Positions 1-64,000 of a stretch of DNA of 64,000 nucleotides are shown here, piece by piece (position 1 is the first letter of the stretch; every line of letters starts with the position of its first letter). The stretch is from contig NZ_QXNY01000002.1 of NCBI RefSeq assembly GCF_003572205.1, positions 620,001-684,000 on the forward strand, in the 5' to 3' direction. Source of the stretch: Algihabitans albus (GTDB taxonomy: Bacteria; Pseudomonadota; Alphaproteobacteria; Kiloniellales; DSM-21159). The position numbers were made by a program, and so were the translations under genes. Below the pieces are notes generated by a model that was not told the DNA's origin, searched no databases, and saw nothing but the letters and a program-made list of their open reading frames with translations.

Positions 1-640
1 TCTCGCGGGCCGGGTAGAGATCGTAGAGGTTCTTGCTGCCCTGGCTCGTCGGCCGGAAGCGGACCGGCTCCGGTACCGCCCAGCCCCCGCCGTCCCTGAG
101 CCGATGCCCCTGACGGTCGCGGCGGTGGCGGCGCGCGAGCAGCTCGCCGAGACTGCGCGCGCCCTCCGCCTCCAGCCGTTCGCGCAGCGCCTTCATGCCT
201 TGCTTGGTCGCGCTCTTCTCCGCATCGTCACCATCGGCGATGCGGTTGGACTTGAAGCCGCGCCGTTGATTGAGGTGAAAGACCGCCCGGCCGATCTCGT
301 GGAGCGTCAGCTTGCGGTCCAGCGCCTCCGCGCGCAGCCAGTAGGGGTCCAGCGTCTCCAGCGCCTTGCGCGCGGCTGTGTCGGCCGGCATCAGTCCGGC
401 CGCCGTCAGAACCTGCAGCAGCCGCTTCTGCCGGCGCAGAAAGCGGTCCCGCCGCCGCCGCGCCGACCGCGCATCGCGCCGCTCGGCCGCGAGGGAGGTT
501 TTCGACTGGGGATCGCGCCCCGCTTCCTCGTTCGGCGTCAGGATACGCACGCCGGCATCCAGAACACACCGAGGTTCCAACTTCAGCAGGCACCAGCCGA
601 TGGAATTGCTGCCGAGATCCAGGCCAAGCCGGTATTTCAT
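1..640 (-). CDS. cas9: Cas9 endonuclease, N-terminal part (cut by window edge)
   Basis: RNA-guided DNA endonuclease of a type II CRISPR-Cas system. Only the first 213 codons lie in the window and the frame stays open to base 1. Residues 3-16 read YRLGLDLGSNSIGW, the RuvC-I motif with the catalytic Asp at position 8. Residues 53-77 are an arginine-rich bridge helix (RRDARSARRRRDRFLRRQKR). Residues 114-133 (HEIGRAVFHLNQRRGFKSNR) match the start of the Cas9 REC lobe. The ATG at 640 is preceded by AGGGGG about 9 bases upstream. The early, compact REC region suggests subtype II-C, which is an inference. The HNH and remaining RuvC motifs, cas1, cas2 and the array must lie to the left. Confidence 0.93.
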   Translation of the reverse strand, partial: MKYRLGLDLGSNSIGWCLLKLEPRCVLDAGVRILTPNEEAGRDPQSKTSLAAERRDARSARRRRDRFLRRQKRLLQVLTAAGLMPADTAARKALETLDPYWLRAEALDRKLTLHEIGRAVFHLNQRRGFKSNRIADGDDAEKSATKQGMKALRERLEAEGARSLGELLARRHRRDRQGHRLRDGGGWAVPEPVRFRPTSQGSKNLYDLYPARE

Positions 641-768
641 CGTATTCAGCCCCCTATCGGGCAGGGCCGCCGTCGAAATGACCGTCACAGGTTTCACAAG
701 CTCGATTGAGCCTCGAAGGGGACAAATTCCAACGGTTGCACTGCACAAAAGTAAATCGACCCTTGGCA

Positions 769-789
769 GTGTAACGTGTATCGTGTAAG
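769..789. repeat. Three tandem 7-bp units upstream of cas9
   Basis: GTGTAAC, GTGTATC and GTGTAAG follow each other without spacing; on the minus strand they read CTTACAC GATACAC GTTACAC. They end about 130 bp upstream of the cas9 start and may be an operator. Function is not known. Confidence 0.55.
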
Positions 790-849
790 TTGTCTTCTAG
801 GGTGCCTTGCAAGCTAGCCGCTTAGAGATCGAGGGCCACCCGTTAACAA

Positions 850-863
850 GCACTCTAGAGTGC
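850..863. repeat. Perfect 14-bp palindrome GCACTCTAGAGTGC
   Basis: A self-complementary 14-mer directly beside the A6/T6 run at 864-869. It could be a protein-binding site or part of the terminator structure. Confidence 0.5.
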
Positions 864-911
864 AAAAAATTCTCCTTTACGGAGCGGAACGGCGGGTTGC
901 GGCCCGTCGTT
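864..911 (-). terminator. Terminator-like double hairpin with T6 (fhs or a small RNA)
   Basis: Read on the minus strand, a 9-bp stem AACGACGGG/CCCGCCGTT with loop CCGCAA (888-911, one G-T pair) is followed by CTCC-GTAAA-GGAG (872-884), two A and six T (864-869). It lies about 150-200 bases beyond the fhs stop, which is far for a simple 3' end. It may instead end a separate minus-strand RNA such as tracrRNA. Confidence 0.5.
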
Positions 912-1062
912 TTCCGTTTCTGACTTCAGGGTCAGCGGGGAACTGCCGCCTCCAGCGTCGGGCGGCCAAGGCACGGCGGTAAGGCAAGCGAGGCGCGCAG
1001 ACGCGCCGGCCCGAAGCGGATCGCGTGGTCCGGACTAGCGGCAGCCGGGTGCAATCGGGGCG

Positions 1063-2736
1063 TTAGAAGAGCCCCTGCACGCGGCCGTCGGCATCCAGGT
1101 GGATATCGACGGCCGCGGGGCGGCGCGGCAGGCCGGGCATGGTCATGATGTCGCCGCAGACCGCCACCACGAACTCGGCGCCCGCGGAGAGACGCAGCTC
1201 GCGCACGGTCACCGCATGGCCGCTGGGCGCGCCCTTCAGGGCGGGGTCGGTCGAGAAGCTGTACTGAGTCTTGGCCATGCAGACCGGCAGATGACCGTAG
1301 CCGGCCGCCTGAAGGTCGTCGAACTGCGTGCGGACCTTCTGATCGGCCTGGATCTCGGCGGCCCCGTACAGCTCGGTCGCGATGGTATGAACCTTGTCCC
1401 AGAGCGGCATGTCGTCGGGGTAGAGCGGCGCGAAGTCCGCGCTGCCGCTATCGGCCAGAGCCACCACCTTGTGCGCCAACTCCTCCGTGCCCGTCGATCC
1501 CTTCGCCCAATGGGTGGCGACAAGGGCCTCGACTCCCATCTCCTCGGCGGCGGCGGCCACCACGGCGATCTCCTCATCGCTGTCGGTCACGAAGTGATTG
1601 ATCGAGACGATTACGGGCACACCGAACTTCTTCACGTTGGCGATGTGGCGCTGGAGATTGACGGCACCGGCCTTGACCGCCTCCACGTTCGGCGCGTTCA
1701 GCGCGTCCTTGCCGACCCCGCCGTGAGACTTCAGCGCGCGCACGGTCGCGACGATCACCGCCGCCTCGGGCTTGAGACCGGCCTTGCGGCACTTGATGTC
1801 GAAGAACTTCTCCGCCCCCAGGTCGGCCCCGAAGCCGGCCTCGGTCACCACGTAGTCGGCCAGCTTGAGCGCGCTCTTCGTCGCGATCACGGAGTTGCAG
1901 CCATGGGCGATGTTGGCGAAGGGACCGCCGTGAATGAAGGCCGGATTGTTTTCCAGGGTCTGGACCAGATTGGGCGCCAGGGCGTCGCGCAGCAGCACCG
2001 CCATCGCGCCGGGCGCCTCCAGGTCACGCGCCAGAACGGGCCGCTTGTCGCGGGTGTAGGCGACGACCACCTTGCCCAGACGCTCGGTCAGGTCCGCCAG
2101 GTCGGTGGCCAGGCAGAAGATCGCCATCACCTCGGACGCGACGACGATGTCGAAGCCGTCCTCGCGCGGGAAACCGTTGGCCACGCCGCCCAGCGACGAG
2201 GTGATCTGACGCAGCGCCCGGTCGTTCATGTCGACCACCCGGCGCCAGGCGACGCGGCGCTGATCGATGCCGAGCGCGTTGCCCCAATAGATATGATTGT
2301 CGATCAGGGCCGAGAGCAGGTTGTGCGCGATGCCGATAGCGTGAAAGTCGCCGGTGAAATGGAGGTTGATGTCCTCCATCGGCACGACCTGCGCGTAGCC
2401 GCCGCCGGCCGCGCCCCCCTTCATGCCGAAGCAAGGTCCGAGCGACGGCTCGCGCAGACAAATCGCGGTCTTCTTGCCGATGCGGTTGAGGCCGTCCCCA
2501 AGCCCGACCGTGGTCGTGGTCTTGCCCTCGCCGGCCGGGGTCGGATTGATCGCCGTGACCAGGATCAGCTTGCCGTCCGGACGGTCTTCCAAGGTCTTCA
2601 GGAAGTCGAGCGAGACCTTCGCCTTGTGCGGACCGTAGGCAAGAAGGCTGTCCGCCGGAAGGTCGAGCTTGGCGCCGACCTCCCCGATCGGCAGCAAGGT
2701 CGCCTCGCGCGCAATCTCGATATCGCTCTTGGCCAT
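1063..2736 (-). CDS. fhs: Formate-tetrahydrofolate ligase
   Basis: ATP-dependent ligation of formate to tetrahydrofolate, giving 10-formyl-THF, in cytosolic one-carbon metabolism. The 557-residue length fits the family. The nucleotide-binding loop [18 protein letters not shown] is at residues 66-83, and conserved stretches such as [19 protein letters not shown] and [11 protein letters not shown] are present. The ATG at 2736 is preceded by GGGGGAG at good spacing. The product feeds purine synthesis and could serve the PurN encoded later in this window. It appears to be a single-gene unit. No known riboswitch is recognisable in its 5' region. Confidence 0.97.
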
Positions 2737-2988
2737 GACGCTTTCCGCTCCCCCAAATCTGTTTCACGCACGGCCGGCGTTCGCGTGACCCGGCAGTGGA
2801 CCGACCCTGGGCGAGATGCCGAAAAGCCAGGGAACCAATCGATTTTCACGCCCCGACGCGACCGTTCGAACGCAGGGCGATCCAAGGCCCCTCTTGATCT
2901 AAGGTCCGGCCGCGACCGCGACTTGCCTGAGATCGACCGGAGCCCGCCGAATCGCGGCATGGTCGAGCGCTCACGCGTCCGCAGCCGC

Positions 2989-3309
2989 CTAATCGTTGAC
3001 GGTAATGGTGAGTGCGAGGGCTCCCTCGGCGATTCGCACGTCTTTCTGGCCGCGTTTGGGAATGGGAATCTCTCGTTCGACGCAGTAGAGCATGAAGGCG
3101 CGCGCGAGATCGATCTCGGTCAGATTGACCTTCCGGGCCGCCTCGCCTGTCCCGCAGAGAGCGACCGCCCGCACCGGCTGTTCATCGAAGGCCTGAACAC
3201 GCTCGATGATGTTGTCGCCGAGATCCCATTTGCTCGCTTCGACGAAGCGCCGCAGCGCGTCGATCACCTCGAACTCGCTGAAAAATATCGTGCGCTGTTC
3301 GCGCGGCAT
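2989..3309 (-). CDS. Small conserved-looking protein of unknown function
   Basis: 106 residues beginning MPREQRTIFFSEFEVIDAL. I do not recognise a named family. The protein is soluble and mixed in charge, with no signal peptide or membrane segment and one Cys in VALCGTGEAAR. The ATG at 3309 follows GGGGAGG at a good distance; an in-frame start 33 bases upstream has no better site. It lies downstream of the nitrilase-family gene on the same strand with a 114-base gap, so the two may be co-transcribed. The domain-like sequence and clean ribosome site argue that it is real. Confidence 0.7.
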   Translation of the reverse strand: MPREQRTIFFSEFEVIDALRRFVEASKWDLGDNIIERVQAFDEQPVRAVALCGTGEAARKVNLTEIDLARAFMLYCVEREIPIPKRGQKDVRIAEGALALTITVND

Positions 3310-3423
3310 TCCTAGCCTCCCCTCCCCTCGACAAGGCGGCAAGCCTTACTTTGCATGCTAACAAATCACAACCCGTAAGAGCCTGGAGGCACAGATTTTT
3401 CATGCAAGCCGACAGCCCGAACC

Positions 3424-4302
3424 TTAAACCGTACGGCTCTCTTCCGGAATGCCGATCTGCCAGCTCAAGCGGTTCAGTTCGCGCAGGACGAGATCCAGAT
3501 TGCTGTCGCGCAGAGTCGGAAGACGATAGCGCGCGCGCTTGACCGCCTCGTAATCCAGGTCGGCGATCAGCAGATCCTCGCCCTCCTGCGCCGCCGCCAG
3601 CGTCTGTCCAAAAGGGTCGACGATCCGGCTGCCGCCCCAGAAGTCCGGTCCGGACTGCCCCCTGGCGTGATTGGCCATCAGGATCGGGACGCCATAGATC
3701 ATGGCATAGAACTGCATCGCCAGGTCCCATCCCCTCGGGTTGGAGAAAGTTCCGTCGACGGCGTTCTCGGCCGAGGCGATCGGCACCATCAGCAAGGTCG
3801 TGCCATGCACCATGGCGAGATGGGTCAAGGCCGGATTCCAACTGTCGGCGCAGATCAGAACGCCGGCTCTCCAGCATCGGTCGAGCGGGAAGGTCTCGAA
3901 ATAGCGTCCTTCGGCGAAGTGTTTGCCTTCCTCGAGATTGCCGTAGGTCGCCAAGTTGAGCTTGCGGTGAATGAAGGTGACCTCGCCGTTCCGCAGAGCC
4001 ACCGCGGAGTTGTGAAACTGCGCGGCCACGCCCTCCTCGATGAAACCCAGAACCGTCACCATGTCGGCGCTTGCCCCCGCCAGGTCCGAAAGCAGGGCGG
4101 CATCGCGCCGGATCGAGATCTCCGCCGTCTGCGGTCCGACCGCATAGCCGGTCAGCGACAGCTCGGGAAAGAGCAGCAGCTCGATCCGCTCGCGCCGCGC
4201 GCGCTCGATCATTCGCAGATGCGTGGCGGCGTTGTGGTCCAGATCCGCGAGCCGGCAATCGATCTGCGCCACACCAACCCGAAGCTTACCATCCTCAGCC
4301 AT
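3424..4302 (-). CDS. Carbon-nitrogen hydrolase, nitrilase superfamily
   Basis: Hydrolyses a C-N bond of an amide, carbamoyl or nitrile substrate that cannot be fixed from sequence. The Glu-Lys-Cys triad is visible: Glu47 in LLLFPELSLTGY, Lys114 in IHRKLNLATYGN and Cys151 in GVLICADSWNP. Length 292 fits single-domain members such as N-carbamoylputrescine amidase-like or omega-amidase-like enzymes. An agmatine deiminase gene, whose product is N-carbamoylputrescine, lies 1.6 kb away, which makes an AguB-like role possible. However, the AguB signature sequences are not convincingly present, so the general name is kept. Confidence 0.88.
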   Translation of the reverse strand: MAEDGKLRVGVAQIDCRLADLDHNAATHLRMIERARRERIELLLFPELSLTGYAVGPQTAEISIRRDAALLSDLAGASADMVTVLGFIEEGVAAQFHNSAVALRNGEVTFIHRKLNLATYGNLEEGKHFAEGRYFETFPLDRCWRAGVLICADSWNPALTHLAMVHGTTLLMVPIASAENAVDGTFSNPRGWDLAMQFYAMIYGVPILMANHARGQSGPDFWGGSRIVDPFGQTLAAAQEGEDLLIADLDYEAVKRARYRLPTLRDSNLDLVLRELNRLSWQIGIPEESRTV

Positions 4303-4525
4303 CCGCGATCCTTCGCCGCCTAACCGGTTTGGCGCTGTTCAAAAGTCCTGCCTCCCCTGGGTCGAGGCGGCAAACCTTGCCGACCTGCGCGAGGATTGAA
4401 CGGCAGAAGCTGCCGATTCTCCCCAGCAAACGACGAAAATCCAAGCTATTCCGAAGCAAAGTCAACTGGCACGACGCTTGCTTTACAAGATCCGTTGCAT
4501 CTTTCACAGTAACCATGTTTGCGGG

Positions 4526-5266
4526 ATGATCATGCCGCCAGTACAACTTTTGAATTCGATCTCCGCGGATCCGGACTTCGGCCTCCCCGCTTCGACGCCC
4601 GCCTTCGTGCCCGACCTCGCGGTCGCAACCCATCGCCTGCGCCGCCTGGCCGAAGTCGGCGAGGGACGGCTCGGGGCCGACGATCAGGCCCTGATCGTGC
4701 AGCTGCTGGACGCCGCGACCGAAGCCGAACAAACGATGGCCGAGCAAGCGGAGCGGATCCGGCAGCTCGAGAGTCTCTCGATCACGGACGAATTGACGGG
4801 CCTGTTCAATCGCCGCGGCTTCGTGGACGCGCTGGAACGGGTCCTGACGGCCTGTCAGCGCCACGGCGAACCCGGCCTGCTGGTTCTCGTCGATCTGGAC
4901 CGCTTCAAGACAATCAACGACACCTACGGCCACCTTGCCGGCGACTCCGTCTTGAAGGGAGCGGCAGATCTGCTGCGGGCGGCGGTGCGCAAATCCGACA
5001 TCGTGGCCCGGCTCGGCGGCGACGAGTTCGCCGTCCTGCTGCCGCGAACCAAAGCGGTGCCCGGCCAAAAACTGGCGGGCAAGATCGACAGATCCATCAA
5101 TGCCCTGCGCGTTCCCTACGGACGCATCCAGATTCCGGTTTCCGCGAGCGTCGGTTGGGATGCTTACGGACCGCGCAGCCAGTCGAACCAACTGATCTTC
5201 ACTGCCGACCGCGCCCTCTACCGCGCCAAGAAGCTCGACATCAACCGGGCAGCCGCGAACGCTTGA
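4526..5266 (+). CDS. Diguanylate cyclase (GGDEF domain)
   Basis: Makes cyclic di-GMP from two GTP. With this start the protein has 246 residues: an N-terminal helical segment of about 75 residues, including a probable coiled coil (AATEAEQTMAEQAERIRQLE), then a GGDEF domain. The active-site motif GGDEF is at about 164-168 and the metal/GTP region FKTINDTYGHLAGD is intact. RKSD lies exactly five residues before GGDEF, matching the RxxD inhibitory site, so product feedback is predicted. No membrane segment or recognisable sensor domain is seen. The start could also be the ATG two codons later (4532) or a weaker one at 4478. Confidence 0.92.
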   Translation: MIMPPVQLLNSISADPDFGLPASTPAFVPDLAVATHRLRRLAEVGEGRLGADDQALIVQLLDAATEAEQTMAEQAERIRQLESLSITDELTGLFNRRGFVDALERVLTACQRHGEPGLLVLVDLDRFKTINDTYGHLAGDSVLKGAADLLRAAVRKSDIVARLGGDEFAVLLPRTKAVPGQKLAGKIDRSINALRVPYGRIQIPVSASVGWDAYGPRSQSNQLIFTADRALYRAKKLDINRAAANA

Positions 5267-5344
5267 GCGCATAGCGCAAAGCGATCCCTTCCCTCGCCTC
5301 CGCATGACTTTGCCGGGCTGCCGAGTCCGCGTAGTCTGGCGGCC

Positions 5345-5830
5345 ATGACCTTGCACAGACTGCCGCGAACCCTGCGGCTCGACACCTCCGATCTCTACGT
5401 CTTCAAGCGGGCTGCCGAGCCTGGGGAATGGGCTGTGTCCGGGGCCTTCGCCTTTGCCAACAGCGACCCGGCGAACCTCGACGCCAAGGACAAGCTGGCG
5501 CTGGCCAACGGCTGGCTCGGCACCGAGAGCTTCGGACAGAGTTCCCTGGTCGAAGTGGCCGAAACCGGTGAGGCCGGCTACTTTGCTGTCGTTGAACGGC
5601 TCGCGCGGCATTTCGTAGAGAGCTACGGCGCACCCGGTCTGGCCGAGGCCCTACCGGTCGCCCGCGCCGAAGTGGACGACGCCTCCGAGCTCTGTACCCA
5701 CAAGACCGGCACCTTGCTCGCCGTCGAACGGGACTTCGACGAGCGGGGTCAACTGCTGGAGCGCTTCCGGGTCATCCGTCCCGAACGTGCCGACGATCAC
5801 GCGAAAATCTGGGAAATCGTCGACGACTAA
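5345..5830 (+). CDS. DUF6505-like protein of unknown function
   Basis: 161 residues starting MTLHRLPRTLRLDTSDLYVF, with the motif RAAEPGEWAVSGAFAFA. This resembles a small alphaproteobacterial family that I believe is catalogued as DUF6505; the name is from memory and should be checked. It has no signal peptide or membrane segment and is rich in acidic residues. It lies 78 bases after the GGDEF gene on the same strand and converges on agmatine deiminase. Function unknown. Confidence 0.75.
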   Translation: MTLHRLPRTLRLDTSDLYVFKRAAEPGEWAVSGAFAFANSDPANLDAKDKLALANGWLGTESFGQSSLVEVAETGEAGYFAVVERLARHFVESYGAPGLAEALPVARAEVDDASELCTHKTGTLLAVERDFDERGQLLERFRVIRPERADDHAKIWEIVDD

Positions 5831-5871
5831 GTGCAAACGGACCTTCCGAATCCGTCGCCGCCGGGATCGGC

Positions 5872-6924
5872 TCAAGAGGCCGAGGAATTTCCATCCGTGC
5901 CCTTGGCCAGGGCGTCCGGTTGCTGCTGCGTGATGCAGTGTATGCCGCCGCCGCCCCGCAGGATCGGCAAGACCGGGATCTGCACCAGTTCGCGGTCGGG
6001 GAAGCAGTCCTCGAGAATCTCCAAGGCCCTGTCATCGGCCGGATCGTCGAAGGCCGGCAAGACGACACCGCCGTTCGGCAGATAGAAATTCACGTAGCTG
6101 AGAGTCAGCCGGGAGCCGTCGGCGTTCTTCCGCGGCTTCGGCAAGGGCAACTCGGCGATCTCGAGCCGCCGCCCCTCGGCATCCGTCGCGCCGCGCAGAA
6201 CTTCGAGATTGCGGAGCAGGCGCGCATGGTTCTCATCGCCCTCGTCGCCGGGGGCCAGGGTTACCACCCGGCCCGGGGCCGCGAAGCAGGCAATGTTGTC
6301 GACATGCCCGTCGGTGTCGTCGTCGACCAACCCCTCGGGCAGCCAGATAACGGTCTTGGCGCCGGTGTAGGCCTTCAGCAGCGCCTCGATCTCGTCGCGG
6401 CTGCGTCCCGGATTGCGGTTCTCGTTGACCAGGGTCGCTTCGACGGCCAGCAACGTGCCCGCGCCGTCGCTGTGAAGCGCGCCTCCTTCCGTCACCAAAG
6501 GCGCCTCAAAGCGCGCAACGTCAAGATAGTTCAGCAGATTCTCAGCCAGAGCGGCATCGGCCTGATGGTCCGGGTAGAGTCCGCCCCAGGCGTTGAATCT
6601 CCAATCGACTCCCGCCAGGGCACCGTCACCGTTCACCAGGAAGGTCGGGCCTGTGTCGCGCGTCCAGGAGTCGCTGATCGTCAGCGGCAGACAGCCGATT
6701 CCCTGCCCCACCTCGACGGAGACCTCCGCGAGTTGCTCCGAGGGCGCGATCATCGTCACTTGCTCGAAGCGAGCGATCGCCTTGGCGACTTCGACGTAAG
6801 AGTCCCTGGCCTCGTCCAACCCGTCGCCCCAGACCTGCTCGCGGACCGGCCAGGCCATCCAGCAGCGACTGTGGGGGTGCCATTCGGCAGGCATGAAGAA
6901 GCCGTCATCGGCCGGCGTGCGCAT
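5872..6924 (-). CDS. aguA: Agmatine deiminase (peptidylarginine-deiminase fold)
   Basis: Converts agmatine to N-carbamoylputrescine and ammonia in arginine-derived polyamine breakdown. The 350-residue length fits. Family marks are FMPAEWHPHSRCWMAWP near the N-terminus, the SWTRDTGP segment, DGHVDNIACF, and the nucleophilic Cys in GGGGIHCITQQ at about residue 330. I chose the ATG at 6924 because the family starts close to this point; a TTG ten codons upstream is also open. No polyamine genes are adjacent, although a nitrilase-family gene nearby could act on the product. Confidence 0.92.
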   Translation of the reverse strand: MRTPADDGFFMPAEWHPHSRCWMAWPVREQVWGDGLDEARDSYVEVAKAIARFEQVTMIAPSEQLAEVSVEVGQGIGCLPLTISDSWTRDTGPTFLVNGDGALAGVDWRFNAWGGLYPDHQADAALAENLLNYLDVARFEAPLVTEGGALHSDGAGTLLAVEATLVNENRNPGRSRDEIEALLKAYTGAKTVIWLPEGLVDDDTDGHVDNIACFAAPGRVVTLAPGDEGDENHARLLRNLEVLRGATDAEGRRLEIAELPLPKPRKNADGSRLTLSYVNFYLPNGGVVLPAFDDPADDRALEILEDCFPDRELVQIPVLPILRGGGGIHCITQQQPDALAKGTDGNSSAS

Positions 6925-7191
6925 GCTGATCCGCTGTCCCGCAGTTATGCCCAAAGGCCCGCCCTTCCCCTGCTCCGCTACGTCTTATGCTTGCTTTGTC
7001 GGGTCGGTCGAGCGGTTGGAGTCTAGGCTCGACAACGCGTCCTGTCCATGCCCCGGCGCGCAGCGATTGGGAGCAGCCGAACTAATTTTTTATATAATTC
7101 AGTTAGTTGGACGGAAGAACGGCAGAGGCGGCCGAGCCGCTATCCGTCGCTCGGGGACGGCGGCCGCGCCGGCGTGCGCCGTCTCGTAGGG

Positions 7192-7671
7192 TTAAGCGCC
7201 GCGATCCGGCCAAAGATCGTCGCTGATGAAACCCGCGTGCCCGACTTGAACGATATCGGCCGAGGCGGCCGAGAGCGCCTGCGCCCCCGGAGCAAGGTCG
7301 TCGCTCAGGAAGATTTCCTGCGCGAAGGAGGCGACGGGGCCGACGTCTTCGATGCCGACCGTTGCCGTTTGACGCCGCAACAGATCCGCCGAAGCGGCCG
7401 ACCGGACTTCGACGCCCTCCTCGGCAAGAGGTTCGAGCACCGCGAGAGCGAGTTGGTAATCGTCCAGCGAGGTGCAGGGATCGCCTTCCAAAACGCGAAT
7501 CACCGCGCAGTCCTCACCGGCGACCGCCGAGAAGGCATGATCGGTCGTGGTCTTGCCGGTTACGGCATAGCTGCCGACGTCGAGCACCAGGGACGCGATC
7601 GAGAGCGGCGTCGGCGTTCCGCAGGCGGTCAAGGGGACCACCAATCCAAGCACAAAAACCAGCCGCGACAT
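7192..7671 (-). CDS. Predicted lipoprotein of unknown function
   Basis: 159 residues. MSRLVFVLGLVVPLTACG is a type II signal with lipobox LTAC, so Cys at about 17 would be lipidated and the protein anchored in the periplasm. The mature part (DVGSYAVTGKTTTDHAFSAV, then GEDCAVIRVLEGDPC) resembles small alphaproteobacterial lipoproteins with no assigned role. The ATG at 7671 is preceded by GGGGGCGAAG. It is monocistronic, lying between aguA and aspS on the same strand with gaps of more than 100 bases on both sides. Confidence 0.8.
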   Translation of the reverse strand: MSRLVFVLGLVVPLTACGTPTPLSIASLVLDVGSYAVTGKTTTDHAFSAVAGEDCAVIRVLEGDPCTSLDDYQLALAVLEPLAEEGVEVRSAASADLLRRQTATVGIEDVGPVASFAQEIFLSDDLAPGAQALSAASADIVQVGHAGFISDDLWPDRGA

Positions 7672-7788
7672 CTTCGCCCCCAAAAAAACACTCTGTTAAC
7701 CAATTTCCAGCCTTGCGGAACTAATCATGCCGGAGTCGGGTTGGTCAAGATGTCGAGATTCTATGCCTAAAGAGACTTAATATTTCCT

Positions 7789-9597
7789 TTATGGTAACTC
7801 CGCCTTTGCTGAGTCCTCTGCTTTTTTCGGCGGCAGGGCCAGACGCAGATGCAACTCCCTCAGCCTCTCCGGAGACACTTCGGCCGGCGCCTCCATCAGC
7901 AGATCCTCGGCCTTCTGGTTCATCGGGAAAGCGATGATTTCGCGGATGTTCGGCTCATCGGCCAGCAACATGACGATGCGGTCGATCCCGGGCGCGGACC
8001 CGCCGTGCGGCGGCGCGCCGTACTGCAGGGCCTGGAACAAGCCCGCGAAGCGCGTCTCCACCTCCGCGATATCGTAGCCGGCGATCTCGAAAGCCTTGGC
8101 CATGATGTCCGGACGATGATTCCGGATCGCGCCGGAGGAGAGCTCCACGCCGTTGCAGACGATGTCGTACTGATAGGCCTTGATCGTCAGGGGGTCCTGG
8201 GTCTCCAAGGCCTCCAGGCCGCCCTGCGGCATGGAAAAGGGGTTATGAGAGAACTCGACCGTGCCCGTCTCCTCATCCAACTCGAACAGCGGATAGTCGA
8301 CGATCCAGCAGAACTCGAACACGCCCGGCGTCAGCAAATCGAGTTCCTGGCCCAGCTTCGTGCGCACCGCGCCTGCGAAGGTCGACGCCGCAAGCGGCTT
8401 GTCGCAGGCGAAGAAGACGGCGTCGCCGTCGGCAAGGCCCGCGGCCTCCTTAATCTGCTGGCAGCGCTCGGGCTCGAGGTTGCGGGCGATCGGGCCTTTG
8501 GCCTCGCCGTTTTCGAAGACGATGTAGCCGAGGCCGGGTTTACCCTCGCCCTGCGCCCAGGAGTTCAGCTTGTCGAAGAAGCTGCGCGGCCGCGCCGCCG
8601 CGCCCGGCGCCGGAATCGCCCGGACCGTCGCGCCCTGGCCGATCAGCTTCGCGAAGATGCCGAAGCCGCCGCCACGGAACGCCTCGGCCACATCGGCGAT
8701 GACGATGGGGTTGCGGAGGTCCGGCTTATCGCTGCCGTACTTGAGCATCGCCTCGTCGAAGGCGATCCGCGGGAAGGGCAGCGCGGTCACCTTGCGATCG
8801 CCGCCGAATTCCTCGAAGACACCATGCAGGACGGGTTCTATCGCAGCAAAAACATCATCTTGCGTGGCAAAGCTCATCTCGAAGTCGAGCTGATAGAACT
8901 CGCCTGGAGAGCGGTCGGCGCGCCCGTCTTCGTCACGGAAGCAGGGGGCGATCTGGAAGTACTTGTCGAAACCCGCGATCATCAGGAGCTGCTTGAACAT
9001 CTGCGGCGCCTGCGGCAGCGCGTAAAACTTGCCGGGGTGCACGCGGCTGGGCACCAAGTAAGCGCGTGCGCCCTCGGGACTGTCGGCGGTCAAGATCGGC
9101 GTCTGGAACTCGTGAAAGCCTTGCGCGATCATCCGCTGGCGGATCGAGGAAATCACCTGGCTGCGCAGCAACAGCTTCTTCTGCATCTTCTCCCGGCGCA
9201 GATCGAGGAAGCGGTAGCGCAGCCGCGTCTCCTCGCCGGCGTCTTCGTCGCTGTTCACCTGCAGCGGCAGTTGCTCGGAGCGCGCCTCCAGCTCGAAGGC
9301 CTGAACCCGCAACTCGACTTCACCGGTCGGCAGACCCGGATTGACCGTTTCGGCGGTGCGCCCGACCACTTCGCCGGTCACGGTGACCACCGACTCGTTG
9401 CGCGCCCGCTCCACCGCGGCGAAAAGCGGGCTCGAGATATCGAGCACGCACTGGGTGATGCCGAAGTGATCGCGCAGATCGACGAACAGCAACTGACCGT
9501 GGTCGCGCTTGCGGTGGACCCAGCCCGACAGGCGGACGGTCTGGCCGGTGTGCGCGGCGCGCAGTTCGCCGCAGGTGTGCGTGCGATAGGGATGCAT
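7789..9597 (-). CDS. aspS: Aspartyl-tRNA synthetase
   Basis: Charges tRNA-Asp with aspartate. 602 residues, the bacterial-type length. It begins [19 protein letters not shown], the usual start, followed by an OB-fold anticodon-binding domain ([20 protein letters not shown]). Class II motif 2 is in [20 protein letters not shown], and motif 3 in the [13 protein letters not shown] segment. Between them is the bacterial GAD insertion. In alphaproteobacteria this enzyme often also mis-charges tRNA-Asn for GatCAB to correct; whether that holds here cannot be seen. It is divergent from rnd, with 180 bases between. Confidence 0.98.
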
Positions 9598-9777
9598 GCA
9601 ACAAACTCGCTAGAGGCATGAGGGATCGAGGCCCGTCGCAGTGCGCCCTCGATAGGCGCGCCGAACAGGCGCCGGCAAAAGGGCCCGGAGCGTGAAGCTT
9701 TGTCAAGGTCGCCAAGAAAGGGAACGCGCGTGACTTGGGGTCGAGCCCTGGGTCGGAAGCTGCTATAGGGCGGAGCC

Positions 9778-10947
9778 ATGACCTTGATCACCGACCCTCA
9801 GGAAGCCGCCGCCTTCTGCGCCCGCCAGGCCGAGGCAGAGTTCATCACCGTCGATACGGAGTTCATTCGGGACACCACCTACTGGCCACGCCTCTGTCTG
9901 ATTCAGATTGCCGGGCCGGAGGAAGCCGCCGCGATCGACCCCCTGGCCGAAGGCATGGACCTGGAGCCGGTCTGGTCGCTGTTCGACAAGACCGATCTGT
10001 TGAAGGTCTTTCACGCCGCCCGGCAAGACCTCGAGATCTTCTTCCACGATAGCAGCCGCCTGCCCCACCCGGTGTTCGACACCCAGGTCGCGGCCATGGT
10101 CTGCGGCTTCGGCGATCAGGTCGGCTACGAGAAGCTGGCGAGCCGGCTGGCCGGCGCACGGATCGACAAGTCAGTGCGCTTCGCGGACTGGGCCCATCGC
10201 CCGCTCGGCCGCAAACAGCTCGACTACGCACTGGCCGACGTCACGCACCTGCGCGTGATCTATCAGAAGCTGCGCAAGAAGCTCGCCAACTCCGACCGCG
10301 AAAGCTGGCTGGAGGAAGAGATGGCGGTCCTGCTCAACCCCGCCACCTATCGCCTGGAGCCGTCCGAGGCCTGGCGGCGGCTGAAAAGCCGCTCACGCGA
10401 CCGGCGCTATCTCGCTCACCTGCGCAACCTGGCCGCTTGGCGAGAGCGCGAGGCGCAGCGCCGGAATGTACCGCGCAACCGCATCCTGCGCGACGAGCAG
10501 ATCTACGACGTGGCCGGGCTGGCCCCGCAGACGGCCGAGGATCTCGCCAGGGCCCGCGGCGTTTCGACCGACTACGCCCGCGGCAAGGTCGGACAAGCGA
10601 TTCTGGAAGCCGTCGCCGAGGGCCTGGCGATGGACGAGGCCGACCTGCCGAAAGCGCCGCCGCGCGAGCAGCAGGTGGAGGCCGGGCCTGTGGTCGACCT
10701 TCTCAAGGTGCTGCTGAAGCAGAAATGTGAGCAGCACGGCGTCGCTCAGCGCCTGCTCGCCAACGCCGCGGATCTCGAGGCGCTGGCCGCAGGCGATCCG
10801 GAAACGGAACGGAACCTGCTGCAAGGGTGGCGTGGAGAGATCTTCGGCAAGGCCGCCTCTGCGCTTCTGACCGGCCGGCTTTTGTTGACAGGAGATGGGA
10901 ACGGTGGCCTGCAATTAATTGATAAAAAAGAAAACAATGAGCCTTAA
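9778..10947 (+). CDS. rnd: Ribonuclease D
   Basis: 3'-5' exoribonuclease for tRNA and structured RNA 3' end trimming. The DEDDy residues are visible: Asp26 and Glu28 in TVDTEFI, Asp84 in AARQDLEIF, Tyr150 and Asp154 in QLDYALADVTHL. An HRDC domain follows at about residues 212-290. Length 389 fits. Divergent from aspS, a common neighbourhood in alphaproteobacteria. It converges on the hydrolase gene with only 21 bases between the stop codons. Confidence 0.97.
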   Translation: MTLITDPQEAAAFCARQAEAEFITVDTEFIRDTTYWPRLCLIQIAGPEEAAAIDPLAEGMDLEPVWSLFDKTDLLKVFHAARQDLEIFFHDSSRLPHPVFDTQVAAMVCGFGDQVGYEKLASRLAGARIDKSVRFADWAHRPLGRKQLDYALADVTHLRVIYQKLRKKLANSDRESWLEEEMAVLLNPATYRLEPSEAWRRLKSRSRDRRYLAHLRNLAAWREREAQRRNVPRNRILRDEQIYDVAGLAPQTAEDLARARGVSTDYARGKVGQAILEAVAEGLAMDEADLPKAPPREQQVEAGPVVDLLKVLLKQKCEQHGVAQRLLANAADLEALAAGDPETERNLLQGWRGEIFGKAASALLTGRLLLTGDGNGGLQLIDKKENNEP

Positions 10948-10968
10948 GATCTTAGGAACCCACCGCAG

Positions 10969-12534
10969 CTAACCGCCCAGAATCGGGAAGGTCACGGCAA
11001 TGGCCCAGGCAAAGGCGAGCGCGTTGGCCAGCCCCGCCACGAGAGGCTGTGCGGTGGCCCGGTAGGCCCAGCGGCTGAAGAGGCCATAGACGACGAAGAA
11101 AATCAGGATCAGCGGGATGATGATGATCAGGAAGAACAACCCCCGCAGATCCAGAGCGACGGCAGCCGCAAGCGAGAGGGCGAAGCAGAGCTTGCTGAGA
11201 GGATAAGCTCCCGGCCGGGCCCCCTCGCCGCGCGTCAGCCACTCATCGGCCATGAAGTAGGGCAACGTGCCGGCAATCATGACGGCGATCAGCGGCAAGC
11301 GCGCTTCCGTGGGCGCGAAGGAGAGCACGAAGCCGTCGAGCGCCAGTCCGATCGCGCCGAGGCCGTAGAGTGCGACCAGCCCGGCGGCAAAGGCCGTCAT
11401 CGCCCAAGGGGAGTCCGGCCGGGCGGCAGGACTCCGGCGCAGCCGGCCAGAGACCGCCAAACCCGCAGCCGTGAGGAGACCGTAGAGCGCGAAGTGTGCC
11501 GCCAGGTAATCTGCGACCAGGAGCGGCAGGAAGTCCGTCGGCAGCACGCGCAGCACCAGCGGTGTCAGGATCGCCGGGCCGAGCATCAGCAGCGCCAGCG
11601 GTTTCCAGCCCAGGTTGGCACCCAGCCTCTCGGGCGCGGCGCGCGGCAGAAGATGGGACAGGGGATAGGCGAGCAAAACGATGCCGGCAAAGAGAAGCGC
11701 CAACCAAGGCCCGCGCGTGTCCAGCGAACCGACCGCGCTGCGTCCGAAAACGCCGTTCAGCCATGCCACCGACTCCACCAAGCTCTCGCGGCTGTAGAGC
11801 ACACCGATATGTTCGACAGCGTCCGCGAAAACCAAACGCCGTGCCGTGCCGACGGCGGGGTCGCCGACCGTTTCCCCCTCCTTCGCGGCGTCGCGGTTCC
11901 CCAGCCGCAGGACCCGCAGGCCTTCTTGTTTGAGCCCAGGCTCCCAAGCGCCGACGATGACCAGAAGGTTCTTCGGCACCTCCGCCGTCACGGCCCTGGA
12001 AAAGAGCGAAACCGCAATGGTCGCAGAGACCTCTTGCTGATGGTCCGCAGCGTAGCGGACCACGACATCCGACGCCATGGAGTGCCCCAACAGGGCCAGC
12101 CTGCCGTCGACGCCGGGCAGATCGAGCGCGTAGTCAGCCACCGCCCTCATCTCGGTCAGGAGATTGCGCATGGCGCCGGTTTCGGAGGTGACGTCCCCGG
12201 TCAGGGGCGAGCCGTTACGGCCATGTCCGAGCAGGTCGTAGGTCACGGCCACATATCCGGCATTGGCGAGCGACACGGCGAACGGCGCCATGAGCTGCTG
12301 CGAACCGGCGAAGCCGTGAGCGATCAAGACAGCCGGTGCCGGCTCGCCGCCCGGCGCCTGGTAAACCGTGACCGGCGTCGTCCCCAGGTGCGTGCGAGTC
12401 ACCTCGAGCTCCGACCGGGCAGCCGACAGAGCCCAGACGCCCACGAAAATCCCAAGCAGGCCGAGACCGGCCAGAAAACAGAGGCGCAGACGCGTCATCG
12501 GCTCCTGCAAGGGCTGCCCGTACTTACCGTCCAT
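10969..12534 (-). CDS. Alpha/beta hydrolase with C-terminal multi-spanning membrane domain
   Basis: 521 residues. One N-terminal membrane segment (LCFLAGLGLLGIFVGVWAL) precedes an alpha/beta-hydrolase domain with oxyanion motif AHGFAGS and nucleophile elbow GHSMAS. The C-terminal half holds about seven hydrophobic segments, the last ones around GLFFLIIIIPLILIFFVVYG. The substrate is unknown; the arrangement suggests a membrane-bound esterase or peptidase-like enzyme. The start at 12534 has GCGAGG upstream; two earlier starts (12558, 12603) give a longer leader without a good site. It is divergent from the TauE gene by 101 bases. Confidence 0.8.
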   Translation of the reverse strand: MDGKYGQPLQEPMTRLRLCFLAGLGLLGIFVGVWALSAARSELEVTRTHLGTTPVTVYQAPGGEPAPAVLIAHGFAGSQQLMAPFAVSLANAGYVAVTYDLLGHGRNGSPLTGDVTSETGAMRNLLTEMRAVADYALDLPGVDGRLALLGHSMASDVVVRYAADHQQEVSATIAVSLFSRAVTAEVPKNLLVIVGAWEPGLKQEGLRVLRLGNRDAAKEGETVGDPAVGTARRLVFADAVEHIGVLYSRESLVESVAWLNGVFGRSAVGSLDTRGPWLALLFAGIVLLAYPLSHLLPRAAPERLGANLGWKPLALLMLGPAILTPLVLRVLPTDFLPLLVADYLAAHFALYGLLTAAGLAVSGRLRRSPAARPDSPWAMTAFAAGLVALYGLGAIGLALDGFVLSFAPTEARLPLIAVMIAGTLPYFMADEWLTRGEGARPGAYPLSKLCFALSLAAAVALDLRGLFFLIIIIPLILIFFVVYGLFSRWAYRATAQPLVAGLANALAFAWAIAVTFPILGG

Positions 12535-12635
12535 CGCGCCTCGCTTTCGACCGCTCATCTCGTGACCGAACGCAGCATCGATGCAAAGCGGCGCGACATG
12601 CAACCGAGCAGCCCGGCGGAGGCGCGTTAAGCGGC

Positions 12636-13376
12636 ATGGAGGCAGGTCTTCTCGCTCTTGTGGGCGCCACTTTCCTACTCGCCGGCTTCGTCAAGGGCGT
12701 GATCGGACTGGGTCTGCCCAGCATCTCCCTCGCACTGCTGACGGCGACCCTCGGGCTGCAGCCGGCCATCGCCCTGATGCTGGTGCCGTCGCTGGCAACC
12801 AACCTCCTGCAAGGTCTCACCGGCGGGCATCTGCGAGGGGTGCTGCGGCGGATCTGGCCCTTCCTGCTCTGCGCGACGGCGACCATCTGGTTCGGCGCCA
12901 TGGCGCTGACCCGGATCGACCCAGCGGTCTTGAGCGGGCTGCTCGGCCTCTTGCTAGTCGCCTACGCCGCCGTCGGACTCGGGCGGCTCCAGATCACTCT
13001 CTCCGCGAAACTGGAGCCCTTCGCCGGGATTGTCTTCGGCACGACCAACGGACTGCTGTCCGGGATGACCGGGTCCTTCACCGTGCCGGGCGTCCTCTAC
13101 CTGCAGGCCAGCGGCCTGGAGCGCGATCAGCTGATTCAGGCCATGGGGCTGCTGTTCAGTCTTTCGACCCTGGGCCTTGCCGTCGCGCTGGGTGGACAGA
13201 ATCTGCTGCGGGCCGACCTGGGCGCCCTGTCGGCAGCGGCCCTCCTGCCGGCCCTGCTGGGAATGGAGTTGGGCCGGCGCCTGCGTCATCGCTTGTCCGA
13301 AGCGGTTTTTCGCCGGGTCTTTCTGCTCGCCTTGCTGGGGCTCGGCCTCTACTTGGCCGGGCGGAATCTTCTCTAA
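12636..13376 (+). CDS. TauE/SafE-family membrane permease
   Basis: 246 residues, almost entirely membrane-spanning (about eight segments), with the family N-terminal motif FLLAGFVKGVIGLGLPSISL. Members export sulfite, sulfoacetate or related organic anions, or act as poorly defined permeases; the substrate here is not predictable. Its TAA stop overlaps the convergent ppx stop by four bases (13373-13376). A second, only distantly similar TauE/SafE gene is at 31175. Confidence 0.88.
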   Translation: MEAGLLALVGATFLLAGFVKGVIGLGLPSISLALLTATLGLQPAIALMLVPSLATNLLQGLTGGHLRGVLRRIWPFLLCATATIWFGAMALTRIDPAVLSGLLGLLLVAYAAVGLGRLQITLSAKLEPFAGIVFGTTNGLLSGMTGSFTVPGVLYLQASGLERDQLIQAMGLLFSLSTLGLAVALGGQNLLRADLGALSAAALLPALLGMELGRRLRHRLSEAVFRRVFLLALLGLGLYLAGRNLL

Positions 13377-14998
13377 CCCACCACCCGGGTCCGGGTGGCG
13401 CCGAGCGCATTTCCGAGCGCCGTCAGACGACGTTCCAGCACCTGTCCCGACGGCACCTCCGCCTGGTCGGGCAGATAAAGCGTCAGCTGACCCTCCAGGA
13501 ACTCGAGCTGACTACGCTCGAGCATGGCGGCGGTTCCCGCGGAGACGGCATAGGCCAAGCGCAGCGCCTGGCCCAAGGCTTCGGCCCGCGCCTTCATCGG
13601 CGCATCGAGTAGCGCGATCAGCTTGGTTGTCTCGGCGTTCTGGCTCAGCCCGCCGTAGCGCATCGAGAGCGCATAGCTGAGGTAGACGCGCTCGTTATGC
13701 CGAACGTAGAGCTGCGGTGCGCGCAGAACGCGGTAGAGAGCCTGTTCGGCACGATAGTCGGGGTGCTCGCGCCAAGCGATATCGCTCAGGTGGCAGGCCG
13801 TTTCGCGCAGACGGCGCTGATCCCGAGGCTCGTTCGGAAAAATCGCGGACGTCCAGTTGGCGATCGGTTCGCCCAAGTCTCCGAAACGTCCTTCGCGCGA
13901 CGCCCAGGCGCGCGCCGCAGCCAACAAGGGATCCTGTCCACGGAGCGCCTCGCTCTGCCGCTCGTAGACCCAGCCCTCGCGCAGTCCGTTGGCGGAAAAG
14001 ACCACTTCGGCGGGTTTGGCGCGTCGCAGCAACTGCTCCAGCAGCAGCCCGGCATAGGGCAAGGTCTCCAAGCGCCGCCGCGGCACCCCGGGCAGCCGCG
14101 CCAAGGAGCGCTTCCCCATCCGCGCCACCAAGCCGGCCAGTTCCTCGGCCTCCTTGCGCGACATGCGGTAGCCCTGGATCATGTGCAGCGGGTAATCGTG
14201 CTGTTCCACATGAATGCGTGCCAGCGCCCGCCAGGCACCGCCGACGGGATAGAAGCTGCGCCCCTCGGCGTCCGCGATCCAAGGCTGGGCCTCCAGGTGG
14301 CGCGCAACGGTGGCAGCCGCCTGAGCCCGGTCGCCCTCTTCACCGCGCATCAGACGCAGGGGACCCAAGGGCAAGGTCACGAGCTGTCCCTGGGTGCCTC
14401 CGTCGAGCTGCGTAAGTTCCAGCGACCCGCCGCCGAGATCGCCGGTCAGGCCATCGGCATCGGGGATCGCAGAGACCACACCTTGGGCGGAAAGCCGGGC
14501 TTCCTCCTGGCCGTCCAGCACGCGAACGGGTCTGCCGCAGCGCTCTTCGACCTGAGTGACGAAGTCAGGACCGTTGCTGGCATCGCGCACAGCGGCCGTG
14601 GCCAGGAGATCCAGTTGCTGGACCTCCATGGCGCGCGCCAAACCGGCAAACCGGCCGAGGCTGGCCAAGGCCAGGTCGACCCCCTCCTCGTTCAGGCGCC
14701 CGGTTTCTTCCAGGCCACGGCCGAGGCCGCAGAGAATCTTCTCGTTGAACAGGGCGACCGGAGCCCTTTCGTCGGCATTGAAAACCACCAGGCGTATGGA
14801 GTTCGAGCCGATGTCGACGATGCCGATGCGCGGTTGGGCCTTGGTCATCGACTTGGTGCCCCCGCCACGCTGCCGCCGGCTGCGCAAATCCGCCCTGCGC
14901 CCGGCCGGCTCGTCCGGCTGTCGGGTCGTTCCGGTCTGGCGCTCCGCCGGCCGATCTGCCTGGCGATCTACCACGTCTCTACCGGCTTTTCGCGCCAC
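13373..14998 (-). CDS. ppx: Exopolyphosphatase / guanosine pentaphosphatase (Ppx/GppA)
   Basis: Removes terminal phosphate from inorganic polyphosphate, or hydrolyses pppGpp. The actin-like ATPase fold is seen in GIVDIGSNSIRLVVFNADE and in DLGGGSLELTQL. A C-terminal HD-like helical region follows. Up to 541 residues from a GTG at 14998, only 21 bases after the ppk stop, so the two are probably one operon. The first 50 residues are an Arg/Gln-rich low-complexity tail; the ATG at 14848 (MTKAQPRIGIVD) is an equally reasonable start. The stop overlaps the convergent TauE stop. Confidence 0.94.
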   Translation of the reverse strand: MARKAGRDVVDRQADRPAERQTGTTRQPDEPAGRRADLRSRRQRGGGTKSMTKAQPRIGIVDIGSNSIRLVVFNADERAPVALFNEKILCGLGRGLEETGRLNEEGVDLALASLGRFAGLARAMEVQQLDLLATAAVRDASNGPDFVTQVEERCGRPVRVLDGQEEARLSAQGVVSAIPDADGLTGDLGGGSLELTQLDGGTQGQLVTLPLGPLRLMRGEEGDRAQAAATVARHLEAQPWIADAEGRSFYPVGGAWRALARIHVEQHDYPLHMIQGYRMSRKEAEELAGLVARMGKRSLARLPGVPRRRLETLPYAGLLLEQLLRRAKPAEVVFSANGLREGWVYERQSEALRGQDPLLAAARAWASREGRFGDLGEPIANWTSAIFPNEPRDQRRLRETACHLSDIAWREHPDYRAEQALYRVLRAPQLYVRHNERVYLSYALSMRYGGLSQNAETTKLIALLDAPMKARAEALGQALRLAYAVSAGTAAMLERSQLEFLEGQLTLYLPDQAEVPSGQVLERRLTALGNALGATRTRVVG

Positions 14999-15019
14999 TC
15001 GTCCCGACGTCCCGACCTT

Positions 15020-17221
15020 CTAGTTGCCCTTACGGGCCAACTTTTCTTTGCGCAATGCCGAACCACGCCCGGAAAGGCTGGGATTCGTCATAAAGAAGGA
15101 CTGAGCGCTGAAGGCGTCGTCGCCCGCTTCGACCCGCTCGAACTCTCCGTCGGGCTGCATGATCCAGGACTGTGCCTCGTCCTTGATGTTGGCCGTCATC
15201 ACCTGATCGAGGATCTGGGCATGAACGGTCTCATTGACGATCGGCACCAGGGTTTCGACTCGCCGGTCCAGGTTCCGGGGCATCCAGTCAGCCGAGGAGA
15301 TGAAGACCTTAGCCTTGGGGCTCGGGAGTCCGTGACCGGCGCCGAAACAGACGATGCGGCTGTGTTCGAGAAAGCGGCCGACAATCGAGTGCACGATGAT
15401 GTTCTCGCTGAGGCCGTCAACTCCGGGACGTAGGCAGCAGATTCCCCGCACGACGAGGTGGATTTTCACCCCCGCCTGGCTGGCCTCATAGAGCTTGTCG
15501 ATCACCTCGCCATCCACGAGCGAATTGACCTTGCCCCAAACGCTGGCAGGCCGGCCCGCGTTGGCGTGCTCGATCTCGTCATCGATCAGACTCAGCAGAG
15601 TCGAGCGCAGCGTCAGCGGCGAGATGGAAATCCGCTCCATCTCGCCTGGCCGGGCGTAACCGGTCATGTAGTTGAACAGCTTCGCGGCGTCCCGGCAAAG
15701 CGCGGGATCCGTCGTGAAGTAGCTGAGGTCGGTGTAGATCTTGGCCGTGATCGGATGATAGTTGCCGGTGCCGTAGTGCACATAAGTGCGCAGACCCTCG
15801 CCCTCGCGGCGCACCACCATGGAAACCTTGGCGTGGGTCTTCAGCTTGATGAAGCCATAGACCACGTGAACGCCGGCCCGCTCCAGGTTGCGCGCCCAGC
15901 GAATGTTGCGCTCCTCGTCGAAGCGCGCCTTCAACTCGACCAGGGCCGTCACGGACTTTCCGGCCTCCGCCGCCTCCGACAAGGCCTTGAGGATGGGGCT
16001 GTCCTCGCTGGTCCGGTAGAGGGTCTGCTTGATCGCGACCACGTTCGGGTCCTGGGTCGCCTGGCGCAGGAACTGCACCACCACATCGAAGCTTTCGTAG
16101 GGGTGATGAACCACGATGTCCTTGGCGGCAATCGCCTTGAAGCAGTCGCCGTCGAGATCGAGGATCCGTTCGGGAAAGCGCGGCGTGTAGGGTTCGAACA
16201 GCAGATCCGGCCGGTCCTTGCCGATCAGCTGCTTCGTATCGACGATGCCCAGCAAACCCTCGAGCGGAAAGATGTCATCCGGCTCGACATCGATTTCGCG
16301 CTGCAGGAAGTCGCGCATGTGCGCCGGCATGTCGGTGTTCACCGTCATGCGGATGACGCTGCCGCGACGCCGGCGCTTGAGAGCGGATTCGAAGACCCGG
16401 ACCAGGTCCTCCGCCTCCTCCTCGATCTCCATGTCGCTATCCCGTACGACCCGGAGAATGCCGACCTCGTGGACCTCCATGTTCGGAAACAGCCGTTCGA
16501 TGAAAAGCCGCGTGACCTGCTCGATCGAGATATAGCGCTGCTGCCGGCCGTCGTCAGGCAGACGGATGAAGCGCTCGACCTGCGAGGGCAGAGGCACGAG
16601 CCCGTTCAGCACCTCCTTCTCGTCTGGCAGATAGAGCTCGGCCACCATCGCGAAGCCGAGGTTCGGCATGAAGGGGAAGGGATGTGTCGGATCGATGGCG
16701 ATCGGCGTCAAAACCGGGAAGACATTGGCCAGAAAGTAGGCCTCCAGCCATTCCGTCTCGGAGGCGCTCAGCTCCGTCGCGGTCAGAACGCAAATTCCCT
16801 CGGCCCGCAACTCGGTCACAAGGCTGCGCCAGCAATGCTGCTGATCCTCCATCAACCGCCCGGCTCGCTGGTTGATCGCGGCAAGCTGCTGGGCCGGAGT
16901 CAGCCCCTCCTGACTTTGCTTTAGGACGCCGGCACGTACCTGACCTTTCAGGCCGGCGACGCGCACCATGTAGAATTCATCGAGGTTGGACCCGGAAATG
17001 GACAGGAAACGCACGCGCTCCAGAAGTGGGTGGCGGGCGTTGTAAGCCTCCTCCATCACCCGTTCGTTGAATTCCAGCCAGGAGATTTCGCGGTTGATGA
17101 AGCGCTCCGACGCCTCGAACAGTGACGGGCTGGCCTTCGCCTCTTTGGACTGGCCTGCAAGCGCGGAACCGCGCTTTCGCTTCACGTCGGCGGGGGTCTC
17201 GATTTCAGCAGTCTTCTGCAT
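15020..17221 (-). CDS. ppk1: Polyphosphate kinase 1
   Basis: Reversibly polymerises the terminal phosphate of ATP into polyphosphate. 733 residues. The N-terminal domain begins [19 protein letters not shown]. The catalytic phosphohistidine region is in [14 protein letters not shown], and the second histidine region and [20 protein letters not shown] are intact. The ATG at 17221 has AGGAG just upstream; a start 34 codons earlier would add a non-conserved leader and reach into the divergent phosphatase region. First gene of a ppk-ppx operon. Confidence 0.97.
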
Positions 17222-17368
17222 CGGCTCCTGCCTGTCTCCCGACCTTCTGCCCGTGCGCCTCAGTTTCGAATGAAACCCTACCAGCCGGACAAGACAAAAC
17301 TGTGTAGCAAGCCGACCCTGCAATGAACAGCGCGCGTGACGCGGCGGAACAGGCTAAAACCAGACGCC

Positions 17369-17887
17369 ATGAAGACCCTGCTCCTCTACCGTCACGCCAA
17401 GTCGGCTTGGGACGACACTCGTCTCGACGACTTCGACCGCCCCCTGTCGCCCCGCGGCCGCAAGGCAGCGCCAAGGATCGGCGCCGAAATTGCTGCCCGC
17501 GACCTCTTGCCCGAGCTGGTGATCTGCTCGGCCGCGGTCAGAACTCAGGAAACCTGGCGGCTCACGGCGGCGAAACTGGGAGGCAGTTCCGACCTCAGGA
17601 TCCTGCGCAGCCTTTATCTTGCCAGTCCAGCCCAGATCCTTCGACAAGTTCATCGCACGCCCGATACCATCGACCGGCTGATGGTGATCGCTCACAATCC
17701 CGGCCTGGAAACGCTTTCGCTATGTCTCGCGGGACCGGGCAGCGCCGCCGGCGACCGCGACCGCCTGGCCGAAAAATTTCCGACGGCGGGTCTCGCGGTT
17801 TTCGCGTTGGACCAGAGCAACTGGCCCGATCTGCAGGCGGGCAGCGCGCGTCTGACGGCGTTCCTGCGCCCACGCGACCTGGAGTAA
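17369..17887 (+). CDS. SixA-like histidine phosphatase
   Basis: 172 residues of the histidine phosphatase superfamily. The catalytic motif is LYRHAKSAWDD at residues 6-16 (RHA in place of RHG, as in SixA). The second conserved His is in VIAHNPGLETL. SixA proteins dephosphorylate phosphohistidine proteins; the partner here is unknown. The ATG at 17369 fits the family start; an upstream start at 17336 adds a poor leader. It lies divergent from ppk and converges on the CYTH-CHAD gene, that is, inside the polyphosphate group. Confidence 0.88.
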   Translation: MKTLLLYRHAKSAWDDTRLDDFDRPLSPRGRKAAPRIGAEIAARDLLPELVICSAAVRTQETWRLTAAKLGGSSDLRILRSLYLASPAQILRQVHRTPDTIDRLMVIAHNPGLETLSLCLAGPGSAAGDRDRLAEKFPTAGLAVFALDQSNWPDLQAGSARLTAFLRPRDLE

Positions 17888-17927
17888 GGATCCTGGCAGA
17901 CACCTTCACGGGAGGCAACTTCCCGAG

Positions 17928-19511
17928 CTAGTTCTTTTGTCGCCAGAAGGGCTTGTGCGCCCGCAGAGCGCTCCAAACGGCTTCGAAGCGCTTCAGGTCA
18001 TCTTCGATCCGGGCGGCTTGCCACCCCATAACGATACCGACTGGCAGACTTGCGTCCTCGCCGGACTTCGCGAGGCGCGGCTCCAGCTCGTCGAGCAGAC
18101 GATGACCGACCACGGCGTCATTGACCGCGCCCAGCGTATCCTGCAGCTCGGCCAGAGCGTCGGTATAGGGACGGGTCGTCTTTCGGCCATAGAGATCGCG
18201 GAAGAACTCCGCCGCGTAGCGCAGCTTCTTGGCCGCGATCCGAACCCCATGCAAGGCCGCTTCGTCACCGCCCTTGGCCTTGCGATGCAGCTTTCGGAGC
18301 TGACGCTGGCGCTTGTCCAGCAAGGCCGCAGCCAGATCGCCGATCGGCGCGTCGGCAAAGCTCGGCCGACCGCCGTCTCTAGGCCGCTTCCAGGTGCCTT
18401 CGGCCAGAAAGAGCTCAAGGCGCAAGAGCAGTCGGGCGTAGCGTGGGTCTTCGAGCGACGCGTGCGCCCGCTTGTAAGCCTCATCCCTGGCGCGCCTCAC
18501 CGCCTGCTCGAGAGTCCGGAGACTGGGTTCGCTGGGCAAGCGGCGCAACAAAGGCTGGACCGTATCCTCCAGGAACACATCGAAATCGCGGGCCGGTCCC
18601 AGTTCGCGCTGCAACCAACGCAGTTCCTCCCCGAGACGCGCGTGCGCGGTCTCATGCATCGCCGGCTTGAACACGGACAGTGCCGCTCTGGCGCGGCGAA
18701 CACCGACCCGAAGCTGATGTACGCCTTCGGGATCGGCCTCCGCGAAGACCGCTTCCTCGTTGGCGCGCATCTGATCGATCGCGCAGCGCATGACCTTTGC
18801 GAAGGCCTCCGCGGCGGACATCGCCGACGTCACCGACGGTTTCTGCCCCTTGGCCGGCAGCGGCTCCCGCCCCGCAAAGAGATCGTAGCCGCGCGCGGCC
18901 TTGGTCGGCCCGCCGAGCCTCAGCGGAAGCGCCTCGGCCAGCATCATGGCCAGCTCGAACAGGCGAGTCGGCTGGCCCCACTTGAGCTCGAGTTCGGCTT
19001 CGCAAATCGCCGCGCTGCGGCCCTGAGCCCGAATCTCGCCGAGGTCCAGGGCCAGTTCGATTTCCGTATCCGCCATGCGAAGCAAACGTGTCCGGCGGGC
19101 GATGGCCGTCGTGAAGACAGGCTCGAGGCGATCGCCGAGCTTCGCCTCCGCGAACCAATCCCGGAGGCCCGGCGCATCGATCGCCGAGAGCTCCGGCAGA
19201 TCTCCGGAAATCTCGCTTTCGAACTCCAGAAAATGCTGCACGCCGTTCAAACGCTCGCCGGCTTCCTCCGCCAGCACGGCGGCGGCCTCGGGTGCCATCT
19301 TCAACGTCTGGAACCGTCGGTCGCCGATTCGCCGCACCCGCAGCGCCATGCCGCGGTCCCGCAGCAGAAAATCGGACGTATCGAAGTAAGTGCTATCGAG
19401 CTGTCTACTCTGGCTTCGTCCCACGGCGAACGCGCGCAACAACGGCAGACGAGTCAGCTTCTTGAGCTGCGACGGTGCCAGGAGCAGCTTCAGTTCGATT
19501 TCGTGGCCCAT
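17928..19511 (-). CDS. CYTH-CHAD protein (triphosphatase fold plus polyphosphate-binding helices)
   Basis: 527 residues. The N-terminal CYTH domain starts MGHEIELKLLL with the ExExK signature at residues 4-8 (Glu4, Glu6, Lys8), typical of inorganic triphosphatases. From about residue 235 a CHAD domain follows, with conserved positively charged and His residues (GVHQLRVGVRRARAALSVF, HGVRIAAKKLRYAAEFF). CHAD domains bind polyphosphate, and these genes often sit with ppk/ppx, as here. A role in polyphosphate granules or triphosphate hydrolysis is inferred. Two palindromes lie in its upstream region. Confidence 0.93.
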   Translation of the reverse strand: MGHEIELKLLLAPSQLKKLTRLPLLRAFAVGRSQSRQLDSTYFDTSDFLLRDRGMALRVRRIGDRRFQTLKMAPEAAAVLAEEAGERLNGVQHFLEFESEISGDLPELSAIDAPGLRDWFAEAKLGDRLEPVFTTAIARRTRLLRMADTEIELALDLGEIRAQGRSAAICEAELELKWGQPTRLFELAMMLAEALPLRLGGPTKAARGYDLFAGREPLPAKGQKPSVTSAMSAAEAFAKVMRCAIDQMRANEEAVFAEADPEGVHQLRVGVRRARAALSVFKPAMHETAHARLGEELRWLQRELGPARDFDVFLEDTVQPLLRRLPSEPSLRTLEQAVRRARDEAYKRAHASLEDPRYARLLLRLELFLAEGTWKRPRDGGRPSFADAPIGDLAAALLDKRQRQLRKLHRKAKGGDEAALHGVRIAAKKLRYAAEFFRDLYGRKTTRPYTDALAELQDTLGAVNDAVVGHRLLDELEPRLAKSGEDASLPVGIVMGWQAARIEDDLKRFEAVWSALRAHKPFWRQKN

Positions 19512-19568
19512 TCGGTCTCCGGAGCTGCGGCGGATTCATGTCGCGACATCGCCTGATGTGCTTCACAA

Positions 19569-19581
19569 AATTGTAACAATT
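19569..19581. promoter_or_regulatory. Inverted repeat AATTGT-A-ACAATT upstream of CYTH-CHAD
   Basis: Perfect 6-1-6 inverted repeat, 58 bases upstream of the CYTH-CHAD start, in the AT-rich part of the gap. Possible operator; binder unknown. Confidence 0.4.
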
Positions 19582-19654
19582 CGCTTGGTTTCCAGCGCGC
19601 GACGGCCGAAAGCTAACTCACCCGACAGTCGTGTGCCAACGACCGAAAAGTCTT

Positions 19655-19666
19655 GTAAACGTTTAC
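19655..19666. promoter_or_regulatory. Palindrome GTAAACGTTTAC, LacI-type operator look
   Basis: Perfect 12-bp palindrome with the central CG typical of LacI-family operators. It lies between the SDR stop and the CYTH-CHAD start. No LacI-family gene is in the window. Confidence 0.4.
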
Positions 19667-19698
19667 GTTCGCCGAAATTCGTCCGCGGAGTTTAACGG

Positions 19699-20478
19699 CT
19701 AGAGCGTGCCAGGGTAGGCTCCACCATCGAGAAGCAGATTTTGCCCGGTCACGAAGCCTGCCTGCGCGCTACAGAGGTAGGCACAGGCCTGACCGAATTC
19801 GGCCGGATCGCCGAAGCGCTGCGCCGGATTCCCCTTCCGTCTTTCCTCGGTGACCGCCTCGACCGACTTGCCGCTCTTCTGCGCGACGGCGGAGATCGTG
19901 GACAGCAAGCGGTCGGTCTCGAAGGGCCCGGGCAGCAGATTGTTGATCGTCACGTTGTGCGCGACCGTCTTGCGCGCCAGCCCGGCCACGAAACCGGTCA
20001 GTCCGGCACGCGCGCCGTTAGAGAGTCCCAGAACATCGATCGGCGCCTTCACCGCCGCCGAGGTGATGTTGACGACCCGGCCGAAGCGGCGGTCGATCAT
20101 CCCGTCGACGGTGGCCTTGATCAGCTCGATCGGCGTCAACATGTTCGCATCCAGCGCGGCGATCCAAGCGTCGCGCCCCCAATCCCGAAAGTCGCCCGGC
20201 GGCGGCCCGCCAGCGTTGTTGATCAGGATATCGGGTTCGGGACAGGCCCGCAGCGCGGCCTCACGGCCTTCCGGCGTGGTGATGTCGACGGCCACCGTCG
20301 TTACGGCGACACCGCAGGCCTTGCGGATCTCTTCGGCCGTCGCCTCGAGCGGTCCCGGCGTCCGGGCGACCAGTGTCAGCTCCACTCCCTCCTGTCCGAG
20401 CTGCAGGGCGCAAGCCTTGCCCAAGCCCTTGCTGGCGGCGCAGACAAGCGCCCGACGTCCGGCGATTCCCAAATCCAT
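19699..20478 (-). CDS. SDR-family protein with replaced catalytic Tyr and Lys
   Basis: 259 residues with a Rossmann fold: nucleotide loop AASKGLGKACALQLG and NNAG motif (ILINNAGGPPPG). The classical YxxxK is replaced: counting from the Ser of NITSAAVK, the Tyr position is Ser and the Lys position is Arg (SNGAR). This matches a known ketoacyl-reductase-like SDR subgroup without the normal tetrad, so a standard reductase mechanism is doubtful. The ATG at 20478 follows AAGGA. It lies 16 bases after hdaA on the same strand, so it is probably the last gene of that operon. Confidence 0.88.
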   Translation of the reverse strand: MDLGIAGRRALVCAASKGLGKACALQLGQEGVELTLVARTPGPLEATAEEIRKACGVAVTTVAVDITTPEGREAALRACPEPDILINNAGGPPPGDFRDWGRDAWIAALDANMLTPIELIKATVDGMIDRRFGRVVNITSAAVKAPIDVLGLSNGARAGLTGFVAGLARKTVAHNVTINNLLPGPFETDRLLSTISAVAQKSGKSVEAVTEERRKGNPAQRFGDPAEFGQACAYLCSAQAGFVTGQNLLLDGGAYPGTL

Positions 20479-20494
20479 GACGATTTTTTCCTTG

Positions 20495-21196
20495 CTAGGT
20501 TTGATCTTCCAACGCTTCCAGAGCCTCGACTTCCTCGGCCAAGGCGGCCCGAGCGACCGTGATCGTGATGCCGCGCTGCTCGGCCAGGGCACGCCGGTCG
20601 ATCGCGGCCACGATGGCGCGGGCGGCGGCGAAACTGCGTGGGATGCGGCGCTGTAGAAACTCGACCAACTCGGCTGTGACCAGCAGTTGACGGTCGGCGA
20701 AGAGCTTGACCAGCACGGCCTGCAGCAGGGCGTCGTCCGGCGCCCCCAACTCCGCCACCGTCGCCGTCGCGAGGCGCGAGGCCAGATCCGGCAAAGAGAT
20801 GTTCCAGCGCTTGGGTGCCCGAAGACCGGTCAGGAGAAGCTGCCCGCCCCGCTCGGCCAGCAGGTTGTAGAGATGCAGAAGCGCCTCCTCCCCCTCCCCG
20901 CCGAGGTTGCCTTCCGCGTCCTCGAGCAACAGAACCTGCGCGCGCTCCACCAAACGGTCGGGCGACTGGCATTTCAAGTCGGCGGGCGTGACCGGCGAGG
21001 CACCGCTGGCGGAGTGCCAGACTTCGGCCAGATGACTCTTTCCGCTGCCCGGCGGTCCGACCAACACCAGCGCAACGCTTGGCCAGTCGGGCCAGCGATC
21101 GATCCAGGCCACCGCAGCTTCGTTGGCCGGCGCGACGAGGAAATCGCCGCGCCCCAAGGCTGGACGCTGGGGCAGCTCGAGCGGGAGCTGGCTCAC
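20495..21196 (-). CDS. hdaA: DnaA-related regulator HdaA
   Basis: Works with the DNA polymerase sliding clamp to stimulate ATP hydrolysis by DnaA and so prevents re-initiation (regulatory inactivation of DnaA). 233 residues. QLPLELPQRPALG at the N-terminus contains the clamp-binding-like QLPLEL. Walker A is VGPPGSGKSHLA and Walker B VLLLEDAEG. The DNA-binding domain IV of DnaA is absent, as expected. Its ATG overlaps the end of the PerM gene (21193-21196), showing translational coupling. Confidence 0.93.
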   Translation of the reverse strand: MSQLPLELPQRPALGRGDFLVAPANEAAVAWIDRWPDWPSVALVLVGPPGSGKSHLAEVWHSASGASPVTPADLKCQSPDRLVERAQVLLLEDAEGNLGGEGEEALLHLYNLLAERGGQLLLTGLRAPKRWNISLPDLASRLATATVAELGAPDDALLQAVLVKLFADRQLLVTAELVEFLQRRIPRSFAAARAIVAAIDRRALAEQRGITITVARAALAEEVEALEALEDQT

Positions 21197-22281
21197 GCCT
21201 GCCGGTCCTCCACGTCGTCCTCGGCCGGCTGCACGCGGCCGTAGAGCGGACTGTGCAGATACTGCTCCAACACGAAACGCACCAGCACGCCGGCGACTGC
21301 CGCAACCGGCAGCGCGATCAATACGCCCGTGAACCCAAAGAGCGCGCCGCCAGCCAAGAGCGCGAAGATGACGATCACCGGATGGAGGCCGACCTTCTCA
21401 CCGACCAGCTTGGGCGTCAGGAAGTTGCCCTCCACCGCCTGGCCGACCATGAAGATGGCCGCCGTTCCGGCCACCAGCCAGTAATTATCGAACTGCGCGA
21501 AAGCCAAACCGACGGAGAGCAGAAGCCCGCCCATCGCGCCCAGATAGGGAATGAAGGAGAGTGCGCCGGCCAGCAGGCCGACGAAGAGCCCGCCGTTCAA
21601 TCCGATCAGGCTGAGTCCGATGGCGTAAAAGGTGCCGAGCACCAAGCAGACCGTCGCCATTCCGCGAACGTAGCCGGCCAGGATGTCATCGGTTTCCCGC
21701 GCCAGTCTGCGAATGGTCGGCGCGTGCTGACGCGGCAGCCAACCATCGATCTTGGCGATCATCGTATCCCAGTCGCGCAGCAGGAAGAAGGTCACCACCG
21801 GCGTGATGAAGAGCAGAGACAGAAGGCTGAGCACCGCCAATCCGCCGGTCAAGAGGTTGCCGGCCAGAGTGGTCAACCAGGTCACCGCATCGCCCAGGCG
21901 CGAGGATACGAACTCGCGCACGCGGTCCAGGACTTCCGGCTGTTCGGCCTGAACGGTCGTCAGCAGATCGGCCAAGCGCTCTCGCAACAGGTCGATGACG
22001 GCCGGTACCGCGCGGCTGACATCCACGGCCTGGCTGATCGCGGCGGGGATCAGCAGTCCCAGGACCAGCAGGAGAACCACGACGAACAGACCGGTGACGC
22101 CCACTGTCGCCATGACGCGGCTGAGCCCCAAGCGCTCCAAACGGTCGCAGACGGGATCGAAGAAGTAGGCGATCGCCATACCCGCAACGAAGGGCAGCAG
22201 GATCTCGCTCAAGAGCCAGAGCAAGGCGATAAAGACCACCAGGCCGACGGTCCAGAAGCGAAACTGCCGCTCGGGGCTCAT
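21193..22281 (-). CDS. perM: AI-2E / PerM-family membrane protein
   Basis: 362 residues with about eight membrane segments and a large loop after the first two, as in the AI-2 exporter (TqsA)/PerM family. Family-like stretches include LPFVAGMAIAYFFDPVCDRLE and the C-terminal region KLVGEKVGLHPVIVIFALLAGG. The substrate is not predictable. The ATG at 22281 follows AAAGG; the longer frame to 22335 overlaps the upstream gene. It sits in the pgsA-like / perM / hdaA operon common in alphaproteobacteria. Confidence 0.9.
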   Translation of the reverse strand: MSPERQFRFWTVGLVVFIALLWLLSEILLPFVAGMAIAYFFDPVCDRLERLGLSRVMATVGVTGLFVVVLLLVLGLLIPAAISQAVDVSRAVPAVIDLLRERLADLLTTVQAEQPEVLDRVREFVSSRLGDAVTWLTTLAGNLLTGGLAVLSLLSLLFITPVVTFFLLRDWDTMIAKIDGWLPRQHAPTIRRLARETDDILAGYVRGMATVCLVLGTFYAIGLSLIGLNGGLFVGLLAGALSFIPYLGAMGGLLLSVGLAFAQFDNYWLVAGTAAIFMVGQAVEGNFLTPKLVGEKVGLHPVIVIFALLAGGALFGFTGVLIALPVAAVAGVLVRFVLEQYLHSPLYGRVQPAEDDVEDRQA

Positions 22282-22303
22282 CGCGCACACGCCTTTCGCT
22301 GCA

Positions 22304-22861
22304 TTACTTCCCCTCTTGCCGCTCGAAGGCCGCATAGCGACGGCCCCAAATCCATATGTAAGCCCCGCCGGACACGGTCGTGGTCGCCGCCGCAGCGTAG
22401 ATCAGCATCGTCTCGACCGGCCCGGAGTTCCAGTCCAGACCGAGCCGCGCCAAAATCGCCGCCGCCAGTGCAATCTGCACCAGGGTATTGAGCTTGCTCA
22501 CAGCAAGCGGCTCCATGGTCAAGGCCTGCGTCACGCTATGATAGAGCAACGCCCCGCCGACGATGACGATGTCCCGCAAAACCACGGCCGCCACAAGCCA
22601 GAGAGGGGCCTCCCCAAGCAGACCCAGGGTCATAAAGGCGGCGAGCAGCAGCGCCTTGTCGGCAACGGGATCGAGGAAAGCCCCCAGCTTGCTGGCGGCA
22701 TCGAAGCGCTTGGCCAGAAAACCGTCAACGGCATCGGATACGCCGGCCGCGACGAAGACCCAGACGGCGGCCGTCCTGTCCCCGTTGAGCAGCAGGGCCA
22801 CGAAGATCGGAACCGAGATCAGCCGCCCGATCGTGATGACATTCGGAATCCAAGCCGGCAT
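22304..22861 (-). CDS. CDP-alcohol phosphatidyltransferase (PgsA-like)
   Basis: 185 residues. The catalytic motif DG-x2-A-x-R-x8-G-x3-D-x3-D is present as SDAVDGFLAKRFDAASKLGAFLDPVADK split around residues 42-69, with one Lys before Arg. There are about five membrane helices. It transfers a phosphatidyl group from CDP-diacylglycerol to an alcohol, probably glycerol-3-phosphate in phosphatidylglycerol synthesis, but the exact acceptor cannot be fixed. The start MPAWIPNVITIGRL is typical of the family; the ribosome site is weak. The Arg-rich stretch further upstream in the same frame is not part of the protein. Confidence 0.9.
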   Translation of the reverse strand: MPAWIPNVITIGRLISVPIFVALLLNGDRTAAVWVFVAAGVSDAVDGFLAKRFDAASKLGAFLDPVADKALLLAAFMTLGLLGEAPLWLVAAVVLRDIVIVGGALLYHSVTQALTMEPLAVSKLNTLVQIALAAAILARLGLDWNSGPVETMLIYAAAATTTVSGGAYIWIWGRRYAAFERQEGK

Positions 22862-22910
22862 CGGCACTATATAGCCATGCTTCACAGGCGCGGAGAAGCG
22901 AGCTGCTGGC

Positions 22911-24275
22911 CTATTGCACGACCGTGGGTGCGGGCGGTGGTGTCCTGGCCGGTGCGGCCGCGGGACCTCCGGGTTGCGGCAGGGTCTGCGGCGGAGTCTG
23001 CGGCGGAGTCTGCGGCGCCGTCTCGCTCGAGGCCGGAGGAGATATCGGAGTGACCTCGACACCCGGCCCGGCGGCGGGCGAGCCGCGGGTGGTCAGGCGC
23101 CAGTCCGGTTGCGGCTTCGCCGCGACGGCATGAGTGCCCGGCAGCGGTCCGCTGGCCCCTTGGCCGGAAATCACAACGCTCCGGGACTCTCCGCCGAAGC
23201 CCCCGCGCTGCCGAGTCAGCAGCAAGTCTCGCTGCTCGAGCTGCCCGAGCAATTGATCGATCGAACCGTAGAAGGCCAGCTCGACCAACGCTCGCTGGCG
23301 CGTCAGACTGACCAAGTCGTTCGCCGCCACACTGGCAAGACCCTCGAGCCGACGACGGACCAGCAACCAGTCGCTCAGTTCGGCGACCGGCACCTCGACC
23401 AGAATGCGTTGCAGCTCATCGAAACTCATGACGTTGGCGCGCTTCCACTGCTCCTGCAGACCACGGTCGATCGCGGCGGCCGCACGCTCCAGAAGCGCCG
23501 GCAAGTCTTCGCCTTGCTGTTGGCTGTAGGACTCGACAAAGGTCTCATCGAGATTGCCTTGGCGATAGCGGCGGCTTTCTACCCGAACCCCTCCGAGTCC
23601 GACGTCCGGATCGCCCTCCTGCACCGCATGGCTGACCAGGACGCTGTCCGCGCCGTAGCGCTCGCCGATCGTCCTCAGCCGCGTCGAGTCGCCGGCAAGC
23701 GCCTGTACCGCGTCGATATCCCGGAGGTCTTCCAGATCGCCGAGGGGTGTTAGAACCGGCACCAATTCGACCACATCGGACTCCAGGATCCAGGCACTGA
23801 GCCAGGGGTTGAACCCTTGCCACAGCCGGTCGCCGCTGCCCTCGCTCCAAACCGGAACCACCAGAACGGGTCTCGACTGCACTTCGGCGAAGCGCAGGCC
23901 GTTCGCCCTCAGCAGCCGTCGCACGGCACCGGGACGGAAGCGCACGGTCATGCTCGCGATGTAGCGTACGGCCGAGGTGCGCTCGTCGGCGACGCCGAAA
24001 TCGAGCACGTAGTCCTGCACTTCGGCAGCCGAGAGCGGCGGGATCGAGCCATAGTCCTCCGGCAGGATCAAACGCTCCAACAGGTCGCGCATCGCCCGGA
24101 CCTGCCCCTGCGCAAGAGCCTGCCGACGCGCGGCCGTGATGCCGTCGGCCGTCACGTCGACCTCGACACCTCGCACAGTGAAGACTTGCGAATTGCTCTG
24201 CGCCAGCGCGACAGAGGGCGCCAGAGCCACTCCGAGCAGCAGGAAGAGAGCCGTCACGGGCCCGGTGATCCGCAT
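22911..24275 (-). CDS. DUF2066 protein, periplasmic, with proline-rich tail
   Basis: 454 residues. A signal peptide ends near VALAQSNSQ. The DUF2066 region follows ([27 protein letters not shown], and later [10 protein letters not shown]). The last 50 residues are Pro/Thr/Gln-rich with repeated PPQT units encoded by 12-bp tandem repeats. Function unknown; export to the periplasm or membrane is predicted. It is the first gene of the operon with the PgsA-like, PerM and HdaA genes and is divergent from purM. Confidence 0.85.
22981..23016. repeat. 12-bp tandem repeat in the DUF2066 gene
   Basis: About three copies of GGAGTCTGCGGC (first copy with one change), in frame, coding for Pro-Gln-Thr-Pro steps. 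Length variation by slippage would add or remove four residues without a frameshift. Confidence 0.7.
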
Positions 24276-24418
24276 TGAAACGCCCCTTGGATTCGCTATG
24301 CTCGCGCCGCCCGCGTCGGACGGTAGCTACCCCTCCAGTCATACTGGAGGCGCCGCGGGATGACAAACGCTGCCGGTGGCAGTGCATCCCCTTTCTGGAG
24401 CTTCGGAACCCGCAGATC

Positions 24419-25474
24419 ATGGCCGGACTGACCTACAAGGACGCAGGCGTGGACATCGACGCCGGCAACACCCTGGTCGAGGCGATCAAGCCGCTTGCCA
24501 AGTCGACGGCACGGCCCGGCGTTCTCGGCGGTCTGGGCGGCTTCGGCGCCGTCTTCGACCTGAAGGCCTGCGGCTACGACGATCCGCTTCTGGTCTCCGC
24601 GACCGACGGCGTCGGCACGAAGCTGAAAGTCGCGCTGGCCGCCGGTCTTCACAGCGGAGTCGGTATCGACTTGGTCGCCATGTGCGTCAACGATCTGGTG
24701 GTCCAGGGCGCCGAACCGCTGTTCTTCCTGGACTACTACGCCGTCGGACGGCTGCAGCCGGAGATCGGCCGCGACGTCGTTGCCGGTATCGCCGATGGCT
24801 GCCGGCAGGCCGGCTGTGCGTTGATCGGCGGCGAAACTGCGGAAATGCCAAGTCTCTATGCCGAGGGCGACTACGACCTGGCCGGCTTCGCCGTCGGCGC
24901 CGTGGAACGGAACGCGCTGCTGGACGGAACCCGGGTGCAAGCGGGCGACGCCGTGCTGGGACTGGCCTCCAGTGGCCTGCATGCCAACGGCTTCTCCCTT
25001 GTCCGCAAGGTGGTCGAGACAGCCGGGCTCGACTACGCCGAACCCGCCCCCTTCGCGGCCGCAACGCCGGACGCAACCCTCGGCCAGGCGCTGCTGACTC
25101 CGACCCGGATCTACGTGAAGTCGGCGCTGACCGCGATCCGGTCGGGCGACGTGCATGCCATGGCCCATATCACGGGCGGCGGACTGATCGAGAACCTGCC
25201 ACGGGTCGTCCCGGACGATCTGGCCTATCGCCTGGACCGCGGTCGTTGGCCGGAATCACCGCTCTTTAGCTGGCTGGTCGAGGCGGGCGGATTGGCCCAG
25301 GCGGACCTGCTCCGAACCTTCAACTGCGGCATCGGGTTCGTGCTGGTCGTCGCTCCGCAGCGGGCCGACGAATTGACGAGCCTGCTGGAGACGGCGGGCG
25401 AAACCGTCTACCGCCTGGGGGAAATCGTGCCGAGACGGGGCGAAGCGGTGCTGCTCGAGGGCGCGCCGGCGTGA
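24419..25474 (+). CDS. purM: Phosphoribosylformylglycinamidine cyclo-ligase (AIR synthetase)
   Basis: ATP-dependent ring closure giving aminoimidazole ribotide, step five of purine synthesis. 351 residues from [17 protein letters not shown], the typical family start; the in-frame extension upstream is not conserved. [41 protein letters not shown] and [13 protein letters not shown] are the family segments. Its stop overlaps the purN start, so the pair is translationally coupled. Confidence 0.97.
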
Positions 25475-26136
25475 CACGCAAGCGGGTCGGAGTTCTGATT
25501 TCCGGGCGCGGCAGCAACCTGCAGGCCCTGCTCGATGCCGCCGCGCAGCCGGACTGTCCCTTCGAGATCGTCCTGGTGCTCTCGAACACGGCCAAGGTTC
25601 AAGGCCTGGAGCGCGCGTCGGCCGTTGGCGTCGCAACCGCCGTCGTCGACCATCGCACCTTTCCCGACCGCGAAGCTTTCGAAAAAGCCATGACCGAAGC
25701 CCTGGAGGCAGCTCAGGTGGAGCTGGTCTGCCAGGCCGGTTTCATGCGGGTCGTGACGCCCTGGTTCGTGACGCACTGGCACGACCGGCTGCTCAACATC
25801 CATCCCTCATTGCTGCCGGCCTTTCCCGGTCTCGATACCCACGGTCGCGCGCTCGCAGCCGGCGTCAAACTCCACGGCTGCAGCGTGCACCTGGTCCGGG
25901 AGACGGTGGACCAGGGTCCGATCCTCGGTCAGGCCGCCGTCCCGGTTCTGCCCGACGACGACCCGGAGAGCCTGGCGGCCAGGGTGCTGGAGGCGGAGCA
26001 CAGGCTCTACCCGACCTGCCTCGCGCTCTACGCGACCGGTCGGATCGAGGTGAGTGGCGAGACGGCACGGGTGGAAAGTGCGTGCGGCCCTGGACGCCTC
26101 CTGATCAACCCGACACCGGAAGCTTCAGGCGCTTGA
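25471..26136 (+). CDS. purN: Phosphoribosylglycinamide formyltransferase 1
   Basis: Transfers a formyl group from 10-formyl-THF to GAR in purine synthesis. 221 residues. [20 protein letters not shown] binds phosphate. The catalytic Asn and His are in [12 protein letters not shown] and the Asp in [12 protein letters not shown]. It overlaps purM by four bases. Its cofactor could come from the Fhs encoded at 1063, although that gene is not in the same operon. Confidence 0.97.
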
Positions 26137-26248
26137 GCGAAGGGATCAGTTCGCGTAGACAGTCGACGGAGGGGGCTGCAGGCAGGCAGCCTGGGAGCCC
26201 CACAACCGTTACGCGGTGCAGGACGTGACCGAAGCAAAAGAGGATCCC

Positions 26249-26392
26249 ATGGCGAACGACGAGACACTCGAGCAAGAGCTGCTGACCGAGCACCAGAAGA
26301 TCTACAATGGCTTCGTCAAGAACAGTGTGCGGGGCACCGCCCTCATCGTCGTCATCGTCGCTTTGGTGGTCGGCTTCGCCCTCGTCGGCTAA
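26249..26392 (+). CDS. aa3-type cytochrome c oxidase subunit IV (small bacterial type)
   Basis: A 47-residue protein, MANDETLEQELLTEHQKIYN at the start, then one membrane helix (TALIVVIVALVVGFALVG). This is the layout of the tiny alphaproteobacterial subunit IV of aa3 cytochrome oxidase: a charged N-terminus with a HxxxYxxF-like pattern and a single helix. GAGGATCCC precedes the ATG. No other oxidase genes are near, as is usual for this subunit. A strong terminator follows. Confidence 0.85.
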   Translation: MANDETLEQELLTEHQKIYNGFVKNSVRGTALIVVIVALVVGFALVG

Positions 26393-26452
26393 GCCGGGTC
26401 GGCTGGACCGAAAGGCGCCCGGGCCAAAAGGCGTCACGAACACAGCGAAAGC

Positions 26453-26488
26453 AAACGGCGGGCGCCCAAGAGGCGGCCCGCCGTTTTT
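26453..26488 (+). terminator. Strong intrinsic terminator, possibly bidirectional
   Basis: An 11-bp perfect stem (26453-26463 with 26476-26486), 12-base loop and T run TTTTT. It ends the small oxidase gene; on the minus strand the stem is followed by only three T and could weakly help end ndk. Confidence 0.88.
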
Positions 26489-26549
26489 AGTTGGATCTGG
26501 ATCAGCGGGTCTAAGCGGCGCTTGAACCACCGCCCGACACCCCCGAGGG

Positions 26550-26972
26550 CTAACCCGTAATTTCAGTCTGGGCGAAGAAGTAGGCGATCTCTTCAGCCGC
26601 CGTGTCGGCGCCATCCGAACCATGGACCGAGTTCGCCTCGATGGATTCCGCGAAATCCGCCCGGATCGTGCCAGGCTCCGCGTTGGCCGGGTTGGTCGCG
26701 CCCATGACCTCACGGTTCTTAGCGACGGCATTCTCGCCCTCGAGCACCTGCACCACGACAGGCCCGGAGGTCATGAAGGCCACCAGGTCTCCGAAGAAGG
26801 GCTTGTCGCGATGTACGGCGTAGAAGCCCTCGGCCTCGGCCTTGGTGAGCTGCAGCCGCTTCTGAGCGACGACGCGCAGGCCGGCGGATTCCAAGCGGTC
26901 GAGGACCTTGCCGGTGATGTTGCGCTTGGTCGCGTCGGGCTTGATGATCGAAAAGGTACGCTCGATCGCCAT
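26550..26972 (-). CDS. ndk: Nucleoside diphosphate kinase
   Basis: Balances nucleoside triphosphate pools by transferring the gamma phosphate through a phosphohistidine. 140 residues. [18 protein letters not shown] is the usual start and the active His is in SVHGSDG near residue 117. [17 protein letters not shown] and [18 protein letters not shown] are family marks. Monocistronic, divergent from the ABC-F gene. Confidence 0.98.
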
Positions 26973-27193
26973 GGTTGATCGGATCTCCGTTCGTAGCGTT
27001 TGCGGAAGCGGCGCCGCCTCAGGTGAAGCCGGCGCCGCCGAAAGTCGGGCGGACCTATAGCGGCCTTAGCCGGCCGGGGCAACCGCTGCCGGTCGAGGCG
27101 ACGCGATAGCGAAGCTCTCATGCCCAGAGGCCAGATGATCGGAGTTAAGCGGATAGCCCGTTCGGCGAACCTCATGCTATCTCCTCGGCCGCC

Positions 27194-29086
27194 ATGCTGC
27201 ACGTCAACGACATGACCTTCCGCCACGGCGGCCGAACGATCTTCGAGCGCGCCACCGTCGCTCTCGAGCGCGGCTGGCGCGTCGGCATGGTCGGACGCAA
27301 CGGCGCCGGCAAGACCACGCTTCTGAAGCTGATCGCCGGCGACCTGCATCCCGATGGCGGCGAAGTCCGCCTGATGGGCCGGGTGCGGGTCGGGACCGTG
27401 GCACAGGAAGCGCCGGGCGGAGCGCGCTCTCTGATCGACACGGTGTTGGCGGCGGACAGCGAGCGCACGGCGCTGCTGACCGAAGCCGAGACGGTCAGCG
27501 ATCCGGCGCGCCTCGCCGAAGTCCATGAGCGGCTGGCCGTCATTCGCGCCGAGGCGGCGCCAGCGCGCGCGGCGCGCGTCCTGGCCGGGCTCGGTTTTGA
27601 CGAGGCGGCGCAGCGACGGCCTTGCGCGGAATTCTCAGGCGGCTGGCGCATGCGCGTGGCTCTGGCCGCCCTCTTGTTCGCGGAACCCGATCTGCTGCTG
27701 CTGGACGAGCCGACCAACCATCTCGATCTGGAGGCGGCGATCTGGCTTGAAACCTATCTGAAGTCCTATCCCGGCACGCTGCTGTTGGTGAGCCACGACC
27801 GCGGCCTGCTCAATCGAACGGTGGATCGCATCCTGCATGTGGAGGCCGAACGTCTCAGCCTCTATCAGGGCAACTACGACCGCTTCGAGCGAACCCGGCG
27901 CGAGCGCCTGGAACGCGAGGCCGCGACCAATACCAAGATCCAGGCGCAGCGCCGTCACATCCAGGCCTTCGTCGACCGCTTCCGCGCCAAAGCCACGAAG
28001 GCGCGGCAGGCCCAGTCGCGGCTGAAGATGCTGGAGAAGCTCCAGCCGATCGTCTCCGTCGTCGAGAACCAGACAGTCAGGCTCGACTTCCCCCGACCGG
28101 AACCGCTCAGCCCGCCGATCCTGTCGTTTGAGGGCGCCTCCGTCGGCTACTGTGAAACGCCCGTGCTGCAGGGCCTCAATCTCCGCATCGACATGGAGGA
28201 CCGGGTGGCCCTGCTGGGCGCCAATGGCAACGGTAAGTCCACCCTCGCCCGCCTGCTCGCCGGCCGGCTGAAACCCTTGGCCGGACGCCTCGCCCGTTCG
28301 CCGAAGCTGCGGGTCGGCTACTTCGCCCAGGACCAGGCGGAGGCACTGGACCTGACCGGAACCGCACTCACCAACCTGAGGCAGCTGATGCCGATGGCGA
28401 CCGAAGAAAAGCTGCGCAGTCATCTGGGCCGTTTCGGCTTCTCGGCCGACAAGGCGGATACCCAGGCCGCCAAGCTGTCGGGCGGTGAAAAGGCACGGCT
28501 GCTCTTCGCACTGGTCAGCCGCGAACAACCTCACCTGCTGATTCTCGACGAGCCGACCAACCACCTGGACGTCGACGCCCGAGAGGCCCTGGTGCAAGCG
28601 CTGGGCGACTTCGAAGGCGGCGTGATTCTGGTCAGCCACGACCCTCACCTGGTGGAGCTGGTTGCCGACCGGCTCTGGCTGGTCCAGGAGGGTACGGTCC
28701 GGCCCTTCGAGGGCGACATGGCGGACTACCGCCAGCTGCTGCTCGACCAGCGCCGTGCCGAACGCCGACAGGCGAAGGCGGAAGCGCGCAGCCAGTCCGG
28801 GGCGAGCGGCCAACCGGACGCCCGCGACCGCCGCCGTCAAGCTGCCGCCCAACGGACCGCGGTCGCCGATCTCAAGAAGACGGCCCGCCAAGCGGAGGCC
28901 CGGCTGGAGAAACTGCAGGCGGCTCTCGACCTTCTGGAACAGGAGTTGGCCGATCCCTCCCTCTACGACGGTCCGGCCGACCGGCTTACGAGGCTCCAGA
29001 CCAAGCATGCGGAGGTAAAGGCGGCCATCGCCGAGACCGAGGAACGCTGGCTGGAAGCTCAAGGCGACCTGGAAGCGGCGGGATAG
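27194..29086 (+). CDS. ABC-F ATPase (YheS/Uup-like)
   Basis: A soluble tandem ABC ATPase of the ribosome-acting ABC-F group. 630 residues. The first ABC domain has Walker A GRNGAGKTT, signature FSGGWRMR and Walker B LLLLDEPTNHLDL. A linker follows with conserved RFRAKATKARQAQSRLKMLEK. The second domain has GANGNGKST, LSGGEKAR and LLILDEPTNHLDV. A C-terminal coiled coil starts at about 520. No membrane segments. The sequence pattern is closest to YheS-type proteins. Roles in ribosome rescue or antibiotic protection are possible but not shown. Confidence 0.93.
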   Translation: MLHVNDMTFRHGGRTIFERATVALERGWRVGMVGRNGAGKTTLLKLIAGDLHPDGGEVRLMGRVRVGTVAQEAPGGARSLIDTVLAADSERTALLTEAETVSDPARLAEVHERLAVIRAEAAPARAARVLAGLGFDEAAQRRPCAEFSGGWRMRVALAALLFAEPDLLLLDEPTNHLDLEAAIWLETYLKSYPGTLLLVSHDRGLLNRTVDRILHVEAERLSLYQGNYDRFERTRRERLEREAATNTKIQAQRRHIQAFVDRFRAKATKARQAQSRLKMLEKLQPIVSVVENQTVRLDFPRPEPLSPPILSFEGASVGYCETPVLQGLNLRIDMEDRVALLGANGNGKSTLARLLAGRLKPLAGRLARSPKLRVGYFAQDQAEALDLTGTALTNLRQLMPMATEEKLRSHLGRFGFSADKADTQAAKLSGGEKARLLFALVSREQPHLLILDEPTNHLDVDAREALVQALGDFEGGVILVSHDPHLVELVADRLWLVQEGTVRPFEGDMADYRQLLLDQRRAERRQAKAEARSQSGASGQPDARDRRRQAAAQRTAVADLKKTARQAEARLEKLQAALDLLEQELADPSLYDGPADRLTRLQTKHAEVKAAIAETEERWLEAQGDLEAAG

Positions 29087-29217
29087 CGCGGACGCACGAC
29101 AGAGAAGCCTCCGTCATCCGGCGCCTACCGAAAGACCCGAAGGACCGCCAGATACAGGAACACCGCCGGCGCGCCATCCGCGAAGACGGCACGAGAAAGG
29201 GAGTTGAACGCCACCGG

Positions 29218-29649
29218 ATGACGGACGAGCATCATCGTAAACTCGAGCGGATGTACGCCGCAGCCCCCTTCAACGGCTACTATTCCGGGGAGATGGCCAT
29301 CTCGAGCGGCGCCGCACGGCTGGAGATCCCAATCCAGGAAAGCTTCCATCACGCCGCTCACGCCGTGCATGGCACCCACTATTTCAAGGTCCTGGACGAC
29401 AGCTGCTTCTTCGCCGCCCAGTCCGCCGTTGCCGACGCCTTCCTGCTGACGGCGAGTTTCACCCTTTACTTCACCCGTCCGATCGTCGGAAGCCGCATGG
29501 CCGGCGAGGCCAAGCTGGTCAGCGAAACCCGCACGCAACTGATCGCCGAGGGTGTCGTGCTGGACGAGACCGGCAAGGTCTGCGGCCGCGGGTCCGGCCT
29601 CTTCGCCCGCTCCCGACACCGGCTCGAGGACCTGCCCGGCTACGGCTAG
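29218..29649 (+). CDS. PaaI-family hotdog thioesterase
   Basis: 143 residues with the 4HBT/PaaI fold. The helix-containing segment HGTHYFKVLDDSCFFAAQS and the strand LTASFTLYFTRPIVG are recognisable. It probably hydrolyses an acyl-CoA; the substrate is unknown. It follows the ABC-F gene by 131 bases on the same strand and converges on an XRE gene with an 11-base gap. Confidence 0.87.
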   Translation: MTDEHHRKLERMYAAAPFNGYYSGEMAISSGAARLEIPIQESFHHAAHAVHGTHYFKVLDDSCFFAAQSAVADAFLLTASFTLYFTRPIVGSRMAGEAKLVSETRTQLIAEGVVLDETGKVCGRGSGLFARSRHRLEDLPGYG

Positions 29650-29660
29650 GGTCGCGCTCC

Positions 29661-30026
29661 CTAATTAGCCGGCTCCCGGGTGGCCGGCTTGGCGTCGTCT
29701 CCGGGTTTGGCAGCGGCATTCTGTTTGGCGGTCTTACGTTTGGTCTTTGGCCGGACGACGCGGGTCACCGCAAAGCCCTCCTCGTCCGGTCCGGCATAAT
29801 CCAGAACCTCGGTGCTGAGGGCGTAGCAGGCAAGCCGAACGGTCAGAGGAATCTCGACGGCCTTCCCCTTCCGCTCGCCTTTCTCGTAGTACTGAACGAC
29901 ACGACGCTTCAGCCCGAGCGCTTCGGCGGCATCCTTCTGCGTCATGCCAAGCGTCTTGCGCCAACGCCTGAACGCCTCGGCGGTCATCTCCAAACCGGCA
30001 TCGTCCTTCTTGCGCGGAACTTTCAT
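29661..30026 (-). CDS. XRE-type helix-turn-helix transcription regulator
   Basis: 121 residues from MKVPRKKDDAGLEMTAEAF. The HTH covers about residues 15-50 (FRRWRKTLGMTQKDAAEALG, then VVQYYEKGERKG). The C-terminus is a Lys/Ala-rich tail (PKTKRKTAKQNAAAKPG) that may add non-specific DNA binding. The long gap to the divergent 80-residue gene holds 10-bp phased TTAC repeats and a hairpin, which could be its operators (inference). Confidence 0.85.
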   Translation of the reverse strand: MKVPRKKDDAGLEMTAEAFRRWRKTLGMTQKDAAEALGLKRRVVQYYEKGERKGKAVEIPLTVRLACYALSTEVLDYAGPDEEGFAVTRVVRPKTKRKTAKQNAAAKPGDDAKPATREPAN

Positions 30027-30150
30027 TGCGTCGGTTTCGCCTGCGGGCCGCCGGTGCCAGATCGTCGCCACAGCCGAAGCTTAGGCTGCGTCGCGTGGCG
30101 ACACAAGGCAGCCAAGCGAAGCAGAAAGCGCAACAGGTGCGCTCCATCCG

Positions 30151-30176
30151 TTACGGTAGTTTACACGAAATTACAC
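30151..30176. promoter_or_regulatory. Three TTAC elements spaced exactly 10 bp
   Basis: TTACGG, TTACAC and TTACAC start at 30151, 30161 and 30171, one helical turn apart. They would face the same side of the DNA. Candidate operator for the divergent XRE protein. Confidence 0.45.
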
Positions 30177-30194
30177 ATGATCGGCTTGTCCAAA

Positions 30195-30209
30195 GCGCAC
30201 AGAGTGCGC
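30195..30209. promoter_or_regulatory. Inverted repeat GCGCAC-AGA-GTGCGC
   Basis: Perfect 6-3-6 inverted repeat in the gap between the XRE gene and the small unknown gene. It is followed by CATATATCAA, so it may overlap a promoter. Confidence 0.45.
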
Positions 30210-30367
30210 ATATATCAACTCGAGGGAAGGGCGCGCACCCATTCGACGCGTCAACAACAGACCGGGTTTCGATCAGTACCGATATCCGAGGAAAAGTTAA
30301 AAATTAATAATCTCACTCGTACGGTTGCTGAGACGCCGTCCAAAAAATGCCCAAGGAGGGTAAACCC

Positions 30368-30610
30368 ATGACCTACTCAGTTTACGTCTTCGGACACGGC
30401 GCTTTCAGCGACAAGGACCACTTCGAACGCCTGGGCGTTACTCCACTTCACCAGGCCGAGGAAGTGCGCGTCTACGGTCCGAAGCCGAAGTTCGTCTATT
30501 CGGTCGACGACGGCGATTTTCACAAGCTAACGGTGGAAGATGCCGAGGTGTACCGCCTGGTTCACGACCACCCCAACGCCAAGGTCCGCATGATTCCCTT
30601 GGTCGCCTAA
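30368..30610 (+). CDS. Small protein of unknown function (80 residues)
   Basis: Starts MTYSVYVFGHGAFSDKDHFE and ends KVRMIPLVA. I do not recognise a family. It is soluble and rich in aromatic and His residues (HFERLGVTPLHQAEEVRVYG). The ATG is preceded by AAGGAGGG, one of the clearest ribosome sites in the window, so high translation is likely. It has its own regulatory-looking upstream region and converges on holC. Confidence 0.75.
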   Translation: MTYSVYVFGHGAFSDKDHFERLGVTPLHQAEEVRVYGPKPKFVYSVDDGDFHKLTVEDAEVYRLVHDHPNAKVRMIPLVA

Positions 30611-30647
30611 AGCCGCGATATTCAAAGGTCTCGCAGGGCTCGATGAG

Positions 30648-31106
30648 CTAAGTCTGGGAGGCCTTGTCGATCCAACGGCCGTCATCGTCCTGCTGCCAGT
30701 AGCTCAGGCTATGGCCGCCCTCTCGAAAGACCTTCCACTGCCCGCGCGCGGCTTGAACGGCGGCGCCATCATGGCCGTCGAACAGCAACATGCAGCGCTC
30801 GAAGGCCGCGATATCCGACCAGTCGGCACCGTGGATCAGAAAGAGGTAGTCGGAGGCATTGGGGTTCTCTTCGGTCGCGGTGATCCAGATCGGCTGCTTT
30901 TCCGCCTGACCGTCGACCGAGGTGCCGTGCGGCAGAAAGCCCTTCTCGTCGTAGCTCCAGAGGTGCTCCGCCAGCGGTTCCACCTTTTCAGAATCGCCGC
31001 TGCGGACCAGCGCCCGTTTGCCACGCCCGACCGTTAGTTCCAGCAGTCGTGGTAAGGCTTGCAGGAGCGGTCGACGGGTCAGATGGTAAAAACGCACCTC
31101 GGTCAT
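30648..31106 (-). CDS. holC: DNA polymerase III subunit chi
   Basis: Links the clamp-loader complex to single-strand binding protein. 152 residues starting MTEVRFYHLTRRPLLQALPR, with the family segments DEKGFLPHGT, PIWIT and FLIHGAD, and the C-terminal WKVFREGGHSLSYWQQDDDGRW. The usual neighbour pepA is not next to it; a TauE-type gene lies upstream instead. Confidence 0.94.
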   Translation of the reverse strand: MTEVRFYHLTRRPLLQALPRLLELTVGRGKRALVRSGDSEKVEPLAEHLWSYDEKGFLPHGTSVDGQAEKQPIWITATEENPNASDYLFLIHGADWSDIAAFERCMLLFDGHDGAAVQAARGQWKVFREGGHSLSYWQQDDDGRWIDKASQT

Positions 31107-31174
31107 GGCGCCTGTCTTCTAGCCTAAGTTCAACCGCGGCACCAAGGCCTCGGCAGGAAAGACTTCGGCCAGCC

Positions 31175-31930
31175 TCAACCGAGTAAACTCAGAAGCGCGA
31201 TCACCGCGACAATGCCGAACGCCAGGCGCCGGAACCAACGCTCGTCGGCAAAGCGGAAGCCGCGTGCGCCGGCCCAGATTGCGACGGCGTAGATCGGAGC
31301 CAGCAGCACGGACATCGTCAGAACCTGGCTCGTGAAAAGCCCACCGACAAAAAAGCTGATCCAAGCGACGATCGTTACCAAGGCCAGAAAGACGATGATG
31401 TTGGCACGCACCGTGACGGCCTTCGCCTGTCCGCCCAACCAAAAAAGAATCACGGGTGGGCCGGCGATCCCGATCGAGCCACCCATCAGACCCGCCGCCC
31501 CGCCGACCCCGACGGAAAACCACGCCGTCGGCGCGACTGTGTAGCGCCATCCACTGGCCATCACGAGGACCAGCAGCAGGATCGTTAGCGAGATGATCCA
31601 GCGTAGCAGCTCCTGATCGACCACGATCAGCAGGTAGACCCCGAGCGGCAGCAGCAGCGAAGCCCCCAACGTCAGAGGGGCTACCTCCCGCCAATTGCAG
31701 CTGCGCACCGCCCTGGGCAGCAAACCCAGTGTGCCTGCTACATCGACCAGAGACATGATCGGAATCGCCACCGCGGGACCGAAGACCAGGCTGTAGGACG
31801 GCACCAGGATCATCGCGGAGCCGAACCCGCTGAAACCGCGCACCAAACCGGCCACCAGCGTCGCACCCAACAGAACCGTCAGCTCCAGGGCGTTCAGACT
31901 CGTCAGAGTTGCGGTCAGTCTCTCCCACAC
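31175..31930 (-). CDS. TauE/SafE-family membrane permease (second copy)
   Basis: 251 residues with about eight membrane segments. The N-terminal motif LVAGLVRGFSGFGSAMILVP and the repeat motif GLMGGSIGIAGPPVILFWLG mark the family. Candidate exporter or importer of a small organic anion or sulfite. It is only distantly like the gene at 12636. The gene lies between holC (same strand) and the broken flavoprotein gene (opposite strand). Confidence 0.9.
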   Translation of the reverse strand: MWERLTATLTSLNALELTVLLGATLVAGLVRGFSGFGSAMILVPSYSLVFGPAVAIPIMSLVDVAGTLGLLPRAVRSCNWREVAPLTLGASLLLPLGVYLLIVVDQELLRWIISLTILLLVLVMASGWRYTVAPTAWFSVGVGGAAGLMGGSIGIAGPPVILFWLGGQAKAVTVRANIIVFLALVTIVAWISFFVGGLFTSQVLTMSVLLAPIYAVAIWAGARGFRFADERWFRRLAFGIVAVIALLSLLG

Positions 31931-32074
31931 GTTGGATCATCCCTTCCCTCAGCCCGGCAGCTTGTACATCGGGCGGAACGGCAGGAGGGCTGCACGCTCG
32001 GAAGGGCGGCCCTGCGCCTGCCGGACTGCCGAGGGCATGGACGCGCGCTTGCGCAGCGTGTGAAATGCCGTCCC

Positions 32075-34125
32075 ATGCGCAGCGACAGAAAGCTCGACCC
32101 CCTCCTCCAGCCGTTCCAACTGCGTCACCTGACGCTGCGCAATCGACTCGTCTCCACCAGTCACGAGCCGAACTACGCCGAAGACGGTCTGCCGACCGAG
32201 CGCTACAGGCTCTATCATGTCGAGAAGGCCAAGGGCGGCATCGCCATGACCATGATCGGAGGATCGGCCGTCGTCGCCGCCGATTCGCCGCCGGCCTTCG
32301 GCAACCTGAAGCTTCACGATCCGAAGATCGTACCGCTGTTCCGCCACCTGACCGAGGCCTGTCACGCCTACGATACGGCAGTGCTTTGCCAGATCACGCA
32401 CCTGGGACGGCGTAGTTCCAACTACGCGGGCGACTGGTTGCCGCTGGTGGCGCCTTCGGCGATCCGCGAACCGGCACACCGCAGCTTTCCTAAGGCGATG
32501 GAAGATTGGGACATCGCGCGAGTCATCGCAGACTACGCCCTGGGCGCGACGGCCTGCCGCGAGGGCGGCTTGGACGGTATCGAGATCGAAGCCTACGGCC
32601 ACCTGTTCGACGCCTTCTGGTCGCCGCTGACCAATCGCCGCGAGGACGACTGGAACGGTACCCTGGACAAGCGTCTGCGGTTTGCTTGCAGGTGCTGGAA
32701 GCTATCCGCGCGGCGGTCGGACCCGATTTCATCGTCGGCATCCGCATGGCGGTGGACGAAGACGCGGAAGGAGGTCTGGAGGCCGCTGAAGGCTTCGAGA
32801 TCGCCCGGCGCCTCGCCGCCAGCGGGCTGATCGACTTCATCAGCGTGATCAAGGGACACATCGACACCGATGAAGGCCTCAGCCACGTGATCCCCGGCAT
32901 GGGAACGCCCTCGGCGCCGCATCTCGGCACCGTGGCGGCGCTGAAACGGGACATCGGTCTGCCGATCCTGCACGCCGCACGGATCAACGACGTCGCAACC
33001 GCCCGCCATTCGGTGGAGACCGGCGCTCTCGATCTCGTCGGCATGACCCGCGCCCACCTAGCAGACCCGCACATCGTGGCGAAGATCCGGGCCGGCGAGG
33101 AGGAGCGCATCCGGCCCTGCGTCGGTGTCGGCTACTGCATCGACCGCATCTACGAAGGCGCCGACGCGCTTTGTCTTCACAACCCGGCCACAGGCCGCGA
33201 GGGTGAACTGCCTCATGTCGTGACGCCAGCCCGGCGTCCAGGCCAGCGCGCGCTCGTGGTCGGCGGCGGTCCAGGCGGCCTGGAAGCGGCCCGCGTTCTC
33301 GCGCTGCGCGGCCACCAGGTGACTCTGTTCGAGGCGGCGGAAAAACTGGGCGGCCAACTGCGCATCGCCGCGCAACTGCCGCGCCGCCGGGATCTGCTTG
33401 GAATCGTCGACTGGCTCGCCTCGGAGGCGGAGCTGGCCGGTGCCGAGCTGCGCACCGGAAGCTATCAGGAAGCCGAAACGATTCTGGCCGAGGCTCCGGA
33501 GATCGTCGTGATCGCGACCGGCGGCCTGCCCGATACCGGTTTCCTGCGCGCGGGCGAAGAACGCGCCGTGACCACCTGGGACCTCTTGAGCGGCCAGGTA
33601 CCACCGGGACAGGAGGTGCTGGTATTCGACGACGGCGGCAGCCATGCCGGCATCTCCGCCGCCGAGTTCGCGGCCCGCGCCGGGTCCAAAGTGCACTACG
33701 TCACGCCGGAGCGAAGCGTTGCGCCGGAAGTCGGCGGCACCAACTACCCGGCCTACTTCAAGGCCTTCGGCGAGCATGATGTCACGATCCAGCTCAATCG
33801 CCGGCTCCGCGCGATCCGGTCAGCCGGAAACCGGCTCTCGGCAGAGCTGTGGGACGAGTACGCGCGTAAGACGACGGAGATGACGCTCGACCAGGTGGTG
33901 GTCGAGCATGGGGTCAAACCGCTCGACGAGCTCTACTTCGCGCTCAAGCCTCTCTCCCGCAACCAGGGCGAAACGGATCTGCGCGCGTCGCGCGAGGGCC
34001 GTCCCGCCCTGCCCCTGCGCAATCCCGAAGCGGGCTTCCTGCTACTGCGAGTCGGCGACGCGGTCGCCAGCCGCAACGTCCATGCCGCTCTCCTCGACGC
34101 CCTTCGGCTCTGTAAGGATCTGTAG
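32075..34125 (+). pseudogene. FMN/FAD/Fe-S oxidoreductase (trimethylamine dehydrogenase / FadH family), frameshifted
   Basis: Two frames together encode about 683 residues of the NADH:flavin oxidoreductase plus FAD-domain family. Residues 1-204 (RLVSTSHEPNYAEDG, CQITHLGRRSS) are in one frame. From about 32687 the match moves to the next frame (QVLEAIRAAVGPDFIVGIRM onward), with a Rossmann FAD site VVGGGPGGLEAARVLALRG. A single missing base near 32686, between GCT and TGCAG, explains the break. The Fe-S region reads CVGVGYC then C eleven residues later, with one of the usual Cys positions replaced by Val. It is either a real pseudogene or a sequencing error. Related enzymes demethylate N-methylated amines or reduce dienoyl-CoA. 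Confidence 0.87.
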
Positions 34126-34129
34126 GGTT

Positions 34130-35047
34130 GTGACCTCGCTCGCCGCCGATCCGCCGGGGCACGACAAGGCGCTGCAGGGCCGCCTGCTGGTTCTGCTTGC
34201 CGGGGTCTTCTGGTCGCTGGCCGGTCTGTTCCTGCGGGCCATGGAGGCCGCCGGCGACTGGCAGGTCGTCTTCTACCGCTCGCTGACCCTCGTCATCTTC
34301 CTCGCCCTGGTGCTGGTGATCCGCGACGGGCGGCGTCTGCCGTCGATCTTCGCGGCGGCGGGCTGGACATCGGTCCTGGCCGGCTTCTTCCTCTCCTTCG
34401 CCTTCGTCTGCTTCGTCACCTCGATGACGCGCACCACCGTTGCCAACACCCTCTTCCTGCTCTCGGCTGCGCCACTGCTGGCCGCCTTTCTCGGTTGGGT
34501 CCTGCTGCGCGAGTCCGTGCGCAAGGCGACCTGGGCGGCCATGGTCGCCGCCATGCTGGGCGTTGCGGTGATGGTGGGAGACGGGCTGGCCCAGGGCGAT
34601 CCGCTCGGCGATCTACTGGCCCTCGGCGCGGCCCTGGCCTTCGCCCTCTTCACCGTGACGCTGCGCCGGAAGCCCGGCGTCGATATGCTTCCGACCACCG
34701 TCTATGCGGGCCTCTTCGCCTTGCTATGGTCGGGGCCGGCGGCTCTGGCAACGGGCCAAGGCCTGACTCTTTCGACCCACGACCTTCTGCTCTGCATCGG
34801 CCTCGGCGTGGTTCAGATGGGCTGTGGACTGGTGGCCTACATCGTCGGTGCCCGATACCTGGGCGCGGCGGAGAGCGCCCTGCTCTCGATGTCGGAAGTC
34901 ATTCTCGGGCCGCTGTGGGTCTGGTGGGTCTTCTCGGAAGTCCCAACCACCCTGACCCTCGCCGGCGGCGGCATCGTGCTGGGGGCACTGGTCGGCAACG
35001 CCCTGTCGGGCCTGCGCCGGCGAAGACCGCCGGTGGGCGCGGTCTAG
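34130..35047 (+). CDS. EamA/DMT-family transporter
   Basis: 305 residues with ten predicted membrane helices in two EamA repeats (LLVLLAGVFWSLAGLFLRAM; second repeat from LGDLLALGAALAFALFTVTL). It probably exports a small metabolite; the substrate is unknown. The GTG at 34130 is chosen because it directly follows the oxidoreductase stop (34125) and begins the family match (VTSLAAD). The frame runs further upstream inside the previous gene but without family similarity. Probably co-transcribed with that gene. Confidence 0.88.
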   Translation: MTSLAADPPGHDKALQGRLLVLLAGVFWSLAGLFLRAMEAAGDWQVVFYRSLTLVIFLALVLVIRDGRRLPSIFAAAGWTSVLAGFFLSFAFVCFVTSMTRTTVANTLFLLSAAPLLAAFLGWVLLRESVRKATWAAMVAAMLGVAVMVGDGLAQGDPLGDLLALGAALAFALFTVTLRRKPGVDMLPTTVYAGLFALLWSGPAALATGQGLTLSTHDLLLCIGLGVVQMGCGLVAYIVGARYLGAAESALLSMSEVILGPLWVWWVFSEVPTTLTLAGGGIVLGALVGNALSGLRRRRPPVGAV

Positions 35048-35130
35048 AGATCGCCCGGGTCTCGCCGACCTTCGCCCAGGACGCAATCCGCCGCCTCCGA
35101 GAGAAGCGGCGGACCGCGCAACGGGTTGAA

Positions 35131-35814
35131 TCAGAGCCCAGTCATGGGAATCGGAGGATGACCCGTGAGACCCACGCCGTTGCGAACCTCGTCGGCATTC
35201 GCCGCGACACCGAGGAAGTTGTTCATGGCCGCATAGTATTGGCCGACATGTTCGCTGAGCAGCCGCCCTATGTGCGGCCCGTTCTCCTGTGTGTTGGAGG
35301 CAAGTTCGGCCAGCACCGCGACCCAGGTGGTCACGATCGCGCCGGCCGCCGCGAGACGCTGGGTCGTTACCTCGGTGATCAAAGGGTTGAAGTCGGCGCA
35401 AGCGTCGATCACCACGTAGACCTCGTAGCCCTCGCGCAGGGCCGAGATCGCCGGGAAGGCAGCGCAGACCTCGGTGGCGAGACCGGAGATCACGAGCTTC
35501 TTGCGGCCCGTCGCCTCCACCGCGGCGCGGGAAGCGTCGTCCTTCCAGAAATTGACGAAAGGCCGGTCGATCACCTCGACCCCGGGAAAAATCGCCTTAA
35601 GCTCCGGCATGGTCGGTCCGTTCGGGCCCTGCGGCCAGCTCGTCCCCATGATGACCGGGATTCCAAAGGCCTTCGCGGTCTTGGCGTGACCGAGGATGTT
35701 GTTTTTGAGCTGTAGGGGCTCGATCGACGGAAGAAACTGCATCAGCCCCGCCTGATGGTCGATCATCAGGAACACGCAGTTGTCCGGGGTGAGGTCGGAT
35801 TGCGGTAACGCCAT
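35131..35814 (-). CDS. Isochorismatase-fold cysteine hydrolase (YcaC-like)
   Basis: 227 residues. Asp19 in FLMIDHQAG, a Lys near 91 (NFWKDDA) and Cys117 in GLATEVCAAFPA form the expected triad. The cis-peptide region follows the family pattern (VISGLATEVC). The length and C-terminal segment fit YcaC-like hydrolases, whose natural substrates are poorly known. Divergent from a LysR gene with 177 bases between, the usual layout for a LysR-controlled target. Confidence 0.9.
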   Translation of the reverse strand: MALPQSDLTPDNCVFLMIDHQAGLMQFLPSIEPLQLKNNILGHAKTAKAFGIPVIMGTSWPQGPNGPTMPELKAIFPGVEVIDRPFVNFWKDDASRAAVEATGRKKLVISGLATEVCAAFPAISALREGYEVYVVIDACADFNPLITEVTTQRLAAAGAIVTTWVAVLAELASNTQENGPHIGRLLSEHVGQYYAAMNNFLGVAANADEVRNGVGLTGHPPIPMTGL

Positions 35815-35991
35815 AGCCTACTCCAGTCTTGGTGAATGCCCAGTCTTTGTGGAAGCCGTACGGATCGGGCCGGACGCAGGTCCTGCCCGGCGGCTGCCCC
35901 TGTTGCGGAGCAGCAGACGTTTCGGCAAGTTGTGTTGGATCGTTCAATGGATTAGTAGGTAGAAACGGTTTGAACTCTTGACGAAAATGGA

Positions 35992-36921
35992 ATGATCATC
36001 GGCGACCTGCTGGATGCCCGCATTCTGGTCGAACTCAGGAATCGTCTGAGCTTTGCCGAAGCGGCGCGAAGCCTGAACCTGCCACCCGCAACGCTGAGCC
36101 GACGCGTGGCGCGCATCGAGGAGCAGGCCGGCCTGCGGTTGTTCGAGCGCACAACGCGCAGCGTGAGCGTGACCGCGGCGGGGACCGTCACGGTCGCCCA
36201 TGCGGAACGCATGATCGCGGAGGCCGACGCCATCGCGGTTTCGCTCGACGCCTTGCGGGACACGCCGGTCGGGCGGGTTCGCGTGTCGGCGCCGGTCATC
36301 CTCGGCCAAACGCTACTGGGCCCCATCGTCGCGGAGTTCCTGCGGGCGAATCCCCGTTGCGACCTCACGCTCGACTTGGAGAACCGGCAGGTCGATCTGA
36401 TCGAGGAGAACTTCGACGTCGCCATCCGCGTCGGTCATCCCGGCCATGGCGACTTGGTCGCCCGCGTGATCGGCCATGTGGAAGCCGCTCTCTACCGGGC
36501 TGCACGCAGCATCTCCGCCGACGGCCAAACCGGCGAGACGCCGACGCTCAAAAGCCTCGAGGGCGCAGCCTTCGGACTGCTGAGAAGCGACGACACGCGC
36601 CGACCCGAACTGACGCTTGTCACGCCGGAGGGAAAGCAGCACAGGCTGTCGGTCCTCCCCCAGTTGGTCTGTCTCAATCCGGACATCCTGCGCAATGCCG
36701 CCTTGGCAAGCGACCTGACCGTCGTACTGCCCCGCATGAGCGTGGAAAGCGATCTGAAACAAGGACGTCTCGAGCGCCTTGTTGCACCATGGCTCGCGGT
36801 CCGCACTCCGGTTCACGCCGTCTTCACCTCTCGGCGCCTGATGCGACCGGCGGTGCGGGCCTTCATCGAGCTCGCGACCGAACATCTCGGGCGCCGCCTG
36901 AAGCAGATCGAGGCGGCATGA
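35992..36921 (+). CDS. LysR-family transcription regulator
   Basis: 309 residues. N-terminal winged HTH at about 3-62 (SFAEAARSLNLPPATLSRRV, then RLFERTTRSVSVTAAG), followed by a substrate-binding domain with effector region VGRVRVSAPVILGQTLLGP. It probably controls the divergent YcaC-like gene. The intergenic region holds two CCAGTCTT direct repeats (35823 and 35840) and GCAGG-T-CCTGC (35876-35886) as candidate sites. Confidence 0.92.
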   Translation: MIIGDLLDARILVELRNRLSFAEAARSLNLPPATLSRRVARIEEQAGLRLFERTTRSVSVTAAGTVTVAHAERMIAEADAIAVSLDALRDTPVGRVRVSAPVILGQTLLGPIVAEFLRANPRCDLTLDLENRQVDLIEENFDVAIRVGHPGHGDLVARVIGHVEAALYRAARSISADGQTGETPTLKSLEGAAFGLLRSDDTRRPELTLVTPEGKQHRLSVLPQLVCLNPDILRNAALASDLTVVLPRMSVESDLKQGRLERLVAPWLAVRTPVHAVFTSRRLMRPAVRAFIELATEHLGRRLKQIEAA

Positions 36922-37017
36922 GAGTCCGCAACCGCCTCGCTCTCGGCAGGCGTTGGAGGGCGAGATACCGACAGGATCCGGTTGACGGCGGCTCGACCAC
37001 ACTGGAAAGCTGCGATC

Positions 37018-37773
<756 letters not shown>

Positions 37774-37787
37774 CGGGGGGAGATGGC

Positions 37788-38594
37788 ATGACGGTGGCGC
37801 ACGCCCTGCGCGCCCTGCGCGCCCTGCTGCTGCGCGAGCTGCTGCGCTTCGTGCAACAACGCGGCCGTTTCTTCGCGGCCTTGGTGCGCCCGCTGCTCTG
37901 GCTCCTGATCTTCGGCGCCGGATTCCGCGCCGCCATCGACCTGCCGGTTCTGGCCCCCTATGGCGAGATCGTGCCCTACGAGCTCTACATCGTGCCCGGC
38001 CTGATCGGCATGGTGCAGCTCTTCAACGGCATGCAGTCCTCCCTCTCGATGGTCTACGACCGCGAGATGGGCTCCATGCGCGTGCTGCTGACCACGCCGT
38101 TGCCCCGTCCCTTCCTGCTGACCGGCAAGATCCTGGCGGGCGTCGCGGTCTCCATGGTGCAGGTCTATGCCTTCCTGCTGATCGCCGCCCTCTTCGGCAT
38201 CCGCTTTCCGCTGTCGGGCTATCTGGCCCTGATCCCGGCTCTCATCGCGACCGGTGTGTTGCTGGGCGCGCTCGGGCTGCTGCTCTCGTCCCTGGTTCGT
38301 CAACTGGAGAACTTCGCGGGGATCATGAACTTCGTCATCTTCCCCGCCTTCTTCCTCTCCTCGGCGCTCTATCCCATCGAAACCATGCGCGCCTCCAGCA
38401 ACGTCATCGCCCTGCTCTGCGCCCTCAACCCCTTCACCTTTGCGGTCGAGCTGCTGCGCTTCGCGCTGCATCTGCAAATCGACGGCCTGGCCTTGGCCGT
38501 GGTGCTCGTTACCGGCCTCGCGACGCTGGCGGCCGCCTTCTGGAGCTACGATCCGGCGCGCTGGCAGAAGCGCGGCGGACCACCCGGCGGCTGA
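37788..38594 (+). CDS. ABC-2 type permease (PedC-like)
   Basis: 268 residues and six membrane helices. The N-terminus is ALRALLLRELLRFVQQRGRF and the core has LIFGAGFRAAIDLP and IVPGLIGMVQLFNGMQSS, the pattern of permeases beside PQQ-dependent dehydrogenases. The ATG at 37788 follows GGGGAG, 14 bases after the ATPase stop. The pair would export a small molecule. Confidence 0.9.
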   Translation: MTVAHALRALRALLLRELLRFVQQRGRFFAALVRPLLWLLIFGAGFRAAIDLPVLAPYGEIVPYELYIVPGLIGMVQLFNGMQSSLSMVYDREMGSMRVLLTTPLPRPFLLTGKILAGVAVSMVQVYAFLLIAALFGIRFPLSGYLALIPALIATGVLLGALGLLLSSLVRQLENFAGIMNFVIFPAFFLSSALYPIETMRASSNVIALLCALNPFTFAVELLRFALHLQIDGLALAVVLVTGLATLAAAFWSYDPARWQKRGGPPGG

Positions 38595-38607
38595 AGAAGA
38601 CGGAAAG

Positions 38608-38629
38608 GCGACAGCCGGCTGGCGCTTTT
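38608..38629 (+). terminator. Terminator-like hairpin after the ABC permease
   Basis: GCG-A-CAG / CTG-G-CGC stem with one mismatch, loop CCGG, then TTTT. Short, so termination may be partial before the dehydrogenase gene. Confidence 0.4.
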
Positions 38630-38733
38630 CGACCGCAGATGTAAATCTACTCCTCTTAGCTCCGGAAAAACGGAGCAGGAGCGGCAGCAAGCCGCCGGTC
38701 GCGGACGGCCGATCCAGACCTGGGAGGAGAGTC

Positions 38734-40869
38734 ATGGCGAGAGCAACCTTTGCCGTCGCGGGACAGCCGGCGGTGCCATTCGGACAGAGGCGTAACCTGC
38801 TGGCGGTCGGCGTGATTTCGGCGCTCTTTCTCGGCGCGCCGAGCAGCGAGGCCGCCGAGGTGACTCCGGTCGACGGTGCGCGGATCCTGGCGGCCGACCA
38901 GGAGCCGGGAAACTGGTTGACCCACGGCAGGACCTATTCGGAGCAGCGCTTCAGCCCACTCGATCAGATCAACGTCGAGACCGTCGGAGAGCTCGGCCTG
39001 GCCTGGTATGTCGACAAACCGGAACGCCGGGGGATCGAGGCCACGCCGCTGGTGATCGACGGGCGTATGTACACCACCTCGGCCTGGTCCATCGTCTACG
39101 CTCTCGACGCCAAGACCGGCAATGAACTCTGGCGCTTCGACCCCGAGGTTCCCAAGGAGTGGGGCAAACGCGCCTGCTGCGACGTGGTCAACCGCGGCGT
39201 CGCCGCCTGGGACGAGAAGGTTTACGTCGGCACCATCGACGGACGGCTGATCGCGCTCGACGCCGAGAGCGGGGCCGTGGTCTGGGACGTCAACACCATC
39301 GACCGTCGCAAGCCTTACACAATCACGGGCGCGCCGCGGGTCATCGACGGCAAGGTGATCATCGGCAACGGCGGGGCCGAGCTGGGCGTGCGGGGCTATG
39401 TCTCCGCCTACGACGCCGTGACGGGTGAGATGGCCTGGCGCTTCCACACCGTGCCGGGCAACCCGGCCGACGGTTTCGAGAATGCGACCATGGAGATGGC
39501 CGCCGAAACCTGGACGGGAGAGTGGTGGAGCTACGGCGGCGGCGGCACCGTCTGGGATTCCATGGCCTACGACGCCGAACTGAACCTGCTCTACATCGGC
39601 GTCGGCAACGGCTCGCCTTGGAATCGCGACATCCGCAGCCCCGAGGGCGGCGACAACTACTTCCTGTCCTCCATCGTCGCCCTGCGGCCCGATACCGGCG
39701 AGTACGTCTGGCACTACCAGACCACGCCAGGCGATACCTGGGACTACACCGCGACGCAGCACATCATGCTGCTCGACCTGGAGATCGACGGCGAAGAGCG
39801 CAAGACGCTGGTGCAGGCGCCGAAGAACGGCTTCTTCTACGTGATCGACCGAGAGACCGGCGCGTTCATCTCGGCCAACAACTTCGTACCGGTGAACTGG
39901 GCGACCCACATCGACCCGGAGACAGGCCGCCCGGTGGAGACCGAGCAGGCCCGCTATCCAGATCCGGACCAGCCGCAGTTCATCGTCCCCTCGCCCTTCG
40001 GCGGGCACAACTGGCACCCCATGGCCTACAGCCCGCGCACAGGCCTAGTCTACCTGCCGGCACAGGAGATGCCCTTCGTCTACGGCCGCGATCCGGGATT
40101 CGAGTTCAAACTCGGCGAATGGAACCTGGGGGTGAACTTCGCCCACGGCTCGATCCCCGAAGACCCCCAGGCGGCCAGCGAGGTGATCCCGCTGCTCAAG
40201 GGCCGGCTGCTGGCCTGGGACCCCGTCGCGAACGAAGAAGTCTTCCGGATCGAGCATCCGGGCCCCTGGAACGGCGGCGTGCTGGCGACGGCCGGGGACC
40301 TGGTGTTCCAGGGCACGCCCGGCGGCAGCTTCGCGGCCTACCATGCGGCGACCGGCGAAGAACTCTGGTCGATGCAGGCGCAGACGGGGGTCGTTTCGGG
40401 CCCCGTGACCTACGAGGTCGATGGCGAGCAGTACGTCACCGTCACGGTCGGCTGGGGCACCGTCTTCGGCCTGATCGCGCCGGGCGAACAACGGCCGGTC
40501 AGTCGCGTGCTGACCTTCAGGATCGGCGGCACCGCGCAACTGCCGGAGCCCGAGATTGCCGCCGAGGATTGGCCCGAGCCGCCGCCGGTGACCGGCAGCG
40601 AAGCGCAGATCGCCGAGGGCCGGCAGCTCTACCTGGCGCGCTGCTTCATGTGCCACGGCGACGCCGCCATGTCGGGCGGCGTACTGCCCGACCTGCGCAA
40701 GATCCCCGAGGCCAGTCACGCCGTCTGGGACCAAGTGGTGCTGGACGGCGCGCTGGCCGGTCGCGGCATGCCCGGCTTCAGCCACTTGCTGAGCGCCCCG
40801 GACTCCGCCGCGATCCAGCAGTACGTCATTCAACGTGCGCATGACACACGCGTCGTGGCGGAACAGTAG
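38734..40869 (+). CDS. PQQ-dependent quinohemoprotein alcohol dehydrogenase
   Basis: 711 residues: a signal peptide ending near SSEAAE, an eight-bladed propeller domain, and a C-terminal cytochrome c domain with CFMCHG. The adjacent Cys pair in KRACCDVVNRG is the vicinal disulfide of this family. The catalytic Asp is in TPGDTWDYTATQ. The residue two positions after WD is Thr, not Asp, which points to a calcium rather than a lanthanide enzyme. Periplasmic oxidation of primary alcohols or aldehydes is predicted, with electrons leaving through the fused heme. GGAGGA precedes the ATG. Confidence 0.95.
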   Translation: MARATFAVAGQPAVPFGQRRNLLAVGVISALFLGAPSSEAAEVTPVDGARILAADQEPGNWLTHGRTYSEQRFSPLDQINVETVGELGLAWYVDKPERRGIEATPLVIDGRMYTTSAWSIVYALDAKTGNELWRFDPEVPKEWGKRACCDVVNRGVAAWDEKVYVGTIDGRLIALDAESGAVVWDVNTIDRRKPYTITGAPRVIDGKVIIGNGGAELGVRGYVSAYDAVTGEMAWRFHTVPGNPADGFENATMEMAAETWTGEWWSYGGGGTVWDSMAYDAELNLLYIGVGNGSPWNRDIRSPEGGDNYFLSSIVALRPDTGEYVWHYQTTPGDTWDYTATQHIMLLDLEIDGEERKTLVQAPKNGFFYVIDRETGAFISANNFVPVNWATHIDPETGRPVETEQARYPDPDQPQFIVPSPFGGHNWHPMAYSPRTGLVYLPAQEMPFVYGRDPGFEFKLGEWNLGVNFAHGSIPEDPQAASEVIPLLKGRLLAWDPVANEEVFRIEHPGPWNGGVLATAGDLVFQGTPGGSFAAYHAATGEELWSMQAQTGVVSGPVTYEVDGEQYVTVTVGWGTVFGLIAPGEQRPVSRVLTFRIGGTAQLPEPEIAAEDWPEPPPVTGSEAQIAEGRQLYLARCFMCHGDAAMSGGVLPDLRKIPEASHAVWDQVVLDGALAGRGMPGFSHLLSAPDSAAIQQYVIQRAHDTRVVAEQ

Positions 40870-40979
40870 GAGCCGAAGATCGCGATAGCGTTGCGCTTGG
40901 CTTCGGCCCACCCAGATAGTATTGTTAGGCGTATAAGCCTTTCATGGGCCAACCAGTAAAACACTTCGGGAGGATAGAT

Positions 40980-41057
40980 ATGACGTGGAATGCACCCCGC
41001 ATCGAAGAGATCTGCATCGGCATGGAGATCAACGGCTACTTCCCGGCCGAGTTCTAA
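40980..41057 (+). CDS. pqqA: PQQ precursor peptide PqqA
   Basis: A 25-residue peptide, MTWNAPRIEEICIGMEINGY followed by FPAEF. Glu16 and Tyr20 in EINGY are the residues cross-linked and cut out to make PQQ. GGAGG lies nine bases before the ATG. A weak hairpin (stem 40872-40878 / 40901-40907) lies between the dehydrogenase stop and pqqA and could tune expression. Confidence 0.97.
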   Translation: MTWNAPRIEEICIGMEINGYFPAEF

Positions 41058-41092
41058 GTCGGGTGTCACGATAGCCTCGGGCGGCTCCCGGC

Positions 41093-42004
41093 ATGAGTCG
41101 CCTTCGCGTTATCGTTCTCGGATCGGCGGCCGGCGGCGGTTACCCGCAGTGGAATTGCAGGGGTGCCGTCAGCGCGTTGTTTTGGGATGGCGATACGCGT
41201 GTCGAGGAGCGCAGTCAGTCCTCGATCGCCGTGTCTTCGGACGGTGAGAACTGGGCCTTGCTGAACTGCTCGCCGGACATTCGGCAGCAGATCATCAGTA
41301 CACCGGCCCTACAGCCGAAACAGCCACCGCGGCATACGCCGCTCGCCAGCATCCTTTTGACCAACGGCGATATCGATCATGTCGCCGGGCTTCTGACGCT
41401 GCGCGAACGACAGGCGTTCCGGCTCCTGGCGACACCGGGGATACTAGAGGTGTTGAACGACAATCGGATCTTCGACGCTCTCGACCGCGATCTGGTGCCG
41501 CGTCAGCCTGTCGCCTTGGGCGAAACCATCCCCCTGGTCGGCGAGGTGGTCGCCGAGATCTTTCCGGTCCCCGGCAAGGTTCCGCTCTACATGGAAAAGG
41601 GCGAACCGGAGATCGGCGCCGAAAGCGAGACGACGGTCGGCGTGAAGATCTCTGTCCCGGACGGCCCGAAGCTCTTCTACATTCCGGGCTGTGCCCATGT
41701 GCCGGCGCCCCTGAAGGCACGTATCGCGGGCGCGGACCTGCTGCTCTTCGATGGCACGCTCTGGCAGGACGACGAAATGCGGCGCGCCGGCGTCGGCCAG
41801 AAAACCGGTCACCGCATGGGCCACATTTCGATGTCGGGATCCGATGGGAGCATCGCCGCCTTCCGCGACGTCGATCTGAAACGCCGCGCCTTCATCCATA
41901 TCAACAACACCAATCCGGTACTGGTGCGGGACTCACCGGAGCGGCGGGAGGCGGAAGCCGCGGGCTGGGATATCACCTACGACGGCATGGAGATCGCGCT
42001 GTGA
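41093..42004 (+). CDS. pqqB: PQQ biosynthesis protein PqqB
   Basis: Metallo-beta-lactamase-fold hydroxylase acting on the cross-linked Glu-Tyr intermediate. 303 residues. MSRLRVIVLGSAAGGGYPQW is the family start, and LTNGDIDHVAGLL carries the metal-binding Asp and His. Cytosolic. Its stop overlaps the pqqC start. Confidence 0.97.
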   Translation: MSRLRVIVLGSAAGGGYPQWNCRGAVSALFWDGDTRVEERSQSSIAVSSDGENWALLNCSPDIRQQIISTPALQPKQPPRHTPLASILLTNGDIDHVAGLLTLRERQAFRLLATPGILEVLNDNRIFDALDRDLVPRQPVALGETIPLVGEVVAEIFPVPGKVPLYMEKGEPEIGAESETTVGVKISVPDGPKLFYIPGCAHVPAPLKARIAGADLLLFDGTLWQDDEMRRAGVGQKTGHRMGHISMSGSDGSIAAFRDVDLKRRAFIHINNTNPVLVRDSPERREAEAAGWDITYDGMEIAL

Positions 42005-42735
42005 GCAGCCTCTTGAGCAGGGAGCAACTGGAAGCGGCCCTGCGCAGGATCGGCGATGAGCGCTATCACCACCTCCATCCCTTTCATCACCGGCTCAACG
42101 GCGGCAAGCTAACCAAGGGTCAGGTTCAGGCCTGGGCCCTCAACCGCTACTACTACCAGAGAATGATTCCGCTGAAGGATGCGGCCATCGTGTCGCGCAT
42201 GGACGAGGCGGCGCTACGGCGCGAGTGGCGCCAGCGCATCATCGACCACGACGGAATGTCGGACGCGGACGGCGGACTTCGCCGCTGGCTGGCGTTAACC
42301 GACGGGCTGGGCCTGGACCGCGACTACGTCACCTCGACCGAGGGCGTGCTGCCGGCCACCAAGTTCGCGGTCGAGGCCTATCTGCATTTCGTCCGTGAGA
42401 AGAGTGTTCTGGAGGCCATCGCTTCCTCCTTGACCGAGCTCTTCTCGCCGGTCGCCATCGGGGCGCGGGTACGCGGCATGCTGGAGAACTACGACTACAT
42501 CACGCCCGAAATCCTCGCCTACTTCGACAAACGGCCCGAGCAGGCGACGCGCGATTCCGACTTCGCCCTGGCCTACGTGCTGGACAACGCACGCCGTCCG
42601 GACCAACAGCAGGACGCGCTGCGCGCGCTGACCTTCAAGTGCAATGTGCTCTGGGCACAACTCGACGCGCTGCATCACGCCTATGTCGAGCCCGGGATCG
42701 CACCGCCCGGCGCCTTCCGGCCGGAGGAAGAATGA
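42001..42735 (+). CDS. pqqC: Pyrroloquinoline-quinone synthase PqqC
   Basis: Catalyses the final oxidation and ring closure to PQQ without a cofactor. 244 residues, all helical. Conserved [20 protein letters not shown] and [17 protein letters not shown] lie at the N-terminus, with active-site His, Arg and Tyr residues. GTG start, overlapping pqqB; its stop overlaps the pqqD start. Confidence 0.97.
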
Positions 42736-43055
42736 CGGGAAACCCAAGCGCCACGCCCCCGACCGGCCCTGCGCAGACCGGCCCGACCGCAACCAGCGTT
42801 CCCAGCCTGCCCCGGGGTGTCCGTCTTCGCTACGACGAAGCACGCGAACAGTGGCTGCTGATGGGACCCGAACGCTTGTTCAAGCTCGACGCGATTTCGT
42901 TGGAGATCCTGCGGCGCTGCGACGGCGAAAACGATCTTGCCGCCATCGTCGAAGACCTGGCACGCAGCTTCGGAGCAGAGGCGGCAGCGGTGGAGACGGA
43001 CGTTCAAACCTTCCTGACCGATCTCGCGAACCGCGGCATGGTGATACTGAAATGA
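42732..43055 (+). CDS. pqqD: PqqA-binding chaperone PqqD
   Basis: 107 residues. Delivers PqqA to PqqE. The family region [20 protein letters not shown] and [18 protein letters not shown] is clear. The first 28 residues are a Pro/Thr-rich, probably flexible leader. The start is fixed by the ATGA overlap with pqqC; the stop overlaps pqqE in the same way. Confidence 0.95.
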
Positions 43056-44215
43056 ACCAGATCGAAGCCGATATCTCCGCAAGGGAGTCAGAAGTAGACG
43101 CGCCCGCGTCCAAGGTCTCCGAACCCGAAATCCCCGCGCCGCTGGGTCTGCTGGCGGAGTTGACCCACCGCTGCCCGCTGCATTGTCCCTATTGCTCCAA
43201 TCCCGTCGAACTGGAGCGGCGCTCGGGAGAGCTGGATACCGCGACCTGGAAGCGGGTCTTCAGCGAAGCCGCCGCCCTCGGCGTGCTGCAGGTGCATCTG
43301 TCCGGCGGCGAGCCGACCGCACGGCGCGACCTGGAGCAGATCGTTACCCACTGCGCCGAGGTCGGGCTCTACAGCAACCTGATCACCGCCGGCATCAACC
43401 TGGCGCGCGCGCGGCTGGAGACGCTGGCCGACTGCGGCCTGGACCACGTCCAGCTCTCCGTGCAAGCGCCCGAAGCGGCCGGCAACGACAAAATCGCCGG
43501 CTTGAAGGGCGCCTTTGCGCATAAGCTGGAACTGGCCGGCCACGTCCGCGATCTCGGACTTCCGCTGACCCTCAACTGCGTGATCCACCGCCACAACATC
43601 GACGAGCTCGACAAGCTGCTCGAGCTCGCGCTGACGCTTGGCGCCCACCGGCTGGAAATCGCCCACGCCCAGTATTACGGCTGGGCCCTGCGGAACCGGG
43701 CCGCCCTCATGCCGCGGCGCACCCAGGTCGAGGCGGCCATGGAAACGCTCGAGCGCGCCCGCGCCGAACACAAGGGCCGCCTGGTGATCGACGCCGTGGT
43801 GCCGGACTACTACGCCCGCCTGCCCAAACCCTGCATGGGCGGCTGGGGGCGCCGATCCCTCAACGTCACACCCAGCGGCAAAGTGCTGCCCTGCCACGCG
43901 GCCGAAACCCTGCCCGGCCTCGCCTTCGACAACGTGCGGGACCTACCTTTGGCCGACATCTGGTACGGGGGCGCCGCCTTCAATGCCTACCGCGGCACCG
44001 ACTGGATGCCTGAGCCTTGCCAGTCCTGCGAACGGCGCGAAATCGACTGGGGTGGCTGCCGCTGCCAGGCGCTGGCGCTCACCGGCGAAGCCGCCAACAC
44101 CGACCCGGCCTGCCACAAGTCGCCGAACCACGCGCAGATCCTGGCACTCGCCGAGGCCGACGCCGGCAAAGACGCGGACTTCGCCTATCGCGGCTTCTCG
44201 ACGGTCAAGACCTGA
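43052..44215 (+). CDS. pqqE: PqqA peptide cyclase PqqE (radical SAM)
   Basis: Forms the Glu-Tyr carbon-carbon bond in PqqA. 387 residues. The radical SAM motif is CPLHCPYC at about 42-49. The C-terminal SPASM-type Cys cluster includes [16 protein letters not shown], and [28 protein letters not shown] is the SAM-binding segment. Last gene of pqqABCDE. No pqqF or pqqG protease gene is present in the window. Confidence 0.97.
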
Positions 44216-44240
44216 TCCGAAGACGCCCGGCCCTACCCCC

Positions 44241-45251
44241 TCACACCCGCACAAGGGGTTGGTGGGCGCAGCGGAACGAGCCGCCGGCCATGCAGGGAAC
44301 CCGATAGGGACTTCGAATAACCTCGAAGCGTCGCTGCGCGAGCGCTTGCGCGATCGGATCGAGCGCATCCTCCGAGGGGACGACCACGGTTCGGTCGTCG
44401 AGAACGAGGTTGTTGCAGGCCATATGCGCCTTGGCCATCGCCTTCGGCACCTCGACCACATCCCAGTCCTTCATGAAGTCAGGCAGCCCCTTGGGAAGCG
44501 CCTCCAGGCTGGCCACGGCCACGCCCTCCCGGGGCGTCATCAGCACGCAGTCCAGATGCGGGAACATCGGGTCGATATCGACTGTCCGCACCTCGTAGTC
44601 GGGTCCGAGCGCATGCTGCAGCCAACGCGCACCCTCCGGATTGCTGCAACCGCCTGAGTGGCCGACCAGGATCTGTCGGCCGAGCACGAAGACGTCACCG
44701 CCTTCCAGGTAGCCCCAGCCAGGCCCTTCGTTGGAGTCGTCGGCGCCGCCGTCGGGCTGGGCGAAGTAGCGTGCGCCGCGCTCCATGGTCTGCGCGAGGA
44801 TCTCACGGATCGCGAAGCGCTGACGGCGATGGAACAGACTGCGCGGTGCCAGCTCGATCACGTTGTTCCCGATGGTGACGAAGGGGTCGCGCATCCAGGG
44901 GGTCGCGACGCCGTGTTCCTCGCCACGGGGAAACTTGCGGTTGGCCGGGCTGATCTCGCCGGCGACATGAACCCGTACACCGAGGCGCTCCAGCAAATCG
45001 ATCGCACCGCGTACCTGTCCGCTGAATTCCGCGAAAAGCTCCGGGTCCGCCTCCTTGACATCGCGGCCCTGGTTCTTCGTCCAAAACTCCGCGAAGGGTC
45101 CCTGGGCGCGCAGTTTCACGTCGCTCAGAAAGACCGGCAGAACCCAAGCGTCCGGCGAGCCGTAGACGCACTCCCGCAACGCCGCCCACTCGGACTCCAC
45201 ATAGATCGCCTGCTGGGCCGCCACCGGCGGCCGCGCCATCGCTTCTGTCAT
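44241..45251 (-). CDS. Amidinotransferase / arginine deiminase-fold enzyme
   Basis: 336 residues of the guanidino-modifying superfamily. The substrate-binding Asp lies in ATPWMRDPFVTIGNN, the catalytic His in MFPHLDCVLMTP and the nucleophilic Cys in GGSFRCAHQPL near the C-terminus. YLEGGDVFVLGRQILVGHSG is typical. It acts on a guanidino compound, either by hydrolysis or by amidino transfer; the substrate is not known. ATG at 45251 follows GGAGG. It converges on pqqE and lies downstream of a LysR gene on the same strand. Confidence 0.87.
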   Translation of the reverse strand: MTEAMARPPVAAQQAIYVESEWAALRECVYGSPDAWVLPVFLSDVKLRAQGPFAEFWTKNQGRDVKEADPELFAEFSGQVRGAIDLLERLGVRVHVAGEISPANRKFPRGEEHGVATPWMRDPFVTIGNNVIELAPRSLFHRRQRFAIREILAQTMERGARYFAQPDGGADDSNEGPGWGYLEGGDVFVLGRQILVGHSGGCSNPEGARWLQHALGPDYEVRTVDIDPMFPHLDCVLMTPREGVAVASLEALPKGLPDFMKDWDVVEVPKAMAKAHMACNNLVLDDRTVVVPSEDALDPIAQALAQRRFEVIRSPYRVPCMAGGSFRCAHQPLVRV

Positions 45252-45366
45252 CGGGTTCCTCCGCATCGATGTTTCGGCGCAGTCTAGCCGGTGGCCCGAG
45301 AGGCAACAGACTGAAGGACGCAAGCGCGTTTGCAGGAACCGGAAAGAGAAGCCGTTAGACTCTCAT

Positions 45367-46281
45367 TCAACCGCCGAAGCGGTCGAGCAGCGCGACGATA
45401 GCCCGGCGATTGGTCGCGTCGCGCCGGTAGACGAAGTAGAACTGAACCCGTAGCGGCGTGTGCGGTGTCGGAATCTCGACCAAGCCGTCCGTCTCCGCCG
45501 ACTTGACGAAGTGGACCGGCAGAAGAGCGCAACCGACCCCCGCCAGAACGGCCGCCAGGATGGATTCCAAGTTGCTGCCGCGTCCGGCCACCTGCAAGTC
45601 GTAGCGCCGCTCGAACTCCTGGAAGACGTCCGTGCGATAGTCGCGGGAGATGTAGGGAACGGACGCCTCCTTGCCGGACTGCGACGATGCCAGGGCGGCA
45701 CGTGTCGCCTTCAGGTAGGGCGACTGGCGGCTCATGTAGAGGCGATGCTGTTCGAAGAAGGCCGGCTTGTACTCCAGCGGCGCAAGCCACTCCGGCTGCC
45801 CGGTCACGCCGACGTCGATGCGGCGTTCGCGCACCTGGACGTCGATCATCGGATCGGTGTGAACGCTCACGTTGATCAGCATGTCCGGGAAAACCCGGTG
45901 CATCTGCGCAAGCGCAGCGACGACGCCCGCGTCAGGATTGGTGACCACGTTGTCGATGACGCCGAGATTGAAGCCGCCGCCAAGCGTCTGGCGGGTACTC
46001 TGGATCGTCTGTTCGAAAGACTGAAGCTCCGAGAACAGGCGGATCGCCGCCCTGTGCACGTCCTCGCCCTGCGGCGTCAAGGAGAAGCCGGAGCGTCCGC
46101 GCCGGCAGAGCTGAATGCCGATGCGCTTTTCCAAGGCGGAGAGATCGCGGCTGACCGTCGAGAGGCTTGCGCCCAGGCGGTAGGCCGCAGCCGAAACGCC
46201 ACCATGTTCGACCACCGCCAGGAAGATACGCAGGTGGCGCAGGTCATAGTTCGAAAGCGCAAAAGCCGCCACCCAATTCAC
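45367..46281 (-). CDS. LysR-family transcription regulator
   Basis: 304 residues from a GTG at 46281; the exact start is uncertain. HTH at about 14-70 (LRHLRIFLAVVEHGGVSAAA, RLGASLSTVSRDLSALEKRI), followed by an effector domain. Divergent from the amino-acid ABC operon and upstream of the amidinotransferase-fold gene, so it probably controls both. An inverted repeat and a direct repeat lie in the 151-base divergent gap. Confidence 0.91.
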   Translation of the reverse strand: MNWVAAFALSNYDLRHLRIFLAVVEHGGVSAAAYRLGASLSTVSRDLSALEKRIGIQLCRRGRSGFSLTPQGEDVHRAAIRLFSELQSFEQTIQSTRQTLGGGFNLGVIDNVVTNPDAGVVAALAQMHRVFPDMLINVSVHTDPMIDVQVRERRIDVGVTGQPEWLAPLEYKPAFFEQHRLYMSRQSPYLKATRAALASSQSGKEASVPYISRDYRTDVFQEFERRYDLQVAGRGSNLESILAAVLAGVGCALLPVHFVKSAETDGLVEIPTPHTPLRVQFYFVYRRDATNRRAIVALLDRFGG

Positions 46282-46283
46282 TC

Positions 46284-46303
46284 ACTTGCACGTCTAAGCA
46301 AGT
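46284..46303. promoter_or_regulatory. Inverted repeat ACTTGC-N8-GCAAGT at the LysR start
   Basis: Perfect 6-bp arms with an 8-base spacer, immediately upstream of the LysR start codon. Its size fits a LysR autoregulation site. Confidence 0.5.
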
Positions 46304-46345
46304 AAGCTAACAACCTTGCTCCTTCTTCCGCAACCAACCCGGCAG

Positions 46346-46369
46346 TAGCGTCAAGGCAATAGCGTCAAG
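46346..46369. promoter_or_regulatory. 10-bp direct repeat TAGCGTCAAG, two copies
   Basis: Copies start at 46346 and 46360, separated by four bases, in the divergent gap before the ABC substrate-binding gene. Candidate activator site or local duplication. Confidence 0.4.
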
Positions 46370-46432
46370 ACTGGGATCAAAAAACGCCGGGTCATGGACG
46401 ACCGGACGGCAGGGTACGACAAGGGGGACAGA

Positions 46433-47269
46433 ATGAACCGAAAGCTTCTGACACTTGCGATCTGCGGAGCGCTCATGGTCTCGCCGGCGCTCGCCGGCGA
46501 GACCCTGGACCGCATCAAGGCGAGCGGCAAGATGACGGTCGCCACCGAAGCCGCATTCAAACCCTTCGAGTATGTCGAAGACGGCGAGATCGTCGGGTTC
46601 GGCTCCGACCTTCTCGCGGAATTCGCGCAGGATCTCGGGGTCGAAGTCGAGCAGCTCGATCTGCCCTTCCAGGGAATTCTGGCCGGATTGGCCGCCGGCC
46701 AGTACGACCTGGTCGCGACGTCCGTAGCACCGAACCCGGAACGCGCGAAGAGCTACGCCTTCTCGCGGCCCTTCGCGACCATCGAGAACGCGGTCGTGAC
46801 CCTGGCCGACGATCAGAGAGTCGAGGAGCTGGCCGATCTGGAAGGCTTGCTGGTCGGCTCTCAGCTCGGCAGTTCGACCGAAGCCGTCGCGCGCGACATG
46901 GACGAACGGCTGAAGGCGGAGGGCGGCAGCGGGTTCGAAGACCTACGTCTCTACCAGACCTTTCCCGACACGGCCTTCGCTCTGCGGTCCGGCCAGATCG
47001 ACGCCATCGTGATCGGCACGACCACGGCGGGGGAATTCATGAATGCCTCGCCGGACACCTTCCGCGTTGCCATGAGCTACGGCGATCCGGTCTATTTGAC
47101 CTGGGTGGTCCGTCCGGAAGACACTGGACTGCTCGCCGCGCTCGACCAGACCATCACCCGCTTGGTGGAGAGCGGACAGCTCCATGAGATGCAGAAGAAA
47201 TGGGTCGGCGTCACCTCGGAGAGCCCCGAGACCGGCTATCTGCCCGAAGGCGCGATCCAGCTGCAGTAG
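46433..47269 (+). CDS. Amino-acid-type ABC substrate-binding protein
   Basis: 278 residues with a signal peptide (MNRKLLTLAICGALMVSPAL, cleavage near ALAGE). The mature protein has the SBP family 3 pattern (KMTVATEAAFKPFEYVEDGE, then GFGSDLLAEFAQDLGV). It binds an amino acid or a similar zwitterion in the periplasm. First gene of the operon with two permeases and an M20 hydrolase. Confidence 0.93.
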   Translation: MNRKLLTLAICGALMVSPALAGETLDRIKASGKMTVATEAAFKPFEYVEDGEIVGFGSDLLAEFAQDLGVEVEQLDLPFQGILAGLAAGQYDLVATSVAPNPERAKSYAFSRPFATIENAVVTLADDQRVEELADLEGLLVGSQLGSSTEAVARDMDERLKAEGGSGFEDLRLYQTFPDTAFALRSGQIDAIVIGTTTAGEFMNASPDTFRVAMSYGDPVYLTWVVRPEDTGLLAALDQTITRLVESGQLHEMQKKWVGVTSESPETGYLPEGAIQLQ

Positions 47270-47290
47270 GCAGCCAACCTCGCGACGTCG

Positions 47291-47959
47291 ATGAACGCGG
47301 CCGTGGAGATCGTCGAGACCGTCCCGCTTTTGCTGGACGGTCTCGTCATCACGATGGCCATCTGCGCCCTGGCCACGCTTTTCGCCGTCATCGTCTCCGT
47401 CTTGGTTCTCATGGCTCGCCGGTCGGGTCTCCGTTGGCTGTCCTGGACCGCAATCGGCTACGTCTCCTTCATGCGGGGCTTGCCGATCGTCATCCTCATC
47501 TTCCTACTGTATTTCGGACTTCCCGCGCTCCTAGGCCTTGGGCGGATCTCCGCCTTCTGGATCGGCGTGCTCGCGCTCGGCATGAACGGCGCCGCTTTTC
47601 TCTCGGAAGTGCTGCGCGGCGCGATCGCACGCCTGCCGTCCGGTCAAACGGAAGCGGCCTGGGCGCTCGGCCTCGGCCGGGTCAAGACCTGGCGCCTCGT
47701 TCTGGTCCCGCAGCTTCTGCCAATCGCGCTGCCGGCCCTGGCCGGCGAGGTAGGCTTCCTGATCAAGGCGTCGCCCGTCCTGTCTCTCATCACCGTGGTC
47801 GACCTGACGCGGCGCTCGCAGCAGGTCACGATGCAGACCTTCGACCCGCTGATACCCCTGCTTGCGGCCGCCCTGCTCTACTTCCTCCTGATCGGATCGA
47901 TCTCCCTCTTCGCGCGGTGGCTCGAACAGCGCCTGGCGAAGCTGATCGCCGGCCGATGA
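47291..47959 (+). CDS. Polar amino-acid ABC transporter permease (first)
   Basis: 222 residues and about five membrane helices. The family loop facing the ATPase is AWALGLGRVKTWRLVLVPQLLPIALP, read in two parts, and FMRGLPIVILIFLLYFGLP is the conserved front region. The stop overlaps the start of the second permease (47956-47959), so the two are coupled. Confidence 0.92.
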   Translation: MNAAVEIVETVPLLLDGLVITMAICALATLFAVIVSVLVLMARRSGLRWLSWTAIGYVSFMRGLPIVILIFLLYFGLPALLGLGRISAFWIGVLALGMNGAAFLSEVLRGAIARLPSGQTEAAWALGLGRVKTWRLVLVPQLLPIALPALAGEVGFLIKASPVLSLITVVDLTRRSQQVTMQTFDPLIPLLAAALLYFLLIGSISLFARWLEQRLAKLIAGR

Positions 47960-48636
47960 TCGAACTGATAACCGACTATGGCGACGAGATACTGGCCGGC
48001 CTGCTCGGCACGCTGCTGATCGTCGGTCTCGGCTTCCTGCTCGGAACCCTTGGCGGCGCTCTTCTGGTGGTACCGCTGGTCGCGAAGTCCCAGCTCCTGC
48101 GGTGGCCGGCGCGCTGCTATGTCGAATTGATCCGCAACACGCCGTTTCTGATTCAGGCCATGCTGCTTTTCGCCCTGTTCGGCGTGCTGCGGCTGCGCCT
48201 GGACCCCATGGCAGTCGGGACGCTATCGGTGGCGATCTACACCGCCGCCTACATGGCCGAGATTTTGCGCGGCGCGCTGCATTCCGTGCCGTCGGGTCAG
48301 AGCGACGCGGCCCGCGCCCTGGGGCTGCGGCCGGTCCTGCAGTTTCGGCTTGTCATCCTGCCCCAGCTCCTGCCCTTCGCCTTGCCGGCGGGCGTCAACC
48401 TTCTGGCCACGGTCGCGAAGGAGTCGGCCTTCCTCTCGGCCGTTTCGGTCGCGGAACTGACCTTTGCCGGCCAGGTCGTTATTGCCCAGACCTTCCGCGT
48501 GTTCGAGATCTGGGCGATCGTCGGCACGCTCTATCTTCTGCTGGTCCTCTCCGTCCTGGCCGCCGCCCGACAATTGGAGCGACGGATGCGCTGGACGGGA
48601 AGCGGAGAAAAGATGCATGACCGGACCCTTGCATGA
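47956..48636 (+). CDS. Polar amino-acid ABC transporter permease (second)
   Basis: 226 residues, HisM/GlnP type. The N-terminal region ELIRNTPFLIQAMLLFALFG is conserved and the ATPase-contact loop ARALGLRPVLQFRLVILPQL is intact. No ATP-binding gene follows, although the EAA-type loops are preserved in both permeases, so an ATPase encoded elsewhere must energise the importer. Confidence 0.92.
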   Translation: MIELITDYGDEILAGLLGTLLIVGLGFLLGTLGGALLVVPLVAKSQLLRWPARCYVELIRNTPFLIQAMLLFALFGVLRLRLDPMAVGTLSVAIYTAAYMAEILRGALHSVPSGQSDAARALGLRPVLQFRLVILPQLLPFALPAGVNLLATVAKESAFLSAVSVAELTFAGQVVIAQTFRVFEIWAIVGTLYLLLVLSVLAAARQLERRMRWTGSGEKMHDRTLA

Positions 48637-48650
48637 AGAAGGAAAGATCC

Positions 48651-49856
48651 ATGACGACAATTCGCATCGATTCCGAGCGCCTGCTCGCCGACCTCGATAA
48701 ACTACGGACCTTCGGACGCTGCGGAACCGGCGTGGTACGACCCGCCTACTCCGAGGCGGAACTGGACGCGCGGCGCTGGCTGGCCGAGCGTATCGCCGAA
48801 GCGGGGCTCGAGGTCGCCGTCGATCCGGTCGGCAATCTCTTCGGTCTGCCGCCGGGCGACGACGCCTGCATCCTGATCGGTTCGCATTCCGACAGCCAAC
48901 CGGAGGGCGGCTGGCTCGACGGCGCCTACGGCGTGATCGCGGGTTTGGAGGTGGCGCGGGCCAGCCTGGAAGCCGATGGACCGCGAATCGCCGTCGTCTC
49001 CTTTCAGGACGAGGAAGGACGCTTCACGACCCTAACCGGAAGCAGCGTCTGGGCCGGGCAGCTGACACTGGCGCAAGCCCAGCGCCTGACCGACGACGAA
49101 GGCATCAGCCTGGCCGAGGCCTGCCGTCAGCCTGAGGGACTACCCGCCCCGGCGGATGTGGCGCCGGAACGCTTTCGCTCCTTCCTGGAGATTCACATCG
49201 AGCAGGGACCGGTCCTGGATACCGCCGGCGAGCGGATCGGCGTGGTCGAGAACATCGTCGGCATCCGCAGCGAACGCCTGCGCTTCACCGGCCAGCAGAA
49301 CCACGCCGGGACCACGCCGATGCACCTGCGCCGCGATCCGGTCCAGGGTCTCGTGCGCTACGTGAACGACCTCAACGCGCGCTTTGCCGAAATCGTGACG
49401 CCGGCCACCGTCTGGACCGTCGGTCACGTCGCGGTGCATCCGAACGCGCCCTCCATCGTCCCAGGACAGGTGGATTGCACCGTGCAGTGGCGGGACGCAG
49501 ATACCACGCGGCTGGACCGCATGACGGAGATCGTACGCGAAACCGCGTCGGAGATCGCCTCGTCCATCGGGCTGGAACTGGAGCGCTCGGGCTACGCCAC
49601 CATCGCACCGACCCACTGCGACCCGGCCCTGGTCGAAACGTTGGCGGAGGCCGCCGAGGCGGTGGCCCCCGGCGCCTGGCGCCGCATGCCTTCGGGCGCG
49701 CTGCACGACGCCGCGAATGCCTCCTACCGGATGCCCATGGCCATGCTCTTCGTACCCTCCAAGCGCGGCATCAGCCATAGTTTCGAGGAAGACACCGAGC
49801 GCGCCGACTTGGTGCTGGGCGTGGAGGTCTTGGCCAAGGCGGCGGCAAGCTTGTGA
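48651..49856 (+). CDS. M20-family carbamoylase / allantoate amidohydrolase-type enzyme
   Basis: 401 residues. A dinuclear metal peptidase fold: LIGSHSDSQPEGGWLDGAYG and SFQDEEGRFTTLTGSS hold metal ligands, then HIEQGPVLD and GQQNHAGTTPMHLRRDP. Family members hydrolyse N-carbamoyl amino acids, allantoate or ureidoglycolate-like compounds. AAGGAAAG precedes the ATG at 48651. It follows the permease gene by 14 bases, so the imported compound is probably its substrate or a precursor. Confidence 0.9.
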   Translation: MTTIRIDSERLLADLDKLRTFGRCGTGVVRPAYSEAELDARRWLAERIAEAGLEVAVDPVGNLFGLPPGDDACILIGSHSDSQPEGGWLDGAYGVIAGLEVARASLEADGPRIAVVSFQDEEGRFTTLTGSSVWAGQLTLAQAQRLTDDEGISLAEACRQPEGLPAPADVAPERFRSFLEIHIEQGPVLDTAGERIGVVENIVGIRSERLRFTGQQNHAGTTPMHLRRDPVQGLVRYVNDLNARFAEIVTPATVWTVGHVAVHPNAPSIVPGQVDCTVQWRDADTTRLDRMTEIVRETASEIASSIGLELERSGYATIAPTHCDPALVETLAEAAEAVAPGAWRRMPSGALHDAANASYRMPMAMLFVPSKRGISHSFEEDTERADLVLGVEVLAKAAASL

Positions 49857-49878
49857 AAACGAGAGATGGAGCGGGAAC

Positions 49879-50349
49879 TTGCTAGAGCTCCGCGAAATGA
49901 CGCCATCCGATCTCGAGGCGGTTTTCGAGGTCAGGCTTGCGACGAGGGAAAATCGGGTCACCTTGCAGGAACTCGCGGAGGACTACGGCATTACGCTTGA
50001 GGGCCTGGCGGAAGGCATGCGCTCCCACGTGCGCGGCTGGCTGGCGCAAGACGGTCCGAGAGTGGCCGGCTTCTCGATGGGAGACGCCTCGAACGGCGAG
50101 GTGCAGGTTGTCGCGATCCATCCCGACTACGAAGGCCGGGGCCTCGGCAGGACGCTGCTGGCAAGAGTCACGGACTGGCTGTTCTCGGAAGGGCATGCGG
50201 AGGTCTGGCTGTTCGCCAATCGGGATCCGACACTGCGCGCCTCCGGCTTCTATCGCAAGCTCGGCTGGCAACCCACGGGGACCGTGAAGGGGGACGAAGA
50301 GATTCTTCGGCTGATCCCATCCTTCAGATCAGAAAGCGATCCCACCTAG
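49879..50349 (+). CDS. GNAT-family acetyltransferase
   Basis: 156 residues from a TTG at 49879, chosen because GGAG lies seven bases upstream; an ATG at 49897 lacks a good site. The acetyl-CoA loop is VVAIHPDYEGRGLGRTLLAR. The acceptor is unknown. It lies 22 bases after the M20 gene, so it may share that operon. Its TAG stop shares the CTAG at 50346-50349 with the stop of the convergent cytochrome gene. Confidence 0.86.
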   Translation: MLELREMTPSDLEAVFEVRLATRENRVTLQELAEDYGITLEGLAEGMRSHVRGWLAQDGPRVAGFSMGDASNGEVQVVAIHPDYEGRGLGRTLLARVTDWLFSEGHAEVWLFANRDPTLRASGFYRKLGWQPTGTVKGDEEILRLIPSFRSESDPT

Positions 50350-50696
50350 TCGGGCAGAGTGACGCTGAACTCGATGCTGGAGTACCAAGCGGCCAGGTCG
50401 GCAATGTCGTCATCGCTGAGTGACTGCGCGATCACCGCCATGATCTCGCTTCTGCGCTCTCCGGAGCGGAAGGCTCGAAGCTGAGCAATGAGATAGAGCT
50501 CGCTCTCGCCGGCGATGTGCGGAGCATTCGGCAGACGGGCCACGCCATCGATCCCGTGACAGGTCCGGCAGGTGGCGGCCTTCTCGCGCCCGGCGCCGGC
50601 ATCGCCGGCCAGGCCCGGCGTGGCCGCAAGGCCGGCGGCCATCAGACACAAGGCGAAGCCGAGAAGTCGAGAGACATAAGAAAACGGGACAGGCAT
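50346..50696 (-). CDS. Small periplasmic cytochrome c
   Basis: 116 residues. The signal peptide includes LLGFALCLMAAGLAATPGLAG. One heme site CRTCHG follows at about 43-48, and a Met ligand is probably in the C-terminal half (RSEIMAVIAQSLSDDDIADL). Class I cytochrome of the type that accepts electrons from flavin or PQQ dehydrogenases. The start may also be at 50714. Last gene of the minus-strand dehydrogenase set. Confidence 0.87.
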   Translation of the reverse strand: MPVPFSYVSRLLGFALCLMAAGLAATPGLAGDAGAGREKAATCRTCHGIDGVARLPNAPHIAGESELYLIAQLRAFRSGERRSEIMAVIAQSLSDDDIADLAAWYSSIEFSVTLPD

Positions 50697-50788
50697 CGGG
50701 TCATCTTCATCCAAGACAGAGCATGAACGAAAACCCCGGCGCAGTTGGCGCCTGCGCCGGGATACGAAGTGAAACGCCGAAGCGAGCG

Positions 50789-52039
50789 CTACCGCTCGTA
50801 GGAGATGCGGTAGATGGCGCCGACGAGATCGTCGGAGACGAGGATCGAACCGTCCTGCAGCTGGGCGACGTCGACCGGGCGGCCGAGATACTCTCCCGTC
50901 TCCTCGTCGAGCCAGCCATCGGCGAAGACCTTGGTTTCGCCAACGGTCCCGTCGTCATTCACGGAGGTGAACATCACCCGCGCGCCGATCGGCTCGGTCC
51001 GGTTCCATGAGCCGTGCTGCGCCACGAAGACGCCTCCGCGGTACATCTGAGGAAATTGCCGGCCGGTATAGAAGGTCATACCGAGGTCGGCGGCATGAGC
51101 ATCCATTTCAACGACCGGAAAGACCAGATCCGCTGGCGGCTCGCTGCCCTTGTACTCGTTTGTGCGGGTACTGCCGCCGCCGTACCAGGGGAAGCCGAAG
51201 TGCTGTCCCATCTCGGTCTGACGGTTCAACTCTCCCGGCGGAATCAGGTCGCCCATGCCGTCGACCTGGTTGTCGGTGAACCAGAGCTCTCCGTTGGCGG
51301 GATTGAAGTCCATACCGACGGAATTCCGCACGCCGTAGCTGAAGACCTCTCGGTTGGTGCCGTCGCGGTCCATACGGATGATCCCGCCGATGCCGGTTCG
51401 GTCGTAGAGATCCATCTTCTCCGCCGGCGAGACGTTGAAGGGCTGGCCCAGCGAGATGTAAAGCTTGTCGTCCGGGCCGATGCGGCAGACCCGCGCGGTG
51501 TGATTGAAGCTCTCTTCCTCAACCGGAATCAATTCGCCTTGCGGCACGATCGGCACCGCGACCACGTCTGGGCTCTCGTAGAAGAACTCGGCGGCCGGAT
51601 ACATCAGAACGCGGTTCTGTTCGGCGATGAAGAGGAAGCCATCCCGCGAAAAACAGGGTCCGTTGGGAATCATCAGGTCCAAGGAAGGCGCGAAGCGCTT
51701 CACCTCGTCGGCGACCCGGTCCTTGTTGCGGTCGGTCACGGCCCAGACGTCCGTCTTGCGCGTGCCGACGAAAGTGACCACGCCCTGCGGGCCGACGGCG
51801 ATGTGGCGTGCGTCGGGAACGACGGCATAGAGATCGATCTTGAAGCCCGAGGGAAGATTGATCCGCTCGAGGATCCGGCGGATCGCTTCAGCGTTCTGCC
51901 CGCCTTGCTCGACCACTTCGAACTCGGTCACACCGGTCGTTCTGAACTGCCCCAGTCTTTCCAGATTAGATTGCGCCGAGGCCGGTGCGGTCGCGACAAA
52001 TGCCAGGGTCACTATACTGCATAGAAGCAAACGTTTCAT
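50789..52039 (-). CDS. Glucose/sorbosone dehydrogenase-family protein (PQQ type)
   Basis: 416 residues with a signal peptide (MKRLLLCSIVTLAFVATAPA, cleavage near ASAQS). A six-bladed propeller of the GSDH/L-sorbosone dehydrogenase family: GFKIDLYAVVPDARHIAVGP, SFNHTARVCRIGPDDKLYIS, and VFVAQHGSWNRTEPIGARV. Family members bind PQQ and oxidise sugars or aldehydes in the periplasm; binding of PQQ here is an inference supported by the nearby pqq operon. It lies 92 bases before the cytochrome gene. Confidence 0.88.
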   Translation of the reverse strand: MKRLLLCSIVTLAFVATAPASAQSNLERLGQFRTTGVTEFEVVEQGGQNAEAIRRILERINLPSGFKIDLYAVVPDARHIAVGPQGVVTFVGTRKTDVWAVTDRNKDRVADEVKRFAPSLDLMIPNGPCFSRDGFLFIAEQNRVLMYPAAEFFYESPDVVAVPIVPQGELIPVEEESFNHTARVCRIGPDDKLYISLGQPFNVSPAEKMDLYDRTGIGGIIRMDRDGTNREVFSYGVRNSVGMDFNPANGELWFTDNQVDGMGDLIPPGELNRQTEMGQHFGFPWYGGGSTRTNEYKGSEPPADLVFPVVEMDAHAADLGMTFYTGRQFPQMYRGGVFVAQHGSWNRTEPIGARVMFTSVNDDGTVGETKVFADGWLDEETGEYLGRPVDVAQLQDGSILVSDDLVGAIYRISYER

Positions 52040-52181
52040 TTATGATCCTCCCTTTAGATCCGGAATTTTTCTTTTCGGTTTCTTATATCAATCGATCCTA
52101 GCGAGCAGAGCTTTCCCGGACAACGGGAAATAGCCGAAGCTCTCTTCTGACGGTCCCGCAGCGCCGCAGACCCTCACCGGA

Positions 52182-52209
52182 AAAAGGGCCTCCGGAGGGA
52201 GGCCCTTTT
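52182..52209 (-). terminator. Strong intrinsic terminator after the GMC gene
   Basis: Perfect 12-bp stem AAAAGGGCCTCC / GGAGGCCCTTTT with a four-base loop. It is symmetric, so it can act on both strands. It ends the GMC transcript and separates it from the sorbosone-dehydrogenase-like gene. Confidence 0.85.
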
Positions 52210-52233
52210 CGATAGGACGCCGGAGACCGTGGA

Positions 52234-53805
52234 TCACAGTTCGCCTCTTTGCATCCGCCCAGCGATGTGGTCGGCCTGACGCAAGGCCAACGCCACAATG
52301 GTCAAGGTCGGGTTCTCGGCCCCACCGGTGGTGAACTGACTGCCGTCCGACACGAAGAGATTCGCGACGTCGTGGGTCTGTCCCCATTTGTCGACCACGC
52401 CGTCCCGCGGCCGCTCGCTCATGCGATTGGTTCCGAGATTGTGGGTGGAGGGATAGGGGGGTGTCGGGAAGGTTCGAACCGCCCCCACGGCCTCGTAGAC
52501 CGCGCTGCCCTGCCGGTAGGCATGATCGCGCATCGCCAGGTCGTTCGGATGATCGTCGAAGTGGACGTTCGGCACCGGCAGCCCGTAGGTATCCGTCTCC
52601 GTCGGATGAAGGGTGACGGCGTTGCTCTCCTGCGGCATGTCCTCGCCAACCAGCCACATGCCCGCCATGCGGTCGTAGCCATCCAACGCCGATGTAAAGC
52701 TCCGGCCCCAGGCCCCCGGATCCAGGAAAGCCGCCATGAAGGGCAGACCCAGCGACAGAGTCTCCATCTCGTAACCACCGGCGAAACCGCGCGAAGGATC
52801 GTGACCGGACTCGTCCTGGATGATCCCGGCCATGGTCGTGCCGCGATACATGTTCACCGGCCGGTCGAAGACCGCGTAGACGCTGCCGGTCATATGCCGC
52901 ATGTAGTTCTTGCCGACCTGTCCGGAGGAGTTCGCGAGGCCGTCAGGGAAAAGGGACGAGGCAGAGTTGAGCAACAGCCGCGGAGACTCGATGGAGTTCC
53001 CCGCGATACAGACGGCCCGCGCCTCTTGGAGATGCCGGTTGCCCTCCGCATCGGCGTAGACGACGCCGGTCGCCTTCCCCTGCGCGTCGTGCTCGATGCG
53101 CAGGACCTGTGCCCCGGCCCGGACCTCCAGCTTGCCGGTGGCCTCACCCTTCGGGATCTCCGCGTAAAGCGTCGACCACTTGGCGCCCGACTTGCAGCCC
53201 TGGAAGCAAAAGCCGATCTGCTGGCAGGCGGCACGGTCGTGGCGCGGCTGCGAATTGATCGCCATCCGGCCGGTACTGCACTGTTTGTACCCGAGCTTGT
53301 CCGCGCCGGCTTTCATGACCTTGAAGTTGTTGTTGCCGGGCAATCCCGGAATGTCGTGGGTCCGGGTCACGCCCATGCGGTCTTCGGCCCTGTCGTAGTA
53401 GGGTTCCAGATCCGCCAAGGTGATCGGCCAGTCGAGCAGATTGGCGCCGGGGATTTCGCCGTAGACGCTGCGATCCTTGAACTCGTGCTCCTGCAGACGC
53501 AGCGAGGCGCCCGCCCAGTGGACCGTCGAACCGCCGACCGCCTTGACGATCCAGGCCGGAAGATTCGGGAAGTCGCGCGCGACCCGCCAGTTGCCCGATG
53601 TCGTGCGCATGTCGAGCCAGGAGACTTGGCCGAACATACCCCATTCGTCGTTCGAGAAATCCTCGATCTCGTGCCGTCCGCCGGCCTCCAGCACGACGGT
53701 GTCGATCCCCTTCAAAGCCAGTTCCGTGGCGAGCGTTCCTCCGCCGGCTCCGGAGCCGACAACCACGACGACACCGTCGTCGTTCAAATCGTAAGGCGCA
53801 GACAT
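52234..53805 (-). CDS. GMC-family FAD oxidoreductase, catalytic subunit
   Basis: 523 residues. The FAD site is VVVVVGSGAGGGTLATELAL near the N-terminus. The C-terminal catalytic region includes YPSTHNLGTNRMSERPRDGV and FVSDGSQFTTGGAENPTLTI. It has no signal peptide of its own; large subunits of this type are exported together with a Tat-signal small subunit, and the preceding gene encodes just that. Oxidises a sugar, polyol or alcohol; substrate unknown. Confidence 0.92.
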   Translation of the reverse strand: MSAPYDLNDDGVVVVVGSGAGGGTLATELALKGIDTVVLEAGGRHEIEDFSNDEWGMFGQVSWLDMRTTSGNWRVARDFPNLPAWIVKAVGGSTVHWAGASLRLQEHEFKDRSVYGEIPGANLLDWPITLADLEPYYDRAEDRMGVTRTHDIPGLPGNNNFKVMKAGADKLGYKQCSTGRMAINSQPRHDRAACQQIGFCFQGCKSGAKWSTLYAEIPKGEATGKLEVRAGAQVLRIEHDAQGKATGVVYADAEGNRHLQEARAVCIAGNSIESPRLLLNSASSLFPDGLANSSGQVGKNYMRHMTGSVYAVFDRPVNMYRGTTMAGIIQDESGHDPSRGFAGGYEMETLSLGLPFMAAFLDPGAWGRSFTSALDGYDRMAGMWLVGEDMPQESNAVTLHPTETDTYGLPVPNVHFDDHPNDLAMRDHAYRQGSAVYEAVGAVRTFPTPPYPSTHNLGTNRMSERPRDGVVDKWGQTHDVANLFVSDGSQFTTGGAENPTLTIVALALRQADHIAGRMQRGEL

Positions 53806-53831
53806 CTGCCTTTCCTCCTGCAGCGCGAACG

Positions 53832-54380
53832 CTAGACCCAGTCGATGTCGTCGAAGCCGCGGTCGAGGTAGCCGCCCTGCTCGGCGGACGCGCCCTCGTA
53901 CCCGAACTTCGGCCAGACCTCGGAATTGTTGTAGAGCCCGACCACCAGCCCCGAACGGAGCGTCTGAAACAGTGGATCCTGTTCGATCCGCCGCAGGAGC
54001 GCGACGCGCTCGGCCTCCCAGCCGACCTCGGCGTAGCGGCGGCCGTGGCTGGCTTCGGCCAAGCCGTCAAGGTCGGCCACACCCTCTTCGATCATCGCCT
54101 TGACCGAAGACTCCTCACCAGCCTGATCGTCGTACCCCGAAACCGCGGCGGCGTAGTAGAGATCGGCCAGACGGTCGTGCGGATAGATATCGCGCGCCAT
54201 CTGGATCAGCGTTTGCATGGTCTCGGGCTTCAGATGGGTGACCGAGACGGCCCAGGCACCCGTCGGACTCGCGATCACGCCGGATGACACGGACAAGGCG
54301 ACCAGTCCAGCCGTCGCCGCACCGCCCGCGGTCAGAAACCCCCGCCGCGAGAACTGCGTTCGTCTATCGACCACGCGCAT
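53832..54380 (-). CDS. Tat-exported small subunit (gluconate 2-dehydrogenase subunit 3 type)
   Basis: 182 residues. The Tat signal is SRRGFLTAGGAATAGLVALS at residues 11-30. The rest resembles small subunits that pair with GMC flavoproteins (TLIQMARDIYPHDRLADLYY, then VGLYNNSEVWPKFGYEGAS). It would carry the GMC subunit across the membrane by hitchhiking. The gap to the GMC gene is 26 bases, so they are co-transcribed. Confidence 0.88.
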   Translation of the reverse strand: MRVVDRRTQFSRRGFLTAGGAATAGLVALSVSSGVIASPTGAWAVSVTHLKPETMQTLIQMARDIYPHDRLADLYYAAAVSGYDDQAGEESSVKAMIEEGVADLDGLAEASHGRRYAEVGWEAERVALLRRIEQDPLFQTLRSGLVVGLYNNSEVWPKFGYEGASAEQGGYLDRGFDDIDWV

Positions 54381-54458
54381 TCTAGGATCCTCCCATCCTG
54401 GAGACCTCGCTTGACCGCCGCTGTGTTGCGGACGAGATCTCGCATTTTTATTGGCCGT

Positions 54459-54854
54459 CTATTTATAGCGGCCGTGTTTTTGTAGAACTTCGATCTTGTA
54501 TCCATCCGGGTCTTGCAAGAAAAAGAACTTAGCCATCAAAGTTCCCTCCCGATGGAATTCCTTGATGTCGCCGGGCTCGAGGCCCAACGTCGCGATGCGG
54601 TCGTACTCGGCCTCCAGATCGTCCACCGCTACGGCCAGATGACCGTAGCCGTCGCCGTGGCTGTAGGGTTTGCTCTGAGCGTGATTGACGGTCAGCTCGA
54701 CCTCGAAATCAGCTTCCGGATTGCGCAGGTAGACCAGGGTGAAACTCTCGAACGGAAACCTGTCGGCGATCTCGAGGCCGAAAGCCTTGCCGTAGAAATT
54801 CACCGAGCGGTCTTCGTCGAGAACGCGGATCATGGTGTGAATGACTTTCGCCAC
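54459..54854 (-). CDS. Glyoxalase I-family protein (lactoylglutathione lyase-like)
   Basis: 131 residues of the VOC fold: IHTMIRVLDEDRSVNFYGKA, FTLVYLRNPEADFEVELTVN, GYGHLAVAVDDLEAEYDRI, DPDGYKIEVLQKHGRY. Metal ligands (His near the start, Glu at FEVELT, His in GYGHLAV, Glu in YKIEVL) are all present, so lactoylglutathione lyase activity is plausible. GTG start at 54854 with GGAGG upstream. It lies 78 bases before the Tat small-subunit gene on the same strand and may handle reactive aldehydes from the oxidation pathway. Confidence 0.9.
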   Translation of the reverse strand: MAKVIHTMIRVLDEDRSVNFYGKAFGLEIADRFPFESFTLVYLRNPEADFEVELTVNHAQSKPYSHGDGYGHLAVAVDDLEAEYDRIATLGLEPGDIKEFHREGTLMAKFFFLQDPDGYKIEVLQKHGRYK

Positions 54855-55022
54855 CTCAGTCCTCCCCAGCCGTCGATGCAGCCTTGCGACCAGCCGGTTT
54901 CCCTTGTTGTCGGACTGCACGAGGGGTCGCCCCAAACGCAAAATCGATCATCGCAAGCCTAGGCGAAGGACCGGGCAGTCGGGTGGTAACGGCTTACCAC
55001 AGGGCAAATCCCCAGAAGGCCG

Positions 55023-55346
55023 CTACTCGGCAGCCGAGAGCGCGGCCAAGCCACTGGGGACGGCGAAGCGCAGCCCCGCGTCAGCCCCTGTCCGATCGAG
55101 GTAGATCAGGCAGCAGCACCGCAGCATCGAGGTAAAGTTGCGCGCCTCGCCATGGGTTTCGATCACCTCGTCATGCAGCACGCTGATGAACTTCGCGAGG
55201 CTCACGCCTTCACTCGCCGCGATCTCCTCGAGAATCCGCCAAAAGACCTGCTCGAGTTGAATGCTCGTGCAGTAGCCGCCAAGGCGGACGGACCGGCGTT
55301 CGGGTGCGTAGTTTGACTGGGGCTGTCCGGCAAAGATCCGGCACAT
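55023..55346 (-). CDS. Ribbon-helix-helix domain protein
   Basis: 107 residues. MCRIFAGQPQSNYAPERRSV at the start, then a ribbon-helix-helix pattern (LGGYCTSIQLEQVFWRILEE, with FISVLHDEVIETHGEARNFT after it) and a CCC motif in LRCCCLIYL. This matches a family of RHH-type proteins common in alphaproteobacteria. DNA binding or protein interaction is possible; no target is known. GGAGGAG precedes the ATG. Confidence 0.82.
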   Translation of the reverse strand: MCRIFAGQPQSNYAPERRSVRLGGYCTSIQLEQVFWRILEEIAASEGVSLAKFISVLHDEVIETHGEARNFTSMLRCCCLIYLDRTGADAGLRFAVPSGLAALSAAE

Positions 55347-55610
55347 GGCGATCTCCTCCCATAGCGGTCCCTTATCTGGACGACGTCAAGGCAACCATCG
55401 CCGCCGTCACGGGACTGTTATGGAAAGTCTACGCCGACTGGCCGAAAGGCATCAACGGCGCTGAGCCGCCGACGGCCCGATCGACCGCCTCAGGGGTTTT
55501 CCGCAACATTATCAGCCGCTACAATAAATTCTGGGCTGTTATCCGTGCCGCTCTCATCTTCAGCATAGAGTTTACTTCCGGTTCCGAATTTCACCCGGGC
55601 GAATAGATTT

Positions 55611-56678
55611 ATGACGAATAATCGTGCACGAATAATTGCATTTCACCTTCCCCAATTCCATCCAATTACTGAGAACGACGAATGGTGGGGGAAAGGCTTT
55701 ACGGAATGGACCAACGTCGCAAAAGCCAAATCCCTGTTTCCCGGGCACAAACAGCCGTATCTGCCGGGGGACCTGGGATTCTATGACCTAAGACTGTCGG
55801 AGACCCACCACGGTCAGGCGGAGCTGGCGCGCCGCTTCGGCGTGGAAGGCTTCTGCTACTGGCACTATTGGTTTGCGGGCCGCCGCCTTCTCGAGCGCCC
55901 TGTCGAAACGATGGTCTCGGCGAAAGTGGATATAAAGTTCGCTCTATCTTGGGCCAATCAAACCTGGAGCGGTATCTGGCACGGCGCCCCAAATCGCATT
56001 CTGATGGAGCAGACTTACCCGGGGATCGAAGATTATAAGGCTCATTTCAATGCCCTTCTCCCGTTTTTTCGAGACGAGCGTTACATTCGCGTCGGAGGAA
56101 AACCTCTTTTCTGCGTGTACCGCCCGAAGGACATTCCCGATACCGATGTTTTCGTCGAGACTTGGCAGGACCTCGCACGAAAGAATGGTCTGGACGGAAT
56201 CTTTTTCGTCGCGCTGCGGTTTCTGCGAGAAAGCAGAACGTCAGAACTCGGCTACTACGATGCGGTAACCACCCTTCGTCCGACCTTCCGCGATCATTTG
56301 GCGCCGCAGTTTTTACGCCGCCTTCTGAACAACAGGAAATTCAAGCTCGCTCCCAATCTCCATAGCTACGACAAAGCGGTGAAGACCGCATTTCTCGGCG
56401 ACTACGAGGACACATTTCCTTGCGTCGCGACGGGGTGGGACAACACTCCGCGCTCCGGCCGATCAGGGCATGTCTATTTTGGAAGCACACCGGAAAAATT
56501 CGGCCAGCATCTGCGAGATGCGATCCAAACCCTAAAAAACGAATCAGATGACCGCAAAATTGTATTTGTTCGCTCCTGGAACGAGTGGGCAGAGGGGAAC
56601 ATCGTCGAGCCCTGCGCAAGATACGGCGATGGATATCTTCAGCAGATCAAAAATGCCATCTCGCAACCGGTGCCGTGA
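55611..56678 (+). CDS. WbsX-like glycoside-hydrolase-99-fold protein
   Basis: 355 residues. RIIAFHLPQFHPITENDEWW and GFTEWTNVAKAKSLFPGHKQ at the N-terminus are the hallmark of the WbsX/GH99-like family found in O-antigen and capsule loci; FVRSWNEWAEGNIVEPCARY is the conserved C-terminal segment. It probably acts on a surface polysaccharide. Base composition is clearly more AT-rich than the flanking genes, and codon use changes with it, which points to transfer. Confidence 0.88.
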   Translation: MTNNRARIIAFHLPQFHPITENDEWWGKGFTEWTNVAKAKSLFPGHKQPYLPGDLGFYDLRLSETHHGQAELARRFGVEGFCYWHYWFAGRRLLERPVETMVSAKVDIKFALSWANQTWSGIWHGAPNRILMEQTYPGIEDYKAHFNALLPFFRDERYIRVGGKPLFCVYRPKDIPDTDVFVETWQDLARKNGLDGIFFVALRFLRESRTSELGYYDAVTTLRPTFRDHLAPQFLRRLLNNRKFKLAPNLHSYDKAVKTAFLGDYEDTFPCVATGWDNTPRSGRSGHVYFGSTPEKFGQHLRDAIQTLKNESDDRKIVFVRSWNEWAEGNIVEPCARYGDGYLQQIKNAISQPVP

Positions 56679-56730
56679 AGGACTGTTTCAGGTGTGACAT
56701 CTGTCGCAGCGCGAAGCCGCTGCCGAGATT

Positions 56731-57984
56731 TCAGGATCTCGACGAGCCCGCGGCCTTATCCGCCAGTGCGCCGTCCCAAATAGCCTCGAATTTCGAAACG
56801 TAGAGATCCTTCGTACGGCGTGCAACGCCGTTCAACGTCTCGGGATCGTGTCTCAATGCCCGGCAAGCGGCTTCTGAAAAATCGGAAAAAGAAATGCCCA
56901 CCGGCATGCTGGGGAGGTCCCAGGCGTCTCTGAAACCGACGAGCTTTCCGACATCCGGAGAGAGACCGACTCTCGGTCTGGAAAAGGCAAAAGCCGTTAT
57001 GTAGCCATGAAGACTGGTTCCAATGTAACAGCTCGATTTCTGTATCAAGCGGGCGATTCCGGAAACACTCTCCTCCCTGTAAACATGTAACCACTCATTC
57101 TCGCCTAACCTGTCGGAGATCCCATCAATCGTGAGATGGTCGTCGTGGAAGGGGGCGTACCCGATCCCGAATACGACAATATTTTGCTCGGTCACTTCGT
57201 GCAATTTTTCGATCTGATCGCAGATATCGTCTTCGAATCTCCTAAAAAACCGCCCCGCACATTGAAAACAGATAGACCCTTCGGGAAGGGAGAGTCGTGT
57301 TCCGTAAGGATCGGCGTTTGCCTCCTCCTCACCCAGCCCAAACAGAGTCTTACTGAGTGACGACTCATTCAGAAGAACCGCGCTATCAGGGACCAGTTCG
57401 ACGGGCGCAACCCCAATTTCCGCGAGTGCATCTCTCGAGTTCGCGTCCCGCACGGAAACGTAATCGGCTGTGGAAAGCCCCGTTCGAACCGCGGACCTGA
57501 GTCTCTCGGGAAGAGGTGAAAAATTCGCACCGCCCACGGAGTTGTAGGCAATCGCGAAACCCTCATCGAACGGGAGAGCGTCCCTATCGAATATCCAGGG
57601 CATCGGATGCGGCGACCGATGATACCGGCGACAGAGAAAGTCCAGCATCTCATCGCGCAGATATCTTCGGACGCGGCGGAAAGCTTTCGACCCCCGGTCC
57701 GACAGCAGCATTTGGGTCATTGTCCACCAGCGTACGTCCAAAACGGCGCCGCCGGACACCCAGACTAAAGACTCGCCGGGCGCGGATTTAAACTGATCGA
57801 TGAAACTAAAGTCCCGAACGAGAACACCGCCAGATCGCCCGAGATCAGTTTTCTTAAATCCTATAAAGTGAATTTGTATATCAGGAAATTTTTCTTTCAG
57901 TAAATATGCAGATATATGCGCAAACAGAATGTCACCATAATTGAAACGGTCGAACGCTCCGAGGACAAAAGCGTATACAAACAC
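56731..57984 (-). CDS. Polysaccharide pyruvyl transferase-family protein
   Basis: 417 residues from a GTG at 57984 preceded by GAGGTGAAAAA. FDRFNYGDILFAHISAYLLK at the N-terminus and SSCYIGTSLHGYITAFAFSR near 330 are the family hallmarks. Adds pyruvate ketals, or a related group, to surface sugars. It shares the AT-rich composition of the WbsX-like gene, towards which it converges, so the two were probably acquired together. Confidence 0.88.
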   Translation of the reverse strand: MFVYAFVLGAFDRFNYGDILFAHISAYLLKEKFPDIQIHFIGFKKTDLGRSGGVLVRDFSFIDQFKSAPGESLVWVSGGAVLDVRWWTMTQMLLSDRGSKAFRRVRRYLRDEMLDFLCRRYHRSPHPMPWIFDRDALPFDEGFAIAYNSVGGANFSPLPERLRSAVRTGLSTADYVSVRDANSRDALAEIGVAPVELVPDSAVLLNESSLSKTLFGLGEEEANADPYGTRLSLPEGSICFQCAGRFFRRFEDDICDQIEKLHEVTEQNIVVFGIGYAPFHDDHLTIDGISDRLGENEWLHVYREESVSGIARLIQKSSCYIGTSLHGYITAFAFSRPRVGLSPDVGKLVGFRDAWDLPSMPVGISFSDFSEAACRALRHDPETLNGVARRTKDLYVSKFEAIWDGALADKAAGSSRS

Positions 57985-58287
57985 TTTTTCACCTCAATTT
58001 CATAATAAAACGAATAATTAATAATAGCAAATAACAGTAGAACAGTCAAAGGCCGAACTTTTACGAAGAATATGTCATTCCGTCTCCAGATCCGCAGATC
58101 ATCTCTTCGGTCGCCCTCTTGGCTCAGGAAGCGCACGCCCCCTTTTTCACCGACGCCTGTCGTGTCAAACGACTCAGATTGAGACAGATCGAACCGAGGC
58201 TCGTCCGAGCAGGTCGAGGGGCAAGGAAAAGTCAAGTGCGGGCTGGAGCCAATGCAGTTGGCCCGGGCCAAGCTCAGCGCCGGCCGG
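57985..58287. other. AT-rich intergenic region beside the pyruvyl transferase gene
   Basis: 303 bases with no credible gene. The left part is the AT-richest stretch in the area (runs such as AATAATTAATAATAGC) and probably holds the promoter of the pyruvyl transferase gene. The right part returns to normal composition and holds a 14-bp palindrome just past the amidohydrolase stop. Confidence 0.5.
58258..58271. repeat. Perfect 14-bp palindrome TTGGCCCGGGCCAA
   Basis: Lies 17 bases beyond the stop of the N-formylglutamate amidohydrolase gene. It may form a transcript-end hairpin, although no T run follows. Confidence 0.4.
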
Positions 58288-59160
58288 TCACGCCCCTGCT
58301 ACGACGCGACTTTCTTCGGCTGCGAAGACAGCCAGATCGGCGAGCAGGCCATCGAGGTCGGCTTGCAAGGTCGTGAAGTGGGCCGTCTTCTCGAAGCTGT
58401 CTTCGTTCATATAGAGCCGGCGATTGATCTCGAGTTGGAGACTGTGCCGGCCGGCTGCCGGATCGCTGTAGCGACGTACCAGTTCGACGCCTTTGTAGGG
58501 CTGGTTGCGCCGAACGTCGTAGCCCAGTCCCTTGAGATAAGCCTCAACCCTCGCCGTGAAGGCCTCGCAGCAGGCCGTGCCCTCGCGATCTCCCAGCACG
58601 AAATCGGCGCGCGGATCGCTGTTACCGTCGATCCGGGGATCGCCGTTCGCCGGCATCGAATGACAGTCGAGATGAAACAGACACCCGAAGGCCGCATGCA
58701 AACGTTCGACCTCGCGCTCCAGCGTCGCATGATAGGGCCTCCAGCAGCGCTCGATCCGCTGCCGCACCTCCTCAACGCCGAGCTTGCGCCGGTAGATCGG
58801 CGTCTTGCCTTGAAGCCGGCTCCAGATCAGCCCCACGCCGAGCCGCGTCTTCTCGCCCGGACGGATGGCCTGCGGCCAGCCGCCGGCAATCATGTCCGGA
58901 TCGATGTCCTCCAACGACCGGTTTGGGTCGATGTAGCTGCGGGGAAAACGGGCGCGCAAAAGCGGTGCTCCCCGCGCCGGCGCAGTCGCGAAGAGCTCGT
59001 CGACATACATGTCCTCCGCCCGGCGCAGTTCGACCAACGAGCAGGCATAGTCGAAATCGTCAGGATAGAAGCTGCCGCTGTGGGGGCTGTCCAGGAGCAG
59101 CGGAACCGGCTCGCCCCGCGCCGGAAGCAGCTCGACCAGGTCGGCAGGGTCAGCCGGCAT
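58288..59160 (-). CDS. N-formylglutamate amidohydrolase family
   Basis: 290 residues. LLLDSPHSGSFYPDDFDYAC, ARFPRSYIDPNRSLEDID and LFHLDCHSMPANGD are the family motifs with the probable metal-binding residues. Releases formate from N-formylglutamate or a similar N-formyl amino acid. The ATG at 59160 has GGAGG eight bases upstream; it overlaps the end of the preceding ABC gene by 11 bases. Last gene of the peptide importer operon. No histidine-degradation genes are near. Confidence 0.91.
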   Translation of the reverse strand: MPADPADLVELLPARGEPVPLLLDSPHSGSFYPDDFDYACSLVELRRAEDMYVDELFATAPARGAPLLRARFPRSYIDPNRSLEDIDPDMIAGGWPQAIRPGEKTRLGVGLIWSRLQGKTPIYRRKLGVEEVRQRIERCWRPYHATLEREVERLHAAFGCLFHLDCHSMPANGDPRIDGNSDPRADFVLGDREGTACCEAFTARVEAYLKGLGYDVRRNQPYKGVELVRRYSDPAAGRHSLQLEINRRLYMNEDSFEKTAHFTTLQADLDGLLADLAVFAAEESRVVAGA

Positions 59161-60166
59161 GCCCAACACCTCCGTCGTTCAGATGACAGGCCGACCGGCG
59201 GCCGGGCGTCACTTCCTTGAGTTGCGGCACCTCGACGCGACAGCGCGGTCCGGCGTGCGGGCAGCGCGGGTGGAAGTGGCAACCGGGCGGAGGGTCGAGC
59301 GGCGAGGGAATCTCCCCCTTCACCGGCGTGTAGGTCCGCCGCCGCAGGTCGATGCGCGGCACCTCGGCAAGCAGCGCCTGCGTATAGGGGTGGTTCGGTT
59401 CCGCGAAGAGCGTCTCGGTCTCGCCGATCTCGACCACGCGCCCCAGATACATGATCACAACCCGGTCGGCGATATGCTCGACCACACCCAGATCGTGGCT
59501 GATGAAGAGATAGGTCAGACCGAGGTCGCGGCGTAGCTCCATGAAGAGGTTCAGCACCTGCGCCTGGATCGAGACATCCAGCGCCGCTACCGCCTCGTCG
59601 CAGACGATGAAACTCGGCTCCACGGCCAGCGCCCGAGCGATCCCGAGACGTTGGCGCTGGCCGCCGGAGAACTGGTGCGGGTAGCGCCGCCGGTAGCTGG
59701 GGTCTAGCCCGACCCGCCGCATCGTTGCGGCCAGTCGGTCATCAGCCTCCGACCGGGTCCAAAGCCCATGGTAAAGCGGCGCCTCGCCGATAATCTCGGC
59801 GACCCGCATACGCGGGTTCAACGAGGCGAAGGGGTCCTGGAAGATCATTTGAACGGCCAAGGCAAAAGCCTTGGCTTGGCCGTGAGTCAGTCCGGCGACC
59901 GGCTCCCCCCGCCAGCGCACCTGGCCGTCGCTCGCGCTGTGGAGGCCCGCCACCACGCGGCCGAGCGTGGACTTGCCGCACCCGGACTCGCCGACCAGCC
60001 CGACCACCTCCCCTTCCTCGATAGAGAAACTGACCTGGTCGACGGCGTGAACCGTCTCCTCGCGCACCTGCGCACCGAGTCTTCGAGCCAGCTTGCCGGC
60101 GAAATCGAGGCGCTTGACGAAGCGCTTGGAGACGGACTCCAAGGCAAGGATCGGTGCTTCCGTCAT
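59150..60166 (-). CDS. Oligopeptide-type ABC transporter ATPase (DppF-like)
   Basis: 338 residues. Walker A is GESGCGKST, signature FSGGQRQR, and FIVCDEAVAALDVSIQAQVL holds Walker B (Ala-Val-Ala replaces the usual Pro-Thr-Ser). The C-terminal oligopeptide-transporter domain has the Cys pattern GCHFHPRCPHAGPRC. ATG at 60166 overlaps the stop of the upstream ATPase by four bases. Energises peptide or related import with its partner. Confidence 0.94.
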   Translation of the reverse strand: MTEAPILALESVSKRFVKRLDFAGKLARRLGAQVREETVHAVDQVSFSIEEGEVVGLVGESGCGKSTLGRVVAGLHSASDGQVRWRGEPVAGLTHGQAKAFALAVQMIFQDPFASLNPRMRVAEIIGEAPLYHGLWTRSEADDRLAATMRRVGLDPSYRRRYPHQFSGGQRQRLGIARALAVEPSFIVCDEAVAALDVSIQAQVLNLFMELRRDLGLTYLFISHDLGVVEHIADRVVIMYLGRVVEIGETETLFAEPNHPYTQALLAEVPRIDLRRRTYTPVKGEIPSPLDPPPGCHFHPRCPHAGPRCRVEVPQLKEVTPGRRSACHLNDGGVGHAG

Positions 60167-61164
60167 ACCGTCGCGCCATCGAGATGCGGATGATGGCAGC
60201 GGACGACACGGCCGTCCGGCAAGGTCGCGGGTTCGGGCAGGACCTCGCAGGCGGCGTCGGCGCGTGGGCAGCGCGGCGCGAAGGGGCAACCGGGCGGCAG
60301 GGACAGAAGCGATGGCGTCATGCCGGGAATCTGAGCGAGCGGCGCACCGCGCTGGTTCTGCGTCGGCACGGACCCGATCAGCCCGGCCGTGTAGGGATGC
60401 CGGGGGCGATCGAGCACGGCATCCACCTCCCCCTGTTCGACGAGCTTGCCGGCATACATCACGGCCACCCGGTCGGCGAGCCCGGCCACCACCGAAAGGT
60501 CATGGGTGATCCAGATCAGCGCGGTGCCCGTCTCCCGACAGAGGGTCTGCACCTCGTGCAGGATCTGGCCCTGGATGGTGACGTCCAGCGCCGTCGTCGG
60601 CTCGTCCGCGATGATCAACTCCGGCCCGTTCAGCAGCGCGATGGCGATGGCGACACGCTGGCGCATGCCGCCGGAGAACTGATGCGGATAGGCGCGCAAG
60701 CGCTCGTCCGGCGACGCGATGCCGACCCGGCCGAGGGCGTCCCGCGCGCGCTGGCGCGCGCTGTCCCGATCGACCCGCTCATGCGCCTGGATCGTCTCGA
60801 TCATCTGCGTGTCGATGCGCAGGACCGGATTCAGGGTCATCATCGGGTCCTGAAAGATCATGGCGATGCGCGCGCCACGCAGACCGCGCAGGCTGTTTTC
60901 GTCGAGCGTCGTCAGGTCCCGTCCCTGAAACAGCACTCGACCGCCCACGACCCGCCCGGGCGGGTCGACCAGTCCCATGATCGAGAATCCGGTTACCGAC
61001 TTGCCGGACCCCGACTCTCCGACCAGCCCCATGACCTCGCCGCGCCGAAGGCTGAAGCTGACATCGTCGACGGCCCGTGCGACGCCGGACTTCGTGAAGA
61101 AGTGGGTCTGCAGCCGCTCGACAGCGAGCAAGGGCATGTCGGTCGCCGTCGGTCCTGCCATCAT
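60163..61164 (-). CDS. Oligopeptide-type ABC transporter ATPase (DppD-like)
   Basis: 333 residues. Walker A is GESGSGKSV, signature FSGGMRQR and Walker B LIIADEPTTALDVTIQ. The C-terminal Cys motif is GCPFAPRCPRADAAC. The start MMAGPTATDMPLLAVERLQ is set by the ATGA overlap with the upstream permease; a longer frame upstream lies inside that gene. Confidence 0.94.
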   Translation of the reverse strand: MMAGPTATDMPLLAVERLQTHFFTKSGVARAVDDVSFSLRRGEVMGLVGESGSGKSVTGFSIMGLVDPPGRVVGGRVLFQGRDLTTLDENSLRGLRGARIAMIFQDPMMTLNPVLRIDTQMIETIQAHERVDRDSARQRARDALGRVGIASPDERLRAYPHQFSGGMRQRVAIAIALLNGPELIIADEPTTALDVTIQGQILHEVQTLCRETGTALIWITHDLSVVAGLADRVAVMYAGKLVEQGEVDAVLDRPRHPYTAGLIGSVPTQNQRGAPLAQIPGMTPSLLSLPPGCPFAPRCPRADAACEVLPEPATLPDGRVVRCHHPHLDGATV

Positions 61165-62114
61165 CGCTCCAGCCTCGGGTTCAGCACGTCGCGCAGCTGG
61201 TCGCCGACCAGATTGATGCTGACGATGGTGATCAGAAGCGCAACGCCGGGGAAGACGCTGATCCAGTACTGCAGGCTCATCATGTATTGGAAACCGTTGG
61301 CGATCAGCAGCCCCAGCGAAGGCTCGGTAATCGGCAGGCCGAGGCCGAGGAAACTCAAGGTCGCTTCCAGCGCGATCGCCGAGGCCGTCTGCACCGTACC
61401 GACCACGATCAGAGGCGGCAGGCAATTGGGGAGCAGATGCCGGAAGAGAATACGCCTAGGCGGCAAGGCGAGACAGGCGGCGGCCTCGACATACTCCTTG
61501 CGGCGCTCCACCAGGGCGGTACCGCGCACAGTCCGGGCGTAGTAGGCCCACTGCACGACGACCAGGGCGAGAATGATCTTCTCGACGCCCTGCCCCAGCG
61601 CCGCCAACAGGATCAGTGCCACCAGAATCGCCGGAAAACTGAGCTGGATATCGACGACCCGCATGATGAAGCTGTCGACCCGTCCCCCGTAGTAAGCCGA
61701 GGCGAGACCGATGGAACTGCCGATCAGAAGCGCGATCAGTCCGCTGGCGACGCCGACGAAAAGCGAGGTGCGCAGACCGTAGAAAATGGCGCTCAGGACG
61801 TCGCGCCCCGCCCCGTCCGTGCCGAGCCAGTAGGTCACGCTGCCGTCGAAGCTGGTGCTGCCGGGTGGCAAGCGATTGTCCATCACGTCGACGACGGCCA
61901 GATCGTAAGGGTTCGTCGGGCTGATCCAGGGCGCGAAGAGTGCGATGAAGAGAACGCCGCAGAGGACCACGAAGGCGACGGCGGCGACCGGACTGGCGAA
62001 GAAGTCGCGACAGAAACGCCGGAAGGGCGTCTGCCGCGCCGCCTGCTCCTCCGCGCCGGTATCGAGGCCGCGCCGCAGAGTTTCCTCGGGTGTCGGCTCC
62101 GTCGCTGTCGTCAT
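61161..62114 (-). CDS. Oligopeptide-type ABC permease (DppC-like)
   Basis: 317 residues with six membrane helices. A cytosolic leader of about 35 residues precedes FFASPVAAVAFVVLCGVLFI. YWLGTDGAGRDVLSAIFYGL is the DppC hallmark, and EAAACLALPPRRILFRHLLP is the ATPase-contact loop. ATGA overlaps at both ends. Confidence 0.94.
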   Translation of the reverse strand: MTTATEPTPEETLRRGLDTGAEEQAARQTPFRRFCRDFFASPVAAVAFVVLCGVLFIALFAPWISPTNPYDLAVVDVMDNRLPPGSTSFDGSVTYWLGTDGAGRDVLSAIFYGLRTSLFVGVASGLIALLIGSSIGLASAYYGGRVDSFIMRVVDIQLSFPAILVALILLAALGQGVEKIILALVVVQWAYYARTVRGTALVERRKEYVEAAACLALPPRRILFRHLLPNCLPPLIVVGTVQTASAIALEATLSFLGLGLPITEPSLGLLIANGFQYMMSLQYWISVFPGVALLITIVSINLVGDQLRDVLNPRLER

Positions 62115-63088
62115 GCCTTCACATCCTGGAGCCGCACCCGCGGATCGAGCAGCGAGTAGAGCAGATCGACCACGAGATTGATCACGATGAAGAAGAGCAC
62201 GGTGATCATCAGGTAGGCGACGATAACGGGCCGGTCGAGATTCTGAACGCTGTCGATCAGCAACTTGCCCATGCCCGGCCAGGCAAAGATCGTCTCGGTC
62301 ACCACCGAGAAGGCGATCAGACCGCCGAACTCCAGTCCCAGCACGGTCACCACCGGGATCATGATGTTCTTCAGCACATGGACGAATATGATCCGGCGCC
62401 GGCCCAGCCCCTTGGCCCGCGCGAACTTCACGTAATCCTGCTGCGCCACCTCGCGGGTTCCGGCGCGGGACAGGCGAATGACGAGCGATATGTTGGTCAG
62501 CGCGAGGTTGAAGGCCGGCAGCAGCAGATGGGATAGACCGTCGAGGGTGAGAAAGCTGACGCTGACGCCGAGAACCTCGACCGTATCGCCCCGCCCGGTC
62601 GACGGCAGCCACCCCAGCAGAACGGCGAAGATCATGATCAGCATCAGCCCGACCCAGAAGGTCGGAAGGGAGAAACCGAGGATCGACCCCGCCATGATGG
62701 TCCGGCTGACCCGGCTTTCCGGATTGAGACCGGCATAGACGCCGAGCGGCAACCCAATCACCACCGACAGCACGAGAGAAACAAAGGCCAGTTCGAGAGT
62801 TGCCGGCATGCGCTGGAGAATCAGCTTGAGGGCCGGTTCGCCGAAGATGAAGGACTTGCCGAGGTCGGCCTCCAGCGCGTTGGTCAGGAAATGCCAGTAT
62901 TGCTCGTGAATCGGCCGATCGAGACCCAGCGCGCGGATCGTCGCCTCGATGTCGGCCTGGGTCATCTCCGGGTTGACCAGCATGTCGACGGGATCGCCGA
63001 CGACATTGACGCCGAAGAACACCAGCAGCGACATCACGAAGACGACCAGCAGGCTTTGCAGCAGCCGGCGGATTATGAAGACTGACAA
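62111..63088 (-). CDS. Oligopeptide-type ABC permease (DppB-like)
   Basis: 325 residues. MSVFIIRRLLQSLLVVFVMS is the family start. The second domain has VSRTIMAGSILGFSLPTFWV and the ATPase-contact loop YVKFARAKGLGRRRIIFVHV. It is separated from the substrate-binding gene by 64 bases holding a large hairpin. Confidence 0.94.
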   Translation of the reverse strand: MSVFIIRRLLQSLLVVFVMSLLVFFGVNVVGDPVDMLVNPEMTQADIEATIRALGLDRPIHEQYWHFLTNALEADLGKSFIFGEPALKLILQRMPATLELAFVSLVLSVVIGLPLGVYAGLNPESRVSRTIMAGSILGFSLPTFWVGLMLIMIFAVLLGWLPSTGRGDTVEVLGVSVSFLTLDGLSHLLLPAFNLALTNISLVIRLSRAGTREVAQQDYVKFARAKGLGRRRIIFVHVLKNIMIPVVTVLGLEFGGLIAFSVVTETIFAWPGMGKLLIDSVQNLDRPVIVAYLMITVLFFIVINLVVDLLYSLLDPRVRLQDVKA

Positions 63089-63110
63089 GACGGCCTCACG
63101 GACGGCGAGA

Positions 63111-63139
63111 GCCCGCCCGGCCTGTCAGGCCGGGCGGGC
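63111..63139 (-). promoter_or_regulatory. Large stem-loop between binding-protein gene and permease genes
   Basis: A 13-bp perfect GC-rich stem with a three-base loop (GCCCGCCCGGCCT / AGGCCGGGCGGGC). It has no T run, so it is more likely an mRNA stabiliser or partial stop that raises the binding protein over the permeases than a full terminator. Confidence 0.75.
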
Positions 63140-63152
63140 GGAAAGCCAAGGC

Positions 63153-64000
63153 TCACTCGACCGATGAGACTTCGGTGAAGATCGTGTACTCGTCGGTCCG
63201 GGCGTTGTAGCTGATCCCCTCGCGACCGGCCCAGGTGTTGACCTGGTAGTGCAGCGGAATGATCGCGCCGTCCTCGATGGCCACTTCGGTCGCTTCGGCC
63301 AGGAGATCCTGCCGCTTGGCGTCGTCGATGGTCGCCAGAGCTTCCTCGATCAAGGCATCCACTTCCGGATTGGAGTAGCGGCCGCGATTGGACGCGCCGA
63401 AGCCGCGGTCCGCATCGTAGGTGTGAATCAGCGACTTCAGCGGCGAGGACGCTTCGCCGGTTCCGGCCCCCCAGCCCACCAGCATGAAGGAGAACTCCGG
63501 GGTGCCGTCCGGACCGCCGCGCGATGCGCGCTTGAAGTAGACCGAGCGCGGCATCGTCTCGACCGTCGTCTTGATACCGATGCGGGTCAGCATTTGCGCG
63601 ATCGCCTCCGCGATCTTGGCGTCGTTGATGTAACGGTCGTTCGGACCGTGAATCGTCATCTCGAAGCCATCGGGAACGCCGGCTTCCGCAAGCAGGGCCT
63701 TGGCGCCTTCGGGATCGTAGGGCATCGGCTGCAGGTTCGGGCTCACGCCGAAGAAGCCTTCGGGCAGAAGCTGACCGGCCTCGATCGCAACACCCTCCAT
63801 CACCCGCTCGACGATGGCCTGCCGGTTGATGGCCATCGAGATAGCCTTGCGGACCCGGACATCGCGAAGCGGATTGACGATATCGCCGCCGCCATTGGCC
63901 CGGACGAAGGGCGACTCGTCGCGGAAGTGATCGAGATGCAGATAGATCACGCGGTTGGAGATCCCCTGCGAGAGGGTGATGTTCTCATTGCCTTCCAGAG
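63153..64000 (-). CDS. Peptide-type ABC substrate-binding protein, C-terminal part (cut by window edge)
   Basis: The frame is open to base 64000, giving at least 282 residues. It is SBP family 5 (DppA/OppA-like): LRDVRVRKAISMAINRQAIV, QLLPEGFFGVSP, YDPEGAKALLAEAGVPDGFE. The signal peptide and N-terminal lobe are outside. It delivers the ligand to the DppBCDF-like importer encoded downstream. The ligand could be a peptide, or another compound given the attached N-formylglutamate amidohydrolase gene. Confidence 0.93.
   Translation of the reverse strand, partial: LEGNENITLSQGISNRVIYLHLDHFRDESPFVRANGGGDIVNPLRDVRVRKAISMAINRQAIVERVMEGVAIEAGQLLPEGFFGVSPNLQPMPYDPEGAKALLAEAGVPDGFEMTIHGPNDRYINDAKIAEAIAQMLTRIGIKTTVETMPRSVYFKRASRGGPDGTPEFSFMLVGWGAGTGEASSPLKSLIHTYDADRGFGASNRGRYSNPEVDALIEEALATIDDAKRQDLLAEATEVAIEDGAIIPLHYQVNTWAGREGISYNARTDEYTIFTEVSSVE

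What the first reader, a model, noticed from the sequence alone, without database searches (positions are those of the whole stretch)
1..640. Edge-truncated Cas9: a type II CRISPR-Cas locus starts here
The first 213 residues on the minus strand carry the RuvC-I Asp8 motif, the arginine-rich bridge helix and the HLNQRRGFKSNR segment. A type II system must continue left of the window. Cas9 orthologues from Rhodospirillales-like bacteria are sparsely characterised, so its PAM and guide RNA may be new.
Basis: partly seen in the sequence, partly recalled or inferred. Interest (0 to 1): 0.75.

Follow-up and report, generated by a model that had tools for sequence, protein, structure and literature searches.

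The report
Complete type II-C CRISPR-Cas9 locus
The gene cut off at the edge is a complete bacterial Cas9 of an ordinary, apparently intact CRISPR defence locus whose guide-RNA partner lies inside the window; some related loci carry what look like built-in guides aimed at Cas9's own promoter.

Summary
Window 1-640 (-) is the first 213 residues of an uninterrupted 1,093-residue Cas9 that continues left in the same contig, followed by cas1, cas2 and a 23-repeat array on the opposite strand. RuvC and HNH motifs are present, and the predicted fold matches Nme1Cas9. This is a standard type II-C locus. Its Cas9 subclade spans several orders, while same-genus genome G003 has only a 45% identical Cas9. 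Four targets were found: two Mu-like phage genes, one unidentified gene and one exact self-match. The PAM is only a weak guess, N3CAC. Off the window, some relatives carry a lone CRISPR repeat between cas9 and the tracrRNA whose preceding 10-13 bases recur upstream of the same cas9. Of 12 strong cases, 6 match at 11/12 or better, against 1 of 1,272 cross-locus controls. The window locus itself lacks this unit.

The parts
1..640 (-). 5' end of cas9 (first 213 residues; start codon 638-640). The rest is outside the window: cas9 ends at L002:13359 = G000:C2:617359; cas1 L002:12437-13336 (-); cas2 L002:12088-12432 (-); array of 23 identical 36-nt repeats and 22 spacers L002:10531-12014 (+).
641..814 (.). 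Intergenic region between cas9 and the tracrRNA, expected to hold both divergent promoters. By eye TTGGCA (763-768), 17 nt, TAAGTT (786-791) could be the tracrRNA promoter; the promoter scan did not report it. No solo CRISPR repeat (best 11/18 within 700 nt of the cas9 start) and no recurring 8-mer.
815..842 (+). tracrRNA anti-repeat: 27 of 28 bases complementary to the CRISPR repeat
   Evidence: duplex -60.1 kcal/mol against mean -22 and best -33 in 200 shuffles of the anti-repeat stretch
842..913 (+). tracrRNA body: GTTAACAAGC motif, nexus hairpin 850-863, second hairpin 872-884, GC-rich terminator-like hairpin 890-909 followed by TTTT. The 3' end is inferred; the terminator scan reported no site (its rule wants five T).

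Best explanation
It is a complete and probably working type II-C CRISPR-Cas adaptive immunity locus. Shown by sequence: cas9-cas1-cas2 in one direction, an array of 23 identical repeats converging on cas2, and a tracrRNA gene divergent from cas9 whose anti-repeat matches the repeat. Inferred from known type II-C biology: crRNAs are transcribed from promoters inside the repeats and pair with the tracrRNA; Cas9 loaded with the pair cuts invading DNA that matches the spacer and has the right PAM 3' of the protospacer; Cas1-Cas2 add new spacers at the cas2-side end of the array. At least two spacers fit Mu-like transposable phages.
For: Uninterrupted 1,093-aa Cas9 with RuvC_III, HNH_4 and Cas9_a domains and TIGR01865 over residues 3-1083. 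Catalytic positions D8, E549, H631, N654, H770, D773 present. AlphaFold model pLDDT 83.8, pTM 0.69; best PDB match Nme1Cas9 6je4 at E 7.3e-43. Type II Cas1 (TIGR03639, 1.6e-68) and Cas2; only one cas1 in the genome. 23 of 23 repeats identical, and no other copy in the genome at up to 3 mismatches. Anti-repeat upstream of cas9 in 13 of 13 loci examined (the window's and 12 order members with an array), and the GTTAACAAG motif beside it in 58 of 60 loci (of the two misses, L026 was then found by hand, L075 was not). Covariation 0.440 against shuffled mean 0.251, 0 of 500 shuffles as high (7 sequences; relatedness can inflate this, but sliding the partners drops it to 0.057-0.196). Spacers 3 and 8 match a Mu-type portal gene and a Mu transposase gene at 27/30.
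Against: No expression or cleavage data. Spacer 19 matches the genome's own 3-hydroxyacyl-CoA dehydrogenase gene 29/29, which a fully active system with a correct PAM should not tolerate. The first HNH metal ligand is Glu rather than the usual Asp. No exact viral target in 6 scans of viral contigs with core sequences of 7 of the 22 spacers, and none credible in the phage and plasmid collections. Unaided folding of the tracrRNA region is not unusual (z -1.09). Rfam at its gathering scores reports only a tRNA in L002.
Confidence: 0.95

Rival explanations
1. The locus is intact in sequence but silent or inhibited (by an anti-CRISPR or by lost expression), so the self-matching spacer 19 does no harm.
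For: A 29/29 match of spacer 19 in an intact housekeeping gene and a 27/30 match of spacer 3 in a resident Mu-like prophage gene.
Against: All 23 repeats identical, all three cas genes open. If the PAM is N3CAC the self target would be one base out of register and the prophage target would lack the PAM, so both would be tolerated by an active system. No anti-CRISPR gene was looked for.
Confidence: 0.15
2. Spacer 19 is a slipped acquisition (29 nt) that sits one base out of register with the PAM, and the true PAM is N3CAC(C/A).
For: 3' flanks: s1 AAGCACA, s8 CGCCACC, s19 after a one-base slip CTGCACC; three of four random flanks share some 3-mer in register with one slip in 2.8% of draws. The guess was noted; afterwards the solo-repeat guide of the nearest fully read relative, L039, was seen to have a match followed by GCGCACT: 10 of 12 bases, a level that control anchors with an N3CAC flank reach in 2 of 600.
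Against: Two to three protospacers, two of them only 27/30; post hoc; s3 (CGCGCCA) has no CAC, explained only by assuming escape. L039's match has a mismatch at the base next to the PAM, and L027's solo-repeat guide has no such target. In relatives of the subclade, L043 spacer 10 (29/30) has GAGGACA, and an L042 spacer (27/30, E 0.003) has CAGGCACT, with CAC one base off register. One window position without a repeat also reaches 10/12 with this flank.
Confidence: 0.3
3. The frame belongs to an IscB/TnpB-like transposon nuclease or a broken Cas9 fragment.
For: Only the RuvC-I and bridge-helix region is visible inside the window.
Against: Full-length Cas9 with alpha-helical lobe, HNH and RuvC-III, cas1, cas2 and an array.
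Confidence: 0.01

Closest known systems
Type II-C CRISPR-Cas with Nme1Cas9 (PDB 6je4, 6jdq)
   Same: Cas9 fold over the whole length; gene order cas9-cas1-cas2, repeats with promoter-like ends and a separate tracrRNA (for Neisseria recalled, not fetched)
   Different: about 22% identity over the structural alignment; different repeat and tracrRNA sequence; PAM not determined
EHCas9 (PMC10281378; abstract, section 21 and part 1 of section 22 read)
   Same: II-C locus with cas9-cas1-cas2, tracrRNA upstream of cas9, 36-bp repeats, 1,070 aa, nearest homologues in Alphaproteobacteria, anti-repeat plus two stem-loops in the designed sgRNA
   Different: its sequence could not be compared here; HNH D605/H606/N629 against E630/H631/N654 in the window; its PAM is NGG
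Cas9 loci of Hyphomicrobiaceae MAG UBA7697 (L039), G059 (L026) and a Deltaproteobacteria-labelled MAG (L041, partial)
   Same: 64-69% identity and the same subclade; repeats of L039 and L026 differ from the window's at 3 of 36 positions; similar tracrRNA core
   Different: L039 has a solo repeat between cas9 and tracrRNA, and L026 has about 1.45 kb there; the window has neither
tracr-L of type II-A (Workman 2021, seen only as summarised in passages of PMC8616872)
   Same: compared with the solo-repeat units of the relatives: an 11-nt match near the cas promoter, PAM-adjacent, without cleavage (the last inferred for the relatives)
   Different: tracr-L is a 5'-extended tracrRNA; here the guide precedes a separate CRISPR repeat, in II-C; absent from the window locus

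Membership tests
Type II CRISPR-Cas | Cas9 with RuvC (three motifs) and HNH | tested here: met
Type II CRISPR-Cas | cas1 and cas2 next to cas9, of the type II branch | tested here: met
   TIGR03639, Cas1_II, Cas2_II
Type II CRISPR-Cas | CRISPR array | tested here: met
   23 identical 36-nt repeats, 22 spacers of 29-30 nt
Type II CRISPR-Cas | tracrRNA complementary to the repeat | tested here: met
   sequence, duplex energy, covariation; expression not tested
Subtype II-C | no csn2 (II-A) | tested here: inconclusive
   No Csn2 match in the genome, but the control genomes did not ring either; only 73 bases lie between cas2 and the array
Subtype II-C | no cas4 (II-B) | tested here: met
   no Cas4 match in the genome; the control rings in 8 of 14 genomes
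Subtype II-C | array transcribed against the cas operon from promoters in the repeats | tested here: inconclusive
   Opposite strand is shown and repeats end in TACAAT, with a terminator-like hairpin after the array seen by eye; transcription cannot be tested here
Subtype II-C | DNA cleavage with a 3' PAM | not testable with these tools
   four protospacer flanks only
IscB/TnpB | short protein, no REC lobe, transposon context | tested here: not met
   1,093 aa with Cas9_a lobe and a cas operon

The most novel reading that the evidence does not exclude
Within the Cas9 family to which the window belongs, some type II-C loci encode a built-in self-guide: a solitary CRISPR repeat between cas9 and the tracrRNA whose preceding 10-13 nt match a second site, 24-221 nt upstream of cas9 and often beside a shared PAM-like flank, so that Cas9 with a too-short guide sits on its own promoter and represses it without cutting. 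This would be a type II-C counterpart of tracr-L (II-A) and scaRNA (II-B), built differently. The window locus lacks the unit; its nearest fully read relative, L039, has a full solo repeat with a weaker (10/12) match next to an N3CAC flank.
Probability: 0.5. Interest if true: 0.7.

Novelty: new member of a known kind. Interest (0 to 1): 0.4.

Why it matters
The locus is a whole, readable type II-C system from a little-studied alphaproteobacterial subclade, with repeat, tracrRNA and all cas genes in hand, so its PAM and activity can be tested directly. HNH with Glu instead of Asp is common in this family (28 of 92 Cas9s) and could be tested for its effect on cutting. The larger gain is off the window: if the solo-repeat guides of the relatives are real regulators, then short-guide self-repression of Cas9 arose in II-C as well, by another route than tracr-L.

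Tried and rejected
PAM from collections: the array against phages and plasmids gave no credible protospacer. Six exact scans of viral contigs gave 0 hits each. For own spacers (only 2 and up to 8 first-look candidates per genome were scored) I kept matches with E below 0.002 and 27/30 or better and dropped the rest as chance; that is nearly all of the matches in 145 of 385 genomes. Of 91 spacers of relatives against 385 genomes (E limit 0.005), 10 matches lie outside their own array; all 10 were looked at and two reach 27/30 (L043 spacer 29/30 in its own genome, L042 spacer 27/30). Of 53 spacers against 61 genomes, 10 matches lie outside the arrays; I looked at 7 and these reach 24-26 of 30. 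The first 911 of those 1,791 joined bases gave no phage match. One search (self-target stretch in 39 genomes) found no convincing second copy.

tracr-L or a solo repeat in the window locus: rejected. Best repeat-like stretch on the tracrRNA strand is 11/18 within 700 nt, and no 8-mer recurs from -30 to +230 of the cas9 start. Broken HNH because of Glu630: rejected, since 28 of 92 Cas9s (the window's included) have Glu there, with 15 changes on the tree.

Rows dropped: 2 of 91 Cas9s whose matched range contains a stop were left out of the alignment and 3 distant ones added (88 of the 92 rows are different). In one search, 33 loci had no usable array repeat; 26 of these were scanned with the pooled repeats and 7 were not (L072, L094, L098, L117, L223, L226, L227). 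The 107 loci hold at least 2 duplicate pairs, and some others look like one contig reached twice with shifted starts; no strong or weak solo-repeat locus was found to be such a duplicate.

Shmakov 2023 is not held. Seen: PMC12080349 abstract, introduction, part 1 of results; PMC10281378 abstract and two sections (one in part); passages only of PMC7606464, PMC9617884, PMC8616872; term look-ups without a hit in PMC3936727 and PMC11417352. The PAM NNNCAT of Parvibaculum Cas9 is recalled and could not be found in the library.

Full report
What is there. The window begins inside a Cas9 gene. The same contig continues to the left (window = G000:C2:620001-684000), and I read 20 kb across the edge as L002 (window position = L002 position minus 16000). 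The frame is open from the ATG at window 638-640 to L002:13359 and encodes 1,093 residues. NCBIfam TIGR01865 covers residues 3-1083 (E 3.3e-162), and Pfam finds Cas9_a, HNH_4 and RuvC_III. In an alignment of 92 Cas9s (the window's included; 88 different) D8 is kept in 89 (2 gaps, 1 Glu), H631 in 91, and E549, N654, H770 and D773 in 92. Residue 630, the first HNH metal ligand (role recalled from other Cas9s), is Glu here, and is Asp in 63, Glu in 28 and Asn in 1 of the 92. A structure model (pLDDT 83.8, pTM 0.69) matches Nme1Cas9 best in the PDB (E 7.3e-43, 22% identity).

The rest of the locus. cas1 (L002:12437-13336, type II Cas1 TIGR03639) and cas2 (12088-12432) follow cas9 on the same strand. 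Then comes an array of 23 identical 36-nt repeats with 22 spacers of 29-30 nt, read on the opposite strand, with a terminator-like hairpin and T-run after the last repeat (seen by eye). No other copy of the repeat occurs in the genome at up to 3 mismatches. There is a single cas1 in the genome and no cas4 match; csn2 is undecided because its control did not ring. This is the gene content of subtype II-C. In II-C the newest spacers join at the last repeat and each repeat holds a promoter (PMC12080349; abstract, introduction and part 1 of the results read).

The guide RNA inside the window. At window 815-842 (+) lies an anti-repeat, divergent from cas9. Repeat and anti-repeat pair at -60.1 kcal/mol; 200 shuffles average -22 and reach -33 at best. 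Downstream follow GTTAACAAGC, a nexus hairpin, a second hairpin and a terminator-like hairpin. All 13 loci examined (the window's and 12 order members with an array; L036 without one was left out) have an anti-repeat upstream of cas9. In one search, 58 of 60 loci have the GTTAACAAG motif beside it; of the two misses, L026 was found by hand and aligned, L075 was not. Among 7 close relatives, window included, 96.4% of cells pair, 7 of 16 pairs change on both sides, and the covariation score 0.440 is reached by 0 of 500 shuffles; sliding the partners by 1-3 columns gives 0.057-0.196. The structure was set by me from folds of these sequences, which favours it on cells paired. The unaided fold of the window's tracrRNA region is not unusual (z -1.09), and Rfam reports only a tRNA in L002.

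Kinship. Of 61 genomes of the order, own included, 14 have a Cas9 match at E <= 1e-20. In a quick tree of 92 Cas9s the window sits in a supported 12-row subclade with records labelled Hyphomicrobiaceae, Oceanicaulis, Parvibaculum, Rhodobacteraceae, Deltaproteobacteria, Kiloniellales and Rhodothalassium salexigens, and with order members G059, G025 and G027. The Cas9 of same-genus genome G003 is only 45% identical and falls far away, and same-genus G004 (82% complete) has no match. That patchiness suggests that the locus moves between lineages. The three most distant rows have long branches and their placement is unsure.

Targets and PAM. Own spacers were searched in 385 genomes of the class and 61 of the order. 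The matches kept are: spacer 19, 29/29 in the genome's own 3-hydroxyacyl-CoA dehydrogenase gene; spacer 3, 27/30 in a Mu-type portal gene of the same genome; spacer 8, 27/30 in a Mu transposase gene of G003; spacer 1, 27/30 in a G004 gene without a family match. Their 3' flanks are CCTGCACC, CGCGCCAG, CGCCACCT and AAGCACAG. Spacers 1 and 8 share CAC at positions 4-6, and spacer 19 does if slipped by one base. Three of four random flanks share a 3-mer in register, with one slip allowed, in 2.8% of draws, so N3CAC is a weak guess. Against it, two relatives of the subclade have protospacers with GAGGACA (29/30) and CAGGCACT (27/30). If the guess is right, the self target and the prophage target would both be unusable, which would explain their tolerance. 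Spacers 4 and 6 are identical at 28 of 30 positions, but no viral contig holds their shared 25-base core.

Off the window: self-guides in relatives. While locating anti-repeats I saw a solitary repeat between cas9 and the anti-repeat in some relatives. I then compared the 12 nt just before each solo repeat with the region from 30 nt inside cas9 to 700 nt upstream (shorter in 3 loci) in 107 loci: 81 with their own array repeat, 26 scanned with the pooled repeats. Twelve loci have a strong solo repeat (15/18 or better, counting L108 with an indel); in 11 of the 12 it lies between cas9 and the tracrRNA, not in L069. In 6 of 12 the 12 nt match a second site at 11/12 or 12/12 (L065, L074, L078, L085, L105, L207), in 3 at 10/12 (L039, L108, L208), and in 3 at 9/12 or less (L027, L069, L109). 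When each guide is held against other loci, 1 of 1,272 reaches 11/12 and 65 of 1,272 reach 10/12 or better; without the 2 duplicate pairs it is 1 and 63 of 1,248. Twelve weak places (13-14/18; one is a second place in L108) give 11/12 or better in 3 (L047, L102, L114), 10/12 in 4 (L060, L091, L110, L113) and less in 5; their cross-locus control is 4 of 1,248 at 11/12 or better and 74 of 1,248 at 10/12 or better. Beyond those 12 nt the match is at chance level (1-5 of 12 in the nine strong loci with 10/12 or better). The matched sites of the nine loci at 11/12 or better lie 81-221 nt upstream of the cas9 start, and those of the three strong loci at 10/12 lie at 24, 121 and 159.

Flanks of the matched sites. 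Many fit N-R-G-N-A/T-T/A (L065 GGGAATTT, L102 TGGAAATT, L114 AGGAATTG, L108 AGGCATTG, L078 GGGCATAC, L085 GGGGATTG, L047 GAGAATTT, L105 GAGATTGA, L091 GGGGATGT). L039, L060, L074, L110, L113, L207 and L208 do not. The rule was fitted to the first hits; with it imposed, 7 of 16 candidate places (L109 at two boundaries) reach 10/12 or better against 4 of 600 random anchors. Without a flank rule, 92 of 8,100 random anchors have an exact match of 10 or more, against 5 of 21 candidates. The simplest reading is a short-guide RNA that parks Cas9 on its own promoter, as tracr-L does in II-A with an 11-nt match (passage in PMC8616872, which says that tracr-L is not found in other subtypes). That these units are transcribed, or repress anything, is not shown.

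The window and its nearest relative. The window locus has no solo repeat (best 11/18) and no recurring 8-mer near cas9. In L039 the 10/12 match has mismatches at positions 1 and 11 from the flank and is followed by GCGCACTT; with an N3CAC flank required, control anchors reach 10/12 in 2 of 600. The N3CAC guess had been noted before that match was seen. L027 shows no such match. One window anchor without a repeat after it also reaches 10/12 with this flank, out of 188 anchors scanned with two flank rules; I take it as chance.

Verdict. The locus itself is an ordinary, complete II-C system. The guide RNA is now known, the PAM is not, and the most interesting outcome is the self-guide pattern in its relatives, which is statistically strong but functionally untested and not searched in print beyond.

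Noticed in passing
L065, L074, L078, L085, L105, L207 (strong); L047, L102, L114 (weaker repeat); L039, L108, L208 (10/12): region between cas9 and anti-repeat: Solitary CRISPR repeat whose preceding 10-13 nt recur upstream of the same cas9, in many cases next to an NRGNWW-like flank: candidate II-C self-guides that repress cas9.
   Followed up: partly
Cas9 residue 630 (L002) and the aligned column in 92 Cas9s: First HNH metal ligand is Glu in 28, Asp in 63 and Asn in 1 (L089) of 92, with 15 changes on the tree. L089 could be a natural HNH mutant.
   Followed up: partly
L002:11753-11781 and G000:C6:311264-311292: Self-matching spacer 19, 29/29, in a 3-hydroxyacyl-CoA dehydrogenase gene.
   Followed up: partly
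L002:10765-10794 and 10897-10926: Spacers 4 and 6 are identical at 28 of 30 positions (they differ at 26 and 27), as if taken from two related phages or diverged after duplication.
   Followed up: partly
L187 (G000:C4:52000-71900): Mu-like phage genes (portal; protein F with a PBECR2 nuclease-like domain) in the same genome, the portal gene matched 27/30 by spacer 3.
   Followed up: partly
L026:9459-10910: About 1.45 kb lies between cas9 and the tracrRNA in this close relative; in the other loci the best anti-repeat match lies 74-455 nt away.
   Followed up: no
L030:1489-1522 and 13445-13480: Single CRISPR-repeat copies about 0.7 kb and 10 kb from the array.
   Followed up: no
L058, L118: Relatives in which the translation of the matched Cas9 range contains one stop.
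   Followed up: no
G380:C84:14144-14173 (L171): Spacer 10 of the Parvibaculum-type relative L043 matches what is apparently its own genome 29/30.
   Followed up: no
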